A program made the translations under genes and the position numbers. A stretch of 64,000 bases of DNA from Affinundibacterium seohonense (GTDB lineage: Bacteria > Pseudomonadota > Gammaproteobacteria > Burkholderiales > Burkholderiaceae_D), in the NCBI RefSeq assembly GCF_014284305.1, contig NZ_JACOFW010000018.1:1-64000 (forward strand), read 5' to 3'. Of the stretch, positions 1 to 64,000 are shown piece by piece; positions within the stretch are counted from its first letter, which is position 1, and each line of letters begins with the position of its first letter. The notes below the pieces were generated by a model that was given only the letters and a program-made list of their open reading frames with translations, was not told where the DNA came from and searched no databases.

Positions 1-63
1 GATATCCTTGGCAAGCTCTTTTGCCAAAGCTTTCAGTTTTTCTCTATCCATTAAAATGTCCAT
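1..63 (-). CDS. Transposase N-terminus, probably IS256 (mutator) family, partial
   Basis: Only the first 21 codons lie in the window (MDILMDREKLK..., then ALAKELAKDI). The start at 63 has a GAGGAA ribosome-binding site 7 bases upstream; a second in-frame ATG lies at 51. A lysine/leucine-rich opening of the MDxxKLKALAxELAK type is common in IS256-family transposases, which cut and rejoin element ends with a DDE active site. The catalytic part is outside the window, so family and intactness cannot be confirmed. It is transcribed away from the rest of the window. Confidence 0.45.
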   Translation of the reverse strand, partial: MDILMDREKLKALAKELAKDI

Positions 64-127
64 CGGTAATTCCTCGCTCGAGAGGTTAATAGACCGTGGA
101 CATTTACACAAATTTATTCACAGGCTC
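1..127 (-). mobile_element. Left end of an IS256-family-like insertion sequence (cut by window edge)
   Basis: Reading leftward, the segment opens with GAGCCTGTGAATAAATT, then TGTGTAAATG, and leads within 65 bases to a transposase-like start codon. Ends rich in TTTGTGTAAA are typical of IS256-family terminal inverted repeats. The outer boundary near 127 is inferred from the GAGCCTG end; the other end and the target duplication are outside the window. The family is judged from the end sequence and the first residues of the protein only, so this is a moderate call. Confidence 0.5.
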
Positions 128-318
128 AACAGTCGGGATTAAATATTTTTATAGGTCCTGTTTTTGTACTACATCATTGGTGTTTTTTATCTTGTTTTGA
201 TGCAAATCAAAGGTGTAGTGTATTGTCGCTTTTTTATGTCACATGGAAATGTTGTTGTTCAATAAAACAGAAAAACAGTTCATACTCGCCGGATTTAAAT
301 TGTTGTGAACTCTTGATT

Positions 319-1113
319 ATGTTAATTAGTCGATTTCGATTTTTGTGCACTTGCTTGACGATTATTATGTTCACAACTTCGATTCATGTGTCGAAGGCTG
401 AGACAGTTAAACACGTTGATCTCTACTACCCGGAAAATTTAGATGCTAAAGGCAGGCAAGTTCCGTTAACCTCGGAATTACAAAATGTCTTTGCTAATAT
501 TGAACGCCAATCGGGGTTGAAGTTTACGATCGTGATATTGCCGTGGAAGCGCGCGCAAATAGAGGTGGCACGGGGTAGAGGAATTATTTATGGATTATCG
601 AAGTCAATCGAGCGCTTGGAAATTTATCGATTTTCTGCGCCTGTCTTGACGTTGCCGGTATGGGCGATTTCCTATGGACCAGAAAATGCGAATATCGCCG
701 AATTGATGGATCTAAAAGGAAAGATCGTCGCGACAAGCGTTGGTGTTACACATGGCGTCGAATTTGAACGAGCTAGAAAAAATTTTTTTGTGGTCGAAGA
801 AGATTATTTGCCTTTTCAAGAGCGGCTTAAGAAGTTGATTACAAAACGTAGCGATGTGATTTTCGTTCCCTTCAGTTTTCAATTAAAGCGCGAGGAGATT
901 GAGTACCGATTTCATCGCATATTGGTTGATGGTTTTAACGATCCAGAGCTCAATGGTCGTCGTTTTAATGTTTCCTTGAATCCCATTTTTTTAGACTCGA
1001 TACATTTCGCAAGTTCGAAGCGCAATTTGCAGGATGTCATCGATAGAATTGATATTGCTCTTGCACGCGGATCAAAAGATGGTAGTTTATTAAAATTGCT
1101 AAACAATTACTAA
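319..1113 (+). CDS. Periplasmic substrate-binding-like protein (SBP family 3 type)
   Basis: A 264-residue protein with a signal peptide: hydrophobic core at about residues 8-20, then a cleavage-like SKA-ET site. The mature part has the two-lobed layout of family 3 solute-binding proteins, with an aromatic/polar opening (DLYYPENL), a PWKRA segment and the mid-domain AELMDLKGKIVATSVG hinge motif. Such proteins bind amino acids or small polar ligands, but no permease or ATPase gene is adjacent, so it may be a stand-alone binding protein. An upstream in-frame TTG at 223 would extend it, but that extension would sit in front of a good signal peptide, so 319 is preferred. The ligand is unknown. It lies between the insertion-sequence end and alaS, and is AT-richer than alaS. 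Confidence 0.6.
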   Translation: MLISRFRFLCTCLTIIMFTTSIHVSKAETVKHVDLYYPENLDAKGRQVPLTSELQNVFANIERQSGLKFTIVILPWKRAQIEVARGRGIIYGLSKSIERLEIYRFSAPVLTLPVWAISYGPENANIAELMDLKGKIVATSVGVTHGVEFERARKNFFVVEEDYLPFQERLKKLITKRSDVIFVPFSFQLKREEIEYRFHRILVDGFNDPELNGRRFNVSLNPIFLDSIHFASSKRNLQDVIDRIDIALARGSKDGSLLKLLNNY

Positions 1114-1217
1114 GCGATGTAAATTTGCTCAAGTTTTTTTGAAATTGTTTGCCAATAGATAGATCGGGCGTTGAGTGAGTTTTTTGTTATGCTAAAGAAA
1201 TTGCCCACTTCTTCACG

Positions 1218-1223
1218 TATAAT
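1218..1223 (+). promoter_or_regulatory. Candidate -10 element for alaS
   Basis: A perfect TATAAT lies 48 bases upstream of the alaS start. No convincing -35 hexamer is seen 16-18 bases upstream of it, so this is only a candidate sigma-70 promoter. Confidence 0.3.
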
Positions 1224-1270
1224 CAAAGGTTAAATTCACTTTTTGCATGGCCTTTGCCTCTATATAAACT

Positions 1271-3883
1271 ATGAACTCGTCAGAAATTCGCGAAAAATTC
1301 CTCAAATTCTTTGAATCTAAAGGACATAGCATCGTCCGTTCTTCCAGTCTGATTCCGGGCAATGACCCAACTTTGTTGTTCACCAACTCAGGCATGGTGC
1401 AATTCAAAGACGTGTTTTTAGGTCAAGATAAGCGCAATTACACGCGTGCAACTACAGCACAACGTAGCGTACGCGCAGGTGGCAAACATAATGATTTGGA
1501 AAACGTCGGCTACACAGCACGTCACCATACTTTCTTTGAAATGCTGGGTAACTTCTCGTTTGGCGATTATTTCAAACGCGATGCAATTAACTATGCTTGG
1601 GAATTGCTGACAGTCACTTATGGCTTGCCAAAAGAGAAGCTGACTGTGACCGTCTATCAGGAAGATGACGAAGCCTACAATATTTGGAAAGATGAAATCG
1701 GTGTACCTGCTGAGCGCATCATCCGTATCGGCGACAATAAGGGCGCACGTTACGCATCAGATAATTTCTGGCAGATGGCAGATACTGGCCCTTGCGGTCC
1801 TTGCAGTGAAATTTTCTATGATCACGGCGCTGAAATTTTTGGTGGTCCTCCAGGTTCGCCTGACGAAAATGGCGACCGCTTTATTGAAGTATGGAACTTG
1901 GTCTTCATGCAATTCAATAAAGATGAGCAAGGTGTCTTGCACCCATTGCCAAAACCATGCGTTGATACCGGCATGGGCTTGGAGCGTATTGCGGCGGTTT
2001 TGCAGCACGTGCACTCCAACTACGAAATTGATACTTTCCAAGCTTTGATCAAAGCAGCAGCGCGCGAAACTGGCTGTGCAGATTTGAACAACAACTCGCT
2101 GAAAGTCATCGCCGACCATATTCGTTGCGCAGGCTTTCTGATTGTCGATGGCATCATCCCAGGTAATGAAGGTCGCGGTTATGTATTGCGTCGTATTACG
2201 CGCCGTGCTTTGCGTCATGGTCATAAACTCGGACAAACCAAACCATTCTTCTTCAAATTGGTCGCTGATCTGGTGAAAGAGATGGGCGTTGCTTATCCAG
2301 AATTGGCTGAGGCAGGTGAGCGCGTTGCACAAGTCTTGAAGCAAGAAGAAGAACGATTCGGCGAAACGCTGGAACACGGCATGAAGATTCTCGAAGCAGC
2401 GCTGGCCAAAGATAGCAAAAATCTGGATGGCAATACTGCCTTCACTTTGTACGATACCTATGGCTTCCCACTCGATTTAACAGCGGATATTTGCCGCGAA
2501 CGCAATGTGGTCTTGGACGAAGCCGGTTTTGATGCAGCGATGGCGAATCAAAAACAAATGGCGCGTGCTGCTGGTAAGTTCAAAATGAACACCGCGATTG
2601 AATATAACGGTGAGAAATCGAAATTCGTCGGATACGAGCAGTTGAGCTACGATAGTAAAGTCATCGCTTTGTATGTCGATGGTGCAGCGGTGCAAAAAGT
2701 TGAAGCAGGTCAGGCAGCGATTGTGGTGTTAGATGTAACACCGTTCTACGCTGAGTCAGGTGGTCAATGCGGTGATGCTGGTGTGTTGCAAGCCGCTAAT
2801 GGCGTCGCTTTTGACGTTACCGATACACAGAAAATTCAAGCAGATGTATTCGGTCATCACGGCGTATTGAGCGCTGGTAGTTTGGCTGTGGGCGATGCTG
2901 TCAGTGCCCAGGTCGATAAAGTCTTGCGTGGACACACGATCCGCAATCACTCTGCAACCCACTTGATGCACAAAGCATTGCGCGAAGTCCTAGGCGCACA
3001 CGTTGCGCAAAAAGGTTCTTTGGTCGATGCGGAAAAAACGCGTTTCGATTTCAGTCACAATGCACCGATGACCGCCGAAGAAATTCGTCAGGTAGAAATC
3101 ATCGTCAACCGTGAAATTTTAGCGAACGTCGCGACACAAGCGCAATTGATGTCATTCGACGATGCAGTGAAGCATGGCGCAATGGCCTTGTTCGGTGAAA
3201 AGTATGGCGATGAAGTTCGCGTCTTAGACATCGGTACGTCACGTGAATTATGCGGTGGTGTACACGTTCATCGTACCGGCGACATTGGTTTGTTCAAGAT
3301 TGTGGGCGAGGGCGGTATTGCTGCTGGTATTCGTCGTGTTGAAGCGGTGACTGGCGAAGTGGCGTTTAGTTTGGTGCAAGATATGGATGCGCGTATCAGT
3401 CAAGTTGCTGCGACCATGAAAGTGCAGCCAGAAGATATCGGTGCTCGTCTAAATCAATGGCAAGATCAAATGAAGTCATTGGAAAAAGAAGTTGCTGCCT
3501 TGAAATCCAAATTAGCTGCGAATCAAGCGGACGCGATGTTGTCACAAGCGACAGAGATCAATGGTGTGAAAGTCTTGGTTGCGAGCTTGGATGGTGCTGA
3601 TGCGAATGCACTTCGTGATTCAGTCACGCGTCTAAAAGATCAGTTAAAAACAGCGGTGGTTGTATTGGCTTCTGTGATTGATGGCAAGGTGAGTTTGACA
3701 GCTGGCGTGAGTGCGGACTGCACAAGCAAAGTTAAAGCCGGTGATCTGGTGAATTTTGTGGCGCAACAAGTTGGCGGTAAAGGTGGCGGTCGTCCAGACA
3801 TGGCCCAAGCGGGTGGTACGAATCCAGAAGGCTTGCCAGCGGCATTGGCGGCAGTTCCTGCTTGGCTGGCGGCGAAACTGTAA
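1271..3883 (+). CDS. alaS: Alanine--tRNA ligase
   Basis: Charges tRNA-Ala with alanine in the cytoplasm and hydrolyses misacylated Ser/Gly-tRNA. The 870-residue length fits full-length bacterial AlaRS. The order is class II catalytic core (about 1-240, with [10 protein letters not shown] and the [19 protein letters not shown] motif), tRNA-recognition helices (to about 460), the editing domain with its zinc site (HSATHL near residue 558 and [10 protein letters not shown] near 660), and the C-terminal DHHA1/C-Ala region ending [15 protein letters not shown]. All key motifs are intact. It stands alone; a structured intergenic region follows at 3901-3968. Identity is certain. Confidence 0.98.
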
Positions 3884-3900
3884 TTGAACGAGTAAAAGTG

Positions 3901-3968
3901 AAAATCAACGAAGGATTGCGCTTAGAAAAGCGAGCTCCTTCGTTGCAGTATGGTAAGTGTTGATTTTT
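3901..3968 (+). terminator. Compound hairpin downstream of alaS (terminator-like)
   Basis: AACGAAGGA at 3907-3915 pairs with TCCTTCGTT at 3936-3944, and inside it GCGCTT can pair with AAGCG. An alternative outer stem forms from AAAATCAAC (3901-3909) and GTTGATTTT (3959-3967). The two stems share bases, so they are partly exclusive. The last stem runs into a short T-run (ATTTTTCC). It could terminate alaS, or be a structured leader of the next gene. Confidence 0.45.
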
Positions 3969-4146
3969 CCTTGTATAAAATTCTTTTGAACCGTTAATCG
4001 ACGAAAGAAAAAGTGATTTTGCGTGTTGCGTTGCACAAAATCTTTGAATATACGGTAAAATCCTTTGCACAATGTTTCAGCAGGCCGAGTCGATTCTGTT
4101 TGTTGGTTTTAGAGTTTTAAATCATTTTCTTGCTTCAAGGAAAATC

Positions 4147-4374
4147 ATGCAATTCAATAAAGAACTGGATGCCCGTGGATTAAGTTGCCCGCTTCCTATC
4201 TTAAAAGCAAAAAAAGCTTTAGCCGAAATGATCACGGGCGAAGTCTTGCGCGTGATTGCGACCGATCCCGGTTCTGTGCGTGATTTCAAAGCTTTTTCTA
4301 AGCAAACTGGCAATGAGCTTTTGTCGCATATCGAAGTCAGCAATGAATTCGAATATTTTTTGAAGCGCAAATAG
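4147..4374 (+). CDS. tusA: TusA-family sulfur-carrier protein
   Basis: A 75-residue TusA/SirA-like protein. The CPLP motif (LSCPLPILKAKKAL, residues 12-25) carries the cysteine that accepts sulfane sulfur as a persulfide in tRNA thiolation and related sulfur relay. Length and the two-layer alpha/beta pattern match the family. The start is set by AAGGAAAATC directly before ATG 4147; an upstream in-frame start at 4072 adds residues absent from the family. Betaproteobacteria carry several TusA-like paralogues, so the exact role in tRNA modification is inferred. A terminator at 4443-4475 closes the gene. Confidence 0.8.
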   Translation: MQFNKELDARGLSCPLPILKAKKALAEMITGEVLRVIATDPGSVRDFKAFSKQTGNELLSHIEVSNEFEYFLKRK

Positions 4375-4442
4375 ATATCGCAAGCCGCGCAAATTAGATG
4401 TTTAACATCGAGTTTGATATAAGCTCATAATGACAAGATCTT

Positions 4443-4475
4443 AAAAAACCACAAATATTTTTGTGGTTTTTTTTT
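4443..4475 (+). terminator. Rho-independent terminator after tusA
   Basis: AAAACCACAAA (4445-4455), loop TATT, TTTGTGGTTTT (4460-4470), followed by a T-run to 4475. It sits 70 bases after the TusA-family gene. Confidence 0.8.
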
Positions 4476-4628
4476 ATCAAAATCGTGAAATTTCATAGAG
4501 TAATTCATCGGTTTTCATAAAAAAGAACGAACGTACTAAAAATACAGACTCGTTTCCTGTTAACATCTATAATCATCTGCTTTACGTTTACGTCAATTAG
4601 AAACGGTTAATTCCACTTTAGCGTAAGC

Positions 4629-4656
4629 TTGCAACAGAATTCTTTGGTTTTATTAT
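4629..4656 (+). promoter_or_regulatory. Candidate sigma-70 promoter for etfBA
   Basis: TTGCAA (4629-4634), 16-base spacer, TATTAT (4651-4656), 55 bases before the etfB start. The 336-base gap 4375-4710 otherwise holds only the tusA terminator and AT-rich sequence with no ORF worth calling. Confidence 0.35.
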
Positions 4657-4710
4657 TCGTTTTTTATCTTACTTATTTTTATCTTAGTACCGCACAGTAA
4701 AGGCAAAACT

Positions 4711-5463
4711 ATGAAAGTCTTAGTACCAGTTAAGCGCGTGGTTGACTATAACGTTAAAGTCCGCGTCAAATCCGATGGTTCTGGCGTTGATGTTGCAAAC
4801 GTCAAAATGTCGATGAACCCATTTGATGAAATCGCTGTAGAAGAAGCAACCCGCCTTAAAGAAGCAGGAGTTGTAACTGAAGTGGTTGCAGTTTCTTGTG
4901 GCGTATTGCAGTGTCAGGAAACCTTGCGTACTGCGATGGCAATTGGTGCTGATCGCGGTATTCTGGTTGAAACTGACGAAGAGTTACAACCATTGGCTGT
5001 TGCGAAACTATTGAAAGCTTTGGCTGACAAAGAGCAACCACAATTGATCATCTTGGGTAAGCAAGCGATTGATGATGATTGCAATCAAACAGGTCAAATG
5101 TTGGCTGCCTTGTTGGGCTGGCCACAAGCGACATTCGCTTCTAAGGTTGTGGTCGCGGATGGCAAAGCAATGGTCACACGTGAAGTAGACGGCGGCTTGG
5201 AAACCTTGAGCCTGACTTTGCCAGCAATCATCACGACTGACTTGCGTTTGAACGAACCACGTTATGTGACGCTGCCTAACATCATGAAAGCGAAGAAAAA
5301 GACTTTGGATAACGTCAAGCCAGCTGATTTGGGTGTGGATGTGACTTCTCGCATTAAGACTTTGAAAGTCGCGGAACCAGCAAAACGCTCTGCCGGTATT
5401 ATCGTTCCTGACGTCGCGACTCTGGTCAGTAAGTTGAAAAACGAAGCCAAAGTGATTGGCTAA
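4711..5463 (+). CDS. etfB: Electron transfer flavoprotein beta subunit
   Basis: The small subunit of ETF, which binds AMP structurally and, with EtfA, takes electrons from acyl-CoA dehydrogenases and passes them to ETF:quinone oxidoreductase. The 250 residues match the family throughout: [14 protein letters not shown] opening, the [17 protein letters not shown] stretch, the [15 protein letters not shown] nucleotide-site segment and the [21 protein letters not shown]-terminal motif that docks dehydrogenases. It sits 90 bases upstream of etfA in the usual order etfB-etfA, and an acyl-CoA dehydrogenase follows. A candidate promoter is at 4629-4656. Confidence 0.97.
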
Positions 5464-5553
5464 TTTCTCGTTTTTGATCTTTTTCGAAATTCATTTCAAT
5501 CAAATTTTTAAGCAAATTCATTTTTGAATTTGCGGAAACAAGTGGAAAACATC

Positions 5554-6483
5554 ATGACTACACTCGTCATCGCTGAACACGATAATACTTCCTTGAAGGG
5601 AAGTACATTGAACACTGTTACTGCCGCTGCTAAATGCGGTGGTGACGTACACCTATTGGTTGCTGGTCACAATGCTGGTGCTGTAGCTCAAGCCGCAGCA
5701 CAAATCGCTGGCGTTAGCAAAGTCTTGCACGTAGATGCAGCTTACTTCGCCGAAGGCTTGGCGGAAAACGTCGCGGAACAAGTCTTGACGATCGCTTCTG
5801 GCTACACACATATCTTGGCACCAGCAACCGCATACGGCAAAAACATTTTGCCACGCGTTGCAGCCAAACTCGACGTCGCGCAAATTTCAGAAATCACCAA
5901 AGTGGAATCTGCTGATACATTCGAACGTCCAATCTACGCTGGTAACGCCATCGCGACTGTACAATCAACCGACTCCATTAAAGTCATCACCGTTCGTACA
6001 ACGGGTTTTGATGCAGCTGCAACTGGTGGTTCTGCAGCAGTCGAATCTGTTTCTGCGGTCGCTGATAGCGGCAAGTCTGCATTCGTTTCTCGCGAAGTAG
6101 CGAAATCTGATCGCCCAGAATTGACAGCAGCGAAGGTCATCGTTTCCGGTGGCCGTGGTATGGGCTCTGCGGAAGCATTCAAAGTATTGGAACCATTGGC
6201 AGACAAACTCGGTGCGGCGATGGGTGCATCTCGTGCTGCGGTGGATGCAGGTTATGTTCCAAACGATTGGCAAGTCGGTCAAACAGGTAAGATCGTTGCG
6301 CCAACTTTGTACATCGCGGTAGGTATCTCCGGCGCGATCCAACATTTGGCTGGTATGAAAGATTCCAAAACCATCGTAGCGATCAATAAAGATCCAGAAG
6401 CGCCGATTTTCTCTGTAGCAGATTACGGTATCGTTGGTGATTTGTTTGAAATCGTGCCACAGTTGGTGACAGAGTTAGGCTAA
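5554..6483 (+). CDS. etfA: Electron transfer flavoprotein alpha subunit
   Basis: The large, FAD-carrying ETF subunit, 309 residues. The N-terminal alpha/beta domain ([11 protein letters not shown]) is followed by the conserved C-terminal FAD domain with [32 protein letters not shown] and [17 protein letters not shown], then [19 protein letters not shown]. The start at 5554 has AGTGGA upstream; the in-frame TTG at 5524 adds ten non-conserved residues. It forms an operon with etfB and ends at a strong terminator (6541-6578). Confidence 0.97.
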
Positions 6484-6540
6484 GCGCTAGCTACAATTAG
6501 ATGTTGTGATTTTCGACTAACGAGAATCATCGATCGTAGA

Positions 6541-6578
6541 GGGCGTAGAGAAATCATCAGAATTCTCTGCGCCCTTTG
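6541..6578 (+). terminator. Rho-independent terminator after etfA
   Basis: GGGCGTAGAGAA (6541-6552) pairs with TTCTCTGCGCCC (6563-6574) with one mismatch, followed by TTTGGTT. The T-run is short, but the stem is long. The acyl-CoA dehydrogenase start lies 43 bases downstream, so some read-through from etfBA is possible. Confidence 0.65.
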
Positions 6579-6620
6579 GTTATCTGAGCACAAGAATGAA
6601 TTGAGACATTGGGAGACTGT

Positions 6621-8411
6621 ATGAGTTATGTAGCGCCGATCAAAGATATGCTATTCGTCATGAACGAATTGGCTGGCCTGACTGAAGTAAATGGATTGCC
6701 AGGCTGCGAAGATGCTACGCCTGAAACCGTAGAAGCAGTGCTCGAAGAAAACGCACGCTTCACGAGTGAAGTGATTGCGCCTTTGAACTGGGCTGGCGAT
6801 CAAGAGCCAAGTTATTGGAAAGACGGCCAAGTCTTCACCACCAAAGGCTTTAAAGAAGCCTTCAAGATGTTCGCCGAAGCAGGCTGGCAGGGTGTGCAAC
6901 ACCCAACAGAATTCGGTGGTCAAGGCCTGCCAAAATTAGTGGCAACGCCTTGTATCGAAATGCTGCACGCAGCGAATTTGTCTTTTGCATTGTGCCCATT
7001 ATTGAGCGATGGCGCGATCGAAGCCTTGTTGACCGCAGGTAGCGATGCTGACAAAGCGACTTACCTTGAGAATTTGGTGTCAGGTAAGTGGACAGGTACG
7101 ATGAATTTGACTGAGCCACAGGCTGGTTCGGATTTGGCGATGGTGCGTACTCGCGCTGTGCCGCAAGATGATGGTACATACAAAGTGTTTGGCACTAAGA
7201 TTTTCATCACTTATGGTGAGCATGATATGGCGGAAAATATCGTGCATCTGGTGTTGGCGCGCACGCCTGATGCACCAGAAGGTGTAAAGGGTATTTCCCT
7301 GTTTATCGTGCCTAAATTCCTTGTGAATGCCGATGGTAGTCTAGGTGCTCGCAATGATGCACATTGCGTGTCGATTGAGCATAAACTCGGTATCAAAGCG
7401 AGTCCAACTTGTGTATTGCAATTCGGTGATAACGGTGGCGCGATTGGTACTTTGGTCGGCGAAGAAAACCGTGGTTTGGAATACATGTTCATTATGATGA
7501 ACGCCGCACGATTTGGTGTTGGTATGCAAGGTGTAGCTGTTGCTGAACGCGCGTATCAAAAAGCGGTTCAGTATGCGAAAGATCGCTTGCAGTCTCGTGA
7601 TCTGGCTGGCTCACCAGGTCCGGTAAGCATTATTCATCATCCTGACGTGCGTCGCATGTTGATGTCTATGCGCGCGCAGATTGAAGGTTCACGTGCTTTG
7701 GCGTATGTGGCTGCTGCGATGAGCGATAAGGCGCATCATCACGCAGATGCAGAAGTGCGCAAACAAAATCAGGCAGCGTATGAATTTTTAGTACCGATCG
7801 TTAAAGGCTGGTCTACTGAGTTGTCTTTAGACGTCACTTCAACTGGCGTGCAAGTGCATGGCGGTATGGGTTTTATCGAAGAAACTGGTGCGGCTCAGTA
7901 TTATCGTGATGCGCAAATTTTGACGATCTATGAAGGTACTACAGCGATTCAGGCAAATGATCTGGTGGGACGTAAAACCTATCGTGATGCTGGCGCTGTC
8001 GCGAAACATTTCATCGCGCAAGTGCGCGCGACAGAAGCGGAATTGCTCGCGACTGGCGATGCGAATTTGAAGGCGATTGCGGTGCAATTGGCAATCGGTG
8101 CGCAGGCGATGGAAGAGGTGGTTGACTTTGTTGTTGCAAACTTCAAGGCTGATATCAAAGCCGTATTCTCTGGTAGCGTGCCGTATTTGAAGTTATCCGG
8201 TGTGGTGTTGGGTGGCTGGCAAATGGCGCGTGCAGCGCTGATCGCGCAGGCGAAATTGCAATCAGGTGAGGGCGATGCTAGTTTCAATCAAGCGAAAGTC
8301 GCGACCGCGCGTTTCTTTGCTGATCACGTTTTGAGTGCTGCCCAGGGATTGCGTACCTCGATTGTGGATGGCAGTGCTGGTGTCATGGCTTTGGCGGAAG
8401 AGCAATTTTAA
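6621..8411 (+). CDS. Acyl-CoA dehydrogenase, long (about 600-residue) class
   Basis: A flavoenzyme that makes the first double bond in acyl-CoA beta-oxidation and hands its electrons to ETF, whose genes lie just upstream. Its 596 residues put it in the bacterial class with extra N- and C-terminal domains. Visible features are the N-terminal extension (about 1-40), alpha domain, the FAD/substrate motif MNLTEPQAGSDL (near 155), the EHKLGIKASPTC beta-domain strand, the GVGMQGVAVAERAYQKAVQYAKDRLQ helix region, and the IYEGTTAIQANDLVGRK segment near residue 440. The start is ATG 6621 with GGGAG seven bases upstream rather than the in-frame TTG at 6609. Chain-length preference cannot be read from sequence. 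A bidirectional terminator follows. Confidence 0.93.
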   Translation: MSYVAPIKDMLFVMNELAGLTEVNGLPGCEDATPETVEAVLEENARFTSEVIAPLNWAGDQEPSYWKDGQVFTTKGFKEAFKMFAEAGWQGVQHPTEFGGQGLPKLVATPCIEMLHAANLSFALCPLLSDGAIEALLTAGSDADKATYLENLVSGKWTGTMNLTEPQAGSDLAMVRTRAVPQDDGTYKVFGTKIFITYGEHDMAENIVHLVLARTPDAPEGVKGISLFIVPKFLVNADGSLGARNDAHCVSIEHKLGIKASPTCVLQFGDNGGAIGTLVGEENRGLEYMFIMMNAARFGVGMQGVAVAERAYQKAVQYAKDRLQSRDLAGSPGPVSIIHHPDVRRMLMSMRAQIEGSRALAYVAAAMSDKAHHHADAEVRKQNQAAYEFLVPIVKGWSTELSLDVTSTGVQVHGGMGFIEETGAAQYYRDAQILTIYEGTTAIQANDLVGRKTYRDAGAVAKHFIAQVRATEAELLATGDANLKAIAVQLAIGAQAMEEVVDFVVANFKADIKAVFSGSVPYLKLSGVVLGGWQMARAALIAQAKLQSGEGDASFNQAKVATARFFADHVLSAAQGLRTSIVDGSAGVMALAEEQF

Positions 8412-8436
8412 GATTTAGCTTTAATATTGCATTTAA

Positions 8437-8474
8437 GAAAATGGCGCGAAGTTTTTGACTTCGCGCCATTTTCA
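8437..8474. terminator. Bidirectional terminator between the acyl-CoA dehydrogenase and TM2 genes
   Basis: AAAATGGCGCGAAGT pairs perfectly with ACTTCGCGCCATTTT around a TTTTG loop, with A- and T-runs on both sides. It serves the converging genes at 6621-8411 and 8496-8915. Confidence 0.85.
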
Positions 8475-8495
8475 TTTTTAACGATAGTCTTTTGT

Positions 8496-8915
8496 TTAGC
8501 CGTACGCGCCACCTGTGTAAAGCAAATCAAATCCGCGAGCCATCACGAACAATAACGAGATCGCGCCAAGGCCAACACTGAAAACTAGCATGATTGCTAA
8601 TGGCCAAGACGAGGAACTCTGTTTTCCCGAGTTCGCATTAAATTGGGCATCCCAATGTTCATCTGATTTGAGACCTAGTACCAAGCACATTAATATGCTG
8701 ATTAAAAACGACAGCATCCAAGGCGCAAAAGTTACAAAAAAATTCAAATTGAAGTACAGCTTTGAAAGCATAAAAGATAGCGGTAGGCTGATGAAGTGCA
8801 ACCACGCGAAATTGTCGCGTTTGCCGTATAGATAAAAACGGTGTCCACCAAGGCTGCCAAAAAGCAAGCAAATTAGAACGGCGAGAGTCTTATTCTTATG
8901 TGAGTTTGTTGTCAT
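8496..8915 (-). CDS. TM2-domain membrane protein
   Basis: A 139-residue inner-membrane protein. The N-terminal part (about 8-45) shows the TM2 pattern: a hydrophobic helix with FGSLGGHRFYLYGK, where the GxHRFYLG-like turn joins two transmembrane helices. Two more hydrophobic segments follow (about 55-85 and 103-125), giving four predicted helices. TM2 proteins have no settled bacterial function. It is a single gene convergent with the acyl-CoA dehydrogenase and shares its terminator. It starts at ATG 8915 without a strong ribosome-binding site. Confidence 0.75.
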   Translation of the reverse strand: MTTNSHKNKTLAVLICLLFGSLGGHRFYLYGKRDNFAWLHFISLPLSFMLSKLYFNLNFFVTFAPWMLSFLISILMCLVLGLKSDEHWDAQFNANSGKQSSSSWPLAIMLVFSVGLGAISLLFVMARGFDLLYTGGAYG

Positions 8916-9012
8916 AATGAAATTTTTAATGCCTTTAGGTAAATTGTGATTTTATCGGATTTGCCGTCATACGTCGTAACTCATTCTTGTCGGCGCTGGA
9001 AATGCGCTGGCA

Positions 9013-9040
9013 TTGAAAATTCTTTGTTCGAAGCTATAAA
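9013..9040 (+). promoter_or_regulatory. Upstream candidate promoter of the rpsP operon
   Basis: TTGAAA (9013-9018), 16-base spacer, TATAAA (9035-9040), about 130 bases before rpsP. It is the distal member of a tandem pair. Confidence 0.5.
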
Positions 9041-9097
9041 CAGTCAGTAAAAATCAGGTAAAATGCTTGGTTTTACAAAGCCACCATTGAATAGTCC

Positions 9098-9127
9098 TTG
9101 CGAAGTTACTGCTTTGCAGGCTATAAT
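9098..9127 (+). promoter_or_regulatory. Proximal sigma-70 promoter of the rpsP operon
   Basis: TTGCGA (9098-9103), 18-base spacer, perfect TATAAT (9122-9127), 41 bases before the rpsP start. Position and quality suit a ribosomal-protein operon. Confidence 0.55.
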
Positions 9128-9168
9128 TTGCGGCTTTTTCCGTCCTTTGACAATTTTTTGGAAATATT

Positions 9169-9420
9169 ATGGTCGTTATTCGTTTAGCTCGTGGTGGTGC
9201 AAAAAAGCGCCCTTTCTACAATATCGTTGCAGCTGATTCACGCAATCGTCGTGATGGTCGTTTCATCGAACGTATCGGTTTTTACAATCCAGTAGCAACT
9301 GGCAATGCTGAAGAAGTTCGCGTTGCTGCAGATCGTTTGGCTTACTGGCAAGGCGTAGGTGCACAATTGTCACCAGCTGTTGCTCGTTTGGTTGCTCAAG
9401 TAGCAAAAAAAGCAGCTTAA
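9169..9420 (+). CDS. rpsP: 30S ribosomal protein S16
   Basis: An 83-residue component of the small ribosomal subunit. The N-terminus [20 protein letters not shown] and the [19 protein letters not shown] motif are diagnostic. It is the first gene of the conserved rpsP-rimM-trmD-rplS block and is preceded by two tandem promoters. Its stop codon abuts the candidate TTG start of rimM. Confidence 0.98.
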
Positions 9421-10020
9421 TTGTCTGCTTTAACTGAAGTAGGGCAGGCAGTGCAAGTATCTGCAAATCAATCTGCTCCTGATGATTTAGTTATAGTTGG
9501 CTATGTCTCAGGGGCATTTGGTCTTCAAGGGTGGGTGAAAATTCGTCCTTATTCGACTACCGCGGATGCCTTGTTGGAAGCGCCCCTGTTCTGGTTGGAA
9601 AGTGCAGCGCAAGCTGGTGTTGCTCCGAATCTGCGTGAAGTGAAGCGTCTAAGCTCTAAGATACATGGCGAAGATGTGGTCGCGAGATTGGATGAAGTAC
9701 CAGATCGCACGGCGGCAGAAGCCTTAAAGGGCACTGTAGTCAAAGTCTCGCGTCAGGCCTTTCCTGCGCTTGAACAAGACGAGTTTTACTGGGTCGACTT
9801 AATCGGCTTAGCAGTACAGAATCTACAAGGTGAAGACCTTGGCGTTGTCCGCGCTATGATGGACAACGGTGCGCAGTCAATTTTGCGGGTCGCGGCTAGC
9901 GATGTGCCTGAAACAGAATTGATGAAGCATGAACGCTTAATTCCTTTTGTCGATCATTTCGTTAAAGAAGTCGATCGTGAAGCGAAAAAGATCGTGGTTG
10001 ACTGGGGCAGTGATTATTAA
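9421..10020 (+). CDS. rimM: Ribosome maturation factor RimM
   Basis: Binds S19 and helps mature the 3' domain of 16S rRNA. The N-terminal RimM domain (VIVGYVSGAFGLQGWVKIRPYS, from about residue 24) and the C-terminal PRC-barrel (DEFYWVDLIGLAVQN, to about 190, ending RLIPFVDHFVKEVD) are both present. The start is uncertain: TTG 9421 directly follows the rpsP stop with no clear ribosome-binding site, while GTG 9451 has AGGGCAGG upstream and would drop ten non-conserved residues. Either way the core is complete. Close packing with rpsP suggests translational coupling. Confidence 0.95.
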   Translation: MSALTEVGQAVQVSANQSAPDDLVIVGYVSGAFGLQGWVKIRPYSTTADALLEAPLFWLESAAQAGVAPNLREVKRLSSKIHGEDVVARLDEVPDRTAAEALKGTVVKVSRQAFPALEQDEFYWVDLIGLAVQNLQGEDLGVVRAMMDNGAQSILRVAASDVPETELMKHERLIPFVDHFVKEVDREAKKIVVDWGSDY

Positions 10021-10069
10021 GTCCCAGTTTGTAAAGAATCGTGGTTGTTTGCATTGTGGAGCGTGATGG

Positions 10070-10825
10070 ATGCAATTTGACGTCATTACGCTGTTCCCAG
10101 AAATGTTTGCTGCGATTACTGAATCTGGTGTGACGCGACGGGCATTTGAGCAAAAAAAATGCGCATTGCAGTTTTGGAATCCACGTGATTTCACGACAGA
10201 TAAGCATCGCACTGTGGACGACAGGCCTTATGGCGGTGGTCCTGGTATGGTGATGATGGGCAAACCTTTACAGCTGGCCTTGCATGCAGCGAAAGCGCGA
10301 CAGCAAGATCTAGGATTTGCAAAGCCTAAAGTGCTGTATCTCTCGCCACAAGGCAAACCTATGAATCACACCCGTGTGATGGAGTGGGCAAAGCAAGATG
10401 GTTTGGTTTTGTTGTGTGGTCGTTACGAAGCAGTTGATCAGCGATTGCTTGATCGAGAAGTCGATGAAGAAATCAGCCTCGGTGATTTTGTGTTATCCGG
10501 TGGTGAGTTGCCGGCTATGGCTTTGATGGATGCAGTGATTCGTCAATTGCCTGGCGTCTTGCATGATGAAGCATCGGCAGTCGAAGATAGTTTCGTGAAT
10601 GGTTTGCTGGATTGTCCGCATTTCACCAGACCAGAAGTTTTTGAAGATCAATCTGTGCCGACGGTCTTGATGGGTGGCAATCACGCAGAGATCGCAAAAT
10701 GGCGACGTCAGCAATCCTTGTTGGTGAGTTGGCAGAAACGCCCAGAATTAATTGAGCAAGCACGCAAGTCGGGTTTGCTAACTAAAGCGGATGAACAATT
10801 TTTAAAATCGCTGAATCCGATCTGA
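10070..10825 (+). CDS. trmD: tRNA (guanine-N1-)-methyltransferase
   Basis: Methylates G37 of tRNAs reading CNN codons using S-adenosylmethionine, preventing +1 frameshifts. The 251-residue protein has the SPOUT fold hallmarks: [13 protein letters not shown] opening, [31 protein letters not shown] and the trefoil-knot motif [17 protein letters not shown]. It lies 49 bases after rimM in the conserved order. The start ATG 10070 follows GGAGCG, a plausible ribosome-binding site. Confidence 0.97.
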
Positions 10826-10864
10826 TCGATTTCTTCGATTTTGTCGCTTAGGCCTTAGTAAAGA

Positions 10865-10909
10865 ATTCGTTACTTTTGTACGAATAGAACATGCAAAATT
10901 TTTGCATGT
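10865..10909. other. Two adjacent inverted repeats in the trmD-rplS gap
   Basis: ATTCGT/ACGAAT (10865-10870 with 10880-10885) is followed by a perfect 10-bp inverted repeat, ACATGCAAAA/TTTTGCATGT (10889-10898 with 10900-10909), around a single base. There is no T-run after the second, so it is not a standard terminator. It could be an mRNA stability or attenuation structure, or a protein-binding site in the rplS leader. The function is unknown. Confidence 0.45.
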
Positions 10910-11013
10910 GTTTAGAGTGAACTCAAAGTAGCAATGAGCTCACATGTTTAACCCCATCCTCTACTGAGCAAAGTTTTATAGGCGTCAGCAAGATGGTATT
11001 TGGAGTGATAAAA

Positions 11014-11388
11014 ATGGATTTGATCCAAACATTAGAGCAAGAAGAAATTGCTCGCTTAGGTAAGAATATCCCTGCGTTCGCGCCTGGTGATACAGTCGTT
11101 GTTAACGTTAATGTCGTTGAAGGCACACGTAAGCGTGCACAGGCGTACGAAGGCGTTGTTATTTCCCGTCGTAACCGTGGCTTGAATTCGAACTTCATCG
11201 TTCGTAAAATTTCCTCCGGTGAAGGCGTTGAGCGTACATTCCAATTGTACTCACCATTGATCGCTTCTATCGAAGTGAAACGTCGTGGTGATGTACGTCG
11301 CGCTAAGTTGTACTACTTGCGTGAACGTTCAGGTAAATCTGCTCGTATTAAAGAGAAATTACCAAACCGCAAAGCAGCTGCTGTTTAA
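11014..11388 (+). CDS. rplS: 50S ribosomal protein L19
   Basis: A 124-residue large-subunit protein at the 30S-50S interface. [55 protein letters not shown] and [19 protein letters not shown] are characteristic. ATG 11014 is the family start and has GGAGTG eight bases upstream; an in-frame ATG at 10993 adds seven non-conserved residues. It is the last gene of the rpsP block, separated from trmD by 188 bases with inverted repeats, and ends at a clear terminator. Confidence 0.98.
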
Positions 11389-11420
11389 TCATAGCAATGT
11401 CTGTTTTGTGAGTCTTAAAG

Positions 11421-11450
11421 AAGGGGTGCCAGTGGCATCCCTTTTTTGTT
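11421..11450 (+). terminator. Rho-independent terminator after rplS
   Basis: GGGGTGCC, loop AGT, GGCATCCC, then a T-run; it closes the rpsP-rplS block. Confidence 0.85.
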
Positions 11451-11479
11451 TTTATTCACCTTGAATATTTGAAATTATC

Positions 11480-12157
11480 GTGACCACTAGCTTTGATCCA
11501 CAGTCGTTAGCGATTCATTCCTACGCCGATGAGCCGGCTTTGCCATTGACTAGTATCTCCTTGGATTTTTTGCGGCATCGTTTTCTTCAAGATATTCTCT
11601 GGTCGCCTGAAAATACTGAAGAATCAAGTTTATTTAAAGGCGGTGAATTCAGGCCTGCGTCGGTGCTCATGCCTATCATCGCGCGCGAGCATGGGTTGCA
11701 AGTCTTGCTGACGCAAAGGGCGGCACATTTGCATCACCATGGCGGTCAGATCAGCTTTCCTGGTGGTCGGGTTGATGCGACAGATACTTCTGCGGAGCAC
11801 ACAGCTTTGCGTGAGGCGCAAGAGGAGATCGGCTTGGCTGAGAGTCAGGTCGAAGTGTTGGGGCGTTTGCCGCAATACTATACAGGTACCGGATTTTCGG
11901 TGACGCCGGTGGTGGCGCTGGTGCATCCGCCTTACGAGTTTATTTCTGATCCTTTTGAAGTCGCATCAATTTTTGAGGTACCTTTGAGTTTTCTGATGGA
12001 TCCGCGTAATCACCAGCGTCGCCAGATTGATTTTCCAGATGGGAGTGGATCGCGCAGCTTTTACGCGATGCCTTACCAGGATTATTTTATATGGGGAGCT
12101 ACCGCAGGCATGCTGCGTAACTTATTCCATTTTTTACGTGTTGATCTGCCTGAATGA
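11480..12157 (+). CDS. NUDIX hydrolase, CoA pyrophosphatase (NudL) type
   Basis: A 225-residue NUDIX protein. The NUDIX box at about residues 93-118 (GGRVDATDTS..., then ALREAQEEIGL) supplies the metal-binding REAQEE glutamates. The spacing and preceding LTQRAAHLHHHGGQISFPGG match the NudL/CoAse group, which cleaves CoA and its thioesters to 3',5'-ADP and phosphopantetheine. The start is GTG 11480 without a strong ribosome-binding site; an internal start is possible but would clip the N-terminal region. The substrate is inferred from the family. Confidence 0.85.
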   Translation: MTTSFDPQSLAIHSYADEPALPLTSISLDFLRHRFLQDILWSPENTEESSLFKGGEFRPASVLMPIIAREHGLQVLLTQRAAHLHHHGGQISFPGGRVDATDTSAEHTALREAQEEIGLAESQVEVLGRLPQYYTGTGFSVTPVVALVHPPYEFISDPFEVASIFEVPLSFLMDPRNHQRRQIDFPDGSGSRSFYAMPYQDYFIWGATAGMLRNLFHFLRVDLPE

Positions 12158-12248
12158 GGGCTTGATCTACTTCATAAACAGCGCAAATCAGTTTACACTG
12201 GTGTTCTTTTCTAAGTCAGCCCTCAACCGGGAAGTTTGAAGACCCAAT

Positions 12249-13202
12249 ATGACATTTCTCTCCATACTCTTCGCGCTCTTGATTGAGCAACTCAAGCCAC
12301 TGAGAGTGGATAATCCTGTATATACCCAAGTTCAACAATTCGCCGCCAAAGTAGAAGCCTGGTGTAATGCTGGTAAGGCACATCATGGACGTACTGGTTG
12401 GTTTGTCGTGGTTGGTGCACTAACACTGCCGACTGCATTGGTATATTGGTTGTGTTTGCGATTGAATCCGTTTGCGGCCTTTATATGGAATGTCATCATC
12501 GTTTATTTGACTTTGGGCTTTCGTCGCTACAGCCATTACTTTACCTCGATACAAGTTGCATTAAATTCTGGTGACGACGATGCTGCTCGCAAATATTTGT
12601 CAGATTGGACGAATAAAGATTGTTCGGCTATGGATGCGACCGACGTTGCCCGAGGTGCTGTTGAGCGTTCTTTGATTGCTTCGCATCGTAACGTATTCGG
12701 AGTGTTTTTCTGGTTTTTGATGCCAGTCGGCCCAGCTTGTGCGGTGATGTATCGTATGTCGGAATTCTTATCGCGTGAATGGTGTGAGCCAGAGCATATG
12801 CAGAATGAAGAGTTTGGGCAATTCGCGAAAAAAGTGTTTTACTGGATTGACTGGGTGCCAGCACATTTGACGGCAATCGCATTTGCGGTCGTCGGTAATT
12901 TTGAAGATGCCATTTATTCTTGGCGAAATTATGCGAGTCGCTGGACTGATGAATTGCTTGGAATTATTTTATCTGCAGGTGGTGGCGCGATCGGTGTGCG
13001 TTTAGGTGAGCCTGAAACTAAAGCATTAGTGGTTTTGAATGCCGATTCTAGTGCTGTTGATGTAGATAGTTTGGAGCTTGAAAGTCAGCCAGGAGTGGAA
13101 GCGAGTCCGCGTGCTTTGCAAAGTGCGGTCGGTCTAGTCTGGCGTGCTTTATTGCTATGGATGCTATTGCTCTTGTTGTTGTCGTTCGCAGTCTGGCTGT
13201 AA
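12249..13202 (+). CDS. CobD/CbiB-like integral membrane protein
   Basis: A 317-residue membrane protein with hydrophobic segments at about 1-15, 48-68, 72-92, 150-172, 204-222 and a C-terminal helix at 296-316. The opening FLSILFALLIEQLKPLR and the later LSREWCEPEHMQNEEFGQFAKKVFYWIDWVPAHLTAIAFAVVGNFEDA region (read around 180-225) resemble the CobD/CbiB family, in which true members attach aminopropanol to cobyrinic acid. No other cobalamin gene is nearby, and this shorter Burkholderiales version is usually annotated only by family. A role in cobalamin synthesis should not be assumed; AmpE-like signalling is another possibility. A terminator follows. Confidence 0.7.
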   Translation: MTFLSILFALLIEQLKPLRVDNPVYTQVQQFAAKVEAWCNAGKAHHGRTGWFVVVGALTLPTALVYWLCLRLNPFAAFIWNVIIVYLTLGFRRYSHYFTSIQVALNSGDDDAARKYLSDWTNKDCSAMDATDVARGAVERSLIASHRNVFGVFFWFLMPVGPACAVMYRMSEFLSREWCEPEHMQNEEFGQFAKKVFYWIDWVPAHLTAIAFAVVGNFEDAIYSWRNYASRWTDELLGIILSAGGGAIGVRLGEPETKALVVLNADSSAVDVDSLELESQPGVEASPRALQSAVGLVWRALLLWMLLLLLLSFAVWL

Positions 13203-13219
13203 ATGTCTTGAATTCTATA

Positions 13220-13255
13220 AAAAACCCACTCCTTACTTGAGTGGGTTTTTTTTGT
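13220..13255 (+). terminator. Terminator after the CobD/CbiB-like gene
   Basis: AAAACCCACTC and GAGTGGGTTTT pair around CTTACTT, followed by a T-run. The A-run on the left could also make it work for the opposing gene at 13272-13544. Confidence 0.85.
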
Positions 13256-13271
13256 ATTTTAGATACTTGAT

Positions 13272-13544
13272 TTATGCACTGGTGTTGATTGTTCCGCCAG
13301 TGACTTCACCGCGTGTATTGACTACAGGAGCCGGTTTAGCTTCTTGCACAGGTTTTGCTGCTTGCTTGGATTCTTGTGCATCGCGCGCCGCTTTGGTTTC
13401 TACTGTTCTATTGACATCATCTTTTGCTTTGACGGTTTCCGTGTCACTGACTTTGTTTTTTGGGGCAAATGATTTTAATTCTTCGTTTCTGTTTGCGAAG
13501 ACTTGGTCTCTAGCGGCTGTCGAGGTGATGGGAGCTGTTGCCAT
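13272..13544 (-). CDS. Small hydrophilic hypothetical protein
   Basis: A 90-residue protein not recognised by family. It is rich in Ala, Lys, Glu, Val and Thr, has no signal peptide or membrane segment, and looks largely disordered, with alternating charged residues (KAKDDVNRTVETKAARDA). The start at 13544 is chosen because AGGAAA lies just upstream; an in-frame start at 13619 lacks such a site. It is a single gene upstream of efp in the same orientation, separated from the CobD/CbiB-like gene by a shared terminator. No function can be assigned. Confidence 0.55.
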   Translation of the reverse strand: MATAPITSTAARDQVFANRNEELKSFAPKNKVSDTETVKAKDDVNRTVETKAARDAQESKQAAKPVQEAKPAPVVNTRGEVTGGTINTSA

Positions 13545-13738
13545 GATATTTCCTGTTGAAAATGGATTTCTTAGTTGATGACTGTAATCAAGAATAGGTG
13601 AGATTGCCGAATTCTTCAAGACGGATTTTAAATACCTGCTGCTCTCGCAAAGCTATCGTTAAACTTAGTGCAAGTTATGTTTTGGACGAAAAAAAACGCT
13701 GTTCGGTTAAACAGCGTTCTTTATGAAACTTAGTGCAA

Positions 13739-14314
13739 TTAGTTACGAACTACGCGCTTATATTCATTTGTGCGTGTATCGATTTCGATAACGTCATCTT
13801 GGCTAACGAATAATGGAACTTGCACAGTATGGCAATGTGCTTCAATTGCATTCTCGATTTTCGCTTCTTTCAAAACGTTACCGGAAGTATTGCCCTTAAC
13901 AGCCGGCTCAGAGTAGATCACCAAGCGAGCGATTGTTGTTGGCAATTCTACAGAGATTGCTTTGCCATCATAGAAAACGGCTTCGCATTCCATGCCGTCT
14001 TTGAGGTAATACAAGGCATCGCCCAAGTTCTCTTCTTCGATTTCGTATTGGTTGTATTCTGTGTCCATGAATACATATAAAGGATCTGCGAAGTAAGAGT
14101 AAGTTACTGGCTTTTTATCCAATACAACTACGTCAAACTTGTCGTCGCCACGGAATACGTTTTCCAATGGGCTGTTTGTTAACAAGTTTTTCATTTTCCA
14201 CTTGTAAGTGAAGCCAGTGCGGCTGGAACCGTTAACGTCAGAGCGCAGAACGATCATTGGCTTGCTGTCGACCATAATAATGTTGCCGACGCGAATTTCT
14301 TTTGCAGGTTTCAT
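13739..14314 (-). CDS. efp: Elongation factor P (arginine-32 type)
   Basis: Relieves ribosomes stalled at polyproline by entering the E site. The three-domain protein is 191 residues, a few more than the usual 185-188. It opens [20 protein letters not shown], and the tip loop NGSSRTG places arginine at residue 32, the residue rhamnosylated by EarP in this class (others carry lysine 34). The loop otherwise differs from the common SGRN or GGRSS versions. The signature region [22 protein letters not shown] is present. earP lies 146 bases upstream in the same orientation, which supports the modification type. Confidence 0.97.
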
Positions 14315-14460
14315 AGTAATTGATATAAAAAGTAGGTTGCTTAAAAATCATCTGTTGCCTACTGGAATATTAAAAATATTGCCCTGCAAGCTCAGCATTG
14401 ATTGAATCGAAAAATACATTAAAAATTAACCGCACATTTTAACCTATTTTTCTGGGGCTT

Positions 14461-15615
14461 TTATCGTTTCCCGTTGATGAAGCGTAATAAATTCGATGTC
14501 ATGTCGCCTATATCTTGCATTTGGCGCTGCCAGAGAATGCTTTGGATGTGTGTCTCTGGCAATTCATGACGCAAGTCTTTCCATAAGTTAAGCCAATCTG
14601 GTGCACCTGATGCATCGTTCCACGCAAGAGAGAACGCTTGGTTGGCTCTGCTTGACGCGGTATGACGCCCCAAAAATGCACGCAATTTTTTATGATGCAA
14701 GTTTTCATCTTGAGGGTAAATGTGCCAGATGAATTCTTTTTGTGCCCATTGTGCACGTACAAAAGAATCCTCACCCCTGACAAAATTTAGATCGCAGCTC
14801 CATAGTAATTTGTCGTAGTCCTGTTGCGGCACGAATGGAATGACACGTACATTTAAATTACCTCGTTTCACTTGTGTACCCGGCGTCGCTTCCTTTTGCA
14901 AAAAATTTTCTACGGCTTTTTTTGCTACGCCAACAGGTACCAAGCAACTAATCGCTTCTGTACCATTTTCCCACACATGAAATAGCTGTTCGACGGGTGC
15001 ATGGGGATAGCAGAATAGCGAAATAGTGAGTGCTTCTGACTCCTCCACACTTACGCCTAAACTGCCTAAGAACGCACTTCGATTTTGTGTTGCTTGATTA
15101 AATTGTTCGTATTCGTGAATTAAATTTTTTTCGAGCAAAAGTCCACCTGTTTTTTGCGTAAATCCAGGAAAGAAAAAATATTTCGTCAGGGAGTACTGAG
15201 GATGTGAGGAGGGTAAGGTGTGGCAACCTTCAACCCATTCTTCTGCGCTCAAACCTTCAAGATTGATCCAAACCGGAGGCGGTTGGCATAGCGCCATACT
15301 AGCAATGTAGGCAGGTGGAATATCACAGCCAAAAAATTCAATAACGATATTCGCTATGTCGCTAGCCGCAAATTGATTATCTTGGTTGCGCCAGTGGCGA
15401 ATGGCAATATTCTGGATGTATTGTTGCCCAGCGTTGGTGTCTAATTCAGGACAGAGTTTCTTGAAGCTGATTAAATCATCGACCCATAAGGTGACTGCTA
15501 TCTGATGTTCTTGTTCGAGTTGTCGCGCAAGGCGCCAGCAAATGCCAATATCGCCGAAATTATCAACAACTTTACAAAAAAGTGCGAGGCTCGTTGGTTT
15601 GTGTAGATGACTCAT
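14461..15615 (-). CDS. earP: EF-P arginine rhamnosyltransferase EarP
   Basis: Transfers rhamnose from dTDP-L-rhamnose to Arg32 of EF-P. The 384-residue protein (formerly DUF2331) shows the inverting GT-B glycosyltransferase layout. The N-terminal VVDNFGDIGICWRLARQL (Asp18 and Asp22) matches the catalytic/acceptor-binding aspartates, and NFVRGEDSFVRAQWA in the C-terminal half holds the nucleotide-sugar-binding RGEDS motif. It lies directly upstream of efp on the same strand, the usual pairing. dTDP-rhamnose synthesis genes are not in the window. Identity is firm. Confidence 0.93.
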   Translation of the reverse strand: MSHLHKPTSLALFCKVVDNFGDIGICWRLARQLEQEHQIAVTLWVDDLISFKKLCPELDTNAGQQYIQNIAIRHWRNQDNQFAASDIANIVIEFFGCDIPPAYIASMALCQPPPVWINLEGLSAEEWVEGCHTLPSSHPQYSLTKYFFFPGFTQKTGGLLLEKNLIHEYEQFNQATQNRSAFLGSLGVSVEESEALTISLFCYPHAPVEQLFHVWENGTEAISCLVPVGVAKKAVENFLQKEATPGTQVKRGNLNVRVIPFVPQQDYDKLLWSCDLNFVRGEDSFVRAQWAQKEFIWHIYPQDENLHHKKLRAFLGRHTASSRANQAFSLAWNDASGAPDWLNLWKDLRHELPETHIQSILWQRQMQDIGDMTSNLLRFINGKR

Positions 15616-15688
15616 AGAGGAGAAAAGCCGATTGAAAAACCGACTGTCAATTCAGTCGGCAAATAAGAGGAAAAATAGACTGATATGA

Positions 15689-16489
15689 TTAACGGAAATT
15701 ATTCTTCCATTCGCGCAAAGCCCCAAAGTTTGCTGCTTCGTCTTGTCCGGCTGCGACCTTATTTGTGCTCACCAATCGTTCTATCACTGCGGAGACTCTT
15801 GTACGCAAGAAAGGATTAGTTTGAACCTCTAATCCTACAGTCGTGGGTACAGTAGGGATATTGCTGGATCGTTTTTCTTGCTCACGCAATACACGTTCTT
15901 GCAGTGCCGTGTTTTCAGGTTCGACTTCGAGTGCAAATTTCAAATTGGATAGCGTATATTCATGGGCGCAGTAAACGGCTGTAGTTTCAGGTAAAGCTGC
16001 TAAGCGATCGAGTGAGTCGAGCATTTGCGCTGGCGTGCCTTCAAATAGGCGTCCGCACCCGCCTGCAAAAAGCGTATCACCACAAAAGACCGCAGCCATT
16101 GTTTCTGAATAATAGGCAATATGTCCAAACGTGTGGCCAGGTACGGCGATAACAGAGAAGCCTAAGTTTAGGTTATCAATGCGTATGTTGTCGCCATCAT
16201 CCAGCGGGATGGTCACCGCCTCAATGCCATCATGTGCCGGCCCATATACAGGAATTGGGTAGTGCGTGAGCAGTTCCGCAACACCGCCTATATGATCACT
16301 GTGGTGGTGGGTCAATAAGATCGCGGTCAGACGCAAGCCGTGTTGCTCAAGAGCCTGTAAAATGACTGTGGCATCGCCAGGATCAACGACGATGGCATCG
16401 CTGCCATTGTGAATCAGCCATAGATAGTTGTCGTCAAAGGCTGGCACAGTCAATATACTGAGAGTTTGCTTAGTGACCTGGTTAATCAT
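15689..16489 (-). CDS. gloB: Hydroxyacylglutathione hydrolase (glyoxalase II)
   Basis: Hydrolyses S-D-lactoylglutathione to lactate and glutathione, the second step of methylglyoxal detoxification. The 266-residue protein carries the metallo-beta-lactamase metal motif THHHSDH at residues 60-66, the later [10 protein letters not shown] and [18 protein letters not shown] motifs and the C-terminal [18 protein letters not shown] segment. All metal ligands are present. It is divergent from the methyltransferase gene at 16516, with only 26 bases between starts, a layout common in Burkholderiales. It lies 73 bases before earP in the same direction and may share its transcript. Confidence 0.96.
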
Positions 16490-16515
16490 AGTGGGCTTGT
16501 CCTGATTTTAGAGAA

Positions 16516-17301
16516 GTGAATGAAGTGAACGCATCAAATTCTACGCAAGCTGCCATTATAGACTTAGGTGATTGGCTGATGCAGCCAGCCGGTAGTTATA
16601 TCTGCGCATGGGAGCAAGCACAGTTTGATTTGTTGACGGCGGATATCTTTGGTTTCCACGCTTTGCAAATTGGTTTGCCACAATTGCCTGCTTTGACGGC
16701 CAGCCGCATGCCACATCAATGGCAGACCGCGCAGCAAGTGCCGCAGATGAATGCAATGCTGCGTCAACAAGTGGTATTAGTGCATGATTTTGCTGAATTA
16801 CCTTTCGATTCCCAGAGCATCGATTTGGTTATCTTGCCGCACGTGCTTGAGTTTGCTAAAGAACCGCATCAGATTTTGCGCGAAGTCGATAGGATTTTAA
16901 TTCCTGAAGGTCGGGTTATCATCAGTGGTTTAAATCGACGTAGTTTGTGGGGCGCGCGGCAAATGGTGGGGAAATTGGCACGCAGACCATTTTTGCCCGA
17001 GGAAGGTGAATTTATTAGTGCGCATCGGTTGAAGGATTGGTTGAAATTGCTGAGTATGGAAGTGAGTGAAACGTATTTTGGTTGTTATGCTCTGCCTGTG
17101 GATAATACGCAGTGGCTAGAAAATTCTAGCTTGATGGAAAATTTGGGACAGCGATGGTGGCCGCGCTTTGGTGCGGTTTACATGATTGAAGCTGTTAAAA
17201 GGGTGAGAGGAATGCATTTAGTTGGGCCGGCCCTAACCCAAAAAAGAGTAAGGCGAACGAGTGCCGTTCCCGTAGCAAATAAGATGAAAGAACATGGATA
17301 A
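16516..17301 (+). CDS. SAM-dependent methyltransferase (type 11), function unknown
   Basis: A 261-residue class I methyltransferase. The C-terminal half of the SAM fold is clear: [19 protein letters not shown], then a helix (DPH-like [13 protein letters not shown]) and [20 protein letters not shown]; the glycine-rich SAM loop is degenerate. Genes of this type are regularly found between gloB and rnhA in betaproteobacteria, but the substrate is not known. The start is GTG 16516 behind AGAGAA; an overlapping out-of-frame ATG at 16520 is ignored. The end overlaps rnhA by 8 bases, implying coupled translation. Confidence 0.8.
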
Positions 17302-17728
17302 AATTAAGATTTACACTGATGGTGCCTGTAAAGGAAATCCTGGTAAAGGTGGCTGGGGGGCACTACTGATTGCGGGACATCGGGAGAAAGAGTTATTCGG
17401 CGGAGAAGCTGAAACGACAAATAACCGCATGGAATTAATGGCAGTTATTCAGGCCTTAGGCGCACTGAAACGCCCCTGTGAAATTGCGATGCATACTGAT
17501 AGTCAGTATGTTTTAAAGGGGATCACAGAATGGATTGACGGGTGGAAAGCAAAAGGCTGGAAAACTGCTTCGAAATCCCCCGTAAAAAATGTCGATTTGT
17601 GGCAGCAATTGGATCTAGCGCGCAATATGCACAAGATAGAATGGATCTGGGTTCGCGGACATGCCGGCGATGTAGGAAATGAACGAGCAGATCAGTTGGC
17701 AAATCGTGGTGTTGAGACCGTGATTTGA
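17294..17728 (+). CDS. rnhA: Ribonuclease HI
   Basis: Degrades the RNA strand of RNA-DNA hybrids (R-loops, primers). The 144-residue protein has the full catalytic set: Asp9 ([11 protein letters not shown]), Glu47 ([13 protein letters not shown]), Asp69 ([11 protein letters not shown]) and Asp133 ([12 protein letters not shown]), plus the basic handle around [19 protein letters not shown]. It begins inside the end of the methyltransferase gene (8-base overlap), so the two are expressed together. In many relatives dnaQ follows; here the next gene is unrelated and on the other strand. Confidence 0.97.
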
Positions 17729-17939
17729 CGGGTGTAAAAAAGTCCGTACTCCGCGCACTTTTGTTTTGATTAGTGATTATCTTTTTCTGAAATTTAACAA
17801 ACGCGAGACAATAAGGAAACAGCATGTCATATGCGGATGTATCTCTAGAGACAGATTTATCAATGTCGAACAAACGTACCAGCAGGCTTGTTTGTTGATT
17901 CAGGGGATTGACGCAAAAAATGAATTTGTTTTGACCTCG

Positions 17940-18920
17940 TTAAAGTGCAACTTGATCTCTGCCACGTTCTTTCGCGCGATAAAGTGCGGCATCTGCAGCA
18001 GCGATGATCGCTAGTCCATCTTGACCACTGCATAGCGTGGCCAATCCTAAGGAGGCCGTGATATGCGGTAATGCTTTGATGTCGTTTTTGAAAATTTCTA
18101 CATGGCGTATCCTGTCACACAAACGTTCCGCGACCACCAACGCTGATTCCCTACTGGTATTGGGAAGAATAATGATCATTTCTTCCCCGCCATAACGTGC
18201 GGCAAAATCACTCGGGCGCAGGCCAGAACTAATTATTTTTGCTGCAGCCTGCAGAGCTTCGTCACCCATCACATGACCGTAATTGTCATTGAATTTTTTA
18301 AAGTGATCGAGATCCAACATGATAATACCGAGCTCGGTTTGAGTCGCATGAGCATTGTCAATTAAGCCGGGCAATTGGGTGTTGAGCCAAGAGCGATTGT
18401 GTAAGCCCGTTAGTCCATCGACCATCGACAACTGTCGATAAAATTCTCCGACTTTTTGGCGATTGCGTAATTGTGCATTGGCGGCACGAATGCGAAACGA
18501 GAGTAGCTGTAAGAGATTGCGCGCTACACCGTTGGACTCATCAATCAGGTGCCACATGATTGGCGCATCAATCAACAATAGTTCGGCATCGGTCATCGCT
18601 GCTATGGTTGCGGTACTTGCCTCTTCATCTAATACTGAAATTTCGCCCACACATTCACCGGCAAAATATTGGGTGCTGGCGTTCTCTAATTGACGACGTG
18701 AAGTATTGGAAGCCTGTGCCAATATTCCTGATAAGACGACGTAGAGACATGCGCCTGAGCTCTGGCTGTCAAGAATGATGTCGCCCGACTTAGCCTGTAC
18801 AACAGGGCAGGAGTCCAACTTATTTTTTACAATTATCAAGTCATCTTTATTGATGTTCTTGAAAAGTTGGATGTCACTTACTTTGAAATCTGTATCCCGA
18901 AAATGCTTCAAATGTTCCAA
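17940..18920 (-). CDS. Diguanylate cyclase with N-terminal cyclic-nucleotide-binding-like domain
   Basis: A 326-residue cytoplasmic signalling protein. Residues about 18-135 form a cNMP-binding/CRP-like beta-barrel (GDIILDSQSSGACLYVVLSG, then GECVGEISVLDEE). The Arg that normally binds the cyclic phosphate is replaced (STATIAA instead of RSAT), so it may not bind cAMP. Residues about 165-326 form the GGDEF domain with an active-type GGEEM signature and an RxxD inhibitory site (RPSD) five residues before it, so c-di-GMP synthesis with product feedback is likely. It is a monocistronic gene with no membrane segment. The signal sensed is unknown. Confidence 0.88.
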   Translation of the reverse strand: MEHLKHFRDTDFKVSDIQLFKNINKDDLIIVKNKLDSCPVVQAKSGDIILDSQSSGACLYVVLSGILAQASNTSRRQLENASTQYFAGECVGEISVLDEEASTATIAAMTDAELLLIDAPIMWHLIDESNGVARNLLQLLSFRIRAANAQLRNRQKVGEFYRQLSMVDGLTGLHNRSWLNTQLPGLIDNAHATQTELGIIMLDLDHFKKFNDNYGHVMGDEALQAAAKIISSGLRPSDFAARYGGEEMIIILPNTSRESALVVAERLCDRIRHVEIFKNDIKALPHITASLGLATLCSGQDGLAIIAAADAALYRAKERGRDQVAL

Positions 18921-19065
18921 AGTATCCTCAAATTTAATGTAGGCAAATTATTGACAAGTTTATGATGCTATTTTATTCGTAAATTTGCGTAGTTAGTGAA
19001 GGAATCTGAGGTCTTGTCTTTAACTTAGAGCTTCAAATTACATCTATGCTGGTGGTGTGACCCAC

Positions 19066-19932
19066 CTAATGCAGAATCTGATTCATGGCTTCAAAGCGTA
19101 ATTCCGTTTCATGAAAAATCGAAATATAGGCTTCTTCGTTAAGCCCTAAATTATCCCAAGCAAATTGTGAAATGGGTGGAACTAGTTCATCTTCAACTTC
19201 ACTTAAATCAAGTGCATGTACGATGGAATTTGCAACATGTACGATGGATGCTAGAGAGTTGAGATCTTTGTCCTCGGGAGAGTGATGACCGCGAATGGCA
19301 TCTTGAATGGCATCGGAAAAATTCCATTGCAAAGCCAAAATTAGTCCTACTGCGACATGATCAACACCAAGTACGGCACGTTCTGCATCAAGCAAGGAGC
19401 AGTCGCTTTCCTTCGCACATGTAATAACTTGTTCGTATTTTTTGGGGAATTTCATGACCAAAACCAAGCGACCAATGTCATGCAATAGGCCAGCGGTAAA
19501 CGCGAAATCGTGCTTCATATGAAGCGTACGCGAAATTAATTCAGCACAAATTGCTGTCGCGATATTGTGACGCCAGTAAGCTTTACTATCAAATCCACGG
19601 CATTGTGCATGCGGTAAGTGATTGGTGAATATCGTGGTACGAATCAAATTTTTCAAATGTTCAGTGCCGAGCAAAGACACTGCCTGTTGAATTGTGACGA
19701 CTTTTGAATTGGCACCATAGTAGGAAGTATTCGCGAGTTTGAGGACTTTTGCTGCTAGCGCTTGATCCATTGACACTTTTTCTATCAAACTATCTAGGCT
19801 GATGTCCTCGTTGTTTAAATCGTTGAGCATCTCTGTGGTGATTTCAGGCAAGCTTGGTAGGTCATTAAGTTTGTTAATGACTTCCTCGAGCGAAATTTGA
19901 TCGTCGTTGTGATCGGTGATTGACGGTATCAT
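19066..19932 (-). CDS. HDOD-domain signalling protein
   Basis: A 288-residue protein whose residues about 18-215 form an HDOD domain: LNDLPSLPEITTEML opening, VSMDQALAAKVLKLANTSYYG, IQQAVSLLGTEHLKNL, and the LLHDIGRLVLVMKFP segment. HDOD proteins are HD-like but mostly non-catalytic and act in stress, motility or c-di-GMP output. The start overlaps the stop of the upstream 110-residue gene (ATGA), so the two are translationally coupled and probably act together. The next gene downstream is the cNMP/GGDEF gene on the same strand, 145 bases on, which suggests but does not prove a shared signalling theme. Confidence 0.85.
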   Translation of the reverse strand: MIPSITDHNDDQISLEEVINKLNDLPSLPEITTEMLNDLNNEDISLDSLIEKVSMDQALAAKVLKLANTSYYGANSKVVTIQQAVSLLGTEHLKNLIRTTIFTNHLPHAQCRGFDSKAYWRHNIATAICAELISRTLHMKHDFAFTAGLLHDIGRLVLVMKFPKKYEQVITCAKESDCSLLDAERAVLGVDHVAVGLILALQWNFSDAIQDAIRGHHSPEDKDLNSLASIVHVANSIVHALDLSEVEDELVPPISQFAWDNLGLNEEAYISIFHETELRFEAMNQILH

Positions 19933-20261
19933 GATGTCTCGTTCCTTCGATAGCGTTCAATGTAAGTTCTCAGTGTTTCGGTCGGTTTTTCGTACGGTGC
20001 GTGACGGAAAATTTTTTCTAAACGTTGTAATTGATGTGCTTTATTCTCCGCATCGGCATGCACTTCATCTTCGCTTTGATCATGATCAATCGTGATCGAA
20101 AGGTGGTGTATGTTGTGGTTCGCAACCGCTTTGAGTATGGCTGGCGTGAGTGAAGTCCCGGCAGGGAGTAGCACATGGCCGAGTTTATCTAATAACTCGT
20201 CGGCCAAGACTGTTCCTGGAATAATTTGTTCTAGTGGAACATATCGGTGTTTCTTATTCAT
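19929..20261 (-). CDS. Small protein coupled to the HDOD gene
   Basis: A 110-residue cytoplasmic protein. Residues about 8-55 (VPLEQIIPGTVLADELLDKLGHVLLPAGTSLTPAIL as a region) resemble the beta-rich module often found in front of HD-GYP and similar domains, with the pattern PGxxLAxxLxDxxGxxLLxxGTxL. The C-terminal half is charged and helical. It carries no HD motif of its own. AGGAG lies 10 bases before ATG 20261, and its stop overlaps the HDOD start. It looks like an HD-GYP accessory module separated from its domain; the function is unknown. Confidence 0.65.
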   Translation of the reverse strand: MNKKHRYVPLEQIIPGTVLADELLDKLGHVLLPAGTSLTPAILKAVANHNIHHLSITIDHDQSEDEVHADAENKAHQLQRLEKIFRHAPYEKPTETLRTYIERYRRNETS

Positions 20262-20508
20262 GGGGAAAATCTCCTGTTACGCTAGTGTAATGATTTTCTA
20301 GTTGAAATATGAAACATTGTTGTAATTTAGCGAGCATACTCGTTTGTTTGGTTTTCGGAGCAAAACAGGAAAACCTGAGTGGCGACTGACGAGGGATCGC
20401 CAGAGGACAACTCGTCGGTGTGCAATGTCACTTGGCGCGTATAGTAAGAAGAATATCAGTTTTTTCTTGATAGTTGCTTGCAGAGAACTTAAGTGTGAAA
20501 AATAAATT

Positions 20509-21168
20509 ATGAAGAAATTTTTTCGAGATGTCATCGCGCATCGGTCACGATTCCTGTTCACATTTTTGTTAGGCGTGATGAGTTTTTTTATCCTTCCGGA
20601 TGATTGGAGTGTGATTAGTCGTGCATTACTTTGCTGGAACTTAGCAACGTGGACTTATCTCATACTTTTAACTTCACTATTTTTCGGCTCAAGTCATCAG
20701 AGTGTTATCAAGGTAGCACAACGTGAAGATAGTAGTGCTTTAGCTGTTTTGTTGATTTTGGTGACATCAGCGACCGTTAGTTTGCTGGCCATCATTTTTG
20801 AGTTAAGCCACTTGCGTGAATTGACCGCAGAGATGAAGTTGCTGAAGTATTTGTTTGCCGGTATGACGGTGTTAGGAGCATGGTTTTTATTGGGAACGAT
20901 TTTTACGTTTCATTATGCGGTCTTATATTATCGTTCACCAAAAGACCTGCGTGCACTCAGTTTTCCGAATCATGACGACACGCCGGACTATTGGGATTTT
21001 CTCTATTTCTCATTCACAATCTCAGTCGCGATGCAGACTTCGGATATTGTGGTGGTCACTCGTCAAATGCGCCGTACGGTACTGGCGCATTCGATCTTGA
21101 GCTTTATGTTTAATGCTGCAATTTTGGGCTTTTCGATCAATATCGCAGCAGGAATAGTAGGCAATTAA
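20509..21168 (+). CDS. DUF1345 family integral membrane protein
   Basis: A 219-residue inner-membrane protein with about five hydrophobic segments (near 13-30, 41-60, 75-98, 110-134 and 195-216). The layout, and the DTPDYWDFLYFSFTISVAMQTSDI stretch near 160-183, match DUF1345; the latter resembles the pore region of two-helix potassium channels, but no TxGYG filter is present. Function unknown. It is divergent from the HDOD pair, and converges with the gene at 21179-21595 with only 10 bases between stops and no clear terminator. Confidence 0.78.
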   Translation: MKKFFRDVIAHRSRFLFTFLLGVMSFFILPDDWSVISRALLCWNLATWTYLILLTSLFFGSSHQSVIKVAQREDSSALAVLLILVTSATVSLLAIIFELSHLRELTAEMKLLKYLFAGMTVLGAWFLLGTIFTFHYAVLYYRSPKDLRALSFPNHDDTPDYWDFLYFSFTISVAMQTSDIVVVTRQMRRTVLAHSILSFMFNAAILGFSINIAAGIVGN

Positions 21169-21178
21169 TTATTCAAGC

Positions 21179-21595
21179 TCACCAAGCTTGGTACTCATGT
21201 CTGCCTTGGTGGTGTCGACGGTGATGCGGATGTCGATATTCACGAATGACATAGTTGGGGCGGGGATGACGAGCTTCTATATAACGGTGCTCATAGTAGG
21301 GCTCAGAATGTCTCAACAAAATCGGGATACCACCGATTTGTACATTGATCCCATGAGGTCTACGATAGCTAGATCGCCAATAAGATCCTTCTAGCCAAAA
21401 CCAGGTTTTTGAGTGTGGCGCAAAGTAGGCACGATATTTGGGATAGTAAATGTGTTGTGAGCCGTGATATTGAGTTTCACGGTGACGAGGTTGATTCCAT
21501 TCATCGCGGCTGTTTGCATGACCATACAAACTGATACTGGTAAGGCAGAGGCAAATAAGGCCAGACATTATTCGTTTGAAATTGAGAATATTCAT
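21179..21595 (-). CDS. Secreted basic, His/Arg/Tyr-rich hypothetical protein
   Basis: A 138-residue protein with a Sec signal peptide (hydrophobic core about 9-25, cleavage near GHA-NS). The mature part is rich in Tyr, Trp, Arg and His, with a WFWLEGSYWRSS segment and a C-terminus dense in His/Arg (HPHHRRHHQGRHEY), which could bind metal or acidic polymers. No family is recognised with confidence. GGGGGA just upstream supports ATG 21595 over an in-frame start at 21733. It is monocistronic. The 349-base gap upstream (21596-21944) shows no gene or clear signal. Confidence 0.55.
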   Translation of the reverse strand: MNILNFKRIMSGLICLCLTSISLYGHANSRDEWNQPRHRETQYHGSQHIYYPKYRAYFAPHSKTWFWLEGSYWRSSYRRPHGINVQIGGIPILLRHSEPYYEHRYIEARHPRPNYVIREYRHPHHRRHHQGRHEYQAW

Positions 21596-21944
21596 TATTG
21601 GTCCCCCAAATTTAGTTCGTAGCTCAATAACGCCAGAGTCATGATTAGGTGCACAAGTTATTGTTCGTGAATTTGCAACAAGATGTATCACGCAAAGAAC
21701 TGGCAAAACATTGTTCATGGCACGACTTCGCATTCGACGTGACCACGCCCTGGCTGAGTGCTTTACTTTGAGGTTTCAATACCTCTCGCGCAGCATCGTG
21801 CGGGAATTTTTTTATATTGGCCTGCCAGCATTAGTCTTTCAAATGCACCTGTGATCGATGCCGCACCCTATCTAATTTTGCGAAATTGGCACAAGTCTTG
21901 TTATGATGTTTGCTTTCTCCTTTTGCAGATATACAAGAATCTCT

Positions 21945-24413
21945 ATGTTTGAATTTCTCTCTAAATTGGTTTCGCGTCGCTCATCCAACAAACTTGACGA
22001 ACAAGTAATGGCACAAAGTTTGCAAAAAATACATAACGAGGAAGTCAAACAAAAAAACAAAGAACAAGAGCGACTAGAATACCGACAAAAAATCGACGCA
22101 TGCGCCAAGAATGAAGAAGATACATTGGCGCTTTTGCTGAATTGTGATTTCGCAGATGGTCGCTACGCGGCGGCACAGAATCTTTATTCAGTTGCTTGTC
22201 TTGAGCAGGCTCTGCAAGCGACACGGAATACGGATAAACGTGTGGCCAAGTTAATGCAGACGCGTCTGGAAAAAATCGCGGAACATGCGCGAATCATCAC
22301 GGCAGCGCAAGCCTGTTTGCAACAAGCAGACCAATTGTTGTCACAAGATATCGTGTTGGCAAATCAACTAATTGAATTAGACAAACAGGTAGCGCAGTTA
22401 ACGCCATTTCCAGCCGAGTTCTCTCCACTTCTGGATGAGCGACGAGTTACTTTGCAATCGCGACTAAATTCGCAAATGGAATTGCAGAGAAAACTTTTGC
22501 AAGTGCAGCAAGAAGTGGCTCAAGCTCAGGATTTAGCTGAGGGCGATGTTGCCTCCCAACTGACGCAATGGAAAGAAGTCGTTTCTACATGTGCGAGTAG
22601 TTCACTTGTTGCGGCGTTGCCTAAAAATTTACTGAGCGATGTTCAGAACAAAATCGCGATGTTTGAGCGAGCTGGGCAAGACAAAACTGTGCAGACACAA
22701 GATCAAAGTCATGGTTTGAACACAGAAGTCAATTCGGCAGCAGAGCCGAAAGTTATCAAACCCACTGAAGTTGTCGTCAAACGACCAAAAAATTCTGAAC
22801 TCGTTATCAATTTAAGCTTGGCCCAGATCGAAGAATTGGTATCGCAATTTGAGGAGGCTTTGGAGCAGGGCAGCATTCAATCCGCACGTCAAATCGAAAA
22901 GAAATTACAAGAGATCGACACCAAACAGAACTATCGTCAGTTTCAGATGAGTGCGGCGCTGAAAGAGCGTTTGAATAGTGCCCGCAAAGAGTTATCGAAT
23001 TTGATGTCTTGGGCAAAGTGGAGCGGCAATGTATCGCGTGATGAACTCATCAGCACCGCAGAAAAATTGACGACACTGAGCTTGACGCCGAAAGAGATCG
23101 TCGAGACCGTTTCTGCTCTCCGTGAGCAATGGAAACAGATGGAAACGAAAGGCGGCGGTGCGCCGAAAGAGTTGTGGTTACGTTTTGACGCTGCTTGCAA
23201 TCTGGTTTATGCACCTGCAGCCTTACATTTTCAAAACCAAGCAGATGTCCGCAAATCAAACTTACACAAAGCAGAGGAGTTACTTGCACGGCTTTCGGCA
23301 GAGGCGGTGCAGTATTTGAATGATTTTCAGGATTGGAAATTATTGCGTGCCAAAATATTGGAAATGCAGCAGGAGTGGAAGAAGCTCGGTCCTGTTGATC
23401 GTAAAGACAAAGCGCGTTTAGAAACAGCGTTTGAAGATTTATTGTCCTCCTTGGAGGCACCTTTAGAGCAAAGACAAAAAGAAGAAATTTTGTCGCGTGA
23501 GAAAATGATTGCCGAAGTTGAGTCACTCGATGCTACACAAAAATCATCGATCAATCAGTTAAGAAGTCTACAGCAGCGTTGGCAATTGCAGGCGGCAATG
23601 GTGCCTTTACAGCGTAGAGATGAACAGAAATTATGGGAGCGTTTCCGCGCGGCTTGTGATGGCGTTTTTGAAAAAAAGCGTAAAGTTGCAGAATCAGCGG
23701 ATCAACAACGTCAGCAAAATTTGGAAGCTAAACTAGCCATTTGTCAGCAATTGGCATTAGAAGAAACGACAGACCAAGCAAGTATTCGTCGCGTGATCGA
23801 AAAAGCGAATACAGAATGGCGTGCAATCGGTCACGTACCTCGCGCCCAAGAGCAACAAATTGATAAAGACTTTCAGGGACAAATTCAGCGCTTGCAGGAT
23901 GCGATTGAACAATTGCAGTCCCAGGTACGTCAGCAAAAATTGCAGCAATTTTTGGACGGACTCAGTTTCTGCCAACAACTGGAATCGGCTGTAGAGGCTG
24001 AACACAATTGGAGTGAGCAAGTCGCTTCAGTTGTGAAACAGTGGGAAGAATTAGCGCTTGGAAGCGCAAAATTGAATAATGTATTGAAGACACGCTTTCA
24101 GTTTGTCGCCAAGATCAGTACGGAAAGCATTGATCAATGTCGCCAGCAGTTGCAAGACAATGGAAAACAATGGGATGCGATGTGTCTGCATCTAGAAATC
24201 TTGCTTGGTGTTGATAGTCCGGCAGCTTTGAGTGAAGAGCGTTTGCAAAAGCAAATTGAGGTACTACAACAAGCACTGCGAAGCGGCGGGGATAAGCAAC
24301 AAGTGCAGGAGCTAATCTTTAAATTAATTGGTTTGTCCGTAAGTCAAAATGACAGCCGTGTTCACCGTCTGCAAAGTCTCATCGCAAAACTGGATACCAG
24401 TTTATTCGCTTAG
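21945..24413 (+). CDS. Large DUF349-domain coiled-coil protein
   Basis: An 822-residue, highly charged, Gln/Glu/Leu-rich helical protein with no signal peptide or membrane helix. Repeated modules with a W-x-x-(M/I/L)-x-x-x-G/K-aromatic pattern fit DUF349, for example REQWKQMETKGGGAPKELWLRF (around residue 385), MQQEWKKLGPVDRKDKARLETAF (around 480) and EWRAIGHVPRAQEQQIDKDF (around 630). DUF349 proteins are widespread, and their function is not established in Proteobacteria. ATG 21945 is chosen over an ATG at 21906 because MFEFLSKL starts the charged region; the ribosome-binding site is weak. maiA follows at 29 bases, likely in the same transcript. Confidence 0.75.
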   Translation: MFEFLSKLVSRRSSNKLDEQVMAQSLQKIHNEEVKQKNKEQERLEYRQKIDACAKNEEDTLALLLNCDFADGRYAAAQNLYSVACLEQALQATRNTDKRVAKLMQTRLEKIAEHARIITAAQACLQQADQLLSQDIVLANQLIELDKQVAQLTPFPAEFSPLLDERRVTLQSRLNSQMELQRKLLQVQQEVAQAQDLAEGDVASQLTQWKEVVSTCASSSLVAALPKNLLSDVQNKIAMFERAGQDKTVQTQDQSHGLNTEVNSAAEPKVIKPTEVVVKRPKNSELVINLSLAQIEELVSQFEEALEQGSIQSARQIEKKLQEIDTKQNYRQFQMSAALKERLNSARKELSNLMSWAKWSGNVSRDELISTAEKLTTLSLTPKEIVETVSALREQWKQMETKGGGAPKELWLRFDAACNLVYAPAALHFQNQADVRKSNLHKAEELLARLSAEAVQYLNDFQDWKLLRAKILEMQQEWKKLGPVDRKDKARLETAFEDLLSSLEAPLEQRQKEEILSREKMIAEVESLDATQKSSINQLRSLQQRWQLQAAMVPLQRRDEQKLWERFRAACDGVFEKKRKVAESADQQRQQNLEAKLAICQQLALEETTDQASIRRVIEKANTEWRAIGHVPRAQEQQIDKDFQGQIQRLQDAIEQLQSQVRQQKLQQFLDGLSFCQQLESAVEAEHNWSEQVASVVKQWEELALGSAKLNNVLKTRFQFVAKISTESIDQCRQQLQDNGKQWDAMCLHLEILLGVDSPAALSEERLQKQIEVLQQALRSGGDKQQVQELIFKLIGLSVSQNDSRVHRLQSLIAKLDTSLFA

Positions 24414-24442
24414 TACGCATGTAAATAATTAAAGGGAAGAAT

Positions 24443-25099
24443 ATGCAGTTATACGGTTATTTTCGTAGTTCCGCGTCCTATCGGGTACGTATTGCACTGA
24501 ATTTGAAGGGTGTGAGTTACGAACAGATTCCTGTACATTTGGTGAGGAATGGTGGCGAGCAGTTTTCGGAATTGTTCAAAGCCGTGAATCCAGAGTCCTT
24601 GGTGCCAGCTTTGGTTGATGAGTATGAAGGGCGTCAATTGGCCTTAAGTCAGTCATTGGCAATCATCGAATACTTGGAGGAGAAATATCCAGAAACGCCT
24701 TTGTTACCGAAGGCAATTGATGATCGTGCCTATGTTCGTTCTTTGTCTTTAGCTGTGGCATGCGACATTCATCCCGTCAATAATCTGCGGATTTTGAAGT
24801 ATTTGACGGCAAATTTTGGTGCTAGCGATGATCAAAAAAATGCCTGGTATCGCCATTGGTGCGAACTGGGTTTGCAAGCAATCGAGCAACGCTTGGCTAG
24901 TGATCCGCGACGTGGTTTGTTTTGTTTTGGTGATCAACCGGGGATGGCGGATTGTTGTTTGATTCCGCAAATTTTTAATGCGCAAAGATTTCAATCTGAC
25001 TTAAGTAATATGCCGGTGATTCTGGAAATTAATGATCGCTGCTTAGCGCTAGATGCATTTAAAAACGCTGCTCCTGCAAATCAAGCAGACGCTGAATAA
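24443..25099 (+). CDS. maiA: Maleylacetoacetate isomerase (zeta-class glutathione transferase)
   Basis: Isomerises maleylacetoacetate to fumarylacetoacetate using glutathione, in tyrosine/homogentisate or gentisate breakdown. The 218 residues show an N-terminal thioredoxin fold with the zeta-type motif SSASYRVRIALNLKG (residues 8-22; the usual SSCS cysteine is Ala here), the VNPESLVPALV and LSQSLAIIEYLEE glutathione-binding segments, and the helical C-terminal domain (CDIHPVNNLRILKYL). The Cys-to-Ala change is seen in some family members and need not abolish activity. No other aromatic-degradation genes are in the window. AGGGAAG precedes the start. Confidence 0.88.
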   Translation: MQLYGYFRSSASYRVRIALNLKGVSYEQIPVHLVRNGGEQFSELFKAVNPESLVPALVDEYEGRQLALSQSLAIIEYLEEKYPETPLLPKAIDDRAYVRSLSLAVACDIHPVNNLRILKYLTANFGASDDQKNAWYRHWCELGLQAIEQRLASDPRRGLFCFGDQPGMADCCLIPQIFNAQRFQSDLSNMPVILEINDRCLALDAFKNAAPANQADAE

Positions 25100-25116
25100 A
25101 GAAGAATTTGGTTTTG

Positions 25117-25157
25117 AAAAAGCCCCCGTAAGAAAATTTCACGGGGGCTTCTTTTAT
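25117..25157 (+). terminator. Rho-independent terminator after maiA
   Basis: AAGCCCCCGT and ACGGGGGCTT pair around AAGAAAATTTC, followed by CTTTTATTTT. It closes the DUF349-maiA transcript. Confidence 0.85.
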
Positions 25158-25203
25158 TTTCGAGTCTTACATTGCTATCGTTTTTTCTGCTTGGAAGACA
25201 AAA

Positions 25204-25280
25204 TTAGCTGTATTAGCTGTATTAGCTGTATTAGCTGTATTAGCTGCATTAGCTGTATTAGCTGTATTAGCTGGATTAGC
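25204..25280. repeat. 9-bp tandem repeat (TTAGCTGTA)n ending in the tal stop codon
   Basis: Eight units of TTAGCTGTA plus a partial ninth. Two units differ by one base (TTAGCTGCA at 25240, TTAGCTGGA at 25267). The last TTA (25276-25278) is the stop codon TAA of the transaldolase gene on the minus strand. The unit length is a multiple of three, so each unit places a further in-frame TAA behind it (TAA TAC AGC). It lies between the maiA terminator and tal, and looks prone to slipped-strand copy-number change. Confidence 0.95.
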
Positions 25281-26211
25281 GCATCCCTGCAATGATCGCC
25301 TCTAATTTGATCGTATCGGCGCAAAACAGACGAATACCTTCTGCCAATTTTTCAGTCGCCATCGCATCTTCGTTGAGCATGAAACGGAAGGATTGTTCAT
25401 TGATGTCGAGCTTTTCCAGATCCGATGCCAAAGCCGCTTCTGGATTCAATTTCGGCGCGACCTTTGTTTCGGTATCGTTGAGCTTCTGCAAAAGATCTGG
25501 GCTGATCGTAAGCAGGTCACAGCCCGCCAATTCTAAAATTTGTGAAGTGTTACGGAAGCTGGCACCCATGATCTCTGTTTTGTAGCCAAATTTACGATAG
25601 TAATTGTAGATACGCTTTACTGATAAAACGCCTGGATCTTCAGCACCAAAAATTTCCTGACCTGTTTGCTTTTTAAACCAATCGTAAATACGTCCAACGA
25701 AAGGGGAGATCAATTGTGCGCCAGCTTCGGCACAGGCCGCTGCTTGTGCCAAGGAGAACAGTAAGGTCATATTGCAGCGTATGCCTTCCTTCTCAAGAAT
25801 TTCCGCCGCACGGATTCCTTCCCAAGTTGACGCTATCTTGATCAAAATACGCTCACGTGGAATACCTGCCGCTTCATATAAGGCGATCAATTGACGGCCT
25901 TTGGCGACTGTCGCTTGCGTATCGAATGAAAGACGAGCATCAGTTTCAGTGGAGACTCGACCTGGTACGATTTCTAGAATCTTGACACCGAAACTGATGA
26001 GCAATTGATCGATAATCGCATCGGTTGATTTAACAGCATTTTGGGTTACCGCTTGTGCTAGCAATGGTTGATATTCGGGCTTTTGCACTGCCTTCAAAAT
26101 GAGTGAAGGATTGGTGGTGGCATCGCGCGGTGTGTAAGCCTGCATGGATTGAAAATCACCAGTGTCTGCGACGACGGTTGTGTATTGTTTGAGTTGTTCT
26201 AATTGATTCAT
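25276..26211 (-). CDS. tal: Transaldolase
   Basis: Moves a dihydroxyacetone unit between sedoheptulose 7-phosphate and glyceraldehyde 3-phosphate in the non-oxidative pentose phosphate pathway. The 311-residue classic TalA/TalB-length protein has the signatures [15 protein letters not shown] (residues 27-41), [12 protein letters not shown] with the Schiff-base lysine Lys125, [20 protein letters not shown], and [13 protein letters not shown]. All are intact. The stop codon lies within a 9-bp tandem repeat. It is followed upstream by selD on the same strand with 32 bases between, so the two may be co-transcribed. Confidence 0.96.
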
Positions 26212-26243
26212 GATAGAAGTCGATATTGGGTTCGGAAAATAAA

Positions 26244-27287
26244 TTATTTGATGTGCACTTGTGGGGTACCAGCGACAATTTCGCCGATGACTGCGGCATC
26301 TTGAAAATCATTCTTATGAAATAATTCCAAGACTAATTCAACTGTTTCAGGGGAGCAGGCAACTAGTAAGCCGCCCGATGTTTGCGGGTCGCTCAATAAT
26401 GCTTGCATGATCGCATCAGTTTCATTGAGGACGACATCTGCACCGTAAGCGGCAAAATTTCTTGCCGAGGCGCCAGTGATGCAACCTGCCATCGCCAAGT
26501 CTTTGACTTGCGGTAGGAGCGGAATGTCAGCTACGTTGATGTGCGCTGCCACTTGCGCGCCGCGACAAATTTCTAGTAAATGACCCAGTAAGCCAAAGCC
26601 TGTCACATCAGTCATCGCGTGCACGCCGTCTAACTGCGAAAGTCCTTGTCCAGGCTTATTGAGCTTGGTCGTGTTTGCGATCATGCTGATATAGCCTGCT
26701 TCATCCAGTTTTTGTTTTTTGAGTGCCGCAGACAGGATACCAACGCCTAGCGGTTTACTGAGAATGAGTTTGTCGCCGACCCGAGCGTTTGAATTACGTT
26801 TAACTTTAGAAGGGTGAATTAATCCCATGACCACTAAACCATAAATCGGCTCCACCGAATCGATGCTGTGACCGCCAGCAATAGGAATTCCAGCTTCACG
26901 ACAAATGCTTTCACCACCTTGGATGATTTTACCAATGACATCAAGTGGTATCTGATTGATGGGCATGCCAACCAAGGCCAGCGCCATGATCGGTGTACCA
27001 CCCATAGCGAAAACATCCGAAATCGCATTAGTGGCGGCGATGCGACCAAAATCATAAGGATCATCGACAATCGGCATGAAGAAATCGGTAGTAGCGATCA
27101 ATGCTTGCTCGTCATTGAGTCGATAAACTGCAGCATCATCCGAGGTTTCGATGCCGACCATTAAGGCTTCTGGAAGGGGAAAGCCAGATGAATTTTTTAG
27201 AATTTCTGCCAAAACTCCGGGTGCAATTTTGCAACCACAGCCACCGCCATGTGAAAATGAAGTGAGACGTATCGGTTCTGTGCTCAT
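26244..27287 (-). CDS. selD: Selenide, water dikinase (cysteine form)
   Basis: Makes selenophosphate from selenide and ATP, the selenium donor for selenocysteine and for 2-selenouridine in tRNA. The 347-residue protein has Cys17 in the glycine-rich SHGGGCGCK loop (catalytic Cys17/Lys20; no TGA codon here), the ATP/Mg motifs [32 protein letters not shown], and GGHSIDS. The start at 27287 is the family start; a longer in-frame start at 27344 is not needed. No selA, selB, selenoprotein or selU gene is in the window, so the consumer of selenophosphate lies elsewhere. Likely co-transcribed with tal. Confidence 0.95.
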
Positions 27288-27378
27288 GAATTTGACGCTG
27301 ACATTAGAGAATGGAGTGTTGATTATAGGGGAGAGCACGAGCAAAGTCGAAAAAACTCAGCGTAGATTTGTTACATAT

Positions 27379-27412
27379 AAAAAAAGCGACCTCGCAGAGA
27401 TCGCTTTTTTCG
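27379..27412 (-). terminator. Terminator after rhlE
   Basis: AAAAAAGCGA and TCGCTTTTTT pair around a 10-12 base loop, with T-rich sequence on both sides. It lies 50 bases downstream of the rhlE stop codon on the minus strand and separates it from selD. Confidence 0.75.
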
Positions 27413-27459
27413 TTTTGCTAAATTCGCCTACGCTATGTTTGTGCGTGGCTAATCGTCAA

Positions 27460-28890
27460 TTAACGGTCGCCAAAAGTACGGCGGTTAGCATCGCCGAAAC
27501 GTGATTTAGCGCCACCACCAAAACCGCCACCTTCACTACGTGGTGCTGCGTTTGGCTTGCTAAAACTACGTTGTGCTGGCTTAGCGCTATTGCCAAAACT
27601 ATTGCCAGTTGTGCGCTTGTCACCTGGTTTCCATCCACTTGCTTTGCGTGCTGGTGCACGTGCTGCCATGGCAGCTTTTTTCGGTTCAAAACCTTCGATG
27701 ACATCGACAGGAATCAATTGTTTAGTGAAACGCTCGATCCGTTTGACGTTCATGCTTTCTGCATGATTGACCAGAGAAATTGCCAAACCTTTACGTCCAG
27801 CGCGGCCAGTACGACCAATACGATGTACATAATCTTCTGGGAATTTAGGTAAATCGTAGTTGAATACGTGCGTAATGCCAGGAACGTCAATACCGCGTGC
27901 GGCAACATCAGTTGCTACCAGAACACGAACTTGGCCGCGACGCAAAGAATCTAATGTACGGTTACGCGCACCTTGGTGCATGTCGCCATGTAAAGCAGCA
28001 GCAGCGAAACCAGCGATATTCAAACGATCAGCAATCGTATCTGCATCACGTTTTGTTGCGGTAAATACGACGGCTTGATCCAAGGATTCATCACGTAACA
28101 AATGATCGAGCAAACGATTTTTGTGGGACAAGTCATCAACGAAATGCACTTTTTGTTGAATGTTTTCGTGCTTCGTTGCAGAGCCAGCGATTTGAATAAT
28201 CATTGGATCTTTGGTAATGCGACGAGCCATATTGCCAACGACGCCATCTAAAGTTGCGGAGAACAACATGGTTTGACGTGTTTCTGGAGTTGCTGCAACG
28301 ATTTTTTCGATATCGTCGATAAAGCCCATGTCCAACATGCGATCCGCTTCGTCTAGAACCAAAATTTCTAATTCTGAAAAATCAATCTTGCCTGATTCCA
28401 TATGGTCGATCAAACGGCCAGGTGTCGCCACCAAAATTTCTGGATTACGTGACAAAAGTTGCATTTGTTTTGGGTAAGGCATGCCGCCCAGAATTGAAAC
28501 AGCTTTCACACGACGTGAATACGCGCTGTATTTGTCTGTTGCCGTCGTGACTTGGAGAGCTAATTCACGTGTTGGTGTCAATACCAACATTTTTGGTTTA
28601 GCTGCTTGGAAACGTGGACGCTCGCCACGTGAACGTGCTGCTTGACGTTCTTGATTTGGTGTTTTGTTCGCAGATGGCGTTAAATCATCCGCTGCGGCTG
28701 CAAATTTATGCAAAGCTGGCAGCATAAAGGCGGCAGTTTTGCCTGAGCCAGTTTGTGAGGATACCAATAAATCACGACCAGCAATCGCAGCAGGAACGGC
28801 TTGTTCTTGTACTGCTGTTGGCGTGGTATAGCCTGTATCAGCAATAGCGCGCAGGATGGACGTGTGGAGGCCTAGTGTTTCAAAAGTCAT
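27460..28890 (-). CDS. rhlE: DEAD-box ATP-dependent RNA helicase, RhlE type
   Basis: Unwinds short RNA duplexes; RhlE-type helicases act in ribosome assembly, RNA decay and cold adaptation. The 476 residues carry the full motif set: Q-motif region (GYTTPTAVQEQ), SSQTGSGKT (motif I), VLTPTREL (Ia), VLDEADRML (II), FSATL (III) and HRIGRTGRAG (VI). A basic Gly/Arg/Phe/Ser-rich tail (about 400-476, ending FGGGAKSRFGDANRR) fits RhlE. An insertion at about 75-95 (TPSANKTPNQERQAARSRGE) separates motifs I and Ia. GGAAGAAG precedes ATG 28890. Confidence 0.93.
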   Translation of the reverse strand: MTFETLGLHTSILRAIADTGYTTPTAVQEQAVPAAIAGRDLLVSSQTGSGKTAAFMLPALHKFAAAADDLTPSANKTPNQERQAARSRGERPRFQAAKPKMLVLTPTRELALQVTTATDKYSAYSRRVKAVSILGGMPYPKQMQLLSRNPEILVATPGRLIDHMESGKIDFSELEILVLDEADRMLDMGFIDDIEKIVAATPETRQTMLFSATLDGVVGNMARRITKDPMIIQIAGSATKHENIQQKVHFVDDLSHKNRLLDHLLRDESLDQAVVFTATKRDADTIADRLNIAGFAAAALHGDMHQGARNRTLDSLRRGQVRVLVATDVAARGIDVPGITHVFNYDLPKFPEDYVHRIGRTGRAGRKGLAISLVNHAESMNVKRIERFTKQLIPVDVIEGFEPKKAAMAARAPARKASGWKPGDKRTTGNSFGNSAKPAQRSFSKPNAAPRSEGGGFGGGAKSRFGDANRRTFGDR

Positions 28891-29380
28891 TGTGTTCTTC
28901 TTCCGTTATTAATCTGCGCAGGGCAAAAACCAAGCGCGCAAAAAAGCAGCGTCAACCAATCGAAATGAACAAAGAAAACCAGTACCGAAAACGGTACAAA
29001 TAAGGAATACGATGAAATTTCGGCACAAAAGCTTTGCGCCGGGACGATGTCTATGTGTGAAACCAGACATACAGGGCGGGAGGGCTTTACATGGCAGTAT
29101 CAATAATTCACGATACGCAAGGGCTACGGTGCTACCTACTACAAAGATCGCAAGGCAATTTATATTGCAGTGCAAAAACGAGACTATACAGCATTTTCAA
29201 TCTTCACGCATCTAAAAACTTACGGCTCTTTAAATTGCTCAAGAAAAATCAATCTGGATTTGATTATTTAATTCGTTGTGTTTGTCACTCAAAGAAATGA
29301 GCGAAAATACGCGCTGCTTCGATTATTTAAGTGAAATCGCTAAGATTATGAAATGTAATATTCGTGTGAGTAATGTTTGT
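28891..29380. other. Divergent intergenic region between rhlE and modA
   Basis: About 490 bases separate the two starts. Short ORFs occur on both strands, but none has a ribosome-binding site or recognisable protein. No molybdenum-cofactor riboswitch or ModE-type palindrome could be recognised by eye. It probably holds both promoters and a long rhlE leader, which is usual for cold-inducible helicases; this is inference. Confidence 0.4.
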
Positions 29381-30142
29381 ATGCGCGATGTGAAACTGCT
29401 ATCTATCAGTTTCGCTTTGAGCTTTTTTAGTATGGGTTTTAGTAAAGCCGATACCTTGAGTGTGGCTGTTGCTGCCAATGTGCAATTTGCATTTGATGAT
29501 TTAAAAGAGGAATTTAAAAAGCAAACTGGTCATGAATTAAAAGGTATTTTTAATTCTTCAGGTAAATTTGTAAGTCAAATTACGAATGGTGCGCCATTTG
29601 ATGTGTTCATGTCGGCCGATATGGATTACCCAAATGTACTATATCAGCAAGGTTTTAGTAGCGCAGCACCGAAGATTTACGCTTATGGTTCTCTGGTGTT
29701 ATGGACGAACAAGAATATAGATTTACAGTCATGGCAAGTCTTATTGGAAAACGAAAAAATTCAAAAGATCGCGATTGCGAATCCAAAGACTGCACCCTAT
29801 GGAAGGGAGACCATGCGAGCACTGAAATTTTATAAATTAGACGCTGCAGTAGAATCGCGTCTTGTTTATGCAGAGAGCATTTCACAAACGAATCAGTACA
29901 TTTACTCAGGCCTAGTTGATGTCGGTTTTACAGCCAAATCTGTCGTGGTGTCAGCGGAGATGCGCGGCAAGGGGCAATGGATAGAATTACCTGTAAATAG
30001 TTATACGCCGATAGCGCAGGGCGTGATTATTCTTAAACATGGGCGCGAAAATGCTCCTCAGATGAGTCAGCAGTTTTATGAATTTTTATCGAGCGCCAAG
30101 GCCAAAGCAATCTTGCAGAAAAATGGATATGCTGCACCGTGA
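29381..30142 (+). CDS. modA: Molybdate ABC transporter, periplasmic binding protein
   Basis: Binds molybdate or tungstate in the periplasm and delivers it to ModBC. From 29381 it is 253 residues with a clear signal peptide (core about 5-20, cleavage near SKA-DT). The mature opening TLSVAVAANVQFAFDDLKEEFKKQTGH, the oxyanion-site serine segment (FNSSGKFVSQITNGAPFDVFMSAD) and the VDVGFTAKS motif are characteristic. An in-frame ATG at 29348 is an alternative start; neither has a strong ribosome-binding site. It is the first gene of an overlapping four-gene operon; its stop overlaps the GTG start of the Mop gene. Confidence 0.93.
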   Translation: MRDVKLLSISFALSFFSMGFSKADTLSVAVAANVQFAFDDLKEEFKKQTGHELKGIFNSSGKFVSQITNGAPFDVFMSADMDYPNVLYQQGFSSAAPKIYAYGSLVLWTNKNIDLQSWQVLLENEKIQKIAIANPKTAPYGRETMRALKFYKLDAAVESRLVYAESISQTNQYIYSGLVDVGFTAKSVVVSAEMRGKGQWIELPVNSYTPIAQGVIILKHGRENAPQMSQQFYEFLSSAKAKAILQKNGYAAP

Positions 30143-30552
30143 ATAAATTACCCGGAAAAATAATTGGTATCGAGTCCGAAGGCAGTATCGCTATGATTGA
30201 AGTCGCGGTCGGTGACTTGCATTTAAGTGCGAGCTTACTTGGTACTGCAGAAGAATTTTCATCTTGGAAATTGAATCAAGATGTCAACCTGATTTTTAAT
30301 GAAATGGAAGTTGCGATTGCTAAAAATCTGCAAGGCCAAATCAGCCTCAGGAATCGTTTTCCAGGAAAAATTGTTGGCTTGGAAATTGGAAAGGTTCTGA
30401 CACGTGTCGTCTTTGTCATCGCAGGCTCTTATCTGATCAATTCGGTGATTACCAGCCGATCTGCACATAAATTAGCGCTGAGTTTGGGAGATGATATTGA
30501 GGGTTTGGTGAAGTCGAACGAAATGAATCTGTTGCGGACGAACGCGCTATGA
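30139..30552 (+). CDS. Di-Mop (TOBE) molybdate-binding protein
   Basis: A 137-residue protein made of two Mop/TOBE-like halves (about 1-68 and 72-134): NKLPGKIIGIESEGSIAMIEVAVGDLHL and RFPGKIVGLEIGKVLTRVVFVIAGSYLINSVITSRSA. Such molbindins bind molybdate in oligomers as a cytoplasmic store or sensor. It starts at GTG 30139 overlapping the modA stop (GTGA), and ends overlapping modB (ATGA), so it is built into the modABC operon. It lacks a ModE DNA-binding domain, so a direct repressor role is unlikely. Storage or regulation of the transporter is inferred. Confidence 0.8.
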   Translation: MNKLPGKIIGIESEGSIAMIEVAVGDLHLSASLLGTAEEFSSWKLNQDVNLIFNEMEVAIAKNLQGQISLRNRFPGKIVGLEIGKVLTRVVFVIAGSYLINSVITSRSAHKLALSLGDDIEGLVKSNEMNLLRTNAL

Positions 30553-31229
30553 GTCTAGCGTCCTTTGATTGGCAACCGCTGTGGCTTAGCTTTCAACTTG
30601 CTTTGATGACGACTTCGATTCTATTTTTTATTGGATTGCCGATTGCCTATGTCTTGGCATTTTCTACGAGTCGTATGAAACCCGTCTGGGAATCGCTCAT
30701 CAGCATGCCTTTGGTTTTGCCACCCTCGGTATTAGGGTTCTATTTGTTATTGGCTTTTAATCCTCAAGCTGGCGTTGGCGCATGGCTAGTTACCCATTTT
30801 GATTTGCGTTTGAGTTTTAGCTTTGCAGGGATTCTAATAGGATCAATCATCTTTAGTTTGCCATTTATGGTTCAGGCATTACAGGCGGGCTTGCAGAATT
30901 TGCCGCCAGACTTGCGCGATGCCGCATACACGCTAGGTCAAACGAAAACACAAACTTTGTGGAAGGTTTTATTGCCAAATATGAAGTCGTCGATTTTGAG
31001 TGGCGTAGTCTTAAGTTTTGCCCATACCATAGGTGAATTCGGTGTCGTGTTGATGATCGGTGGGAATATTCCAGGCGTCACCAAGGTCGCTTCCATCGCG
31101 ATTTATGATGAGGTGGAAAGCTTGCAATATGCGTCCGCTCATTTCTATTCATCAGTGCTGGTCTTGTTGAGTTTCTTCATTCTACTAATTGTGTATGTGT
31201 CTAAGCGACGATTCCCGGAAAAATTCTAA
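30549..31229 (+). CDS. modB: Molybdate ABC transporter permease
   Basis: The membrane channel of ModABC, 226 residues with about five transmembrane helices. The start WQPLWLSFQLALMTTSILFFIGLPIAYVLA and the EAA-type coupling loop (LPPDLRDAAYTLGQTKTQTLWKVLLP, near 117-142) match the binding-protein-dependent permease family; GEFGVVLMIGGNIPG is typical of ModB. It overlaps the Mop gene (ATGA) and modC (TAATG), so all are translated in step. Confidence 0.95.
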   Translation: MSLASFDWQPLWLSFQLALMTTSILFFIGLPIAYVLAFSTSRMKPVWESLISMPLVLPPSVLGFYLLLAFNPQAGVGAWLVTHFDLRLSFSFAGILIGSIIFSLPFMVQALQAGLQNLPPDLRDAAYTLGQTKTQTLWKVLLPNMKSSILSGVVLSFAHTIGEFGVVLMIGGNIPGVTKVASIAIYDEVESLQYASAHFYSSVLVLLSFFILLIVYVSKRRFPEKF

Positions 31230-32116
31230 TGTCTACAAAGTCGTTTTTAAACGTCCAAATTCAAAAAAAATTGAGTGGTTCGCAAGGAAATTTTGAATTG
31301 GATCTGGCGTTCCAAACAGATAGAGCGGAAGCCTTAGCCTTGTATGGGCAATCTGGTGTAGGCAAGACAAGCGTACTGCGGATCTTAGCCGGGCTAGCAG
31401 CTCCAGACCATGGACGCATTGTATTTGATGATGAAGTCTGGTTTGATTCATTGCTCGGAGTTAATGTACCAACCCACGCACGTTCTATCGGCATGGTGTT
31501 TCAAAACTATGCCTTATTTCCCCATTTAAATGTACGAGACAATATCGCATTTGCTGCAGGTAAGGATGCTCGTGACTGGGTAGATCAATTGCTGGAAATG
31601 AGTGATTTACAAAATTTAGGATTTCAGTCGATCGACCAATTGTCTGGTGGGCAAAAACAACGGGTTGCCTTGGCACGGGCGCTTGCCCGTAAACCTAAGT
31701 TATTGTTATTGGATGAACCTTTGTCCGCGTTGGATCAGCATGTTCGCCTGCAAATGCAAGATCATTTATTCAAGATGCATCAAGAATTTGGATTCAATAT
31801 GATTTTGGTTAGCCACGACATGGCCGAGGTGTTCAAGTTGACTCAAAAAGTCTTGCAGTTAAAAAATGGTCTTGTCGTACGTCGTGGTAGTCCGCATCAG
31901 GTTTTTTTGCTGCAAGCAGCTCATGGGAAGTTGCATTTACATGCGCAAGTATTGGCAATCCGTTCGGAAGAGATTGTCCATATTCTCTCGCTTTTAGTAG
32001 GGCAAGAAATTATCGAGATTATTGCTGCTTATGAAGATGTAAAAAGACTGAAAGTTGGTGACAAGATCGCAATCTCCACCAAAGCTTTCAGTCCACAAAT
32101 TACACGACTACATTGA
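31229..32116 (+). CDS. modC: Molybdate ABC transporter ATP-binding protein
   Basis: The ATPase driving molybdate uptake. In its 295 residues Walker A is GQSGVGKT (near 37-44), the signature is LSGGQKQRVALARALARKP, Walker B is LLLLDEPLSALD, and the switch histidine is in ILVSHDMAEV. The C-terminal part (about 225-295, LHLHAQVLAIRSEEIVHILSLL) is short and only loosely TOBE-like, and the free-standing Mop protein may substitute for it. It overlaps modB by one base. It converges with fabI 17 bases downstream. Confidence 0.94.
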   Translation: MSTKSFLNVQIQKKLSGSQGNFELDLAFQTDRAEALALYGQSGVGKTSVLRILAGLAAPDHGRIVFDDEVWFDSLLGVNVPTHARSIGMVFQNYALFPHLNVRDNIAFAAGKDARDWVDQLLEMSDLQNLGFQSIDQLSGGQKQRVALARALARKPKLLLLDEPLSALDQHVRLQMQDHLFKMHQEFGFNMILVSHDMAEVFKLTQKVLQLKNGLVVRRGSPHQVFLLQAAHGKLHLHAQVLAIRSEEIVHILSLLVGQEIIEIIAAYEDVKRLKVGDKIAISTKAFSPQITRLH

Positions 32117-32133
32117 GCTGATTTGCTATTTGA

Positions 32134-32916
32134 TTAGTCAGGAGTCAGACCCATGACGTGAGAGAATCCCCCGTCGACATAAGTGATTTCGCCAGTGATG
32201 CCGCTTGCTAACGGTGATAACAGAAAGGCTGCAGTATTGCCGACTTCTTCAATCGTCACGTTGCGTCGTAGTGGTGCATGTTCTGCAACAAAACCTAGTA
32301 AGGTGCCGAAATCTTTAATTCCACTCGCGGCCAACGTCTTGATTGGGCCGGCAGAAATACCATTTACGCGAATACCTTTTTTGCCTAAATTCTCAGCCAG
32401 ATAACGGACACTTGCTTCCAAAGAGGCTTTTGCTAGGCCCATCGTATTGTAGTAAGGAATTGCGCGGATCGCGCCTAGGTAAGACAGGGTAAGCAGGGAG
32501 GAATTTTCATTCATCATAGGCAATGCGGCCTTTGCTAATGCTGGGAAGCTATAGGCAGAAATATCATGCGCAATGCGGAATGCCTCGCGTGAGAAGCCGT
32601 CTAGGAAATCGCCTGCAATGGCTTCGCGCGGGGCAAAACCAATAGCATGTACCACGCCATCCAATTTTTCCCAAGATTTCGCTAAGTCTGTAAATACAGC
32701 GTTTATCTGGTCGTCGCTGCTGACATCGCAATCGAAGACTAATTCACTATTGAATTCCTTCGCGAAATCAGTAATGCGATCTTTAAAGCGTTCTCCTACG
32801 TAGGTAAAGGCTAGCTCCGCGCCTTCGCGGTGGCAAGCCTGTGCGATGCCATAGGCGATAGAACGGTTTGATAATAAACCAGTAATGAGAATTTTCTTGC
32901 CTTGCAAAAATGCCAT
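32134..32916 (-). CDS. fabI: Enoyl-[acyl-carrier-protein] reductase (NADH)
   Basis: Reduces trans-2-enoyl-ACP in the last step of each fatty-acid elongation cycle. The 260 residues show the FabI-type divergent Rossmann opening [29 protein letters not shown], and catalytic Tyr146, Tyr156 and Lys163 ([24 protein letters not shown]-x6-K), numbered as in E. coli. It ends [11 protein letters not shown]. It is a single gene convergent with modC. The triclosan/diazaborine site regions look ordinary. Confidence 0.97.
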
Positions 32917-33044
32917 ATCAACTCCAGGTGTTAGCGTATATTTAATGCTTTTCTTTTATGTAAAAGAAAGGGCGGGTATCTTGCCGCATCATGATTTCGC
33001 TAAGGTTTTTAGACGAATGTTACTGCGCTGATGAGCATGAACCT

Positions 33045-33356
33045 CTATCTTGAAATGGCATTGCATAGCATTGATTTTGAATACTTCAAAATTGCGTAAC
33101 ACATATGTAATCCAAGCAAACAATTCAAATCTTGTTCAGGCGCAGAATTTACTGACAGGTCGGAATTGTAGTTGCTCAGGAGAGTTAGGGCAAATAATAA
33201 CGAAATCGAGAGTACACAAAATTTAATGACTGAACGCAAATTGCTTGAGTATTTGCTAGTATTATCCAGATGCATTCGCATTTGAAGTATGTGTGATTGT
33301 TTTTGCTGTGTTTCAGGATGGTTTGTTTTGCCCTGCAGCAGCATTAATTTACACAT
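33045..33356 (-). CDS. Small single-pass membrane hypothetical protein
   Basis: A 103-residue ORF with one predicted transmembrane helix (about residues 44-60, VIKFCVLSISLLFALTLLS) between polar, Ser/Asn-rich ends. AGGAAA lies eight bases before ATG 33356, which is why it is called. It is AT-rich, lies alone in a 1.1-kb space between fabI and tonB, and matches no family I recognise. It may be a real small gene or a chance ORF. Confidence 0.35.
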   Translation of the reverse strand: MCKLMLLQGKTNHPETQQKQSHILQMRMHLDNTSKYSSNLRSVIKFCVLSISLLFALTLLSNYNSDLSVNSAPEQDLNCLLGLHMCYAILKYSKSMLCNAISR

Positions 33357-34004
33357 TTTAAGTATTTCCTATTAGAATCATCGCCTCAGTGGCCGAAGTT
33401 AATATATCGGTCGATGACTTGGCTATTGTTGTAATTGAAATCACTTTACAATTTATTGTTGTAGATTTGTTTCTAAACTGAGCCTAAATTAATGCTGCGA
33501 AAAAGAAGGTGTTTGTTTTTAAGGTAATTTAATGTTGCATAGCAGCATAGAAGCAACTTCCATTCACGGCTTCACTTGTGTCAAAATAGGCGCTGTTTTT
33601 CGCAAAGATTTTAAAAAAACAATGTTTTGTTGATAGTTATTTAAAGAAGTATGTTTGAATGACTTAGATAAAACAGCCGCTTCAATTTTTGGTATATCTT
33701 CTAGATATGTTTAAATTTGGCGATTGTAGTACTAGTAAGCAATGCAGTCGTCTCATGGTGACTAAACGATTTGTAAGTAAATAGTAATACCCACATGAGT
33801 ATGTTAAAACCGAGGTTCTGACAGTTCAGCGTGTGTATGGGGGCGCAAACGGTGAGTCAATAGAAGTTTATTGATGAGCGAATTGCTTGTTGTTTAAATG
33901 GGTTGATGTTGATAGTTTTCAAGACTATCGAATAAATCAATTTGAAGCTAAAGTTTCGCGCGTTTGAACCTAATTGAAATTGTTGTGGTATTGGAGGAGT
34001 AGGT
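33357..34004. other. Long AT-rich non-coding region upstream of tonB
   Basis: About 650 bases with no credible ORF. No Fur-box-like GATAATGATAATCATTATC element is visible, which is notable in front of a tonB-exbB-exbD set. Candidate -10-like AT-rich hexamers are abundant, so no promoter is assigned. A strong ribosome-binding site (GGAGGAGTAGGT) ends the region at tonB. Confidence 0.4.
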
Positions 34005-34673
34005 ATGGATTTTTCAGGACGCCAACAGGAACCGGGAAAGAAATTTTTTGGTTTAGGTTTGGTAATTGTTTTTCACATTATTTTGGGCTGGGCGTTAATG
34101 AACGGCTTAGGTAGTAAGATCGCTAAGTTTATTCAGAAACCGATGGAAGCTGTGGTAGAACCACCGAAACCACCGCCACCGCCACCACCAGATACACCAC
34201 CACCGCCGCCGCCAAAATTGATGACGCCGCCGCCGCCGTTTATTCCTCCTCCAGAGGTGCAGGTTGCGCAGCAAACGCCATCACCAAACGCGATTTCGAC
34301 GGTATCTAACGTTAAGCCAGACACAAATACGTTGACAAAAACAGTAGCTCCTGTAGCTGAAGCACCGAAGCCGTCTGCAGGTCCAGTTGTTATTCCGGGT
34401 CGTGTTGATTTTAACCAGTCCGGTTGTACACCAGAATATCCTCGCGCTTCATTGCGTAACGAAGAGACTGGCGTAACAAGGTTGACAGTTACTATTGGTG
34501 CAGATGGAACAGTCACTGATGTAGCAATCGCAAAGTCTAGTGGTTTCAGGGGGCTAGATAATGCAGTACGCGCTCAATTGTTATCAGGCTCGTGCAAAAA
34601 CAAACCTGGAACAGTGGACGGCAAGCCGCAGGCTACCACGACTCAAGTTGAATACGTTTGGAAGCTTGATTAA
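34005..34673 (+). CDS. tonB: TonB energy-transducing protein
   Basis: Spans the periplasm and passes proton-motive energy from ExbB/ExbD to outer-membrane receptors. The 222 residues have a short cytoplasmic end, one transmembrane anchor (about 17-35, with the conserved His in VIVFHIILG), a Pro-rich spacer (about 48-90, long proline runs), and a C-terminal TonB domain (about 148-222) with CTPEYPRASLRNEETGVTRL and the closing VEYVWKLD. GGAGGAG gives a strong translation start. It is first in a cluster tonB-exbB-exbD-exbD. Confidence 0.92.
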   Translation: MDFSGRQQEPGKKFFGLGLVIVFHIILGWALMNGLGSKIAKFIQKPMEAVVEPPKPPPPPPPDTPPPPPPKLMTPPPPFIPPPEVQVAQQTPSPNAISTVSNVKPDTNTLTKTVAPVAEAPKPSAGPVVIPGRVDFNQSGCTPEYPRASLRNEETGVTRLTVTIGADGTVTDVAIAKSSGFRGLDNAVRAQLLSGSCKNKPGTVDGKPQATTTQVEYVWKLD

Positions 34674-34764
34674 AACAGAGCCAACAAGTAACAAGAGTCA
34701 TAAAAAAGTATCGTTTTACTCACAACCAACGTAAGTATTAAATTTTTTTAAAGGAAGTATCTAC

Positions 34765-35643
34765 ATGAAAACCCGCGCTAAAGTAAGCACATTCCTGGCG
34801 GCAATTTTGTTCGCATTGACAGCAACAATGGCAACCGCTCCTGTATTCGCTCAAGAAGCTTCTGCATCTGCTACAACAGAGGCTGCAGCATCTGCACCAG
34901 CTGAGGCAACTGCCGCACCAGCACCAGCTGCTGATGTTGCTGTACCTGCTGCTGAAGCGAAACCTGAAGTTGTTGATCAATATAGTTTGGCACACTTGAT
35001 CAAAGAAGGTACTTTGGTCGATCAGGCAACATTAGCAATCATGTTGATCATGTCTATGTTCAGCTGGTACATCTTGATCACAAAGATCATTGATTTGTCA
35101 AAATTGAGCGGTCAAGCAAAAGAAGCACGCAAGTTCTGGAAAGCAGCGAACGTTGCGGCCGGTTTGTCGACTTTGAAAGAAGGCAGCCCATACCGTTTTA
35201 TCGCGGATTCAGGTATCAGTGCTAGCGAACACCACGAAGGTGCTTTGTTGGAACAAATCGATTTGAATTCATGGGTAACAATGTCCATCCAACGCTCTGT
35301 AGATAAAGTACAAAGCCGTTTGGGCGAAGGTTTGACATTCTTGGCTACTGTAGGTTCTACAGCACCGTTTATTGGTTTGTTCGGTACAGTTATGGGTATT
35401 TACCACGCTCTGGTCGCGATCGGTTCTACAGGTAACTCTTCGATCGATAAAGTTGCGGGTCCAGTTGGTTCTGCTTTGATCATGACGGCGATTGGTTTGG
35501 GCGTTGCGGTTCCAGCTGTTTTGGGCTACAACTACTTGTTGCGTCGTAATAAGTCTGCAATGGAAGACATCAATGCATTCGGCGCTGATTTGCACTCTGT
35601 TGTATTGTCCGGCGCAATGAGCAAAGCTAACTCAAATAAGTAA
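34765..35643 (+). CDS. exbB: ExbB/TolQ-family proton channel protein
   Basis: With ExbD it forms the proton-driven motor that energises TonB. It has 292 residues and an unusual front end: a cleavable-looking signal peptide (core about 8-28, ending VFAQ) and an Ala/Pro/Glu-rich periplasmic stretch (about 30-72). The MotA/TolQ/ExbB domain follows, with three helices (about 90-110, 195-215 and 235-258) and the conserved LATVGSTAPFIGLFGTVMGIYHAL. The long N-terminal extension is known in ExbB of TonB systems with two ExbD copies. Spacing to tonB is 91 bases. Confidence 0.92.
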   Translation: MKTRAKVSTFLAAILFALTATMATAPVFAQEASASATTEAAASAPAEATAAPAPAADVAVPAAEAKPEVVDQYSLAHLIKEGTLVDQATLAIMLIMSMFSWYILITKIIDLSKLSGQAKEARKFWKAANVAAGLSTLKEGSPYRFIADSGISASEHHEGALLEQIDLNSWVTMSIQRSVDKVQSRLGEGLTFLATVGSTAPFIGLFGTVMGIYHALVAIGSTGNSSIDKVAGPVGSALIMTAIGLGVAVPAVLGYNYLLRRNKSAMEDINAFGADLHSVVLSGAMSKANSNK

Positions 35644-35756
35644 TCTGAGTAATAAGAAGCAAGTTGTTTTTATTACGAAAGTTCTTTCGCTTCAAATAGA
35701 TTCAGATCGAATCTATTTGGAGTTAAGCGACAAGAATTCACTAAAGAGAAAATATT

Positions 35757-36188
35757 ATGGGAATGCAAATCGGCGGTGACAGTGGTGAAGACCAAGTCAA
35801 TAGCACCATCAATACCACGCCACTTGTGGATATTATGTTGGTTTTGTTGATCATCTTCATCATCACGTCACCAGTAGTTTTAGACTTGACCAAAGTTCAG
35901 CTTCCAGCTGAGAAAAACGAAGATTATCACCCTGATGCGAAAAACGTCATTATTACTGTAAGTAAAGACGGTGATATTTATTTTGGAGGTATGCGTACAC
36001 CGGTAACTTCAGAAGATGCTTTGTTTGAACTGATGGCGAAGGAAGCGGTTAAAGTTCCACAGCCTGAAGTACATATTCGTGGCGATCAAAATGCGCGTTA
36101 CGAAGCAATCGGTAAAACGATGTTGACTGTACAGCGTGCAGGTATTGCAAAAGTTGGTTTTGTACTTGAACCACCACCAAAAGGCTAA
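35757..36188 (+). CDS. exbD: ExbD/TolR-family protein, first copy
   Basis: A 143-residue partner of ExbB with one N-terminal helix (about 22-42) carrying the essential membrane aspartate (NTTPLVDIMLVLLIIFIIT) and a periplasmic domain ending in the EAIGKTMLTVQRAGIAKVGFVLEP motif. It lies 12 bases before a second exbD, so both copies are made together. It differs from the second copy in the periplasmic domain, and the two may form hetero-oligomers in the motor. Confidence 0.93.
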   Translation: MGMQIGGDSGEDQVNSTINTTPLVDIMLVLLIIFIITSPVVLDLTKVQLPAEKNEDYHPDAKNVIITVSKDGDIYFGGMRTPVTSEDALFELMAKEAVKVPQPEVHIRGDQNARYEAIGKTMLTVQRAGIAKVGFVLEPPPKG

Positions 36189-36200
36189 AAGGAGAATCGC

Positions 36201-36629
36201 ATGGGCATGAATATGAGCTCCGGTTCTGGTGGTGATCCAGAACCAATGATGGAAATGAATATGACACCGATGATCGACGTTATGTTGGTGTTGATTATTA
36301 TGTTTATTACGACGCTTCCAATTGCAAATCACGCGGTGAATTTAAATATGCCGCAGCAAAACAATGCGCCACCACCAGACGTTCCACCGACTGTGATCAA
36401 AATTGACGTGGATTTTGATGGTACTATGACTTGGAATGGCGAAGTAGTTAGTCGTCCTCAGTTAGAAGCTAAGTTGTCCGAAGCAGCAGCGATGAATCCG
36501 CAACCTGAGATTCATTTGCAGCCAAATCGTTTGGTTTCTTATAAATCTGTAGCTGCAGTTATGGCATCAGCGCAAAGCCGTGGCATCACGAAATTGGGCA
36601 TGATCGGTAACGAGCAGTTTATGAAGTAA
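36201..36629 (+). CDS. exbD: ExbD/TolR-family protein, second copy
   Basis: A 142-residue second ExbD with the membrane aspartate in MTPMIDVMLVLIIMFITTLPI (about 21-41) and a periplasmic domain rich in Met/Pro (PQQNNAPPPDVPPTVIKIDVDFDG) ending SRGITKLGMIGNEQFMK. AAGGAG precedes its start. Tandem ExbD1-ExbD2 copies are known in Xanthomonas-type TonB clusters, where ExbD2 can be needed only for some substrates; this is family knowledge, not seen here. A terminator follows. Confidence 0.93.
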   Translation: MGMNMSSGSGGDPEPMMEMNMTPMIDVMLVLIIMFITTLPIANHAVNLNMPQQNNAPPPDVPPTVIKIDVDFDGTMTWNGEVVSRPQLEAKLSEAAAMNPQPEIHLQPNRLVSYKSVAAVMASAQSRGITKLGMIGNEQFMK

Positions 36630-36691
36630 GTCCGTTGGTTTGAATTGATTTACGTAGTTGACATGAGTTCAAACAATTGTTAAACGAGAGA

Positions 36692-36718
36692 GGGCAGGGG
36701 TTTCCCTGCCTTTTTTTG
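36692..36718 (+). terminator. Terminator after the second exbD
   Basis: GGGCAGGG, loop GTTT, CCCTGCC, then seven T. It ends tonB-exbB-exbD-exbD before the TPR gene. Confidence 0.85.
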
Positions 36719-36835
36719 TATAGTGAGTTATGCTTTGTCAGGCTAAGATAAACAGCGAAATGACACTGTTTCCTATAGTTTGTTAGGCTCAAAGTTTATT
36801 AATTTTATTGATTTTTATTGATTGAGAGATCAAAT

Positions 36836-38086
36836 ATGAAGCACCTACGCTTATCACAACTAGCTATTCTGATCGCCGCCATGGGTTGTGCGACTATCCC
36901 TGAATTAACCGGTGTTGCAGGTAATACAGCAATTGCACAAGAAGCGATGCGTGCTGAGGTCGGTAAAATTGTTCAGCAGGCTGGTGAACTATACAAATCG
37001 AAGAAATTCCGTGACGCCTTGGTCAAGTTACAAGAAACTGATCGCATTAGCAATAAATCCGTGAACGAGACGTTTACGATTGAGCGTATGCGCCTTTCAG
37101 TCGCTTCTGCGGCAGGTGATAATGATGCGGTGATTCGTTCCGGCGAGTTGATTGTCGCTGCAAATAAGTTACCAAGCAAAGATCAATTGCAATTAATTCA
37201 GGTTTTGGCAAATGCTTACTTTAAAGCGAATAATTACGCCAAAGCGACCAAAATGTATGAGCGTTATTTCAGTGAAGGTGGTACTGATAGCTCTTCCCGC
37301 CAATACATGATTCAAGCGAAATCAATGAGTGGTGATAGTGCTGGTGCTTTGAAGGAAACCCGTGCTGAAATTCAGGCCGCAGAAAAAGCTGGTCGCGTAC
37401 CTAGTCAAACAACTCTCGAGAGCTACGCTTATGCCGTACAAAAGAGTGGTGATAAAGCAGCTTACTTAGCGACTTTGGAAAAACTTGTGATGCACTACGG
37501 CAAGAAAGAATATTGGGTTAACTTACTCAACAGCATAGAGCGTAAGCCAGATTTTTCTTCCCGTTTGTCTATGGATTTGTATCGTTTGAAATTGGCGGTC
37601 GGCCAGATTTCTAAGACTGGCGATTTCATGGAAATGTCGCAAATGGCGATTCAAGATGGAAATTCAATGGAAGCACTGAAGATTATTGATCAAGGATACA
37701 AATCAGGTGTTTTGGGGACAGGTCCTGAGGCAGCCCGTCACGGACGTTTAAAAGATTTGGCAACGAAACGTGCCGCTGAAGCGAAGTCAGGATTGGCGGC
37801 AGCAGAAGCGGAAGCACAGAAATCTGCTGATGGCACGGCTTTAGTTAATATTGGATTTTCATTGGCCACTGGTGGTGAATACGATAAAGGTATCAGCTTG
37901 ATGGAGCAGGGCATCAAGAAGGATAGTTTAAAGCATCCAGATGACGCAAATTTACATCTGGGGATGGCGTATTTGTTGGCCGGTAAGAAATCTGCAGGTT
38001 TAAAAGTTTTGAAAACAGTACAAGGTAAAGACGGTACTGGGGATCTTGCCCGTTATTGGATAATTTACGCCAATCAGTCGAAATAA
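36836..38086 (+). CDS. Periplasmic TPR-repeat protein
   Basis: A 416-residue protein with a signal peptide (core about 8-18; signal peptidase I-like AIA-QE near residue 35; the Cys near 17 lacks a good lipobox). The mature part is helical, with tetratricopeptide-like pairs such as GELYKSKKFRDALVKLQETDRI, LANAYFKANNYAKATKMYERYF and IGFSLATGGEYDKGISLMEQGI. It follows the TonB motor genes in the same direction but after a terminator, suggesting its own promoter. A scaffolding role beside the TonB system is plausible but unproven. GAGAGAT precedes ATG 36836. Confidence 0.7.
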   Translation: MKHLRLSQLAILIAAMGCATIPELTGVAGNTAIAQEAMRAEVGKIVQQAGELYKSKKFRDALVKLQETDRISNKSVNETFTIERMRLSVASAAGDNDAVIRSGELIVAANKLPSKDQLQLIQVLANAYFKANNYAKATKMYERYFSEGGTDSSSRQYMIQAKSMSGDSAGALKETRAEIQAAEKAGRVPSQTTLESYAYAVQKSGDKAAYLATLEKLVMHYGKKEYWVNLLNSIERKPDFSSRLSMDLYRLKLAVGQISKTGDFMEMSQMAIQDGNSMEALKIIDQGYKSGVLGTGPEAARHGRLKDLATKRAAEAKSGLAAAEAEAQKSADGTALVNIGFSLATGGEYDKGISLMEQGIKKDSLKHPDDANLHLGMAYLLAGKKSAGLKVLKTVQGKDGTGDLARYWIIYANQSK

Positions 38087-38106
38087 CATGAATTGATTTT
38101 GTATGT

Positions 38107-38140
38107 AAAAAAGGCAGCTATGATGGCTGCCTTTTTTTAC
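38107..38140. terminator. Terminator after the TPR gene
   Basis: AAAAAAGGCAGC and GCTGCCTTTTTTT flank a TATGATG loop. With A- and T-runs on both sides it could also serve the convergent mltD-like gene. Confidence 0.85.
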
Positions 38141-38199
38141 GCCCCTGCTTTTTGTTTCAGGCAGGAATTTCAACGTGATTTGTGAAGGTCTATGCTAGG

Positions 38200-39750
38200 T
38201 CAGCTACGGGTCTTTTTCTTGCTGTTACTTGCGAGAACTTTCTTTGATGTCTTTGTACTTAATTGACCTGATTTGCGTGCAGTTATGCGCTTTGCCAACT
38301 GACTTTTACTATTTACAGTTTTCTGTTTGACGATGCGTGTATTAGTTGATGCTTTGGGAATATGAAGAACCAGTTTCTGTCCAAATGTGAGCTGATCTTT
38401 GCGTAAATTATTCCAAGATTTAATATCGTCAGAAGTGAGCTTGTAGCGTTTGGCGATACTCGCCAAATTATCCTTCCGACTAACTTTGATTTGTATTTTT
38501 CGGGTGCTGCCGCCAGCTTTTTCAATACTTAATTGTGCTTGTTCGGCAATTTGTACGGGGATATTCTCATCCGGTGACTTCGCGGATTTAGGAACTAAAA
38601 TAGTCGAGCCAGCCTTGACTATCATCTTGGCTGGAATCGCATTGACCTCTCTTAGTATTTCGGGTTTGTAGCCGAAGCGATTCGCCAGGGTTTCAACGCG
38701 CTCAGATTTGTTAATGCTTAAGGTTGTCCAGGAAGAATAAGAGCCTTTCCAACTCAGAAAATTACTTTCAAAAATGCTGGCATTTTCGACTGGCAATAAA
38801 ATACTACTGCTATTGCCACCAGTTATGACAGGGCGATTAAACTGTGGGTTCAGTGCCTTGAATTCACTTAATGGCAGCTCAGCTAATTTGGCAGCAAGAT
38901 GTACATCAATATCTTTACCATTTTTTATACTGGTGAAATAGGGCTCATTATCCAGTCTTGGCAAGACAATATTGTATTGTTCTGGGTGACCGATGATATT
39001 TTTTACTGCCTGTAATTTGGGGACATAATTTTTTGTCTCATTCGGCATCAGTGCAGACAGACTATCAAAGTCGATCGGCAGTCCCATTGCTTGCTGGCGT
39101 TTGATGGCGCGTTGCACAGATCCTTCGCCCCAATTATAGGCAGCCAGAGCCAATTGCCAGTCACCAAAAAGATTGTATAAACGTTGTAGATAATCGAGTG
39201 CGGCTTCGGTCGAGTCCAATACCCCACGCCGGTCATCTTTGAAAATGGTTTGGCGTAAATTGAAATCACGTCCAGTGGCTGGCATGAATTGCCACATGCC
39301 AGATGCCTTCGCCGTTGAAATCGCATTTGGATTAAATGCCGACTCTATAAATGGCAGTAAGGCCAAATCGGTTGGCATACCACGTTTATCTAAGGCATCG
39401 ACGACGTGATACAAGTAACGTGAACCACGTTGAATTATCCTAAGCAAATAATCGATGCGGGAGCTGTACCAGTTTGTCTGATAAGTGACTAGTTGGTTTT
39501 CTAAATTGGGAATGGCATAACCATGACGAATCCGGTTCCAAAGATCAGATTCGGTAAATATTAGTACTTCATCTCCAGGGTTCTTTTCTATATCCGATGT
39601 TGTTTCAAATTCAGAATGTGACTCAATACGGGGATCACTTAATTTTTTACTGAGTTTTAGCGTATCTTCGGTGCTAGCATTTGCGTAATGCGGCATTGAG
39701 CAAATGAGGCTTACGCAAAAAAAATACAGACCGTGGTTAAATCGTTTCAT
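38200..39750 (-). CDS. mltD: Membrane-bound lytic murein transglycosylase D with LysM domains
   Basis: Cleaves peptidoglycan glycan strands in the periplasm. From 39750 it is 516 residues: signal peptide (about 1-25, ending NA), an SLT domain (about 95-270) with the catalytic glutamate in LLPFIESAFNPNAIS near residue 135, the SGMWQFMPATGRDFNL motif and AAYNWGEGSVQRAI, then two C-terminal LysM domains (about 340-385 and 415-460) that bind glycan, and a basic Lys/Ser-rich tail. No lipobox cysteine was seen, so it may be soluble or differently anchored. The longer in-frame start at 39882 would bury the signal peptide. Confidence 0.9.
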   Translation of the reverse strand: MKRFNHGLYFFCVSLICSMPHYANASTEDTLKLSKKLSDPRIESHSEFETTSDIEKNPGDEVLIFTESDLWNRIRHGYAIPNLENQLVTYQTNWYSSRIDYLLRIIQRGSRYLYHVVDALDKRGMPTDLALLPFIESAFNPNAISTAKASGMWQFMPATGRDFNLRQTIFKDDRRGVLDSTEAALDYLQRLYNLFGDWQLALAAYNWGEGSVQRAIKRQQAMGLPIDFDSLSALMPNETKNYVPKLQAVKNIIGHPEQYNIVLPRLDNEPYFTSIKNGKDIDVHLAAKLAELPLSEFKALNPQFNRPVITGGNSSSILLPVENASIFESNFLSWKGSYSSWTTLSINKSERVETLANRFGYKPEILREVNAIPAKMIVKAGSTILVPKSAKSPDENIPVQIAEQAQLSIEKAGGSTRKIQIKVSRKDNLASIAKRYKLTSDDIKSWNNLRKDQLTFGQKLVLHIPKASTNTRIVKQKTVNSKSQLAKRITARKSGQLSTKTSKKVLASNSKKKTRS

Positions 39751-39999
39751 GGGAACTTGAAGAAAATCGAAGAGATCGACTGCTAGATGGGTAACAGTGG
39801 AGTGTACGCAAATGCCTATTTCAAGGTCAAGAGAAATAGCAACCAAAAAGCTAGAAAATGCGCTAAAGTTTTCATTGGGCAAGTGGTTTGCATTTTGGTG
39901 CCAATTCTCTATTTAATTGAAGCACTTTGTAACTGCCAATTAAGGTCTGATCGTAAAATTAATCGCATTAATCTTTACTTGAATATTTAGGAGACAAGC

Positions 40000-41673
40000 A
40001 TGACAAGAAAAAATAATTTACGTTTGACCGCATTGAATTTGATGCTACTAAGCGCGTTTAGCTGGCAGGCGCATGCAGATACCTTATTTGTGCATGCAAA
40101 TGCATACACCTTAAATGCCAAACAGCAACTGCAAAAATTTGATGCCATGTTGGTCGACGACAAAGGAAGAGTCCTGGCGACTGGATTGCAAAAAAGTTTA
40201 CAAAAGAAAAATCCACAGGCCAAGTTAGTTGATTTGGGAGGCAAGACGGTATTACCTGGCCTAATCGATGCCCACGGCCACGTGTTCGGTTTAGGGACAG
40301 CTGCGAGTCAACTTAGTTTAAGGGCAACCAATAATTTAACTGAGGCGCTAGCGGCGATTAGTCTTTACGCCAAACAGGCAACACAGCAACAATGGATCTT
40401 GGGTGGAGAATGGAATCAAGCGATCTGGAAACTGGATCGTTTTCCAAACGCAAAGGAGTTGGATTCCGTTGTCGCCGATAAACCAGTGTGGCTGCGTCGG
40501 GTCGATGGGCATGCGGGCTGGGCTAACTCTAAGGCGTTAGCCTTGGCGGGCATTACAAAATCTACGCCTGATCCTGCCGGTGGGAAGATCGAACGTGATG
40601 AACAAGGTGAGGCATCCGGCATCTTAGTCGATTCTGCAATGGATATACTTGAAAAAGTCATCCCGCCACAAAATGACGCAGAGTTGAGAGTCGCATTGGA
40701 TGCTGCACTTAAACAATTGCGTAGCGTTGGTTTGACCACCGTACATGACGCTGGTGTTGATGCCCAATCCGATAAACTGTTCCGCGAATATGCTACACAG
40801 GGGAGATTAACAACGCGCGTTTATGGAATGATAGGTGGTGTCGACCAATTCTTTGATGTGGTTTCTGCCGCTGGCCCCTTAAAAAATTTGGCAGATGATC
40901 GTTACGCGTTGCGGGCTGTGAAATTGTATTCCGATGGAGCATTGGGAAGCCGCGGCGCAGCTTTGTTAGCGCCATACAGTGATGCGCCTCACACCAAAGG
41001 ACTTTTGTTTGTGCAAGATAAACAGATGCAAAGTATGGTGCAAAAGGCTGCTGCGAAGGGATATCAGGTGAATGTCCATGCTATTGGCGATGCCGGCAAT
41101 CGACAGGTGATTGATGCTTTAGCCTCAATCCCAAAGCAACATGACGCGAAAATTTTGCGCCATCGAATTGAACATGCACAGGTATTGGAACTAAGCGATA
41201 TTCCGCGCGTGGCTAAGGCAAATATTATTCCATCGATGCAGCCGACACATGCAACATCAGATATGAATATGGCTGAAGACAGAGTTGGTAAAGACAGAAT
41301 TAAAGGTGCCTATGCATGGCGGAGTTTCTTGAAGCAAGGATCGAAGATTCCTTGTGGTTCGGATTTTCCTATTGAAAATCCGAATCCATTTTGGGGCATC
41401 TACTCAGCAGTAACGCGCCAGGATCATCAGCAGATGCCTGTCAAAGGCTGGTATCCAGAACAAGCAATGACGGTGCAGGAAGCATTTCGATGCTTCACTT
41501 TAGATGCGGCTTACGCCGGACACCAAGAGAAAATTGTCGGTAGTTTGGAAAAGGGGAAGTGGGCTGATTTTATCGTGATTGATCAAGATATCTTTACCAT
41601 CCCAAGTAAAGATATCTACAAAACAGTGGTTCTGCAGACCTGGCAGGCCGGTAAGCAAGTTTATACGAAGTAA
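40000..41673 (+). CDS. Exported amidohydrolase (YtcJ-like)
   Basis: A 557-residue metal-dependent hydrolase with a signal peptide (about 1-27, QAHA-DT), so it likely works in the periplasm. The family 3 amidohydrolase pattern is clear: GKTVLPGLIDAHGHVFG (HxH metal site near residue 92-94), the HAIGDAGNRQVIDAL helix with metal-ligand His, HRIEHAQVL, and GSDFPIENPNPFWGIYSAV near the C-terminus. Substrates of YtcJ-like enzymes vary and cannot be read here; related proteins hydrolyse N-acyl or cyclic amides. AGGAG precedes ATG 40000, and a terminator follows. Confidence 0.87.
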   Translation: MTRKNNLRLTALNLMLLSAFSWQAHADTLFVHANAYTLNAKQQLQKFDAMLVDDKGRVLATGLQKSLQKKNPQAKLVDLGGKTVLPGLIDAHGHVFGLGTAASQLSLRATNNLTEALAAISLYAKQATQQQWILGGEWNQAIWKLDRFPNAKELDSVVADKPVWLRRVDGHAGWANSKALALAGITKSTPDPAGGKIERDEQGEASGILVDSAMDILEKVIPPQNDAELRVALDAALKQLRSVGLTTVHDAGVDAQSDKLFREYATQGRLTTRVYGMIGGVDQFFDVVSAAGPLKNLADDRYALRAVKLYSDGALGSRGAALLAPYSDAPHTKGLLFVQDKQMQSMVQKAAAKGYQVNVHAIGDAGNRQVIDALASIPKQHDAKILRHRIEHAQVLELSDIPRVAKANIIPSMQPTHATSDMNMAEDRVGKDRIKGAYAWRSFLKQGSKIPCGSDFPIENPNPFWGIYSAVTRQDHQQMPVKGWYPEQAMTVQEAFRCFTLDAAYAGHQEKIVGSLEKGKWADFIVIDQDIFTIPSKDIYKTVVLQTWQAGKQVYTK

Positions 41674-41701
41674 CCAAAGCGGATACTTTGTTTTGGAAAG
41701 T

Positions 41702-41738
41702 AAAAAGCACTTCGGAAAAAATTCTGAAGTGCTTTTCT
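41702..41738. terminator. Bidirectional terminator between amidohydrolase and ABC exporter
   Basis: AAAAGCACTTC (41703-41713) pairs with GAAGTGCTTTT (41726-41736), with A/T-rich tails on both sides of the converging genes. Confidence 0.85.
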
Positions 41739-41794
41739 ATGTATCGAGCTAATACAAATGAACCGATTTTAATCAGGTCCAAACGAACAAAAAA

Positions 41795-43618
41795 TCAGAC
41801 TTGATGGAACTGTAGAGAGGCGAGATGCGCATAGACGCCACCATGTGCGATCAATTCAGCGTGGTTGCCAGTCTCCACGATGCGACCATGTTCCAGTACA
41901 ATAATTTTATCGGCACGTTTCACGGTCGCTAAGCGATGGGCGATGATCAATGTCGTTCGTCCTTGCATTGCTGATTCTAATGCTTGTTGAACCAAACGCT
42001 CAGATTCCGCATCCAAGGCGCTCGTTGCCTCATCCAATAGCATCAGACGTGGATTTTTCAAGATAGCTCGAGCGATCGCTATTCTCTGTTTCTGTCCACC
42101 GGATAAGCGTACACCTCGTTCACCTAAAAAAGCTTGATAGCCTTCAGGTAGTCGTTCAATAAATTCATGTGCTGCTGCTAGCTTGGCAGCTTGAATGACT
42201 TCTTCGTCACTGGCGTCAACGCGTCCATAGCGTATATTTTCCAATGCGTTCGCTGAAAAAATCACCGTATCTTGCGGCACGATACCGATGGTGTCGCGCA
42301 AGGTATGTAAATCTAAGTCTTTGATATTCACGCCATCAATACAGACATGACCTTGCTGCGGATCATAAAAGCGCAATAGAAGTTGAAACAGCGTAGTCTT
42401 GCCTGCACCCGACGCGCCCACTAAAGCAATGGTCTCGCCAGCTTTAATCGATAACTCAATGTTGGAAAGTGCCGCAGCATCAGGTCGTGAAGGATAATGA
42501 AATACGACTTGGTGGAAGTCGACGGTCGCGCCATGCGTATCTTGTCCCTGTAATGAGGGGGGCATAGCAAGTGGCAGTGCTGGATTCGTGATGGATGATT
42601 GCACTGACATTAATTCTAATAGCCGTTCGGTCGCTCCCGCTGCTCGTTGTGCTTCGCCCATCACTTCAGATAAAGCACCAATAGCGCCAGCGACTATCGA
42701 GGCATATAAGATGAATTGCCCCAATTTGCCACCGCTCATTTCTCCTTGCATCACCGAATGTGCGCCTAGCCATAAGACGAACACAATGGCGCCGAAGATC
42801 AATAAAATGGCGATCATGGTCAACAGCGATCTGGCACGAATACGCCGCATGGCGGTGCTAAAAGCGTGTTCGACCGAAGCAGAAAAGCGTTTGGCCTCAA
42901 TATATTCATGGGTATAGGCCTGCACCGTTGGCATGGCATTTAAGATTTCACCAGCAACGGCGGAGGCATCGGCGATACGATCTTGTGAATCACGTGATAA
43001 CTGCCGCACGCGTCGGCCAAACATGATGATCGGTAAGATGACCAAGACCAACATGACTATGATGATAGAAGACAGCATGGGACTAGTGACAAATAACATC
43101 ACTAAGCCGCCGGCAAATAACAATAAATTCCGTAAAGCCAAACTGATGCTGGTGCCAACCACCGCTTGAATAAGTGTCGTATCCGTGGTTAAGCGAGATA
43201 ATACCTCACCTGTTTGTGTGGTTTCAAAAAACTCAGGGCTTTGCGTGACCACGTGGGCATACACCGCATTACGAATGTCGGCAGTCACGCGTTCACCTAT
43301 CCACGACACCATATAAAAGCGCGCCGCAGTAGCGATGCCTAAAATGACTGCGACACCGAATAAGGCCAAAAAGGTCAGATTCACATGGTCGATACCTTGC
43401 GTGCCACCTTCGCCAATTTTGCTAAAACCCATGTCTATCATCTGACGGAAGGCATAGGGAATCGTGAGTGTCGCACCTGCTGCAATCACCAAGGCAATCG
43501 CAGCGAGGATGAATTGACGGCGGTAAGGTCGAAGAAAAGGTAGTAGGCCACTGAGGGTTGCAATGCTACTGCGGTTTTTGCTTGGGTCGGCGCTTGAGCT
43601 TGATGAAGTGTTTGACAT
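41795..43618 (-). CDS. ABC exporter half-transporter (MsbA/LmrA-like, permease fused to ATPase)
   Basis: A 607-residue protein with six transmembrane helices in residues about 28-325 and an ATPase domain (about 360-600). Walker A is GASGAGKTT, signature LSGGQKQRIAIARAIL, Walker B RLMLLDEATSALD and switch IIAHRLATV. It works as a homodimer to export lipids, drugs or peptides across the inner membrane. The start at 43618 gives a short Ser-rich cytoplasmic lead; the longer in-frame start at 43699 is not supported by a ribosome-binding site. Lipid A flippase MsbA is possible, but the sequence fits multidrug-type exporters (ABCB) equally. Confidence 0.9.
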   Translation of the reverse strand: MSNTSSSSSADPSKNRSSIATLSGLLPFLRPYRRQFILAAIALVIAAGATLTIPYAFRQMIDMGFSKIGEGGTQGIDHVNLTFLALFGVAVILGIATAARFYMVSWIGERVTADIRNAVYAHVVTQSPEFFETTQTGEVLSRLTTDTTLIQAVVGTSISLALRNLLLFAGGLVMLFVTSPMLSSIIIVMLVLVILPIIMFGRRVRQLSRDSQDRIADASAVAGEILNAMPTVQAYTHEYIEAKRFSASVEHAFSTAMRRIRARSLLTMIAILLIFGAIVFVLWLGAHSVMQGEMSGGKLGQFILYASIVAGAIGALSEVMGEAQRAAGATERLLELMSVQSSITNPALPLAMPPSLQGQDTHGATVDFHQVVFHYPSRPDAAALSNIELSIKAGETIALVGASGAGKTTLFQLLLRFYDPQQGHVCIDGVNIKDLDLHTLRDTIGIVPQDTVIFSANALENIRYGRVDASDEEVIQAAKLAAAHEFIERLPEGYQAFLGERGVRLSGGQKQRIAIARAILKNPRLMLLDEATSALDAESERLVQQALESAMQGRTTLIIAHRLATVKRADKIIVLEHGRIVETGNHAELIAHGGVYAHLASLQFHQV

Positions 43619-43791
43619 GGTCGCTACTGTAAATGAGATGGGGTATATTGTGGCAGCTTTTTGTGAGGCACGTAGAACAGACGATTTACAATAGTTCACA
43701 TTCTTGTCAACACGAGTGCCGCTCAGTCGTTATTGGTTTTACTTCATCTACGTTTAACTACATCATGTCGATATTACCCCTTCCTTTTTAT

Positions 43792-45171
43792 ATGAGAAAT
43801 TTTCTTATCATTTGTATCCTTGCGATCGGCTTGAGTGGATGTCAGTCAACGATGCGGCAAATTAAAGATTGTAAGCAAGGTGATTGGAGTGTGATCGGCA
43901 ATAAAGATGGTGCCAAAGGTTTGCCCGCTAATTTTGAAGAGCGACGTTCATTTTGTGCTGGTGTTGACGGAGACAAAATTAAAGCAGAATCGGCAGGTTT
44001 TTACCAAACCGGATGGGCTAGCGGTAATACGCAATTCTGGCAAAAACTAGGCGAAGCGGATGGGCGTTTTCCAAGACCAGCTAGTTATTATCAAACGCAA
44101 ACGCGGTCTGAAAGCGTGATCGACAATAAAACCCCGCTCAATTCGACCGCCTATGACCTAGGCTGGCGACAAGGTAACGCCGATTATTGGAGTGCGATAG
44201 GCGATCAGGATGGTGTTGCCGGCTTGGCGGCGTCGATAGAGACTCAGAGAGCGGCAAATGCAGCAGACATCCCGTTTAATGCGATTGCTTTTCAAACGGG
44301 TTGGCAGCGAGGTAATCAAGCTTATTGGACACGTCTAGGCTACGAAGACGCGCGTCAAGGTGTGTCCGACAAGATGCTGCAGCAGCATGTAAAGTCCGCC
44401 AAGGAGCGTCAGGTCTTAGTTCGTAATGATGCTTATCAGATCGCCTGGGACACCGAAATTGTTGAGTATTGGAAACGTACTGCGTGGGACGATGCGACCA
44501 ATGGCTGGGATCGATATATGCGTCGAGTGGATGCAAAAAAGCGTGATTTGAAATTTGTCGAAGAAGCGTATCAGGCGATGTGGGAAAATCGTTTACAAGC
44601 GTATTGGCGCGATGCGGGCAAAGATGACGGCTTTGGTAGGCCACAAAGAATCGAAGAGCGTATTGCCAATGCACGTAAAGACAAAGTATTTGTCATCGAG
44701 CAGAGCAAAGATATTTACTTGCAAGCTTGGCATGCTGAAAACATGCGTTATTGCAGTCCCGAAAACGCGTTTGGTTTTGGCCGTCAATCAGCGTATTTTG
44801 AACTGAGTGTTTGTCACTTGACAGTGCAAGCGAGGGTAAAGCATGCCTATGATAATGGACAAAAATATGAAATAACTTGGCGTGAAAAAGAGCGAGTAGA
44901 GCGAGATATCCGCTATGCAATTGACCGTCGCAGCGACGCGGATTATCGAATCCGTCAATTAGATAAAGATTCTCGCAAGGATCAGGACATTATCAAAAAT
45001 AGTAAAGATCAGAACGCGGTAAAAGAAGCGAGCGATCGCGAAAAACGTCGCGATCAGCAAATGCATGACATTCGTCGCACTATTCGTGATCTCAATCGTA
45101 GTTTGGATGATTTAGACGCCTGGCGCTTACGTCATGAAGAGCGTATGGAGCAACTGCAACGAAGTATTTAA
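43792..45171 (+). CDS. Lipoprotein with six DUF2799-like repeats and a charged coiled-coil tail
   Basis: A 459-residue lipoprotein: signal peptide with lipobox LSGC (Cys17), then six units of about 46-51 residues, each with an aromatic pair W-x7-(F/Y)W and a following G-x2-D(G/A) element. The second Trp of each falls at about 32 (first, incomplete), 83, 133, 179, 227 and 272, and the first Trp at 75, 125, 171, 219 and 264; a seventh decayed unit ends YC (about 335). The W-x3-G-x2-DG pattern is that of DUF2799. The last 100 residues are charged and helical. The function is unknown; a repeated module at the outer membrane suggests binding. ATG 43792 is chosen for the lipobox; no ribosome-binding site is visible. 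Confidence 0.7.
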   Translation: MRNFLIICILAIGLSGCQSTMRQIKDCKQGDWSVIGNKDGAKGLPANFEERRSFCAGVDGDKIKAESAGFYQTGWASGNTQFWQKLGEADGRFPRPASYYQTQTRSESVIDNKTPLNSTAYDLGWRQGNADYWSAIGDQDGVAGLAASIETQRAANAADIPFNAIAFQTGWQRGNQAYWTRLGYEDARQGVSDKMLQQHVKSAKERQVLVRNDAYQIAWDTEIVEYWKRTAWDDATNGWDRYMRRVDAKKRDLKFVEEAYQAMWENRLQAYWRDAGKDDGFGRPQRIEERIANARKDKVFVIEQSKDIYLQAWHAENMRYCSPENAFGFGRQSAYFELSVCHLTVQARVKHAYDNGQKYEITWREKERVERDIRYAIDRRSDADYRIRQLDKDSRKDQDIIKNSKDQNAVKEASDREKRRDQQMHDIRRTIRDLNRSLDDLDAWRLRHEERMEQLQRSI

Positions 45172-45317
45172 TCGAAGAGACCTTTACTTAATCTACTACG
45201 CGGCCGAATGTTGAATTTCCGGTGCTCGTTTTTCTCTAGCACAGGTCTGCTCCTCAATTCAAACTTCGATCGCTCGCTACGGTTGTGCAGAGGTCTCGCG
45301 AAGTGAATACCGTTAAG

Positions 45318-45353
45318 TAAAAAAGGACGCGAGTTATTTGCGTCCTTTTTTAC
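45318..45353. terminator. Terminator between repeat lipoprotein and S9 peptidase
   Basis: AAAAAAGGACGC and GCGTCCTTTTTT pair around GAGTTATTT. It sits between converging genes and can serve both. Confidence 0.85.
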
Positions 45354-45367
45354 TCTAGTTTGGAAAA

Positions 45368-48088
45368 TTACTTTGCCCTACCTAAGTGCTGCAAGAAAAA
45401 GCTTTCATATTTTTTGTGCCAGGCTTTTGGCTTGACGGCACCACCCATACCGTGCTCGCCATCTGGATCAAGGAATAAATCCACTAGACTTTCTTTGCCG
45501 TTTTCCAATAAAGCACGATAGACATTGACAGTATCTTGATACAGGACATTCGGGTCTTGCATGCCATGGACCAGCATCAATGGCTTTTTAAGGCCAGCAG
45601 TCAGCGGCAACAGTGAGTAGCGGCGTAAGTTTGGCTTGCTACGATCCACTTTGCCGATCGTGCGGCCGCTATACCAGCTGTTATAGTTTTCCCATTCGGT
45701 CGGACCTGCACCTGCGATACCTGCAGCGAAGACATCTGGACTGGTGTACATCGTATATTGCGTTTGAAATCCGCCAAAACTCCAACCGTTTAATCCTATA
45801 CGTTTACCATCGACACCCAGTTTCTTTTGCATGTATTTGGCAAGGTCTTCGAGATCCTCGGTTTGCGGTTTACCAACCTGTTCCCAATTGGCGTCGCTGA
45901 ATTTTCGTCCATAATTTGAGTGTCCGCGTGGGTCTACCGCAACTGTCACGTAACCATGTTTCGCAGCCATATACATGCCAAATAAATAGGCAGTTGGTTG
46001 GAAGCTATCGGTCTCGATGATGTGACGATCACCTAGTGGACCGCCATAGGTGTAGACGATAGCAGGGCGATTATCGCTACTGCTCCAGTTTTGCGGTTTG
46101 AAAACATAGGCTTCTATCGTATCGCCGTGACGATTGCGAAAATTGAAGCGTTCAGCTTGTAGTAAATGGATAGCATTCCATTGCGGGTCATGGCTATCTG
46201 TCAGCGTTTTGACGGCAGTTTTATTACTCGTTAAATCGAATAACTTTAATTCTGGACGGCTAGACCATTGTCCTGCCATTGAGGCTAGTCGTTGACCATT
46301 TTCGGCGACTTCCGTGGCACGATGGAAATCGCCAGCCTGACCTACTGCGGTCATTTCACCAGTTACTAGCTTGACTTTGAACACATTCATCGCGGCGAAG
46401 TCATCCTTATTGGCGAGTACGAACATGTCTTGACTATCAGCGGTAAAACCGAGGATACGATGGGCTTCAAAATTTCCTTTTAGTATCGGTGTCGCACTAG
46501 CATTATTCGTCTGAATCACATAGGGTTGGCGGTAGCCGAGTTCATCGAGAACAGCGATTAACTGCTTGCCGTCAGGGGTGAACTGCGGTGACACGACATC
46601 AACCACTTCATGACCGACATTGCCACGGCGTTCAAGCACGATTTTTGGTTTGCTATTGTCATTCGTCGTGCCCAGATAAATACGCAGCAATTCTTTTTCT
46701 CGCTCCCATGTTGAGAAACTATATTGGCTGCCATCTTTCGAGAAAGCGACTTTACTCATTTCAAACCACACATCGCCACCTTCGTTCGTAAAAACAGGGG
46801 TGGGTCGACGCATTGATTCGTCAGTGACTTTACGTATATAAAGGGCGGTCGCAGGGACTGTCCGTTTGTCATCTGAGACTTCACGGTTGACCTTCTTTGC
46901 AGTTGCGAATCGCTCGTTGTAATTCATGATCTCCACCTGGCGACCGGGCGGGGTTTTACCTGGTTCGCCGACAGTCGCACTAGCACTGATGGCCATCCAT
47001 TGTTTGTCTTCGCTTAGGATTGTGCTATTGAGACTGTATTTTTTTTCTACGTCGTCTGCATGAATCAATTCGGGATTGAGTTGACGTAACTTACCATGGC
47101 TAAAACTTGCCGCATAAATACGCTTATCATCCATGTACAAATAGCCGCTATCGTCTGCGGTATATGCAAGGATACGTTCCACTTTATCAGTTTTAGTCAG
47201 TCTCTCGATATGCCCGGTTTTGGCTTGCAAACGGAATAGATCACCACGGTATTGGAAGATTAATTCTTGTGCTGCATTTGCCCAAATGAGGTTTTCTACA
47301 CCAGGATAGAGGTCGGTGTTTTTGAGCTTTTCTTTGGCGAGTTTCTTTTTGAGTTCATCGCGCAGCTCCCATAGTTCTTTATCGACGTCACTCTTTTTTG
47401 CGTTGTCGAGTTGCGCGGACTTGTTGTCAGCCTTATTGTCGGTCTTGTTGTTGGCTTGATCGTCGGACTGATTGTCAGTCTTAGCATCGTTGCCGTTGGC
47501 TTTGCTGACTTTGGTCGCTGCGACGGCGGCTTTTTCTTTCGCTGCTTCTGCATCTTTTTCTGATTTCTTTACCGCATCGCGGGTTTTCTTCTCAGCTAGT
47601 TCTCGCTTGATGTCTTCAATTGCCGCACGTTCCCACTGCAATAAATCCACTTTTTCACCACGTAAGTAGGCCGCCTGTGCTTCGGCTTTGGCTTGACGCT
47701 CATTCAGTTCTTTTTCTTTTTGTAGTAGTTTCTTTTCGAAGCGATCCCAATCTTCAGGAGCATCATAGGTTTTCATCAGCGTTGGTGATGTGATGCGTGT
47801 TGTTTGACCACTCTCGGTATCATGAAGATACAGGTCATTGCCTTCTTCTCCATAGGGATTCCAAGCATAAGCAAGGAAGCGTGCATCTTCACTAAACTTT
47901 AATTGACTAGCGGCTTTACCCGCATAAGATTTACTGCGATAAAGTTGTTCCAGTGTGAGTTCCGAGGCTCTAATTTTTTGGATTTTAACGTCATTGGATT
48001 TGCTGTCGGCATGTGCCAACGGACTACTTAGACAGCTCAAACTTGTATATATCAAGCTAATACTGAGGGCGATGGCCTTCTTTTTCAT
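45368..48088 (-). CDS. Secreted prolyl-oligopeptidase-family (S9) peptidase
   Basis: A 906-residue periplasmic serine peptidase with a signal peptide (about 1-28, HA-DS). The N-terminal part is a beta-propeller region interrupted by a long charged coiled-coil insertion (about 110-265) containing an Asp/Asn/Lys/Gln low-complexity tract near 200-230. The C-terminal alpha/beta-hydrolase domain (about 640-906) has a complete triad: Ser770 (NGWSFGGFQ), Asp845 (HGMQDPNVLYQD) and His879 (DGEHGMGG). S9 enzymes of this kind are dipeptidyl or acylaminoacyl peptidases; the exact specificity is unknown. GGGAG precedes ATG 48088. Confidence 0.9.
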   Translation of the reverse strand: MKKKAIALSISLIYTSLSCLSSPLAHADSKSNDVKIQKIRASELTLEQLYRSKSYAGKAASQLKFSEDARFLAYAWNPYGEEGNDLYLHDTESGQTTRITSPTLMKTYDAPEDWDRFEKKLLQKEKELNERQAKAEAQAAYLRGEKVDLLQWERAAIEDIKRELAEKKTRDAVKKSEKDAEAAKEKAAVAATKVSKANGNDAKTDNQSDDQANNKTDNKADNKSAQLDNAKKSDVDKELWELRDELKKKLAKEKLKNTDLYPGVENLIWANAAQELIFQYRGDLFRLQAKTGHIERLTKTDKVERILAYTADDSGYLYMDDKRIYAASFSHGKLRQLNPELIHADDVEKKYSLNSTILSEDKQWMAISASATVGEPGKTPPGRQVEIMNYNERFATAKKVNREVSDDKRTVPATALYIRKVTDESMRRPTPVFTNEGGDVWFEMSKVAFSKDGSQYSFSTWEREKELLRIYLGTTNDNSKPKIVLERRGNVGHEVVDVVSPQFTPDGKQLIAVLDELGYRQPYVIQTNNASATPILKGNFEAHRILGFTADSQDMFVLANKDDFAAMNVFKVKLVTGEMTAVGQAGDFHRATEVAENGQRLASMAGQWSSRPELKLFDLTSNKTAVKTLTDSHDPQWNAIHLLQAERFNFRNRHGDTIEAYVFKPQNWSSSDNRPAIVYTYGGPLGDRHIIETDSFQPTAYLFGMYMAAKHGYVTVAVDPRGHSNYGRKFSDANWEQVGKPQTEDLEDLAKYMQKKLGVDGKRIGLNGWSFGGFQTQYTMYTSPDVFAAGIAGAGPTEWENYNSWYSGRTIGKVDRSKPNLRRYSLLPLTAGLKKPLMLVHGMQDPNVLYQDTVNVYRALLENGKESLVDLFLDPDGEHGMGGAVKPKAWHKKYESFFLQHLGRAK

Positions 48089-48358
48089 ATTGACTCCCTT
48101 GAGGTGTTCATTTGTTATTTTGTGAAATGTACTTTAATAGCGTATTTCAACTATTTGCCAGTATATTTTTAAGTGTGGATAGACTGGCTTTTGAAGTGAA
48201 AGTTCATACATTTCTTCGTGATGGTGATTGTTGTTTCATTTCACCAGACAGATTTGCTAGAAGAGTGCTGCTTTGTACAGTAGAATTTTGCTTTCGTTTC
48301 GCGATTGCCTTGTTCTAACGCTTTAGCGATTTCCTTTTTTAATCTACAGAAAGTTTTT

Positions 48359-49300
48359 ATGCCAGGTGCTAGCCTTTTAACCCTACTCGACGATATTGCG
48401 ACAGTTTTGGATGACGTAGCTTTGATGACTAAAGTCGCAGCCAAAAAAACGGCAGGTGTGTTAGGCGACGATTTGGCTTTGAATGCTGAACAAGTTAGTG
48501 GTGTACGGGCTGAACGTGAATTGCCCGTGGTGTGGGCTGTGGCGAAAGGATCCTTGATGAATAAAGTGATTCTTGTGCCATTAGCTTTATTGTTGAGTGC
48601 TATTGCGCCATGGGCGATCATGCCATTGTTGATGGTTGGTGGAGCCTATTTGTGCTTTGAAGGATTTGAAAAATTAGCCCATAAGTTTTTGCATAATGAA
48701 GCCGAGGATGAAGCGCATCACCGGGAATTAGTTGAAGCGATTTCGCATGAAGACGTCGATATGGTGCAGTTTGAAAAGGATAAGATCAAAGGAGCGATAC
48801 GTACAGATTTCGTGCTCAGTGGTGAGATCATCATTATTACTTTAGGTACCGTGGCGGAATCGTTGTTTGCTACGCGTGTCGCTGTTCTGGTTGGTGTTAG
48901 TTTGATTATGACGGTGGGTGTTTACGGTTTTGTTGCCTTGATTGTGAAACTGGATGATATGGGATTTTATCTGCAGAGAAATCAGGAGCAATCTTGGTTG
49001 AGAAATATGCAGCGACGCTTGGGTGACGGCTTAGTGGCGTTCGCGCCGCGTTTAATGAAGGCATTAACCGTGATCGGCACCGCAGCGATGTTCTTGGTTG
49101 GTGGTGGGATTTTGTCTCACGGTATTCATGCCGTCAGCGAGTTTTCAAATCAGCTTGCGCATAGTGTGAGTGCAATGGCTTGGATTGGTGGCGTTTTGCA
49201 ATTTGTTATCCCTAGTTTGATTGATGCCGCGTTTGGTATTCTCGCTGGCGCGTTGGTGTTGTTAGGTGTGACTGGCTTTCAAAAAGTCCTTAAGAAGTAG
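48359..49300 (+). CDS. DUF808 (YedI-like) inner-membrane protein
   Basis: A 313-residue membrane protein. The opening PGASLLTLLDDIATVLDDVALMTKVAAKKTAGVLGDDLALNAEQVSG and four or more transmembrane segments (near 68-95, 160-195, 225-250 and 280-305) are characteristic of DUF808. It is widely conserved with no proven function. AGAAAG precedes ATG 48359; an in-frame TTG at 48305 is less likely. It is divergent from the S9 peptidase. Confidence 0.85.
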   Translation: MPGASLLTLLDDIATVLDDVALMTKVAAKKTAGVLGDDLALNAEQVSGVRAERELPVVWAVAKGSLMNKVILVPLALLLSAIAPWAIMPLLMVGGAYLCFEGFEKLAHKFLHNEAEDEAHHRELVEAISHEDVDMVQFEKDKIKGAIRTDFVLSGEIIIITLGTVAESLFATRVAVLVGVSLIMTVGVYGFVALIVKLDDMGFYLQRNQEQSWLRNMQRRLGDGLVAFAPRLMKALTVIGTAAMFLVGGGILSHGIHAVSEFSNQLAHSVSAMAWIGGVLQFVIPSLIDAAFGILAGALVLLGVTGFQKVLKK

Positions 49301-49324
49301 GCTTTAACATTATTTAGTTTGGTA

Positions 49325-49358
49325 AAGGCGAAGGGTGCGGGCATCTTTCGCCTTTTTC
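49325..49358 (+). terminator. Terminator after the DUF808 gene
   Basis: GGCGAAG and CTTTCGCC pair with one bulge around GGTGCGGGCAT, followed by a T-run. Confidence 0.65.
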
Positions 49359-49364
49359 ATTGTT

Positions 49365-49477
49365 AAAAACGGGTATGTCATAACAAGTTATTCGTACTTC
49401 GTCGCTTTCCGTTTTTCGTACTTCATTCTTATCTTTATATTGTGCAGGTATGACAGTTTTTCATAAAAACGAGTATG
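49365..49477. repeat. Paired short direct repeats upstream of the NatAB-like operon
   Basis: AAAAACGGGTATG at 49365-49377 recurs as AAAAACGAGTATG at 49465-49477, exactly 100 bases on. Between them TTCGTACTTC occurs twice (49391-49400 and 49415-49424, 24 bases apart). These could be regulator-binding sites for the ABC operon that starts at 49535. No promoter is assigned. Confidence 0.4.
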
Positions 49478-49534
49478 AATATGAGATTGAGAATTCAGTT
49501 AATTGAAGACACAAAGTTTTAAGAGAGGTTAGCA

Positions 49535-50497
49535 ATGATAAGTATAGAAGTTGATCGGGTTGAGAAAACATATAGCACCGTACAGGCGGTACAAGCGCTC
49601 AGTTTTAAGGTCGAGGCTGGAACTATTTTTGCTTTGTTAGGGCCAAATGGTGCGGGTAAATCGTCCTTGATTCGGATGTTGGTTGGCTTGACGATGGCCG
49701 ATGCGGGAGAAATCCGAATTTTTGAAAATGGCGAAAGGATAGGCAAAATTCCGGAAACGAGTTTTGCTTACCTACCGGAAGATCGTGGTTTATACCCTGA
49801 TAAAACGGTCACCGACAATCTCACTTACATTGGTAAATTGCGTGGCTTAAGTCAAACGCAAATCAGTGAGCAGCTTGCGATCTGGCTGCCGCGTTTTGAT
49901 CTGATGGATAAAGTTAAAGATAATCTGAGCAAGTTATCCAAGGGCAATCAGCAAAAAGTGCAATTGATTAGTTGCTTGATACATCGGCCGCAATTATTGA
50001 TTTTGGATGAGCCGTTTTCAGGATTGGATCCGATTAATCAAGAGCATGTGTTGAGCATACTGAATGAGCTCAAGCAAAGCGGCACCACTATCATCCTGAG
50101 TGCACATCAAATGGCATTGGTCGAGCGTCTGGCCGATGGCATGCTACTACTGAACAAAGGCCAACAAGTTGCGCTTGGTAGTTTGTCAGAAGTGATCGCG
50201 CAATTAAGCCCGGAAAAGTATTACCAACTGAATTTTGCACAAGCGATCGCGGGCGACGCGATTGCCGCCTGTGCCGCTGTGAAAACAGTCGAGATTACGA
50301 GCTCCACGCAATTCATTGTGCAAATGCATGAAGGCGCCAGCGTCAATCAGCTCCTGCAACAGGTGATGGCGCTTGGTGAATTGTTAGATTTTGGTCGAAT
50401 TCAAGCCAACCTTCACGAACTATATTTAACCGCGGTGCAAGCACATAATGCGCAGCATCCTTTGCAGGGGCTCAGTAACAAAGGAGACCTGACATGA
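49535..50497 (+). CDS. ABC transporter ATP-binding protein (NatA/CcmA-like)
   Basis: A 320-residue ATPase with Walker A GPNGAGKSS (near 37-45), signature LSKGNQQKVQLI, Walker B LLILDEPFSGLDP and switch ILSAHQMALVE, plus a C-terminal domain (about 235-320) of the DUF4162 type. It pairs with the permease gene that overlaps its end by four bases (ATGA). The layout matches NatAB-type exporters (sodium, antibiotic or lipid export); the substrate is unknown. GAGAGG precedes ATG 49535. Confidence 0.92.
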   Translation: MISIEVDRVEKTYSTVQAVQALSFKVEAGTIFALLGPNGAGKSSLIRMLVGLTMADAGEIRIFENGERIGKIPETSFAYLPEDRGLYPDKTVTDNLTYIGKLRGLSQTQISEQLAIWLPRFDLMDKVKDNLSKLSKGNQQKVQLISCLIHRPQLLILDEPFSGLDPINQEHVLSILNELKQSGTTIILSAHQMALVERLADGMLLLNKGQQVALGSLSEVIAQLSPEKYYQLNFAQAIAGDAIAACAAVKTVEITSSTQFIVQMHEGASVNQLLQQVMALGELLDFGRIQANLHELYLTAVQAHNAQHPLQGLSNKGDLT

Positions 50498-51663
50498 CGA
50501 CATGGAATATCGCGGTGTTTGAATTCAAACGCTATTTCAAATGGAAGCAAGAAATTATTTCTATTGTCCTGATGCTCGTAGGTATGGGCTTTTCATTTGT
50601 CTGGCCGCATGTCAAAGGATTCTTAGACAAAGACTATCAAGTCGCTGTGATCGGCGTGAGCCATTTACCTAAACTGGAGGGTTTTCAATTCAGTGAAATT
50701 AGTCCCGACACGAAAAGCCAGGTAATGAAAAATATAGGAGACAGCTGGCATGCCGTGATTGAAATCGATAACGGACAAGTACAACTTACCTTAAAGGAAA
50801 AAGCCAGTTGGCAAGCCAAGTTAAAAGCCAACTTACAAAGCTGGCAGCAAGAACGCCAAATTGCGCAGTTGCCTTTGACTGCACAACAACGGCAGCAAAT
50901 CACTCAGCTTCCAGAGATCAAAACGGTAATGTTGACGCCAGAAAAGGATGATAAGGATGAGAAAGGTCGTGCTTTATTGAGTGGCGCTCTGCTTTTTCTT
51001 TTGATCATGGGAATTTTTTCTGGGTTCGGCTATCTTTTTACTGGTATCACCAGCGAAAAGCAAAATCGCGTGACCGAACAATTGTTAACCTTGATTACAC
51101 CTTCACAATGGATACAGGGAAAAATTCTGGGCATTTCTTTGTTCTGTTTAAAGACCATGCTGACCTACGGCATTTTGTTTTTTGCCGTGATTCAAGGCGC
51201 AGCCGTGATCGCTGGTAAGCCAGATGTCAGTATTCCTGTGACGGCTTTTCAGCTGTTGAGTACGCTCTTATTTGTCATTTTAGGATTGTTGTTGGTGAAT
51301 AGTTTTATGGCAGCTTTTGCTGCGACGATCGATGATCCTAACCACTCTAGTCGTAGCATCATGATGTTTTTGCCCGCATTGCCGGTTGGGCTCGCTTACA
51401 GCGGCATTGATAATGCAGAAGGCATGATGATGCAAGTCTTGAGTGTGTTTCCGTTGACTTCGTTTGCCGCGATGCCGTTACGGATGGCGCACACTGAAGT
51501 ACCGATGTGGCAGTGGTTGTTAGCAGTTAGCTTGTTGCTCGCCTGTTTGTGGTGGTTCAAGTCTGCGGCAACGCGGGTCTTTACATTGGGAATACGTATG
51601 TATGGTAAAGAGCCTAGTTGGAAACAACTGTTGGAGACTTTCTTGTTCCCGGTAAAGCACTAG
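50494..51663 (+). CDS. ABC-2 type permease (NatB-like)
   Basis: A 389-residue permease with one N-terminal helix (about 20-38), a large extracytoplasmic domain (about 40-160, DYQVAVIGVSHLPKLEG onward), then about five helices (near 163-185, 220-245, 260-285, 290-310 and 335-355) and a GYLFTGITSEKQNRVTEQLLTLITP loop typical of the ABC-2/NatB family. It overlaps the ATPase gene (ATGA), so the two form one exporter. Confidence 0.9.
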   Translation: MTTWNIAVFEFKRYFKWKQEIISIVLMLVGMGFSFVWPHVKGFLDKDYQVAVIGVSHLPKLEGFQFSEISPDTKSQVMKNIGDSWHAVIEIDNGQVQLTLKEKASWQAKLKANLQSWQQERQIAQLPLTAQQRQQITQLPEIKTVMLTPEKDDKDEKGRALLSGALLFLLIMGIFSGFGYLFTGITSEKQNRVTEQLLTLITPSQWIQGKILGISLFCLKTMLTYGILFFAVIQGAAVIAGKPDVSIPVTAFQLLSTLLFVILGLLLVNSFMAAFAATIDDPNHSSRSIMMFLPALPVGLAYSGIDNAEGMMMQVLSVFPLTSFAAMPLRMAHTEVPMWQWLLAVSLLLACLWWFKSAATRVFTLGIRMYGKEPSWKQLLETFLFPVKH

Positions 51664-51685
51664 TGTTTTACTTTTTCTAGAACAA

Positions 51686-51720
51686 ACGGCACCTGATTTG
51701 TCCGGTGCCATTCTTTTTAG
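51686..51720 (+). terminator. Weak terminator after the NatB-like gene
   Basis: GGCACC and GGTGCC form a 6-bp stem with a 10-base loop, followed by ATTCTTTTT. The stem is short. Confidence 0.4.
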
Positions 51721-51745
51721 AGCTGCCTATGTTCGATTTTTGCTC

Positions 51746-52663
51746 TTAGTCTTTGCGTGTAAATTGCTGATCAATTTGCATAACCGCTTTCTGTAAAAAA
51801 GCGATGCAGGCATCAAAGAACTTGGGATTGATTTTGTCAAAAGTATCGGTCGGCTTGTGATAATCGGCATGATCTTCGACACCAAAGTATAAATGTGGGA
51901 TTCCGGCTTGAAAAAAGGCGTAGTGATCGGATTGCGGTGTCCAGTCATTGCTGCCTTGCTCTGGGCGGTCGTGGTCAAACAATACCTTGATGTCATCGCT
52001 CGTATTCAGGGTTTGCAGTATAGGTTTGAGGGTCGGGTTTTGATAGGTTCCACTGACAAATAATTCTTTTTTATCGCCGCGCGCGATCATGTCGAAATTC
52101 AAATTCGCTGCGATGTCTTTGCGTGGAATGATGCCTTCCTTCACGAAGGCATGCGCGCCTAAAAGTCCACGTTCTTCACCATCAAAAAATGCGTAAACGA
52201 TATGATGTTTGGTTGATGAATCTTTCAAATTTTGTGCGACTGCCAGCACCCCAGCTACGCCAGAAGCATTGTCGTCTGCACCGTAATAGATCTTGTTATT
52301 ATTGACTCCGATATGGTCATAATGCGCAGACACGACTAGATATTTGGCTGCCGGATTTTGTTTTGCGTACTGGCAGGCTAAGATATTTTTTCCTTGTGTC
52401 GCTTGTTTCAGCTTATTGACTTTGAATTCGTGGACATAGTTTCCACCGCAAGGCTTAAGCCCTAATTCTGTGATTCGCTTAATGATGTACTCACGCGCCA
52501 AGGCATTGCCTGCGCTGCCAATTTCTCGACCTTGCATCGCTTCGCTAGCCAAGTACTGTACGTCTTGCATGGCTTGCGAAGAGTTTGATTGTGCCAAACT
52601 AGTAGCGCTTACCAGTAATGCGCACAAACTGAAGATAAATCGAACTGAGAGATGGTTACGCAT
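51746..52663 (-). CDS. Secreted M28-family zinc aminopeptidase
   Basis: A 305-residue periplasmic metallopeptidase with a signal peptide (about 1-24, LA-QS). The M28 zinc-site residues are all seen: His in SAHYDHIG, Asp in YYGADDNASGVAG, Glu pair in AFFDGEERGLLGA, Asp in NLNFDMIARG, and the late His in LYFGVEDHADYHKPTDT. It likely removes N-terminal residues from peptides. Single gene, convergent with the NatAB operon. Confidence 0.9.
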   Translation of the reverse strand: MRNHLSVRFIFSLCALLVSATSLAQSNSSQAMQDVQYLASEAMQGREIGSAGNALAREYIIKRITELGLKPCGGNYVHEFKVNKLKQATQGKNILACQYAKQNPAAKYLVVSAHYDHIGVNNNKIYYGADDNASGVAGVLAVAQNLKDSSTKHHIVYAFFDGEERGLLGAHAFVKEGIIPRKDIAANLNFDMIARGDKKELFVSGTYQNPTLKPILQTLNTSDDIKVLFDHDRPEQGSNDWTPQSDHYAFFQAGIPHLYFGVEDHADYHKPTDTFDKINPKFFDACIAFLQKAVMQIDQQFTRKD

Positions 52664-52728
52664 AATGAACTGGAGAGTGAATGGAATAGAGCTTAGTGGC
52701 GACGATACAGATTAAGTTCCCGACGAAT

Positions 52729-52765
52729 AAAAAAGCCTGCGAGGCTGTTTGACCTCGCAGGCTTT
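52729..52765 (-). terminator. Terminator after sodB
   Basis: AAAGCCTGCGAGG and CCTCGCAGGCTTT form a perfect 13-bp stem around CTGTTTGA, with a T-run on the minus strand, just after the sodB stop. Confidence 0.9.
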
Positions 52766-52781
52766 GATGAAGCGAATTTTA

Positions 52782-53360
52782 TTATGCGAAATTAGCTGCA
52801 GCAAAATCCCAGTTCACTAAGGCCCAGAATGCTTCCAAATACTTTGGACGTGCATTGCGGTAATCGATGTAGTAAGCATGTTCCCACAAATCACAAGTAA
52901 CCAAAGGCTTGTCTGTCGTTGTCAGTGGTGTTGCAGCATTCGATGTGTTGACGATGTCTAAGCTACCGTCAGCTTTTTTTACTAACCATGTCCAGCTGGA
53001 ACCGAAGTTGCCGACGCAGGATTTGGTGAAGGCGTCTTTGAATGCGTCAAAAGAACCCCATTTTGCATTGATGGCATCTGCTAATGCGCCACTTGGTGTG
53101 CCGCCGCCGTTTGGTTTTAAACCATTCCAGTAGAAAGTGTGATTCCAAATTTGCGCAGCATTATTGAAAACACCGCCAGAAGATTTCTGGACGATTTCTT
53201 CCAATGTGGAATTTTCAAACTCGGTACCTTTGATCAGATTGTTCAAATTGGTTACATAAGTTTGGTGATGCTTACCATAATGGTATTCCAATGTTTCTTG
53301 AGAAATGTGTGGAGCCAAAGCGTCGATGGCGTATGGTAAAGCTGGCAAAGTATGTTCCAT
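52782..53360 (-). CDS. sodB: Superoxide dismutase, iron type
   Basis: Converts superoxide to hydrogen peroxide and oxygen in the cytoplasm. The 192 residues carry the four metal ligands His27, His74, Asp157 and His161 ([11 protein letters not shown]). The [11 protein letters not shown] motif with Gln70 is the iron-type signature (manganese enzymes have Gly here). AAGGAT precedes ATG 53360; the longer in-frame start at 53393 is unlikely. It lies downstream of xseA in the same direction and ends at a strong terminator. Confidence 0.96.
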
Positions 53361-53478
53361 GGCAGATCCTTTTAGATTGTCGAAATGATGCAAAAGAGTA
53401 GTGCAAAAGCCTCATCCTGTTTTGAAAAAACAGTAGCGAGAAAAGCAGCATTGTAAGCTTTTGTCTGAATGCTTGCAG

Positions 53479-54846
53479 CTAATCTACAGATTTCTGCTTT
53501 TTTACAGTTGCAATTTTTAGTTCGCCCACATCCTGTGCTGTGCGTAAGTGCAGGACATCACCAGTATCAATTTGTTCGACACTGCGGATAAATTGACCGT
53601 CGGCTTGTTGCAAAATTACGTAACCCCGCTCTAAGGTGCGCTGCGGATTGAGCATGTCGAGTTTGTCTTGCAGACTAGCCAAACTGGCCTGATGCAGCTG
53701 TAATCGATGCCGCATGCCGGTGCGCAATTGCATCTGTTTATACTCAAGTTGTCTTTGACGATCTTGGATATTTGGTCGTTTCTGGGTTAGCCTTGTCTCT
53801 AACTGCAACAGCCGATTTTGCGCTGCCTGCAACGGCCTGAGTACGGCAAAGCGCAAACTTTGCGCACATTGATTTATTTGCTGGCGCTTCGATGTTAATG
53901 CGGAACTTGGGCTTTGCAGGCGATGGCTTAGCCAGTCTAGATTTTGCGCTTGGCTATCAAGCTGACGACGCATCTGCCGTTGCATTACATTTTGCCATTG
54001 GTTTAGGTTGGCGATCCAGTCTGTGCGTGGTGTTGCCGCCATTTCTGCCGCTGCAGTTGGCGTTGGCGCGCGTAAATCTGCAACAAAGTCTGCGATAGTG
54101 AAATCCGTCTCATGCCCGACGCCACTGATGATCGGCAATTCGCAATGGGCAATGGTGCGCGCCAGAATCTCTTCATTGAACGCCCACAAATCTTCGATGC
54201 TGCCACCACCACGGCAAACGATCAGCAATTCACATCGGTTGTCAGCATCCGCCTGCGCGACCATTTGTGCAATTTTTGCAGCCGCACCTTCACCCTGTAC
54301 TGGGCAAGGATAAATGATCAACTCAATGTGTGGTGCACGTCTTTGTAAAGCTGTGATGACATCGCGTAAAGCTGCCGCATTCGGACTGGTGATGATGCCT
54401 ATGCGTCTGACAAAACTTGGAATTGGCTTTTTTCGTTCTTGGTCAAATAAACCTTCTGCGGCGAGTTTGGCTTTTAGTTGTAAAAAAGCCTCGTATAAAT
54501 TCCCAACGCCAGCACGCCTGATCGCTTCTACGTTAATTTGATAGTCGCCACGTGGCGCATACAGACCAACTAGCGCACGCACTTCAACTTTGTCGCCTTC
54601 GCGTGGCGTGAAGCTAGCGTATTGCGCTCGACCACGAAACATGACAGCCCTTACTTGTGCAGCGCTATCTTTGAGCGTGAAGTACCAATGTCCAGATGCG
54701 GCGCGGGTGAAATTGGAAATTTCACCAGAAACCCACGTCAATGGGAAGTTTCGTTCCAATAATTGCGCGACAGCTTGGTTTAGGGCCGAAACTGGTATGA
54801 CAGACTCGGATTTTTGCGGGATTTGAGGTGGAAAAGTTGATGCCAT
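53479..54846 (-). CDS. xseA: Exodeoxyribonuclease VII large subunit
   Basis: Catalytic subunit of the single-strand-specific exonuclease VII. The 455 residues have the N-terminal OB fold (SALNQAVAQLLERNFPLTWVSGEISNFTRAASGHWYFTLKD), the catalytic domain with RIGIITSPNAAALRDVI and CRGGGSIEDLWAFNEE, ISGVGHETDFTIADFVADLRAPTPTAAAE, and the C-terminal long coiled coil, ending near LERGYVILQQADG. It is in the common Burkholderiales position upstream of sodB, divergent from exbB. The small subunit gene xseB is not in the window. ATG 54846 is chosen over an in-frame GTG at 54873. Confidence 0.95.
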   Translation of the reverse strand: MASTFPPQIPQKSESVIPVSALNQAVAQLLERNFPLTWVSGEISNFTRAASGHWYFTLKDSAAQVRAVMFRGRAQYASFTPREGDKVEVRALVGLYAPRGDYQINVEAIRRAGVGNLYEAFLQLKAKLAAEGLFDQERKKPIPSFVRRIGIITSPNAAALRDVITALQRRAPHIELIIYPCPVQGEGAAAKIAQMVAQADADNRCELLIVCRGGGSIEDLWAFNEEILARTIAHCELPIISGVGHETDFTIADFVADLRAPTPTAAAEMAATPRTDWIANLNQWQNVMQRQMRRQLDSQAQNLDWLSHRLQSPSSALTSKRQQINQCAQSLRFAVLRPLQAAQNRLLQLETRLTQKRPNIQDRQRQLEYKQMQLRTGMRHRLQLHQASLASLQDKLDMLNPQRTLERGYVILQQADGQFIRSVEQIDTGDVLHLRTAQDVGELKIATVKKQKSVD

Positions 54847-54940
54847 AAGCCTAGTAACAAGAAAGCTGTCCACAGATCGTGAAAAGTAGGCGCAAGCATG
54901 TCATGCGCCTTGCCTCCTGTCAAAAATAATTTAGAAGGTC

Positions 54941-55020
54941 TTTGTAAGTAATTGATTTTTAAGTGTTTAATTACATTAAGTTTTATCTTTAAATCTTTAG
55001 TTAGCAGATTTTGCTACGAA
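54941..55020. other. AT-rich tract next to the DnaA-box cluster
   Basis: A run of mostly A/T sequence (TTTAATTACATTAAG, TTTTATCTTTAAATCTTTAG) immediately left of the first DnaA boxes. It resembles the easily melted element of a replication origin, but this is judged by composition only. Confidence 0.4.
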
Positions 55021-55121
55021 AAATGAAGGCGAGAATAGGAAATTTTTGTGCTTATGCACAAAGTTATCCACAGGAAATTAGATGCCTCGATGAAAAAGTG
55101 CTTGAGTGAAATAAAGTAGGG

Positions 55122-55144
55122 CCCTGCCTTTTTTTGTGGCAGGG
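55122..55144. other. GC-rich hairpin within the DnaA-box region
   Basis: CCCTGCC (55122-55128) pairs with GGCAGGG (55138-55144) around a T-rich 9-base loop. There is no T-run after the stem, so it is not a typical terminator. It lies between the first and second DnaA-box modules. Confidence 0.4.
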
Positions 55145-55188
55145 TAACAATATTCTTTAAAATCATGGGCTTAGCATCATGTGCCCGG

Positions 55189-55418
55189 TTTGTTCACAAA
55201 GATATCCACATTTTGTGTGCAGAACTACGGCTTTATTCACAGCGATTGGTAAATTTGTAGGATATAACTAGGCAAAAATATCATTAAATAGCAATTAGTT
55301 GCTTTTGGTAATGCTTTGCTTAAAATTCTTGCAGGGGTATTTTTTCTATAGTAATCAAAGACTTAAGATGATGTGAAGAGTTTGTTCACAAAGTTCTCCA
55401 CAGTTTGTGTGCAGAACT
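55189..55418. repeat. 38-bp direct repeat, two copies 192 bp apart
   Basis: Copy 1 is 55189-55226 and copy 2 is 55381-55418, matching at 35 of 38 positions. Each opens TTTGTTCACAAAG and ends TTTGTGTGCAGAACT, and each is followed 6-7 bases later by an exact TTATTCACA box. Degenerate relatives lie at 55050-55075 and 55540-55590. They are part of the DnaA-box cluster. Confidence 0.85.
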
Positions 55419-55760
55419 TTTGGACTTATTCACAGTCGTGAAATTTTCAATGATTCGTCTCCAAAATTCGCATTTTTAGGGCCTGCTCAATTTAACAGCT
55501 TGCCTATCATTGTATTTAAAATCAAACACTTAGAATTTAGCCCCAAGGATATCCACAATCTTGCGCACAGATTCTGTGCACAACTTTGACCATATGTTTT
55601 TACCTAGTATTAGTCTTACCTCTATTCATGTGAGCCGACCTGATGAAAAATATTCCTGTGCATCTACTTGCCCAGTGCTTAACAACACGATACATTGCGG
55701 GCTGAGTGTTTATTCGTAGTCGCTACGACTTATTAAGATTTTTCTGGCAAGGAGTTTCAT

Positions 55761-56366
55761 TTGTTCGCAATTATTCAGGCGGCTGGTTGGCCGATTTATT
55801 TTTTGTTGGTGGCATCGATTGTCGCTTTGGCCTTGATTATCGAACGGACGTTGTCATTGAGACGGCAAAGGATCTTGCCTAGGACTCTGCTCGAAGAAGT
55901 GATCAGGGTCTATCAAAGCGGCAAGATCAAACAAGAGGTGATCGATCAGTTGGCGATTAACTCACCTCTTGGTCGCGTGTTGGCAGCTGGCTTGCGCAAC
56001 GTCAATGCGCCACGTGAAGTCATGAAAGAATCGATTGAAGAAGCGGGTAGTGCGGTCGCTCACGAATTAGAAAAATTTCTCACGACGCTGGGGACGATCG
56101 CGTCTTTAGCGCCGTTGATGGGTTTGTTTGGTACGGTCGTCGGTATGATAGAAATTTTCGGTTCGCAAAATGCAGCGGGTGCGAATCCGGCGCAACTAGC
56201 GCATGGTATTTCGGTTGCACTGTATAACACTGGTTTTGGTTTGCTAATTGCAATGCCAGCGATGATTTTCTATCGACATTTTCGTGCCCTCGCTGATGGC
56301 TTCGTGGTTGAGATGGAGCAGCAAGCGGTGAAGTTTGTCGATATCGTTCACAGCACGAGAAAGTAG
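55761..56366 (+). CDS. exbB: ExbB/TolQ-family proton channel protein, second locus
   Basis: A 201-residue motor protein with three helices (about 8-28, 110-135 and 150-172) and the conserved LTTLGTIASLAPLMGLFGTVVGMIEIF core. It starts at TTG 55761, supported by AAGGAG six bases upstream. It lies just before exbD and the lipid A gene lpxK, the usual Burkholderiales order. No tonB accompanies it, so it may drive another energised envelope process or share the TonB at 34005. Confidence 0.93.
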   Translation: MFAIIQAAGWPIYFLLVASIVALALIIERTLSLRRQRILPRTLLEEVIRVYQSGKIKQEVIDQLAINSPLGRVLAAGLRNVNAPREVMKESIEEAGSAVAHELEKFLTTLGTIASLAPLMGLFGTVVGMIEIFGSQNAAGANPAQLAHGISVALYNTGFGLLIAMPAMIFYRHFRALADGFVVEMEQQAVKFVDIVHSTRK

Positions 56367-56370
56367 TCGT

Positions 56371-56817
56371 ATGAATTTTCGTAAAGGACGGGGCAAAGAA
56401 GATCCAGAGATCAATTTGATACCCTTTATTGACGTCTTATTGGTCATTTTGATTTTCTTGATGGTAACAACGACGTATAGCCGATTCACCGAGTTGCAAA
56501 TTACCTTGCCAACCGCAGACGCAGAAAAGGCGCAAGACAAACCAAGTCAGATTGAGATTGGTATCGATGCGCAGGGGCGCTATAAAATTAATAGCGAGGC
56601 GGTTAGTTTTCTTGACGCAGCGACGCTGGCGAATGATTTGAAGAAAGCCGCAGAAAGCCTAAGTGCTGGCAAAGCTGGTAATGCTGATCCAGTCGTTATT
56701 ATCAATGCTGATCGGGCGACGAGCCATCAGTCGGTAATCGATGTGTTAGAGGCTGCACGTCTAGCCGGATTAGCGAAAGTGACGTTTGCGGCTCAAGCAA
56801 CTTCTAACGCGAAATAG
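56371..56817 (+). CDS. exbD: ExbD/TolR-family protein, second locus
   Basis: A 148-residue partner of the preceding ExbB. A basic N-terminus (NFRKGRGKED) leads into the helix with the essential aspartate (INLIPFIDVLLVILIFLMVTTT, about 14-35) and a periplasmic domain ending RLAGLAKVTFAAQ. ATG 56371 lies four bases after the exbB stop; the in-frame start at 56335 within exbB is less likely. A terminator follows. Confidence 0.94.
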   Translation: MNFRKGRGKEDPEINLIPFIDVLLVILIFLMVTTTYSRFTELQITLPTADAEKAQDKPSQIEIGIDAQGRYKINSEAVSFLDAATLANDLKKAAESLSAGKAGNADPVVIINADRATSHQSVIDVLEAARLAGLAKVTFAAQATSNAK

Positions 56818-56843
56818 CGATTATTCATTTGTATTGCCTGTTT

Positions 56844-56876
56844 CAAAAAGAGAGTGGCAGCACTCTCTTTTTTCTT
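56844..56876 (+). terminator. Terminator after exbD
   Basis: AAAAGAGAGTG and CACTCTCTTTT pair around GCAG, followed by a T-run. lpxK begins 55 bases later. Confidence 0.85.
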
Positions 56877-56930
56877 GCTAACGATCTTTAAATCAATTCG
56901 CAGATCGCCTTTTTTGCTGAGGAGTAGTCG

Positions 56931-57986
56931 TTGCGCACCAGTCTCGAATCCTTTTTTATTCAAGCATGGTCAAAGCGTGGCATTGTCGCTGGCTTGTTAT
57001 GGCCGATCTCCAAATTATTTGGGTTGCTACTGAATTTTCGCTTTGGCCTGTTAGTACTCGGCTATCGTCCGCAAACGCAGCTCAAAGTGCCCGTGATCAT
57101 CGTTGGAAATATTTACATCGGAGGCACCGGAAAAACGCCGATGGTAATTTGGTTGGTGGAGGCCCTGCGTCAGGCAGGTTGGAATCCAGGTGTTATTTCA
57201 CGCGGCTATGGCGCGCATGTTGAACGTATTCAAGAAGTTGGTGAGGATTCTCTAGCGGTTGAAGTCGGTGACGAGCCATTGTTGATCGTGCAGCGTACAG
57301 GCTGTGCTATGACAGTTGGGCGTAATCGCGTTGCTAGTGCCCAACAATTGTTAGCTCAACATCCAACAATCGATGTGATCATTTCGGATGATGGCTTGCA
57401 GCACTATGCCTTAGGACGTGATATCGAAATTTTGATGTTCGATCAACGAGGTGTTGGCAATGGTTGGTTATTGCCAGCCGGGCCATTACGTGAACCGTCA
57501 AGTCGCCGCCGCGATTTTACGATTTTAAATTCCGCGAAACCTGAGCAATTAACTGGTTTGGGTACTGACTTGGGTACTGACGTCTTTTCTATGCGTTTGC
57601 AAATGACTGAATTAATCAGTTTGAGTCAGCCTGCATTGCGCCAGCCACTATCCACCGTGCGCGATAAGAAAATACTCGCAGCTGCTGGCATCGGAAATCC
57701 TCAGCGGTTTTTTACGATGCTAAGTTCCCAAGAGCTGATTTTCAAAGCCATGCCACTCCCTGATCATTTCGCTTTCTCAGCACAATTATTTCAGCAAGAA
57801 GATGCGGAAATCATCCTTATCACAGAGAAGGATGCAGTAAAATGTCGGCAAATTGCGGGTCTCTGTGACGATCCGCGTATCTGGGTGGTACCGGTTGCTG
57901 CAGAGCTCGACGCAGAGTTTACGAACCAGCTATTCCAGTTGCTCAAGTTAACCTCGGAGAAAAAACATGGATGCTCGTCTACTTGA
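56931..57986 (+). CDS. lpxK: Tetraacyldisaccharide 4'-kinase
   Basis: Phosphorylates lipid A disaccharide at the inner membrane in lipid A synthesis. The 351 residues show an N-terminal membrane-associated helix (about 18-45), the P-loop [12 protein letters not shown] (59-70), PGVISRGYG, and [17 protein letters not shown]. It starts at TTG 56931 with GAGGAG seven bases upstream. It overlaps the Trm112-like gene by 20 bases and precedes kdsB. Confidence 0.95.
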
Positions 57987-58143
57987 CGTTCTGGTTTGCC
58001 CTTTATGTAAAGGGCCATTGGTCTACGATAAAGCTGCGCAAGAATTGATTTGCAAAGCAGATCGTTTAGCATTTCCGATTCGTGATGGCATTCCAATTAT
58101 GTGGGAAGACCAAGCGCGTTCCATCCCTGTTGATCATCCTTAA
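57967..58143 (+). CDS. Trm112-family (UPF0434) small protein
   Basis: A 58-residue protein, [18 protein letters not shown] then ending RSIPVDHP. The CPLC pair (residues 11 and 14) and the later single Cys ([20 protein letters not shown]) fit the Trm112/YcaR family, whose eukaryotic relatives activate methyltransferases; the bacterial role is not settled. It starts inside the end of lpxK (20-base overlap) and precedes kdsB by 11 bases, its usual place in Gram-negative genomes. Confidence 0.9.
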
Positions 58144-58154
58144 ATAAGTCCATC

Positions 58155-58901
58155 ATGAGCTTTATCGCGATAGTGCCAGCGCGTCTGGCCTCGACTCGTT
58201 TGCCCAATAAACCTTTGGCCGACATTGGTGGCAAGCCCATGGTGGTTCGTACTGCAGAGCGTGCAATGTTGTCTGGCGCCGCGCAGGTCGTAGTCGCTAC
58301 TGATCATGCAGATATCTTTTCAGCTTGCCGTGAACATGGTGTTGAAGTGCAGATGACGCGCTCTGATCATCCTTCTGGCACGGACAGAATCGCTGAAGTT
58401 GCTGCCGCGATGGGTTTGTCCGCAAATGCGGTAGTGGTAAATGTACAAGGTGATGAACCTTTGATTGATCCGGCATTAATTGCTGCCACGGCCGCTTTGG
58501 TTAACTCCCAGACGCCGATGGCAACAGCAGCACACGCGATCCACGAGGTACGAGATTTGTTCAATCCTAATGTGGTCAAAGTCGTGCTGGATAAAATGAG
58601 TCGTGCTTTGTATTTTTCACGTGCAACGATGCCTTGGGCGCGTGACGCTTTCGCGCAAGATCAACAAACGATACCGAGTGGATATCAAGCCTTACGCCAC
58701 ATTGGTTTGTATGCATATCAAAATCAATTCTTGCAAGCCTATCCGAATTTACCAATGTCGCCGCTTGAGCAAATTGAGGCACTTGAGCAATTACGTGTGT
58801 TATGGAATGGCATTGCCATCGCAGTACATGTAACAGACCAGAGTCCGGCAGCCGGGGTTGATACACAGGAGGATTTGCAACGCGTCAGAACATTTTTTTG
58901 A
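58155..58901 (+). CDS. kdsB: 3-deoxy-manno-octulosonate cytidylyltransferase
   Basis: Activates Kdo as CMP-Kdo for lipopolysaccharide core synthesis. The 248 residues open [27 protein letters not shown] (nucleotide-binding loop) and hold [32 protein letters not shown] and HIGLYAYQ, all typical. It follows lpxK and the Trm112 gene as one lipid A/LPS operon. Confidence 0.97.
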
Positions 58902-59097
58902 ACTTCTGATAAAAATCCATGGGCTAGCTCGTGGAAAGCGTTTCAAGCGGAAAAAACTGTGGTAAATTTCGTAAAGAACAAAATAAATGATGGTGACTTC
59001 TCGTCGTCCTCAATAAAAATAATCAGTCTTATCTCAAGAATTACCAGGTCTTGCCGAGCGTGAAATGCAAGACTTACAGAATATTAAACTCGTCTAG

Positions 59098-59763
<666 letters not shown>

Positions 59764-59765
59764 AG

Positions 59766-59794
59766 GAAGCGGACTTTGTGTCCGCTTTTTTTTC
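59766..59794 (+). terminator. Terminator after adk
   Basis: AAGCGGAC, loop TTTGT, GTCCGCTT, then a T-run. Confidence 0.85.
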
Positions 59795-60051
59795 GCCTAC
59801 GGAGTTTACTTTTAAATTCCAATCGGTAAATAGGTTTTTTCTTATTTTCTATTTCTTTACTTTTTGTAGGAGGTTCTTGATTCGTTAATGTCAGTAAATT
59901 TCTGTGTAGTTTTTTTGTGTCCCAATACCAGATTCAGTTTTAAAAACAAAAATGTCTGTTGTTCTATTTCGCTTATTTCTATAAACGGTTTGATGCGTAA
60001 CAAGTCAAAAGCTGAACGCAATCAACACCAACAAAAATTGGAGGCGTCAAC

Positions 60052-62226
60052 ATGGTATTAAGTCTTTGGATTGTCGTAGCGTGTGGAGTACTCGCAGTAC
60101 TTTACGGTCTCGTCACAAGAAGTTGGATTTTGAAACAGGATGCGGGAAACGCCCGTATGCAGGAAATTGCGACAGCGATTCAACAAGGTGCAGCAGCTTA
60201 TCTGGCACGTCAATACAAAACGATCGCGATGGTCGGTGTGGTCTTGTTTATCGCCATTGCCGTTTTACCCGGATTGGGCCCGATTACCGCTTTCGGTTTT
60301 TTAATCGGTGCGGTGTTGTCAGGGGCCTGTGGTTTTATTGGAATGAATGTCTCAGTGCGCGCTAACGTACGTACAGCACAGGCAGCGACTAAAGGTATGA
60401 ATCAAGCTTTAGATGTGGCATTTAAAGGTGGTGCCATTACCGGTATGTTGGTCGCTGGTTTGGGCTTACTCGGCGTCGCCTTGTTCTATATTTACTTGAG
60501 CAGTGGTTCTGCCAGCGGCCTGTCTCAGCACGATGTGATTAAGCCTTTAATCGGCTTGGCTTTCGGTGCATCTTTGATTTCTATTTTTGCCCGTCTTGGT
60601 GGCGGTATTTTTACCAAAGGTGCAGATGTCGGTGCTGATTTGGTCGGTAAAGTCGAGGCTGGTATTCCTGAGGATGACCCACGTAACCCGGCCGTTATTG
60701 CTGATAATGTTGGCGACAACGTTGGTGATTGCGCTGGTATGGCGGCCGATTTATTTGAGACCTATGTTGTGACTTTGATTGCGACCATGTTGCTCGGCGC
60801 TTTGATGGTGACGACTGCTGTGACAGAGGCGATTGTGTATCCGCTGATGTTGGGTGCAGTATCGATTCCAGCCTCTATCGTTGGCTGTTCGCTCGTAAAG
60901 CACACTCCCGGTAAAAAAATTATGTCAGCCTTGTATAAAGGCTTGTGGTGGGCGGCTGGATTGTCTTTGATTGGTTTTGTGGCTGTCACGTATATGTTAT
61001 TCAAAGACGATGTGATGCGTCAGCAAATGCTAGTTTCTGCAGTCGTCGGTATCGTATTGACTGGCTTAATGGTCTACATCACTGAGTATTACACTGGTAC
61101 CGATTTCAAGCCAGTACGTCATATTGCTGAAGCTTCGACCACGGGCCACGGCACAAATATTATCGCTGGCCTCGGTGTGTCGATGAAGTCGACGGCGTAT
61201 CCCGTACTGGCAGTTTGTGTGGCGATTTTAGTGTCTTACAAATTTGGTGGTGGCTTGTACGGTATCGCGGTGGCTGCGACATCGATGTTGTCAATGGCCG
61301 GTATCATCGTCGCGCTCGATGCCTACGGCCCGATTACCGATAACGCTGGTGGTATTGCGGAAATGTCCGGCATGGATGAATCTGTACGTGCGATTACTGA
61401 CCCACTTGATGCTGTCGGCAATACGACCAAAGCGGTGACGAAAGGTTACGCAATCGGTTCGGCTGGTTTGGCTGCCTTGGTATTGTTCGCCGACTACACG
61501 CATGCCTTGAGTTCAGTTGGCTTAGATGTGAAATTTGATTTATCTGACCCACAAGTGATCGTTGGTTTATTTATCGGTGGTTTGATCCCCTATTTGTTCG
61601 GTGCGATGGCGATGGAAGCCGTAGGGCGTGCCGCTGGTGCTGTCGTGGTGGAAGTCCGTCGTCAATTCCGTGATATCAAAGGCATCATGGATGGCACCGG
61701 TAAACCTGAATACGACAAAGCTGTCGATATGCTGACGGCTTCTGCGATTAAAGAAATGATTTTGCCATCATTGCTGCCAGTCGCCGTGCCGATTTTAGTT
61801 GGCCTGACTTTAGGCCCAGCAGCCTTAGGTGGTATGCTGATGGGGACGATTATTACAGGTTTGTTTGTGGCAATTTCTATGACCACCGGTGGTGGTGCTT
61901 GGGACAATGCGAAGAAATATATTGAAGACGGTCATTTCGGTGGTAAAGGTTCTGAAGCGCATAAAGCCGCAGTAACTGGCGACACTGTTGGTGATCCTTA
62001 CAAGGATACAGCAGGTCCTGCGGTGAATCCTTTAATCAAAATTATCAATATCGTCGCCTTGTTATTGGTGCCCCTGTTTCCTTTAGTGCCATGGCTGAAA
62101 GCGCCAGCACAACCTGCACCAGTGATTTCACATAAAGCAGACGTGTTACCTCAGATCGAAGCGCCTGTTGGTTTAGATGTTGTTAAAGTGAAAGCGGCTT
62201 CAGCGAGTGATACAGCAACCAAATGA
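60052..62226 (+). CDS. hppA: Membrane-bound proton-translocating pyrophosphatase (K+-independent type)
   Basis: Couples pyrophosphate hydrolysis to proton pumping across the inner membrane. The 724 residues form about 16 helices, with the substrate site [39 protein letters not shown] and the [11 protein letters not shown] and [11 protein letters not shown] loops. At the class-defining position [10 protein letters not shown] carries Lys460 and Thr463, which marks the potassium-independent subfamily. A short C-terminal tail (about 690-724) is Ala/Lys-rich and not conserved. GGAGG precedes the start; a terminator follows. Confidence 0.96.
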
Positions 62227-62282
62227 GGTTCGCTTACCCATTAGCTCTTAGCTGATTGTTGAAAAAAGTGTTTTTTTGTGGA

Positions 62283-62317
62283 GGCAGTGATTGTGATGCA
62301 ATCGCTGCCTTTTTTAT
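62283..62317 (+). terminator. Terminator after hppA
   Basis: GGCAGTGATTG and CAATCGCTGCC pair (one G-T) around TGATG, followed by a T-run. Confidence 0.88.
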
Positions 62318-62461
62318 TGTTTGTGTATTTTTTACTTTCTACAAATAGCGAAAAGCGAGATAATTGACGTTTACGTTAACGTCATAGCGCCAGTATTTAT
62401 AAAGAGCTTTTGGCGAATTTCTTATTCAACTTATTTATTCCAATTTAGAGCAGAGGGAAGT

Positions 62462-63217
62462 ATGCAAATTCAAAACAATGTATTCATCATCACTGGCGGC
62501 GCTTCGGGTTTGGGCGAAGCAACGGCACGCATGATTACTGCCAATGGCGGTAAAGTGGTGATCGCGGACGTGCAGGTCGAGGCCGGTCAAAAATTGGCCG
62601 CAGAATTGAATGCGACTTTCGTGAAGTGCGATGTGACACAAGAAGCTGATGGTCAAGCAGTTGTTGCTGCTGCGACCACGGCTGGCACGCTGCGTGGTTT
62701 GATCAATTGCGCTGGTGTGGCGCCAGCTGTTAAAACAGTCGGCAAAGAGGGGGCACATCCTTTAGAACTATTCCAACGCGTCGTGAATATTAATTTGGTC
62801 GGTACTTTTAACATGGCGCGTCTGGCAGCAGAAGCGATGAGTAAAACAGAAGCAATCCAAGACGAACGCGGCATTATTATTAACACCGCATCTGTCGCCG
62901 CCTTCGATGGTCAAATGGGACAGGCTGCATATGCTTCCTCAAAAGCTGCGGTAGTTGGTTTGACTTTGCCAATGGCACGCGATTTATCGCGTAATGGCAT
63001 TCGCGTGATGACCATTGCGCCAGGTATTTTTGAAACGCCGATGCTGTTGGGTATGCCGCAAGAAGTGCAAGATGCTTTGGGTAAAATGGTACCGTTCCCA
63101 TCTCGCTTGGGTAAGCCAAATGAATATGCGCAATTGGCAAAATCGATCATTGAAAACATGATGTTGAATGGTGAAACGATCCGTTTGGATGGCGCGATTC
63201 GTATGCAACCAAAATAA
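62462..63217 (+). CDS. SDR dehydrogenase, HSD10-like 3-hydroxyacyl-CoA type
   Basis: A 251-residue short-chain dehydrogenase. TGGASGLGEATARMI (cofactor loop, about 11-25) and the catalytic INTASVAAFDGQMGQAAYASSKAA (Ser/Tyr/Lys, Y-x3-K) are complete. The C-terminal APGIFETPMLLGMPQEVQDAL and MVPFPSRLGKPNEYA closely match type II 3-hydroxyacyl-CoA dehydrogenase/HSD17B10, which oxidises short 3-hydroxyacyl-CoA (for example 2-methyl-3-hydroxybutyryl-CoA). GAGGGAAG precedes ATG 62462; in-frame starts from 62321 are not family-like. It fits acyl-CoA degradation with the ETF/acyl-CoA dehydrogenase genes. Confidence 0.9.
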   Translation: MQIQNNVFIITGGASGLGEATARMITANGGKVVIADVQVEAGQKLAAELNATFVKCDVTQEADGQAVVAAATTAGTLRGLINCAGVAPAVKTVGKEGAHPLELFQRVVNINLVGTFNMARLAAEAMSKTEAIQDERGIIINTASVAAFDGQMGQAAYASSKAAVVGLTLPMARDLSRNGIRVMTIAPGIFETPMLLGMPQEVQDALGKMVPFPSRLGKPNEYAQLAKSIIENMMLNGETIRLDGAIRMQPK

Positions 63218-63330
63218 GTTCCCATTTTTTGCTCCAAAAATCACACTTTCTTGCTTTCTTACAGACATTTATCTTGTACGCGAATACACTAGATGGATAA
63301 GAAAAGTTTGCTTTTTGGAGTCGAATAGGA

Positions 63331-64000
63331 ATGAATAGTAATGCCACAACTGGCTTAATTCTGACCGGAGGCGGTGCACGCGCTGCCTACCAGGTTGGCG
63401 TGCTTAAAGCAATCTCTGATATCTTGCTGGAGCAAGGTTGGGACGCCAAAAAAAATCCCTTTGGCATCATTTGTGGCACATCCGCTGGTGCAATTAATGC
63501 CACTGCATTGGCCTCTCGCGCCGATCACTTCCAAGAATCTGTGAATAGTATTTTGCATGTCTGGAGCCATTTCGAAGCGGCTCAAGTTTATCGTGCCGAT
63601 TCTCTGGGTGTCATTCGTTCGGGTGCGCGCTGGTTGTCAATCATGTCTTTTGGTTGGTTGTTGAACAAATGGCGTAAGTCGCCACCAACCTCTTTGCTAG
63701 ATAATTCTCCTTTGGCTGGTTTGTTACACCGTATGCTGGACATGGAGCGCCTTGATCAATCTTTCGCGACAGGTGATCTGCAAGCTTTGGCGGTGACTGC
63801 GTCGTCTTATACCACGGGACATCACTTAACTTTTTATCAGACTTTGAATGATATTCAGCCGTGGGTTCGCAGTCAGCGATTGGCGCAGCGGGATTTTATC
63901 GGCGTTCAGCATTTATTGGCTTCATCGGCAATTCCCTTTATTTTTCCTTCTATACCCTTAAATTGGGGCGGGCATCTTGAATATTGCGGTGACGGATCCA
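63331..64000 (+). CDS. Patatin-like phospholipase (N-terminal part, runs off window)
   Basis: The first 223 codons of a patatin-family lipase. The oxyanion loop LTGGGARAAYQVGVLKAI (about 10-27) and the nucleophile motif GTSAGA (Ser near residue 52) are present. A DG pair at the window end (YCGDGS, about 220-223) is a candidate for the catalytic aspartate of the Ser-Asp dyad. It likely hydrolyses membrane phospholipids or other acyl esters. AGTCGAATAGGA precedes ATG 63331. The C-terminal part is outside the window. Confidence 0.88.
   Translation, partial: MNSNATTGLILTGGGARAAYQVGVLKAISDILLEQGWDAKKNPFGIICGTSAGAINATALASRADHFQESVNSILHVWSHFEAAQVYRADSLGVIRSGARWLSIMSFGWLLNKWRKSPPTSLLDNSPLAGLLHRMLDMERLDQSFATGDLQALAVTASSYTTGHHLTFYQTLNDIQPWVRSQRLAQRDFIGVQHLLASSAIPFIFPSIPLNWGGHLEYCGDGS

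Follow-up and report, generated by a model that had tools for sequence, protein, structure and literature searches.

A probable tandem DnaA-reactivating sequence in the xseA-exbB gap of an Undibacterium-like genome

Why should a dense cluster of DnaA boxes lie far from any dnaA gene? The question is raised by the xseA-exbB intergenic gap of a genome resembling Undibacterium, a gap that falls within the 64-kb stretch of DNA analysed here (the window). A scan with the consensus TTATNCACA places four exact boxes (starts 55052, 55064, 55233 and 55426) and eight with one mismatch (55190, 55202, 55216, 55382, 55394, 55408, 55549 and 55575, those at 55216, 55408 and 55575 on the minus strand) exactly where an earlier note, made from the sequence alone, had put them within 55052-55583. 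Its estimate of one exact box per roughly 30 kb by chance also agrees with the genome, where 158 exact boxes in 4.87 Mb amount to about one per 31 kb. Against 1000 dinucleotide shuffles, the 917-bp gap holds 12 boxes at up to one mismatch (shuffle mean 1.45, largest 7) and four exact boxes (mean 0.07, largest 2), while the Poisson probability of at least four exact boxes in 532 bp is 3.7e-9 per place, or about 3e-5 across the genome. Over the whole window, 6 exact boxes against 2.8 expected and 61 one-mismatch boxes against 70 expected show no marked excess; the surplus is therefore local to the xseA-exbB gap. The array is the densest 600-bp stretch for DnaA boxes in the window, and among the genome matches listed (about 100 of the 158) no other place holds more than two exact boxes within 600 bp. 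Both neighboring genes point away from the cluster, as the note had observed. An RNA gene was set aside, since a search of 54800-55800 against Rfam yields no family at its gathering score. Terminator-like hairpins number three in 54800-55800 compared with 1.0 in shuffles (sd 1.0); those within the array lie at 55118-55130 and 55045-55062, and one overlaps the first DnaA box.

Beyond the earlier note, the boxes keep a fixed spacing and orientation, are accompanied by candidate sites for integration host factor (IHF) and fall into repeat units. A repeat search recovers a 66-nt unit at 55161, 55353 and 55520 with identities of 100, 80 and 61%. Three times over, the unit consists of an IHF-like site, box III (+) 29 bp on, 3 bp, box II (+), 5 bp and box I (-). 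Table 1 lists the features of the array together with its neighbors and one related core elsewhere in the same genome. The AT-rich tract beside the array contains both of the upstream IHF-consensus sites. Most module boxes are one mismatch off consensus, and since box II of module 3 has two mismatches, the window counts as two strict units but as three modules when full boxes are considered. At the strong double box, the head-to-head slot is without a box I (6 mismatches). Elsewhere in the 64-kb window, no three-box core occurs at up to one mismatch. As read from its letters, the locus is a strong double DnaA box with three cores of the type found in DnaA-reactivating sequences (DARS), each with a predicted IHF site, and a further predicted IHF site upstream.

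Table 1. Coordinates of the array, its neighboring genes and the single core of the same genome (window positions unless a contig is named)
Feature	Position	Strand	Details
xseA, exodeoxyribonuclease VII large subunit	53479..54843	(-)	NCBIfam TIGR00237, 502.7 bits
Candidate IHF-consensus site upstream of array	54945..54957	(-)	0 mismatches to WATCAANNNNTTR; -107 from first box
Second candidate IHF site upstream of array	54960-54972		1 mismatch
Strong double DnaA box	55052..55072	(+)	two exact boxes, 3 bp apart
Module 1 IHF-like site	55161..55173	(+)	1 mismatch; 29 bp before box III
Module 1 DARS-type core	55190..55224	(+)	III 55190-55198(+), II 55202-55210(+), I 55216-55224(-)
Extra exact box past module 1	55233..55241	(+)	conservation poor, 60%
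Module 2 IHF-consensus site	55353..55365	(+)	0 mismatches; 29 bp before box III
Module 2 DARS-type core	55382..55416	(+)	III 55382-55390(+), II 55394-55402(+), I 55408-55416(-)
Extra exact box past module 2	55426..55434	(+)	conservation poor, 71%
Module 3 IHF-consensus site	55520..55532	(+)	0 mismatches; 29 bp before box III
Module 3 DARS-type core	55549..55583	(+)	III 55549-55557(+), II 55561-55569(+), I 55575-55583(-)
exbB, ExbB/TolQ-family proton channel	55761..56366	(+)	under curated cut-off of every named subfamily
Single DARS-type core of the same genome	C153:73518-73552		pattern match 73521-73549; L104; priA-hemE; IHF consensus at -97

This composition suggests that the locus is probably a tandem, multi-module DARS that would convert ADP-DnaA to ATP-DnaA. 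The order III(+) -12- II(+) -14- I(-), measured start to start, is common to DARS1 and DARS2 of E. coli MG1655 and to the three modules of the window, each of which has a core of three boxes with box I opposed. Equal spacing and an opposed box I are likewise described for DARS1 and DARS2 in a passage of PMC5742627. No such triplet is present in E. coli oriC or datA, even at two mismatches per box. In the nine E. coli stretches compared, double boxes 3 bp apart were found six times (polA, purH, nrdA, datA, DARS1 and DARS2), and only DARS1 and DARS2 carry box I in the head-to-head slot; at polA, purH, nrdA and datA that slot has 4-7 mismatches. The 3-bp double box was therefore rejected as a DARS mark by itself, and the polA example is identical in its letters to the window double box at 55052-55072. 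Because the double box is not specific to DARS, the DARS claim rests on box I. Part of PMC10380432 treats the head-to-head boxes I and II as essential, and binding at this pair is thought to release ADP according to passages in PMC5742627, PMC10380432 and PMC8682772.

The array resembles E. coli DARS2 in the orientation and spacing of the three-box core, in the presence of further boxes around it, in a mid-arm position and in having candidate IHF sites on the box III side. In DARS2, the IHF-like sites lie at -87 (minus) and -71 (plus), 3 bp apart, whereas on the same side of box III in the window the IHF consensus occurs at -29 in every module and, ahead of the first box, at -107. A section of PMC4245941 describes IBS1-2 of DARS2 as two IHF sites 3 bp apart and reports weaker activity when the IHF sites are moved by 5-10 bp. 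DARS2 is unlike the array in that it has a single core instead of three, is without an IHF site at -29/-30 per module, and lies upstream of mutH rather than between xseA and exbB. The spacing of DARS2 is given as conserved in E. coli-proximal beta- or gamma-proteobacteria in a passage of PMC5742627, and DARS-like sequences in many proteobacteria are mentioned in part of PMC10380432.

Conservation of the boxes in relatives had been proposed as a check, with its absence to count against a role for the cluster; the outcome was the opposite. The best 80 loci from an ExbB search of genome contigs were taken, nine were dropped because xseA was not found in the right place and one because of a 3.4-kb gap, and the remaining 70 with the window make up 71 gaps, all selected for the divergent xseA-exbB arrangement. 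The named genera among the 80 loci are presumably Oxalobacteraceae, save for one Paucimonas metagenome-assembled genome (MAG), which is Burkholderiaceae by taxonomy; several MAGs carry higher names only, and the family placement of Lacisediminimonas comes from a taxonomy look-up. Together the 71 gaps hold 848 boxes against 89 expected, with 70 of the 71 above three times expectation. Box pairs concentrate at opposed orientation with a spacing of 14 (214 pairs in 63 gaps), at tandem orientation with a spacing of 12 (112 pairs in 59 gaps) and at opposed orientation with a spacing of 26 (85 pairs), over a background whose median at spacings 9-60 is 0-1 for each orientation. Strict head-to-head II-I units number 199 and occur in 62 of the 71 gaps; counts per gap range from 0 to 6, with two to six units in 54 gaps, one in 8 and none in 9. 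By genus, Janthinobacterium and Rugamonas have 4-6, Duganella 2-5, Massilia/Pseudoduganella 3-5 and Undibacterium 2-4, while Noviherbaspirillum and a mixed group of other genera have 0-1. The array of genome G013 has 7 strict units. Furthermore, the IHF consensus at up to one mismatch lies at -29/-30 in 169 of the 199 strict units, where the average is 0.7 per offset and strand.

Alignment of eight relatives to the window gives identities of 90% for boxes, 86% for IHF sites and 59% for spacers, a difference between box/IHF positions and spacers reached by none of 660 circular label shifts. The double box is conserved at 97-100%, the boxes of module 3 at 90-100% and the candidate IHF site at 54945..54957 at 85%; the extra boxes at 55233 and 55426 are weakly conserved and may be unimportant. 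Adjacent module spacings fit a period of about 10.7 bp (R 0.64, deduplicated n=46), a value reached by 0 of 2000 jitters, or by 2 of 2000 when the 29 unique spacing values are used. The modules may thus be phased on one face of the helix, but this is suggestive only, as the sequences are related and the statistic is weakened accordingly. The gap of one Oxalobacteraceae MAG (L072, 3848-4000) is 153 bp long with no DnaA box at up to one mismatch, a possible natural loss of the array. At three loci of genus g131 (L286, L287 and L288), the array is split between modules by a stretch of about 0.8-1.9 kb.

The core is also found away from exbB. At up to one mismatch, the three-box pattern is found at the array in all eight Undibacterium genomes and, as one exact core, at a second place; the reversed-pattern control gives 0 in the eight. 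The single core lies between priA and hemE in all five of the eight that were fetched, a check that covered the genomes other than G014, G005 and G026. Besides the core of the own genome (L104), loci from five other Undibacterium genomes (L112, L113, L126, L127 and L161) and from other Burkholderiales show this placement. Four more one-mismatch core matches are scattered in G000 and G030. One of these four, a match to the short pattern at C76:37222-37250 of the own genome, is upstream of dnaA; read as full boxes, its middle box has more than two mismatches. On a wider scale, a scan of 250 Burkholderiales genomes finds the exact core in 140, with no match to the reversed-pattern control, and a class-wide sample of 232 genomes has it in 139, with a single control match. 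Among the matches listed, 15 of 29 Burkholderiales loci adjoin xseA (13 of them also with ExbB), 8 lie at priA-hemE and 6 at neither, and 10 of 28 class-level loci have a PriA match. Within about 1.5 kb on each side of the core, none of the 57 loci has a match to dnaA, dnaN, rnpA or yidC; at these places the core therefore does not mark an origin. The head-to-head II-I pair alone is found in 191 of 195 genomes of one GTDB family, with counts largely doubled as the pair is near-palindromic, and it is less clean, its reversed control matching about 20 of the 195 genomes, mostly once.

Of the 61 cores in these Burkholderiales and class-level loci, 35 have an IHF consensus in minus orientation between -96 and -99, where the average is 0.2 per offset, and the minus-oriented IHF site of E. 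coli DARS2 is about one turn from this -97 site common in the class. Since single cores commonly have IHF at -96 to -99 and DARS2 has it at -87/-71, a lone core whose IHF site is remote looks older, and the arrays, in which a site at -29/-30 has been added, resemble an elaboration within Oxalobacteraceae. DARS1 of E. coli has the same core as the modules, and its closer counterpart is the single priA-hemE core of the window's own genome. They differ in that no IHF consensus at up to one mismatch occurs in the DARS1 stretch scanned, whereas the priA-hemE core has one at -97; in addition, DARS1 lies at 66% of the half-chromosome, whereas in six genomes, G091 included, the single core lies at 2-15% from dnaA. 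At another place than xseA-exbB in G091 (L289, C1:4200500-4207100), a frame that by eye resembles a UvrD/Rep-type helicase is flanked by a pair of DARS-type cores; these are 2.5 kb apart, and both have an IHF site at -97.

Turning to map position, dnaA of the window's own genome is on contig C76 and not on the contig of the array. In the seven genomes with a one-contig main chromosome, array and dnaA are 0.96-1.71 Mb apart; measured from dnaA towards the antipode, the array is at 42-63% of the half-chromosome in all seven (G014 57, G005 42, G013 57, G015 56, G026 53, G360 63 and G326 62%). The seven leave aside G091, whose cores are away from xseA-exbB, and G691 (L067), where the main contig falls short of the full genome. 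By comparison, E. coli DARS2 is mid-arm at 41% of the half-chromosome as computed from coordinates. With dnaA taken as the origin, strand reading places the array along the direction of the fork in all seven. Collectively these results favor the earlier proposal of a DnaA-binding regulatory locus far from dnaA, as predicted from its sequence.

The earlier note had also drawn a parallel with E. coli datA, which would make the locus a site of IHF-dependent hydrolysis of DnaA-bound ATP or of plain DnaA titration by many boxes. The parallel comes near, as both are intergenic DnaA boxes with IHF sites and a 3-bp double box; datA has its IHF site between boxes, the array has IHF sites between modules and thus between successive box groups, and the first element of the array (55052-55072) has a double box but no box I, as in datA and polA. 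Some titration would also follow from any box cluster. Nevertheless, the architecture is that of a DARS, whose effect on DnaA is the reverse. E. coli datA, with one IHF site, is without the head-to-head II-I pair at up to two mismatches, whereas the array has such cores and the pair is the commonest spacing in the 71 gaps. Titration, for its part, needs no fixed orientation or spacing. Moreover, datA is near oriC as stated in a passage of PMC10380432, and part of PMC12371093 speaks of box enrichment near oriC, whereas the array is mid-arm. A datA-like or titrating element is therefore an unlikely reading.

A DnaA-controlled transcription switch for exbB and/or xseA, likewise raised in the earlier note, is less probable still. 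The array does sit between two divergent genes, although the 71 gaps were chosen for that arrangement, and a section of PMC11317965 has DnaA regulating genes in E. coli. On the other hand, the same core beside priA-hemE and other genes is not bound to exbB, promoter-like matches are at shuffle level (3 versus 2.9), and the gene-regulatory double boxes of E. coli polA, purH and nrdA have no box I. An effect on transcription may persist as a side effect.

The idea of a main or secondary replication origin finds some encouragement in the AT-rich tract adjoining the boxes and in the region upstream of dnaA. At up to one mismatch, the 1000 bp upstream of the own-genome dnaA (C76; L103 8496-9495), the expected place of oriC, hold just 4 boxes and those of four other Undibacterium genomes 1-3, with one exact minus box at -179 to -250 in all five; even with two mismatches allowed per box, those 1000 bp contain no three-box triplet in G000, G014, G005, G015 or G013. 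GC skew is positive in 32 of 32 window bins and in 18 of 19 bins after the window. Coarse samples of G014 look scrambled: skew is -0.144 at 2.26 Mb and +0.119 at 2.50 Mb, so that the sign switches close to the array at 2.20 Mb, but in a denser set covering 2.05-2.29 Mb all 11 samples, to the left and right of the array, are negative. Samples of 10 kb around the array are positive on the array strand in 4 of 4 for G015, G360 and G326, and less clearly so in G026 (3 of 4), while G005 gives small, mixed values. In G013, the coarse skew reaches its cumulative minimum at 2.62 Mb and has mixed signs between that point and dnaA (2.95 Mb); the array is at 4.13 Mb. With no sign change in the window or at the arrays of G014, G015, G360 and G326, and with its distance from dnaA, an origin at the array was rejected on skew and position and is scarcely credible.

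As for protein partners, genes for IhfA, IhfB and Hda score above curated cut-offs in the own genome, and a frame of 86 codons with an HTH_8 match and about the length of Fis is a candidate for that protein. Its DnaA shares 250 identical positions with E. coli DnaA (468 and 467 aa) and retains the equivalents of Asp269, Arg285 and Leu290, while Arg227 is replaced by His; what Asp269 and Leu290 do at DARS is described in a passage of PMC5742627. The sequence itself gives the geometry, the spacing of the IHF sites, the conservation, the map position and the partner genes; DnaA binding, IHF binding, ADP release and an effect on timing at the array are inferred from work on E. coli. IHF would bend the DNA at each module, and ADP-DnaA would bind in tandem at boxes III and II and head-to-head at box I, with box III and the IHF bend supporting the II-I pair. 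Contact between AAA+ domains, head-to-head on boxes II and I, could then loosen ADP, and apo-DnaA would depart and take up ATP, so that more ATP-DnaA becomes available to start replication at the remote oriC. With several modules on one helix face, activity or cooperativity may exceed that of a single core. Against the DARS reading stand the mismatched module boxes, the -29/-30 IHF position unlike that of DARS2, the datA-like placing of IHF sites between modules, His in place of Arg227, the nine gaps that have no strict unit and the short-pattern match upstream of dnaA. Most likely the array helps to time chromosome replication rather than acting as an origin.

The DARS as such is already known, reportedly from a founding paper, Fujimitsu 2009; as far as the literature was searched, the tandem modules, the IHF site in each and the clustering of spacings at about 10.7 bp represent new anatomy. 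No tandem array with an IHF site per module appeared in the literature searched, although an earlier table of beta-proteobacterial cores is possible, for instance in the founding paper. Among the PMC papers searched, none combined DARS2, datA and Betaproteobacteria, and none combined DnaA box, xseA and exbB.

A broader picture can be put forward tentatively, at somewhat under even chances. In Oxalobacteraceae, a phased array of up to six or seven modules on one helix face would assemble cooperatively, and the number of modules would set the gain of the exchange of ADP for ATP. A second, single-core DARS would be present nearer oriC at priA-hemE, and together the two would make up an old arrangement of two sites in Burkholderiales; the E. 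coli pair departs from it in neighbors and module number. The DARS studies in the literature consulted concern E. coli and close relatives. Since the exact three-box pattern is very selective, candidate DARS loci may be mappable in genomes generally. Finally, the natural series of zero to six strict units among relatives offers ready material for relating reactivation strength and map position to the timing of initiation.
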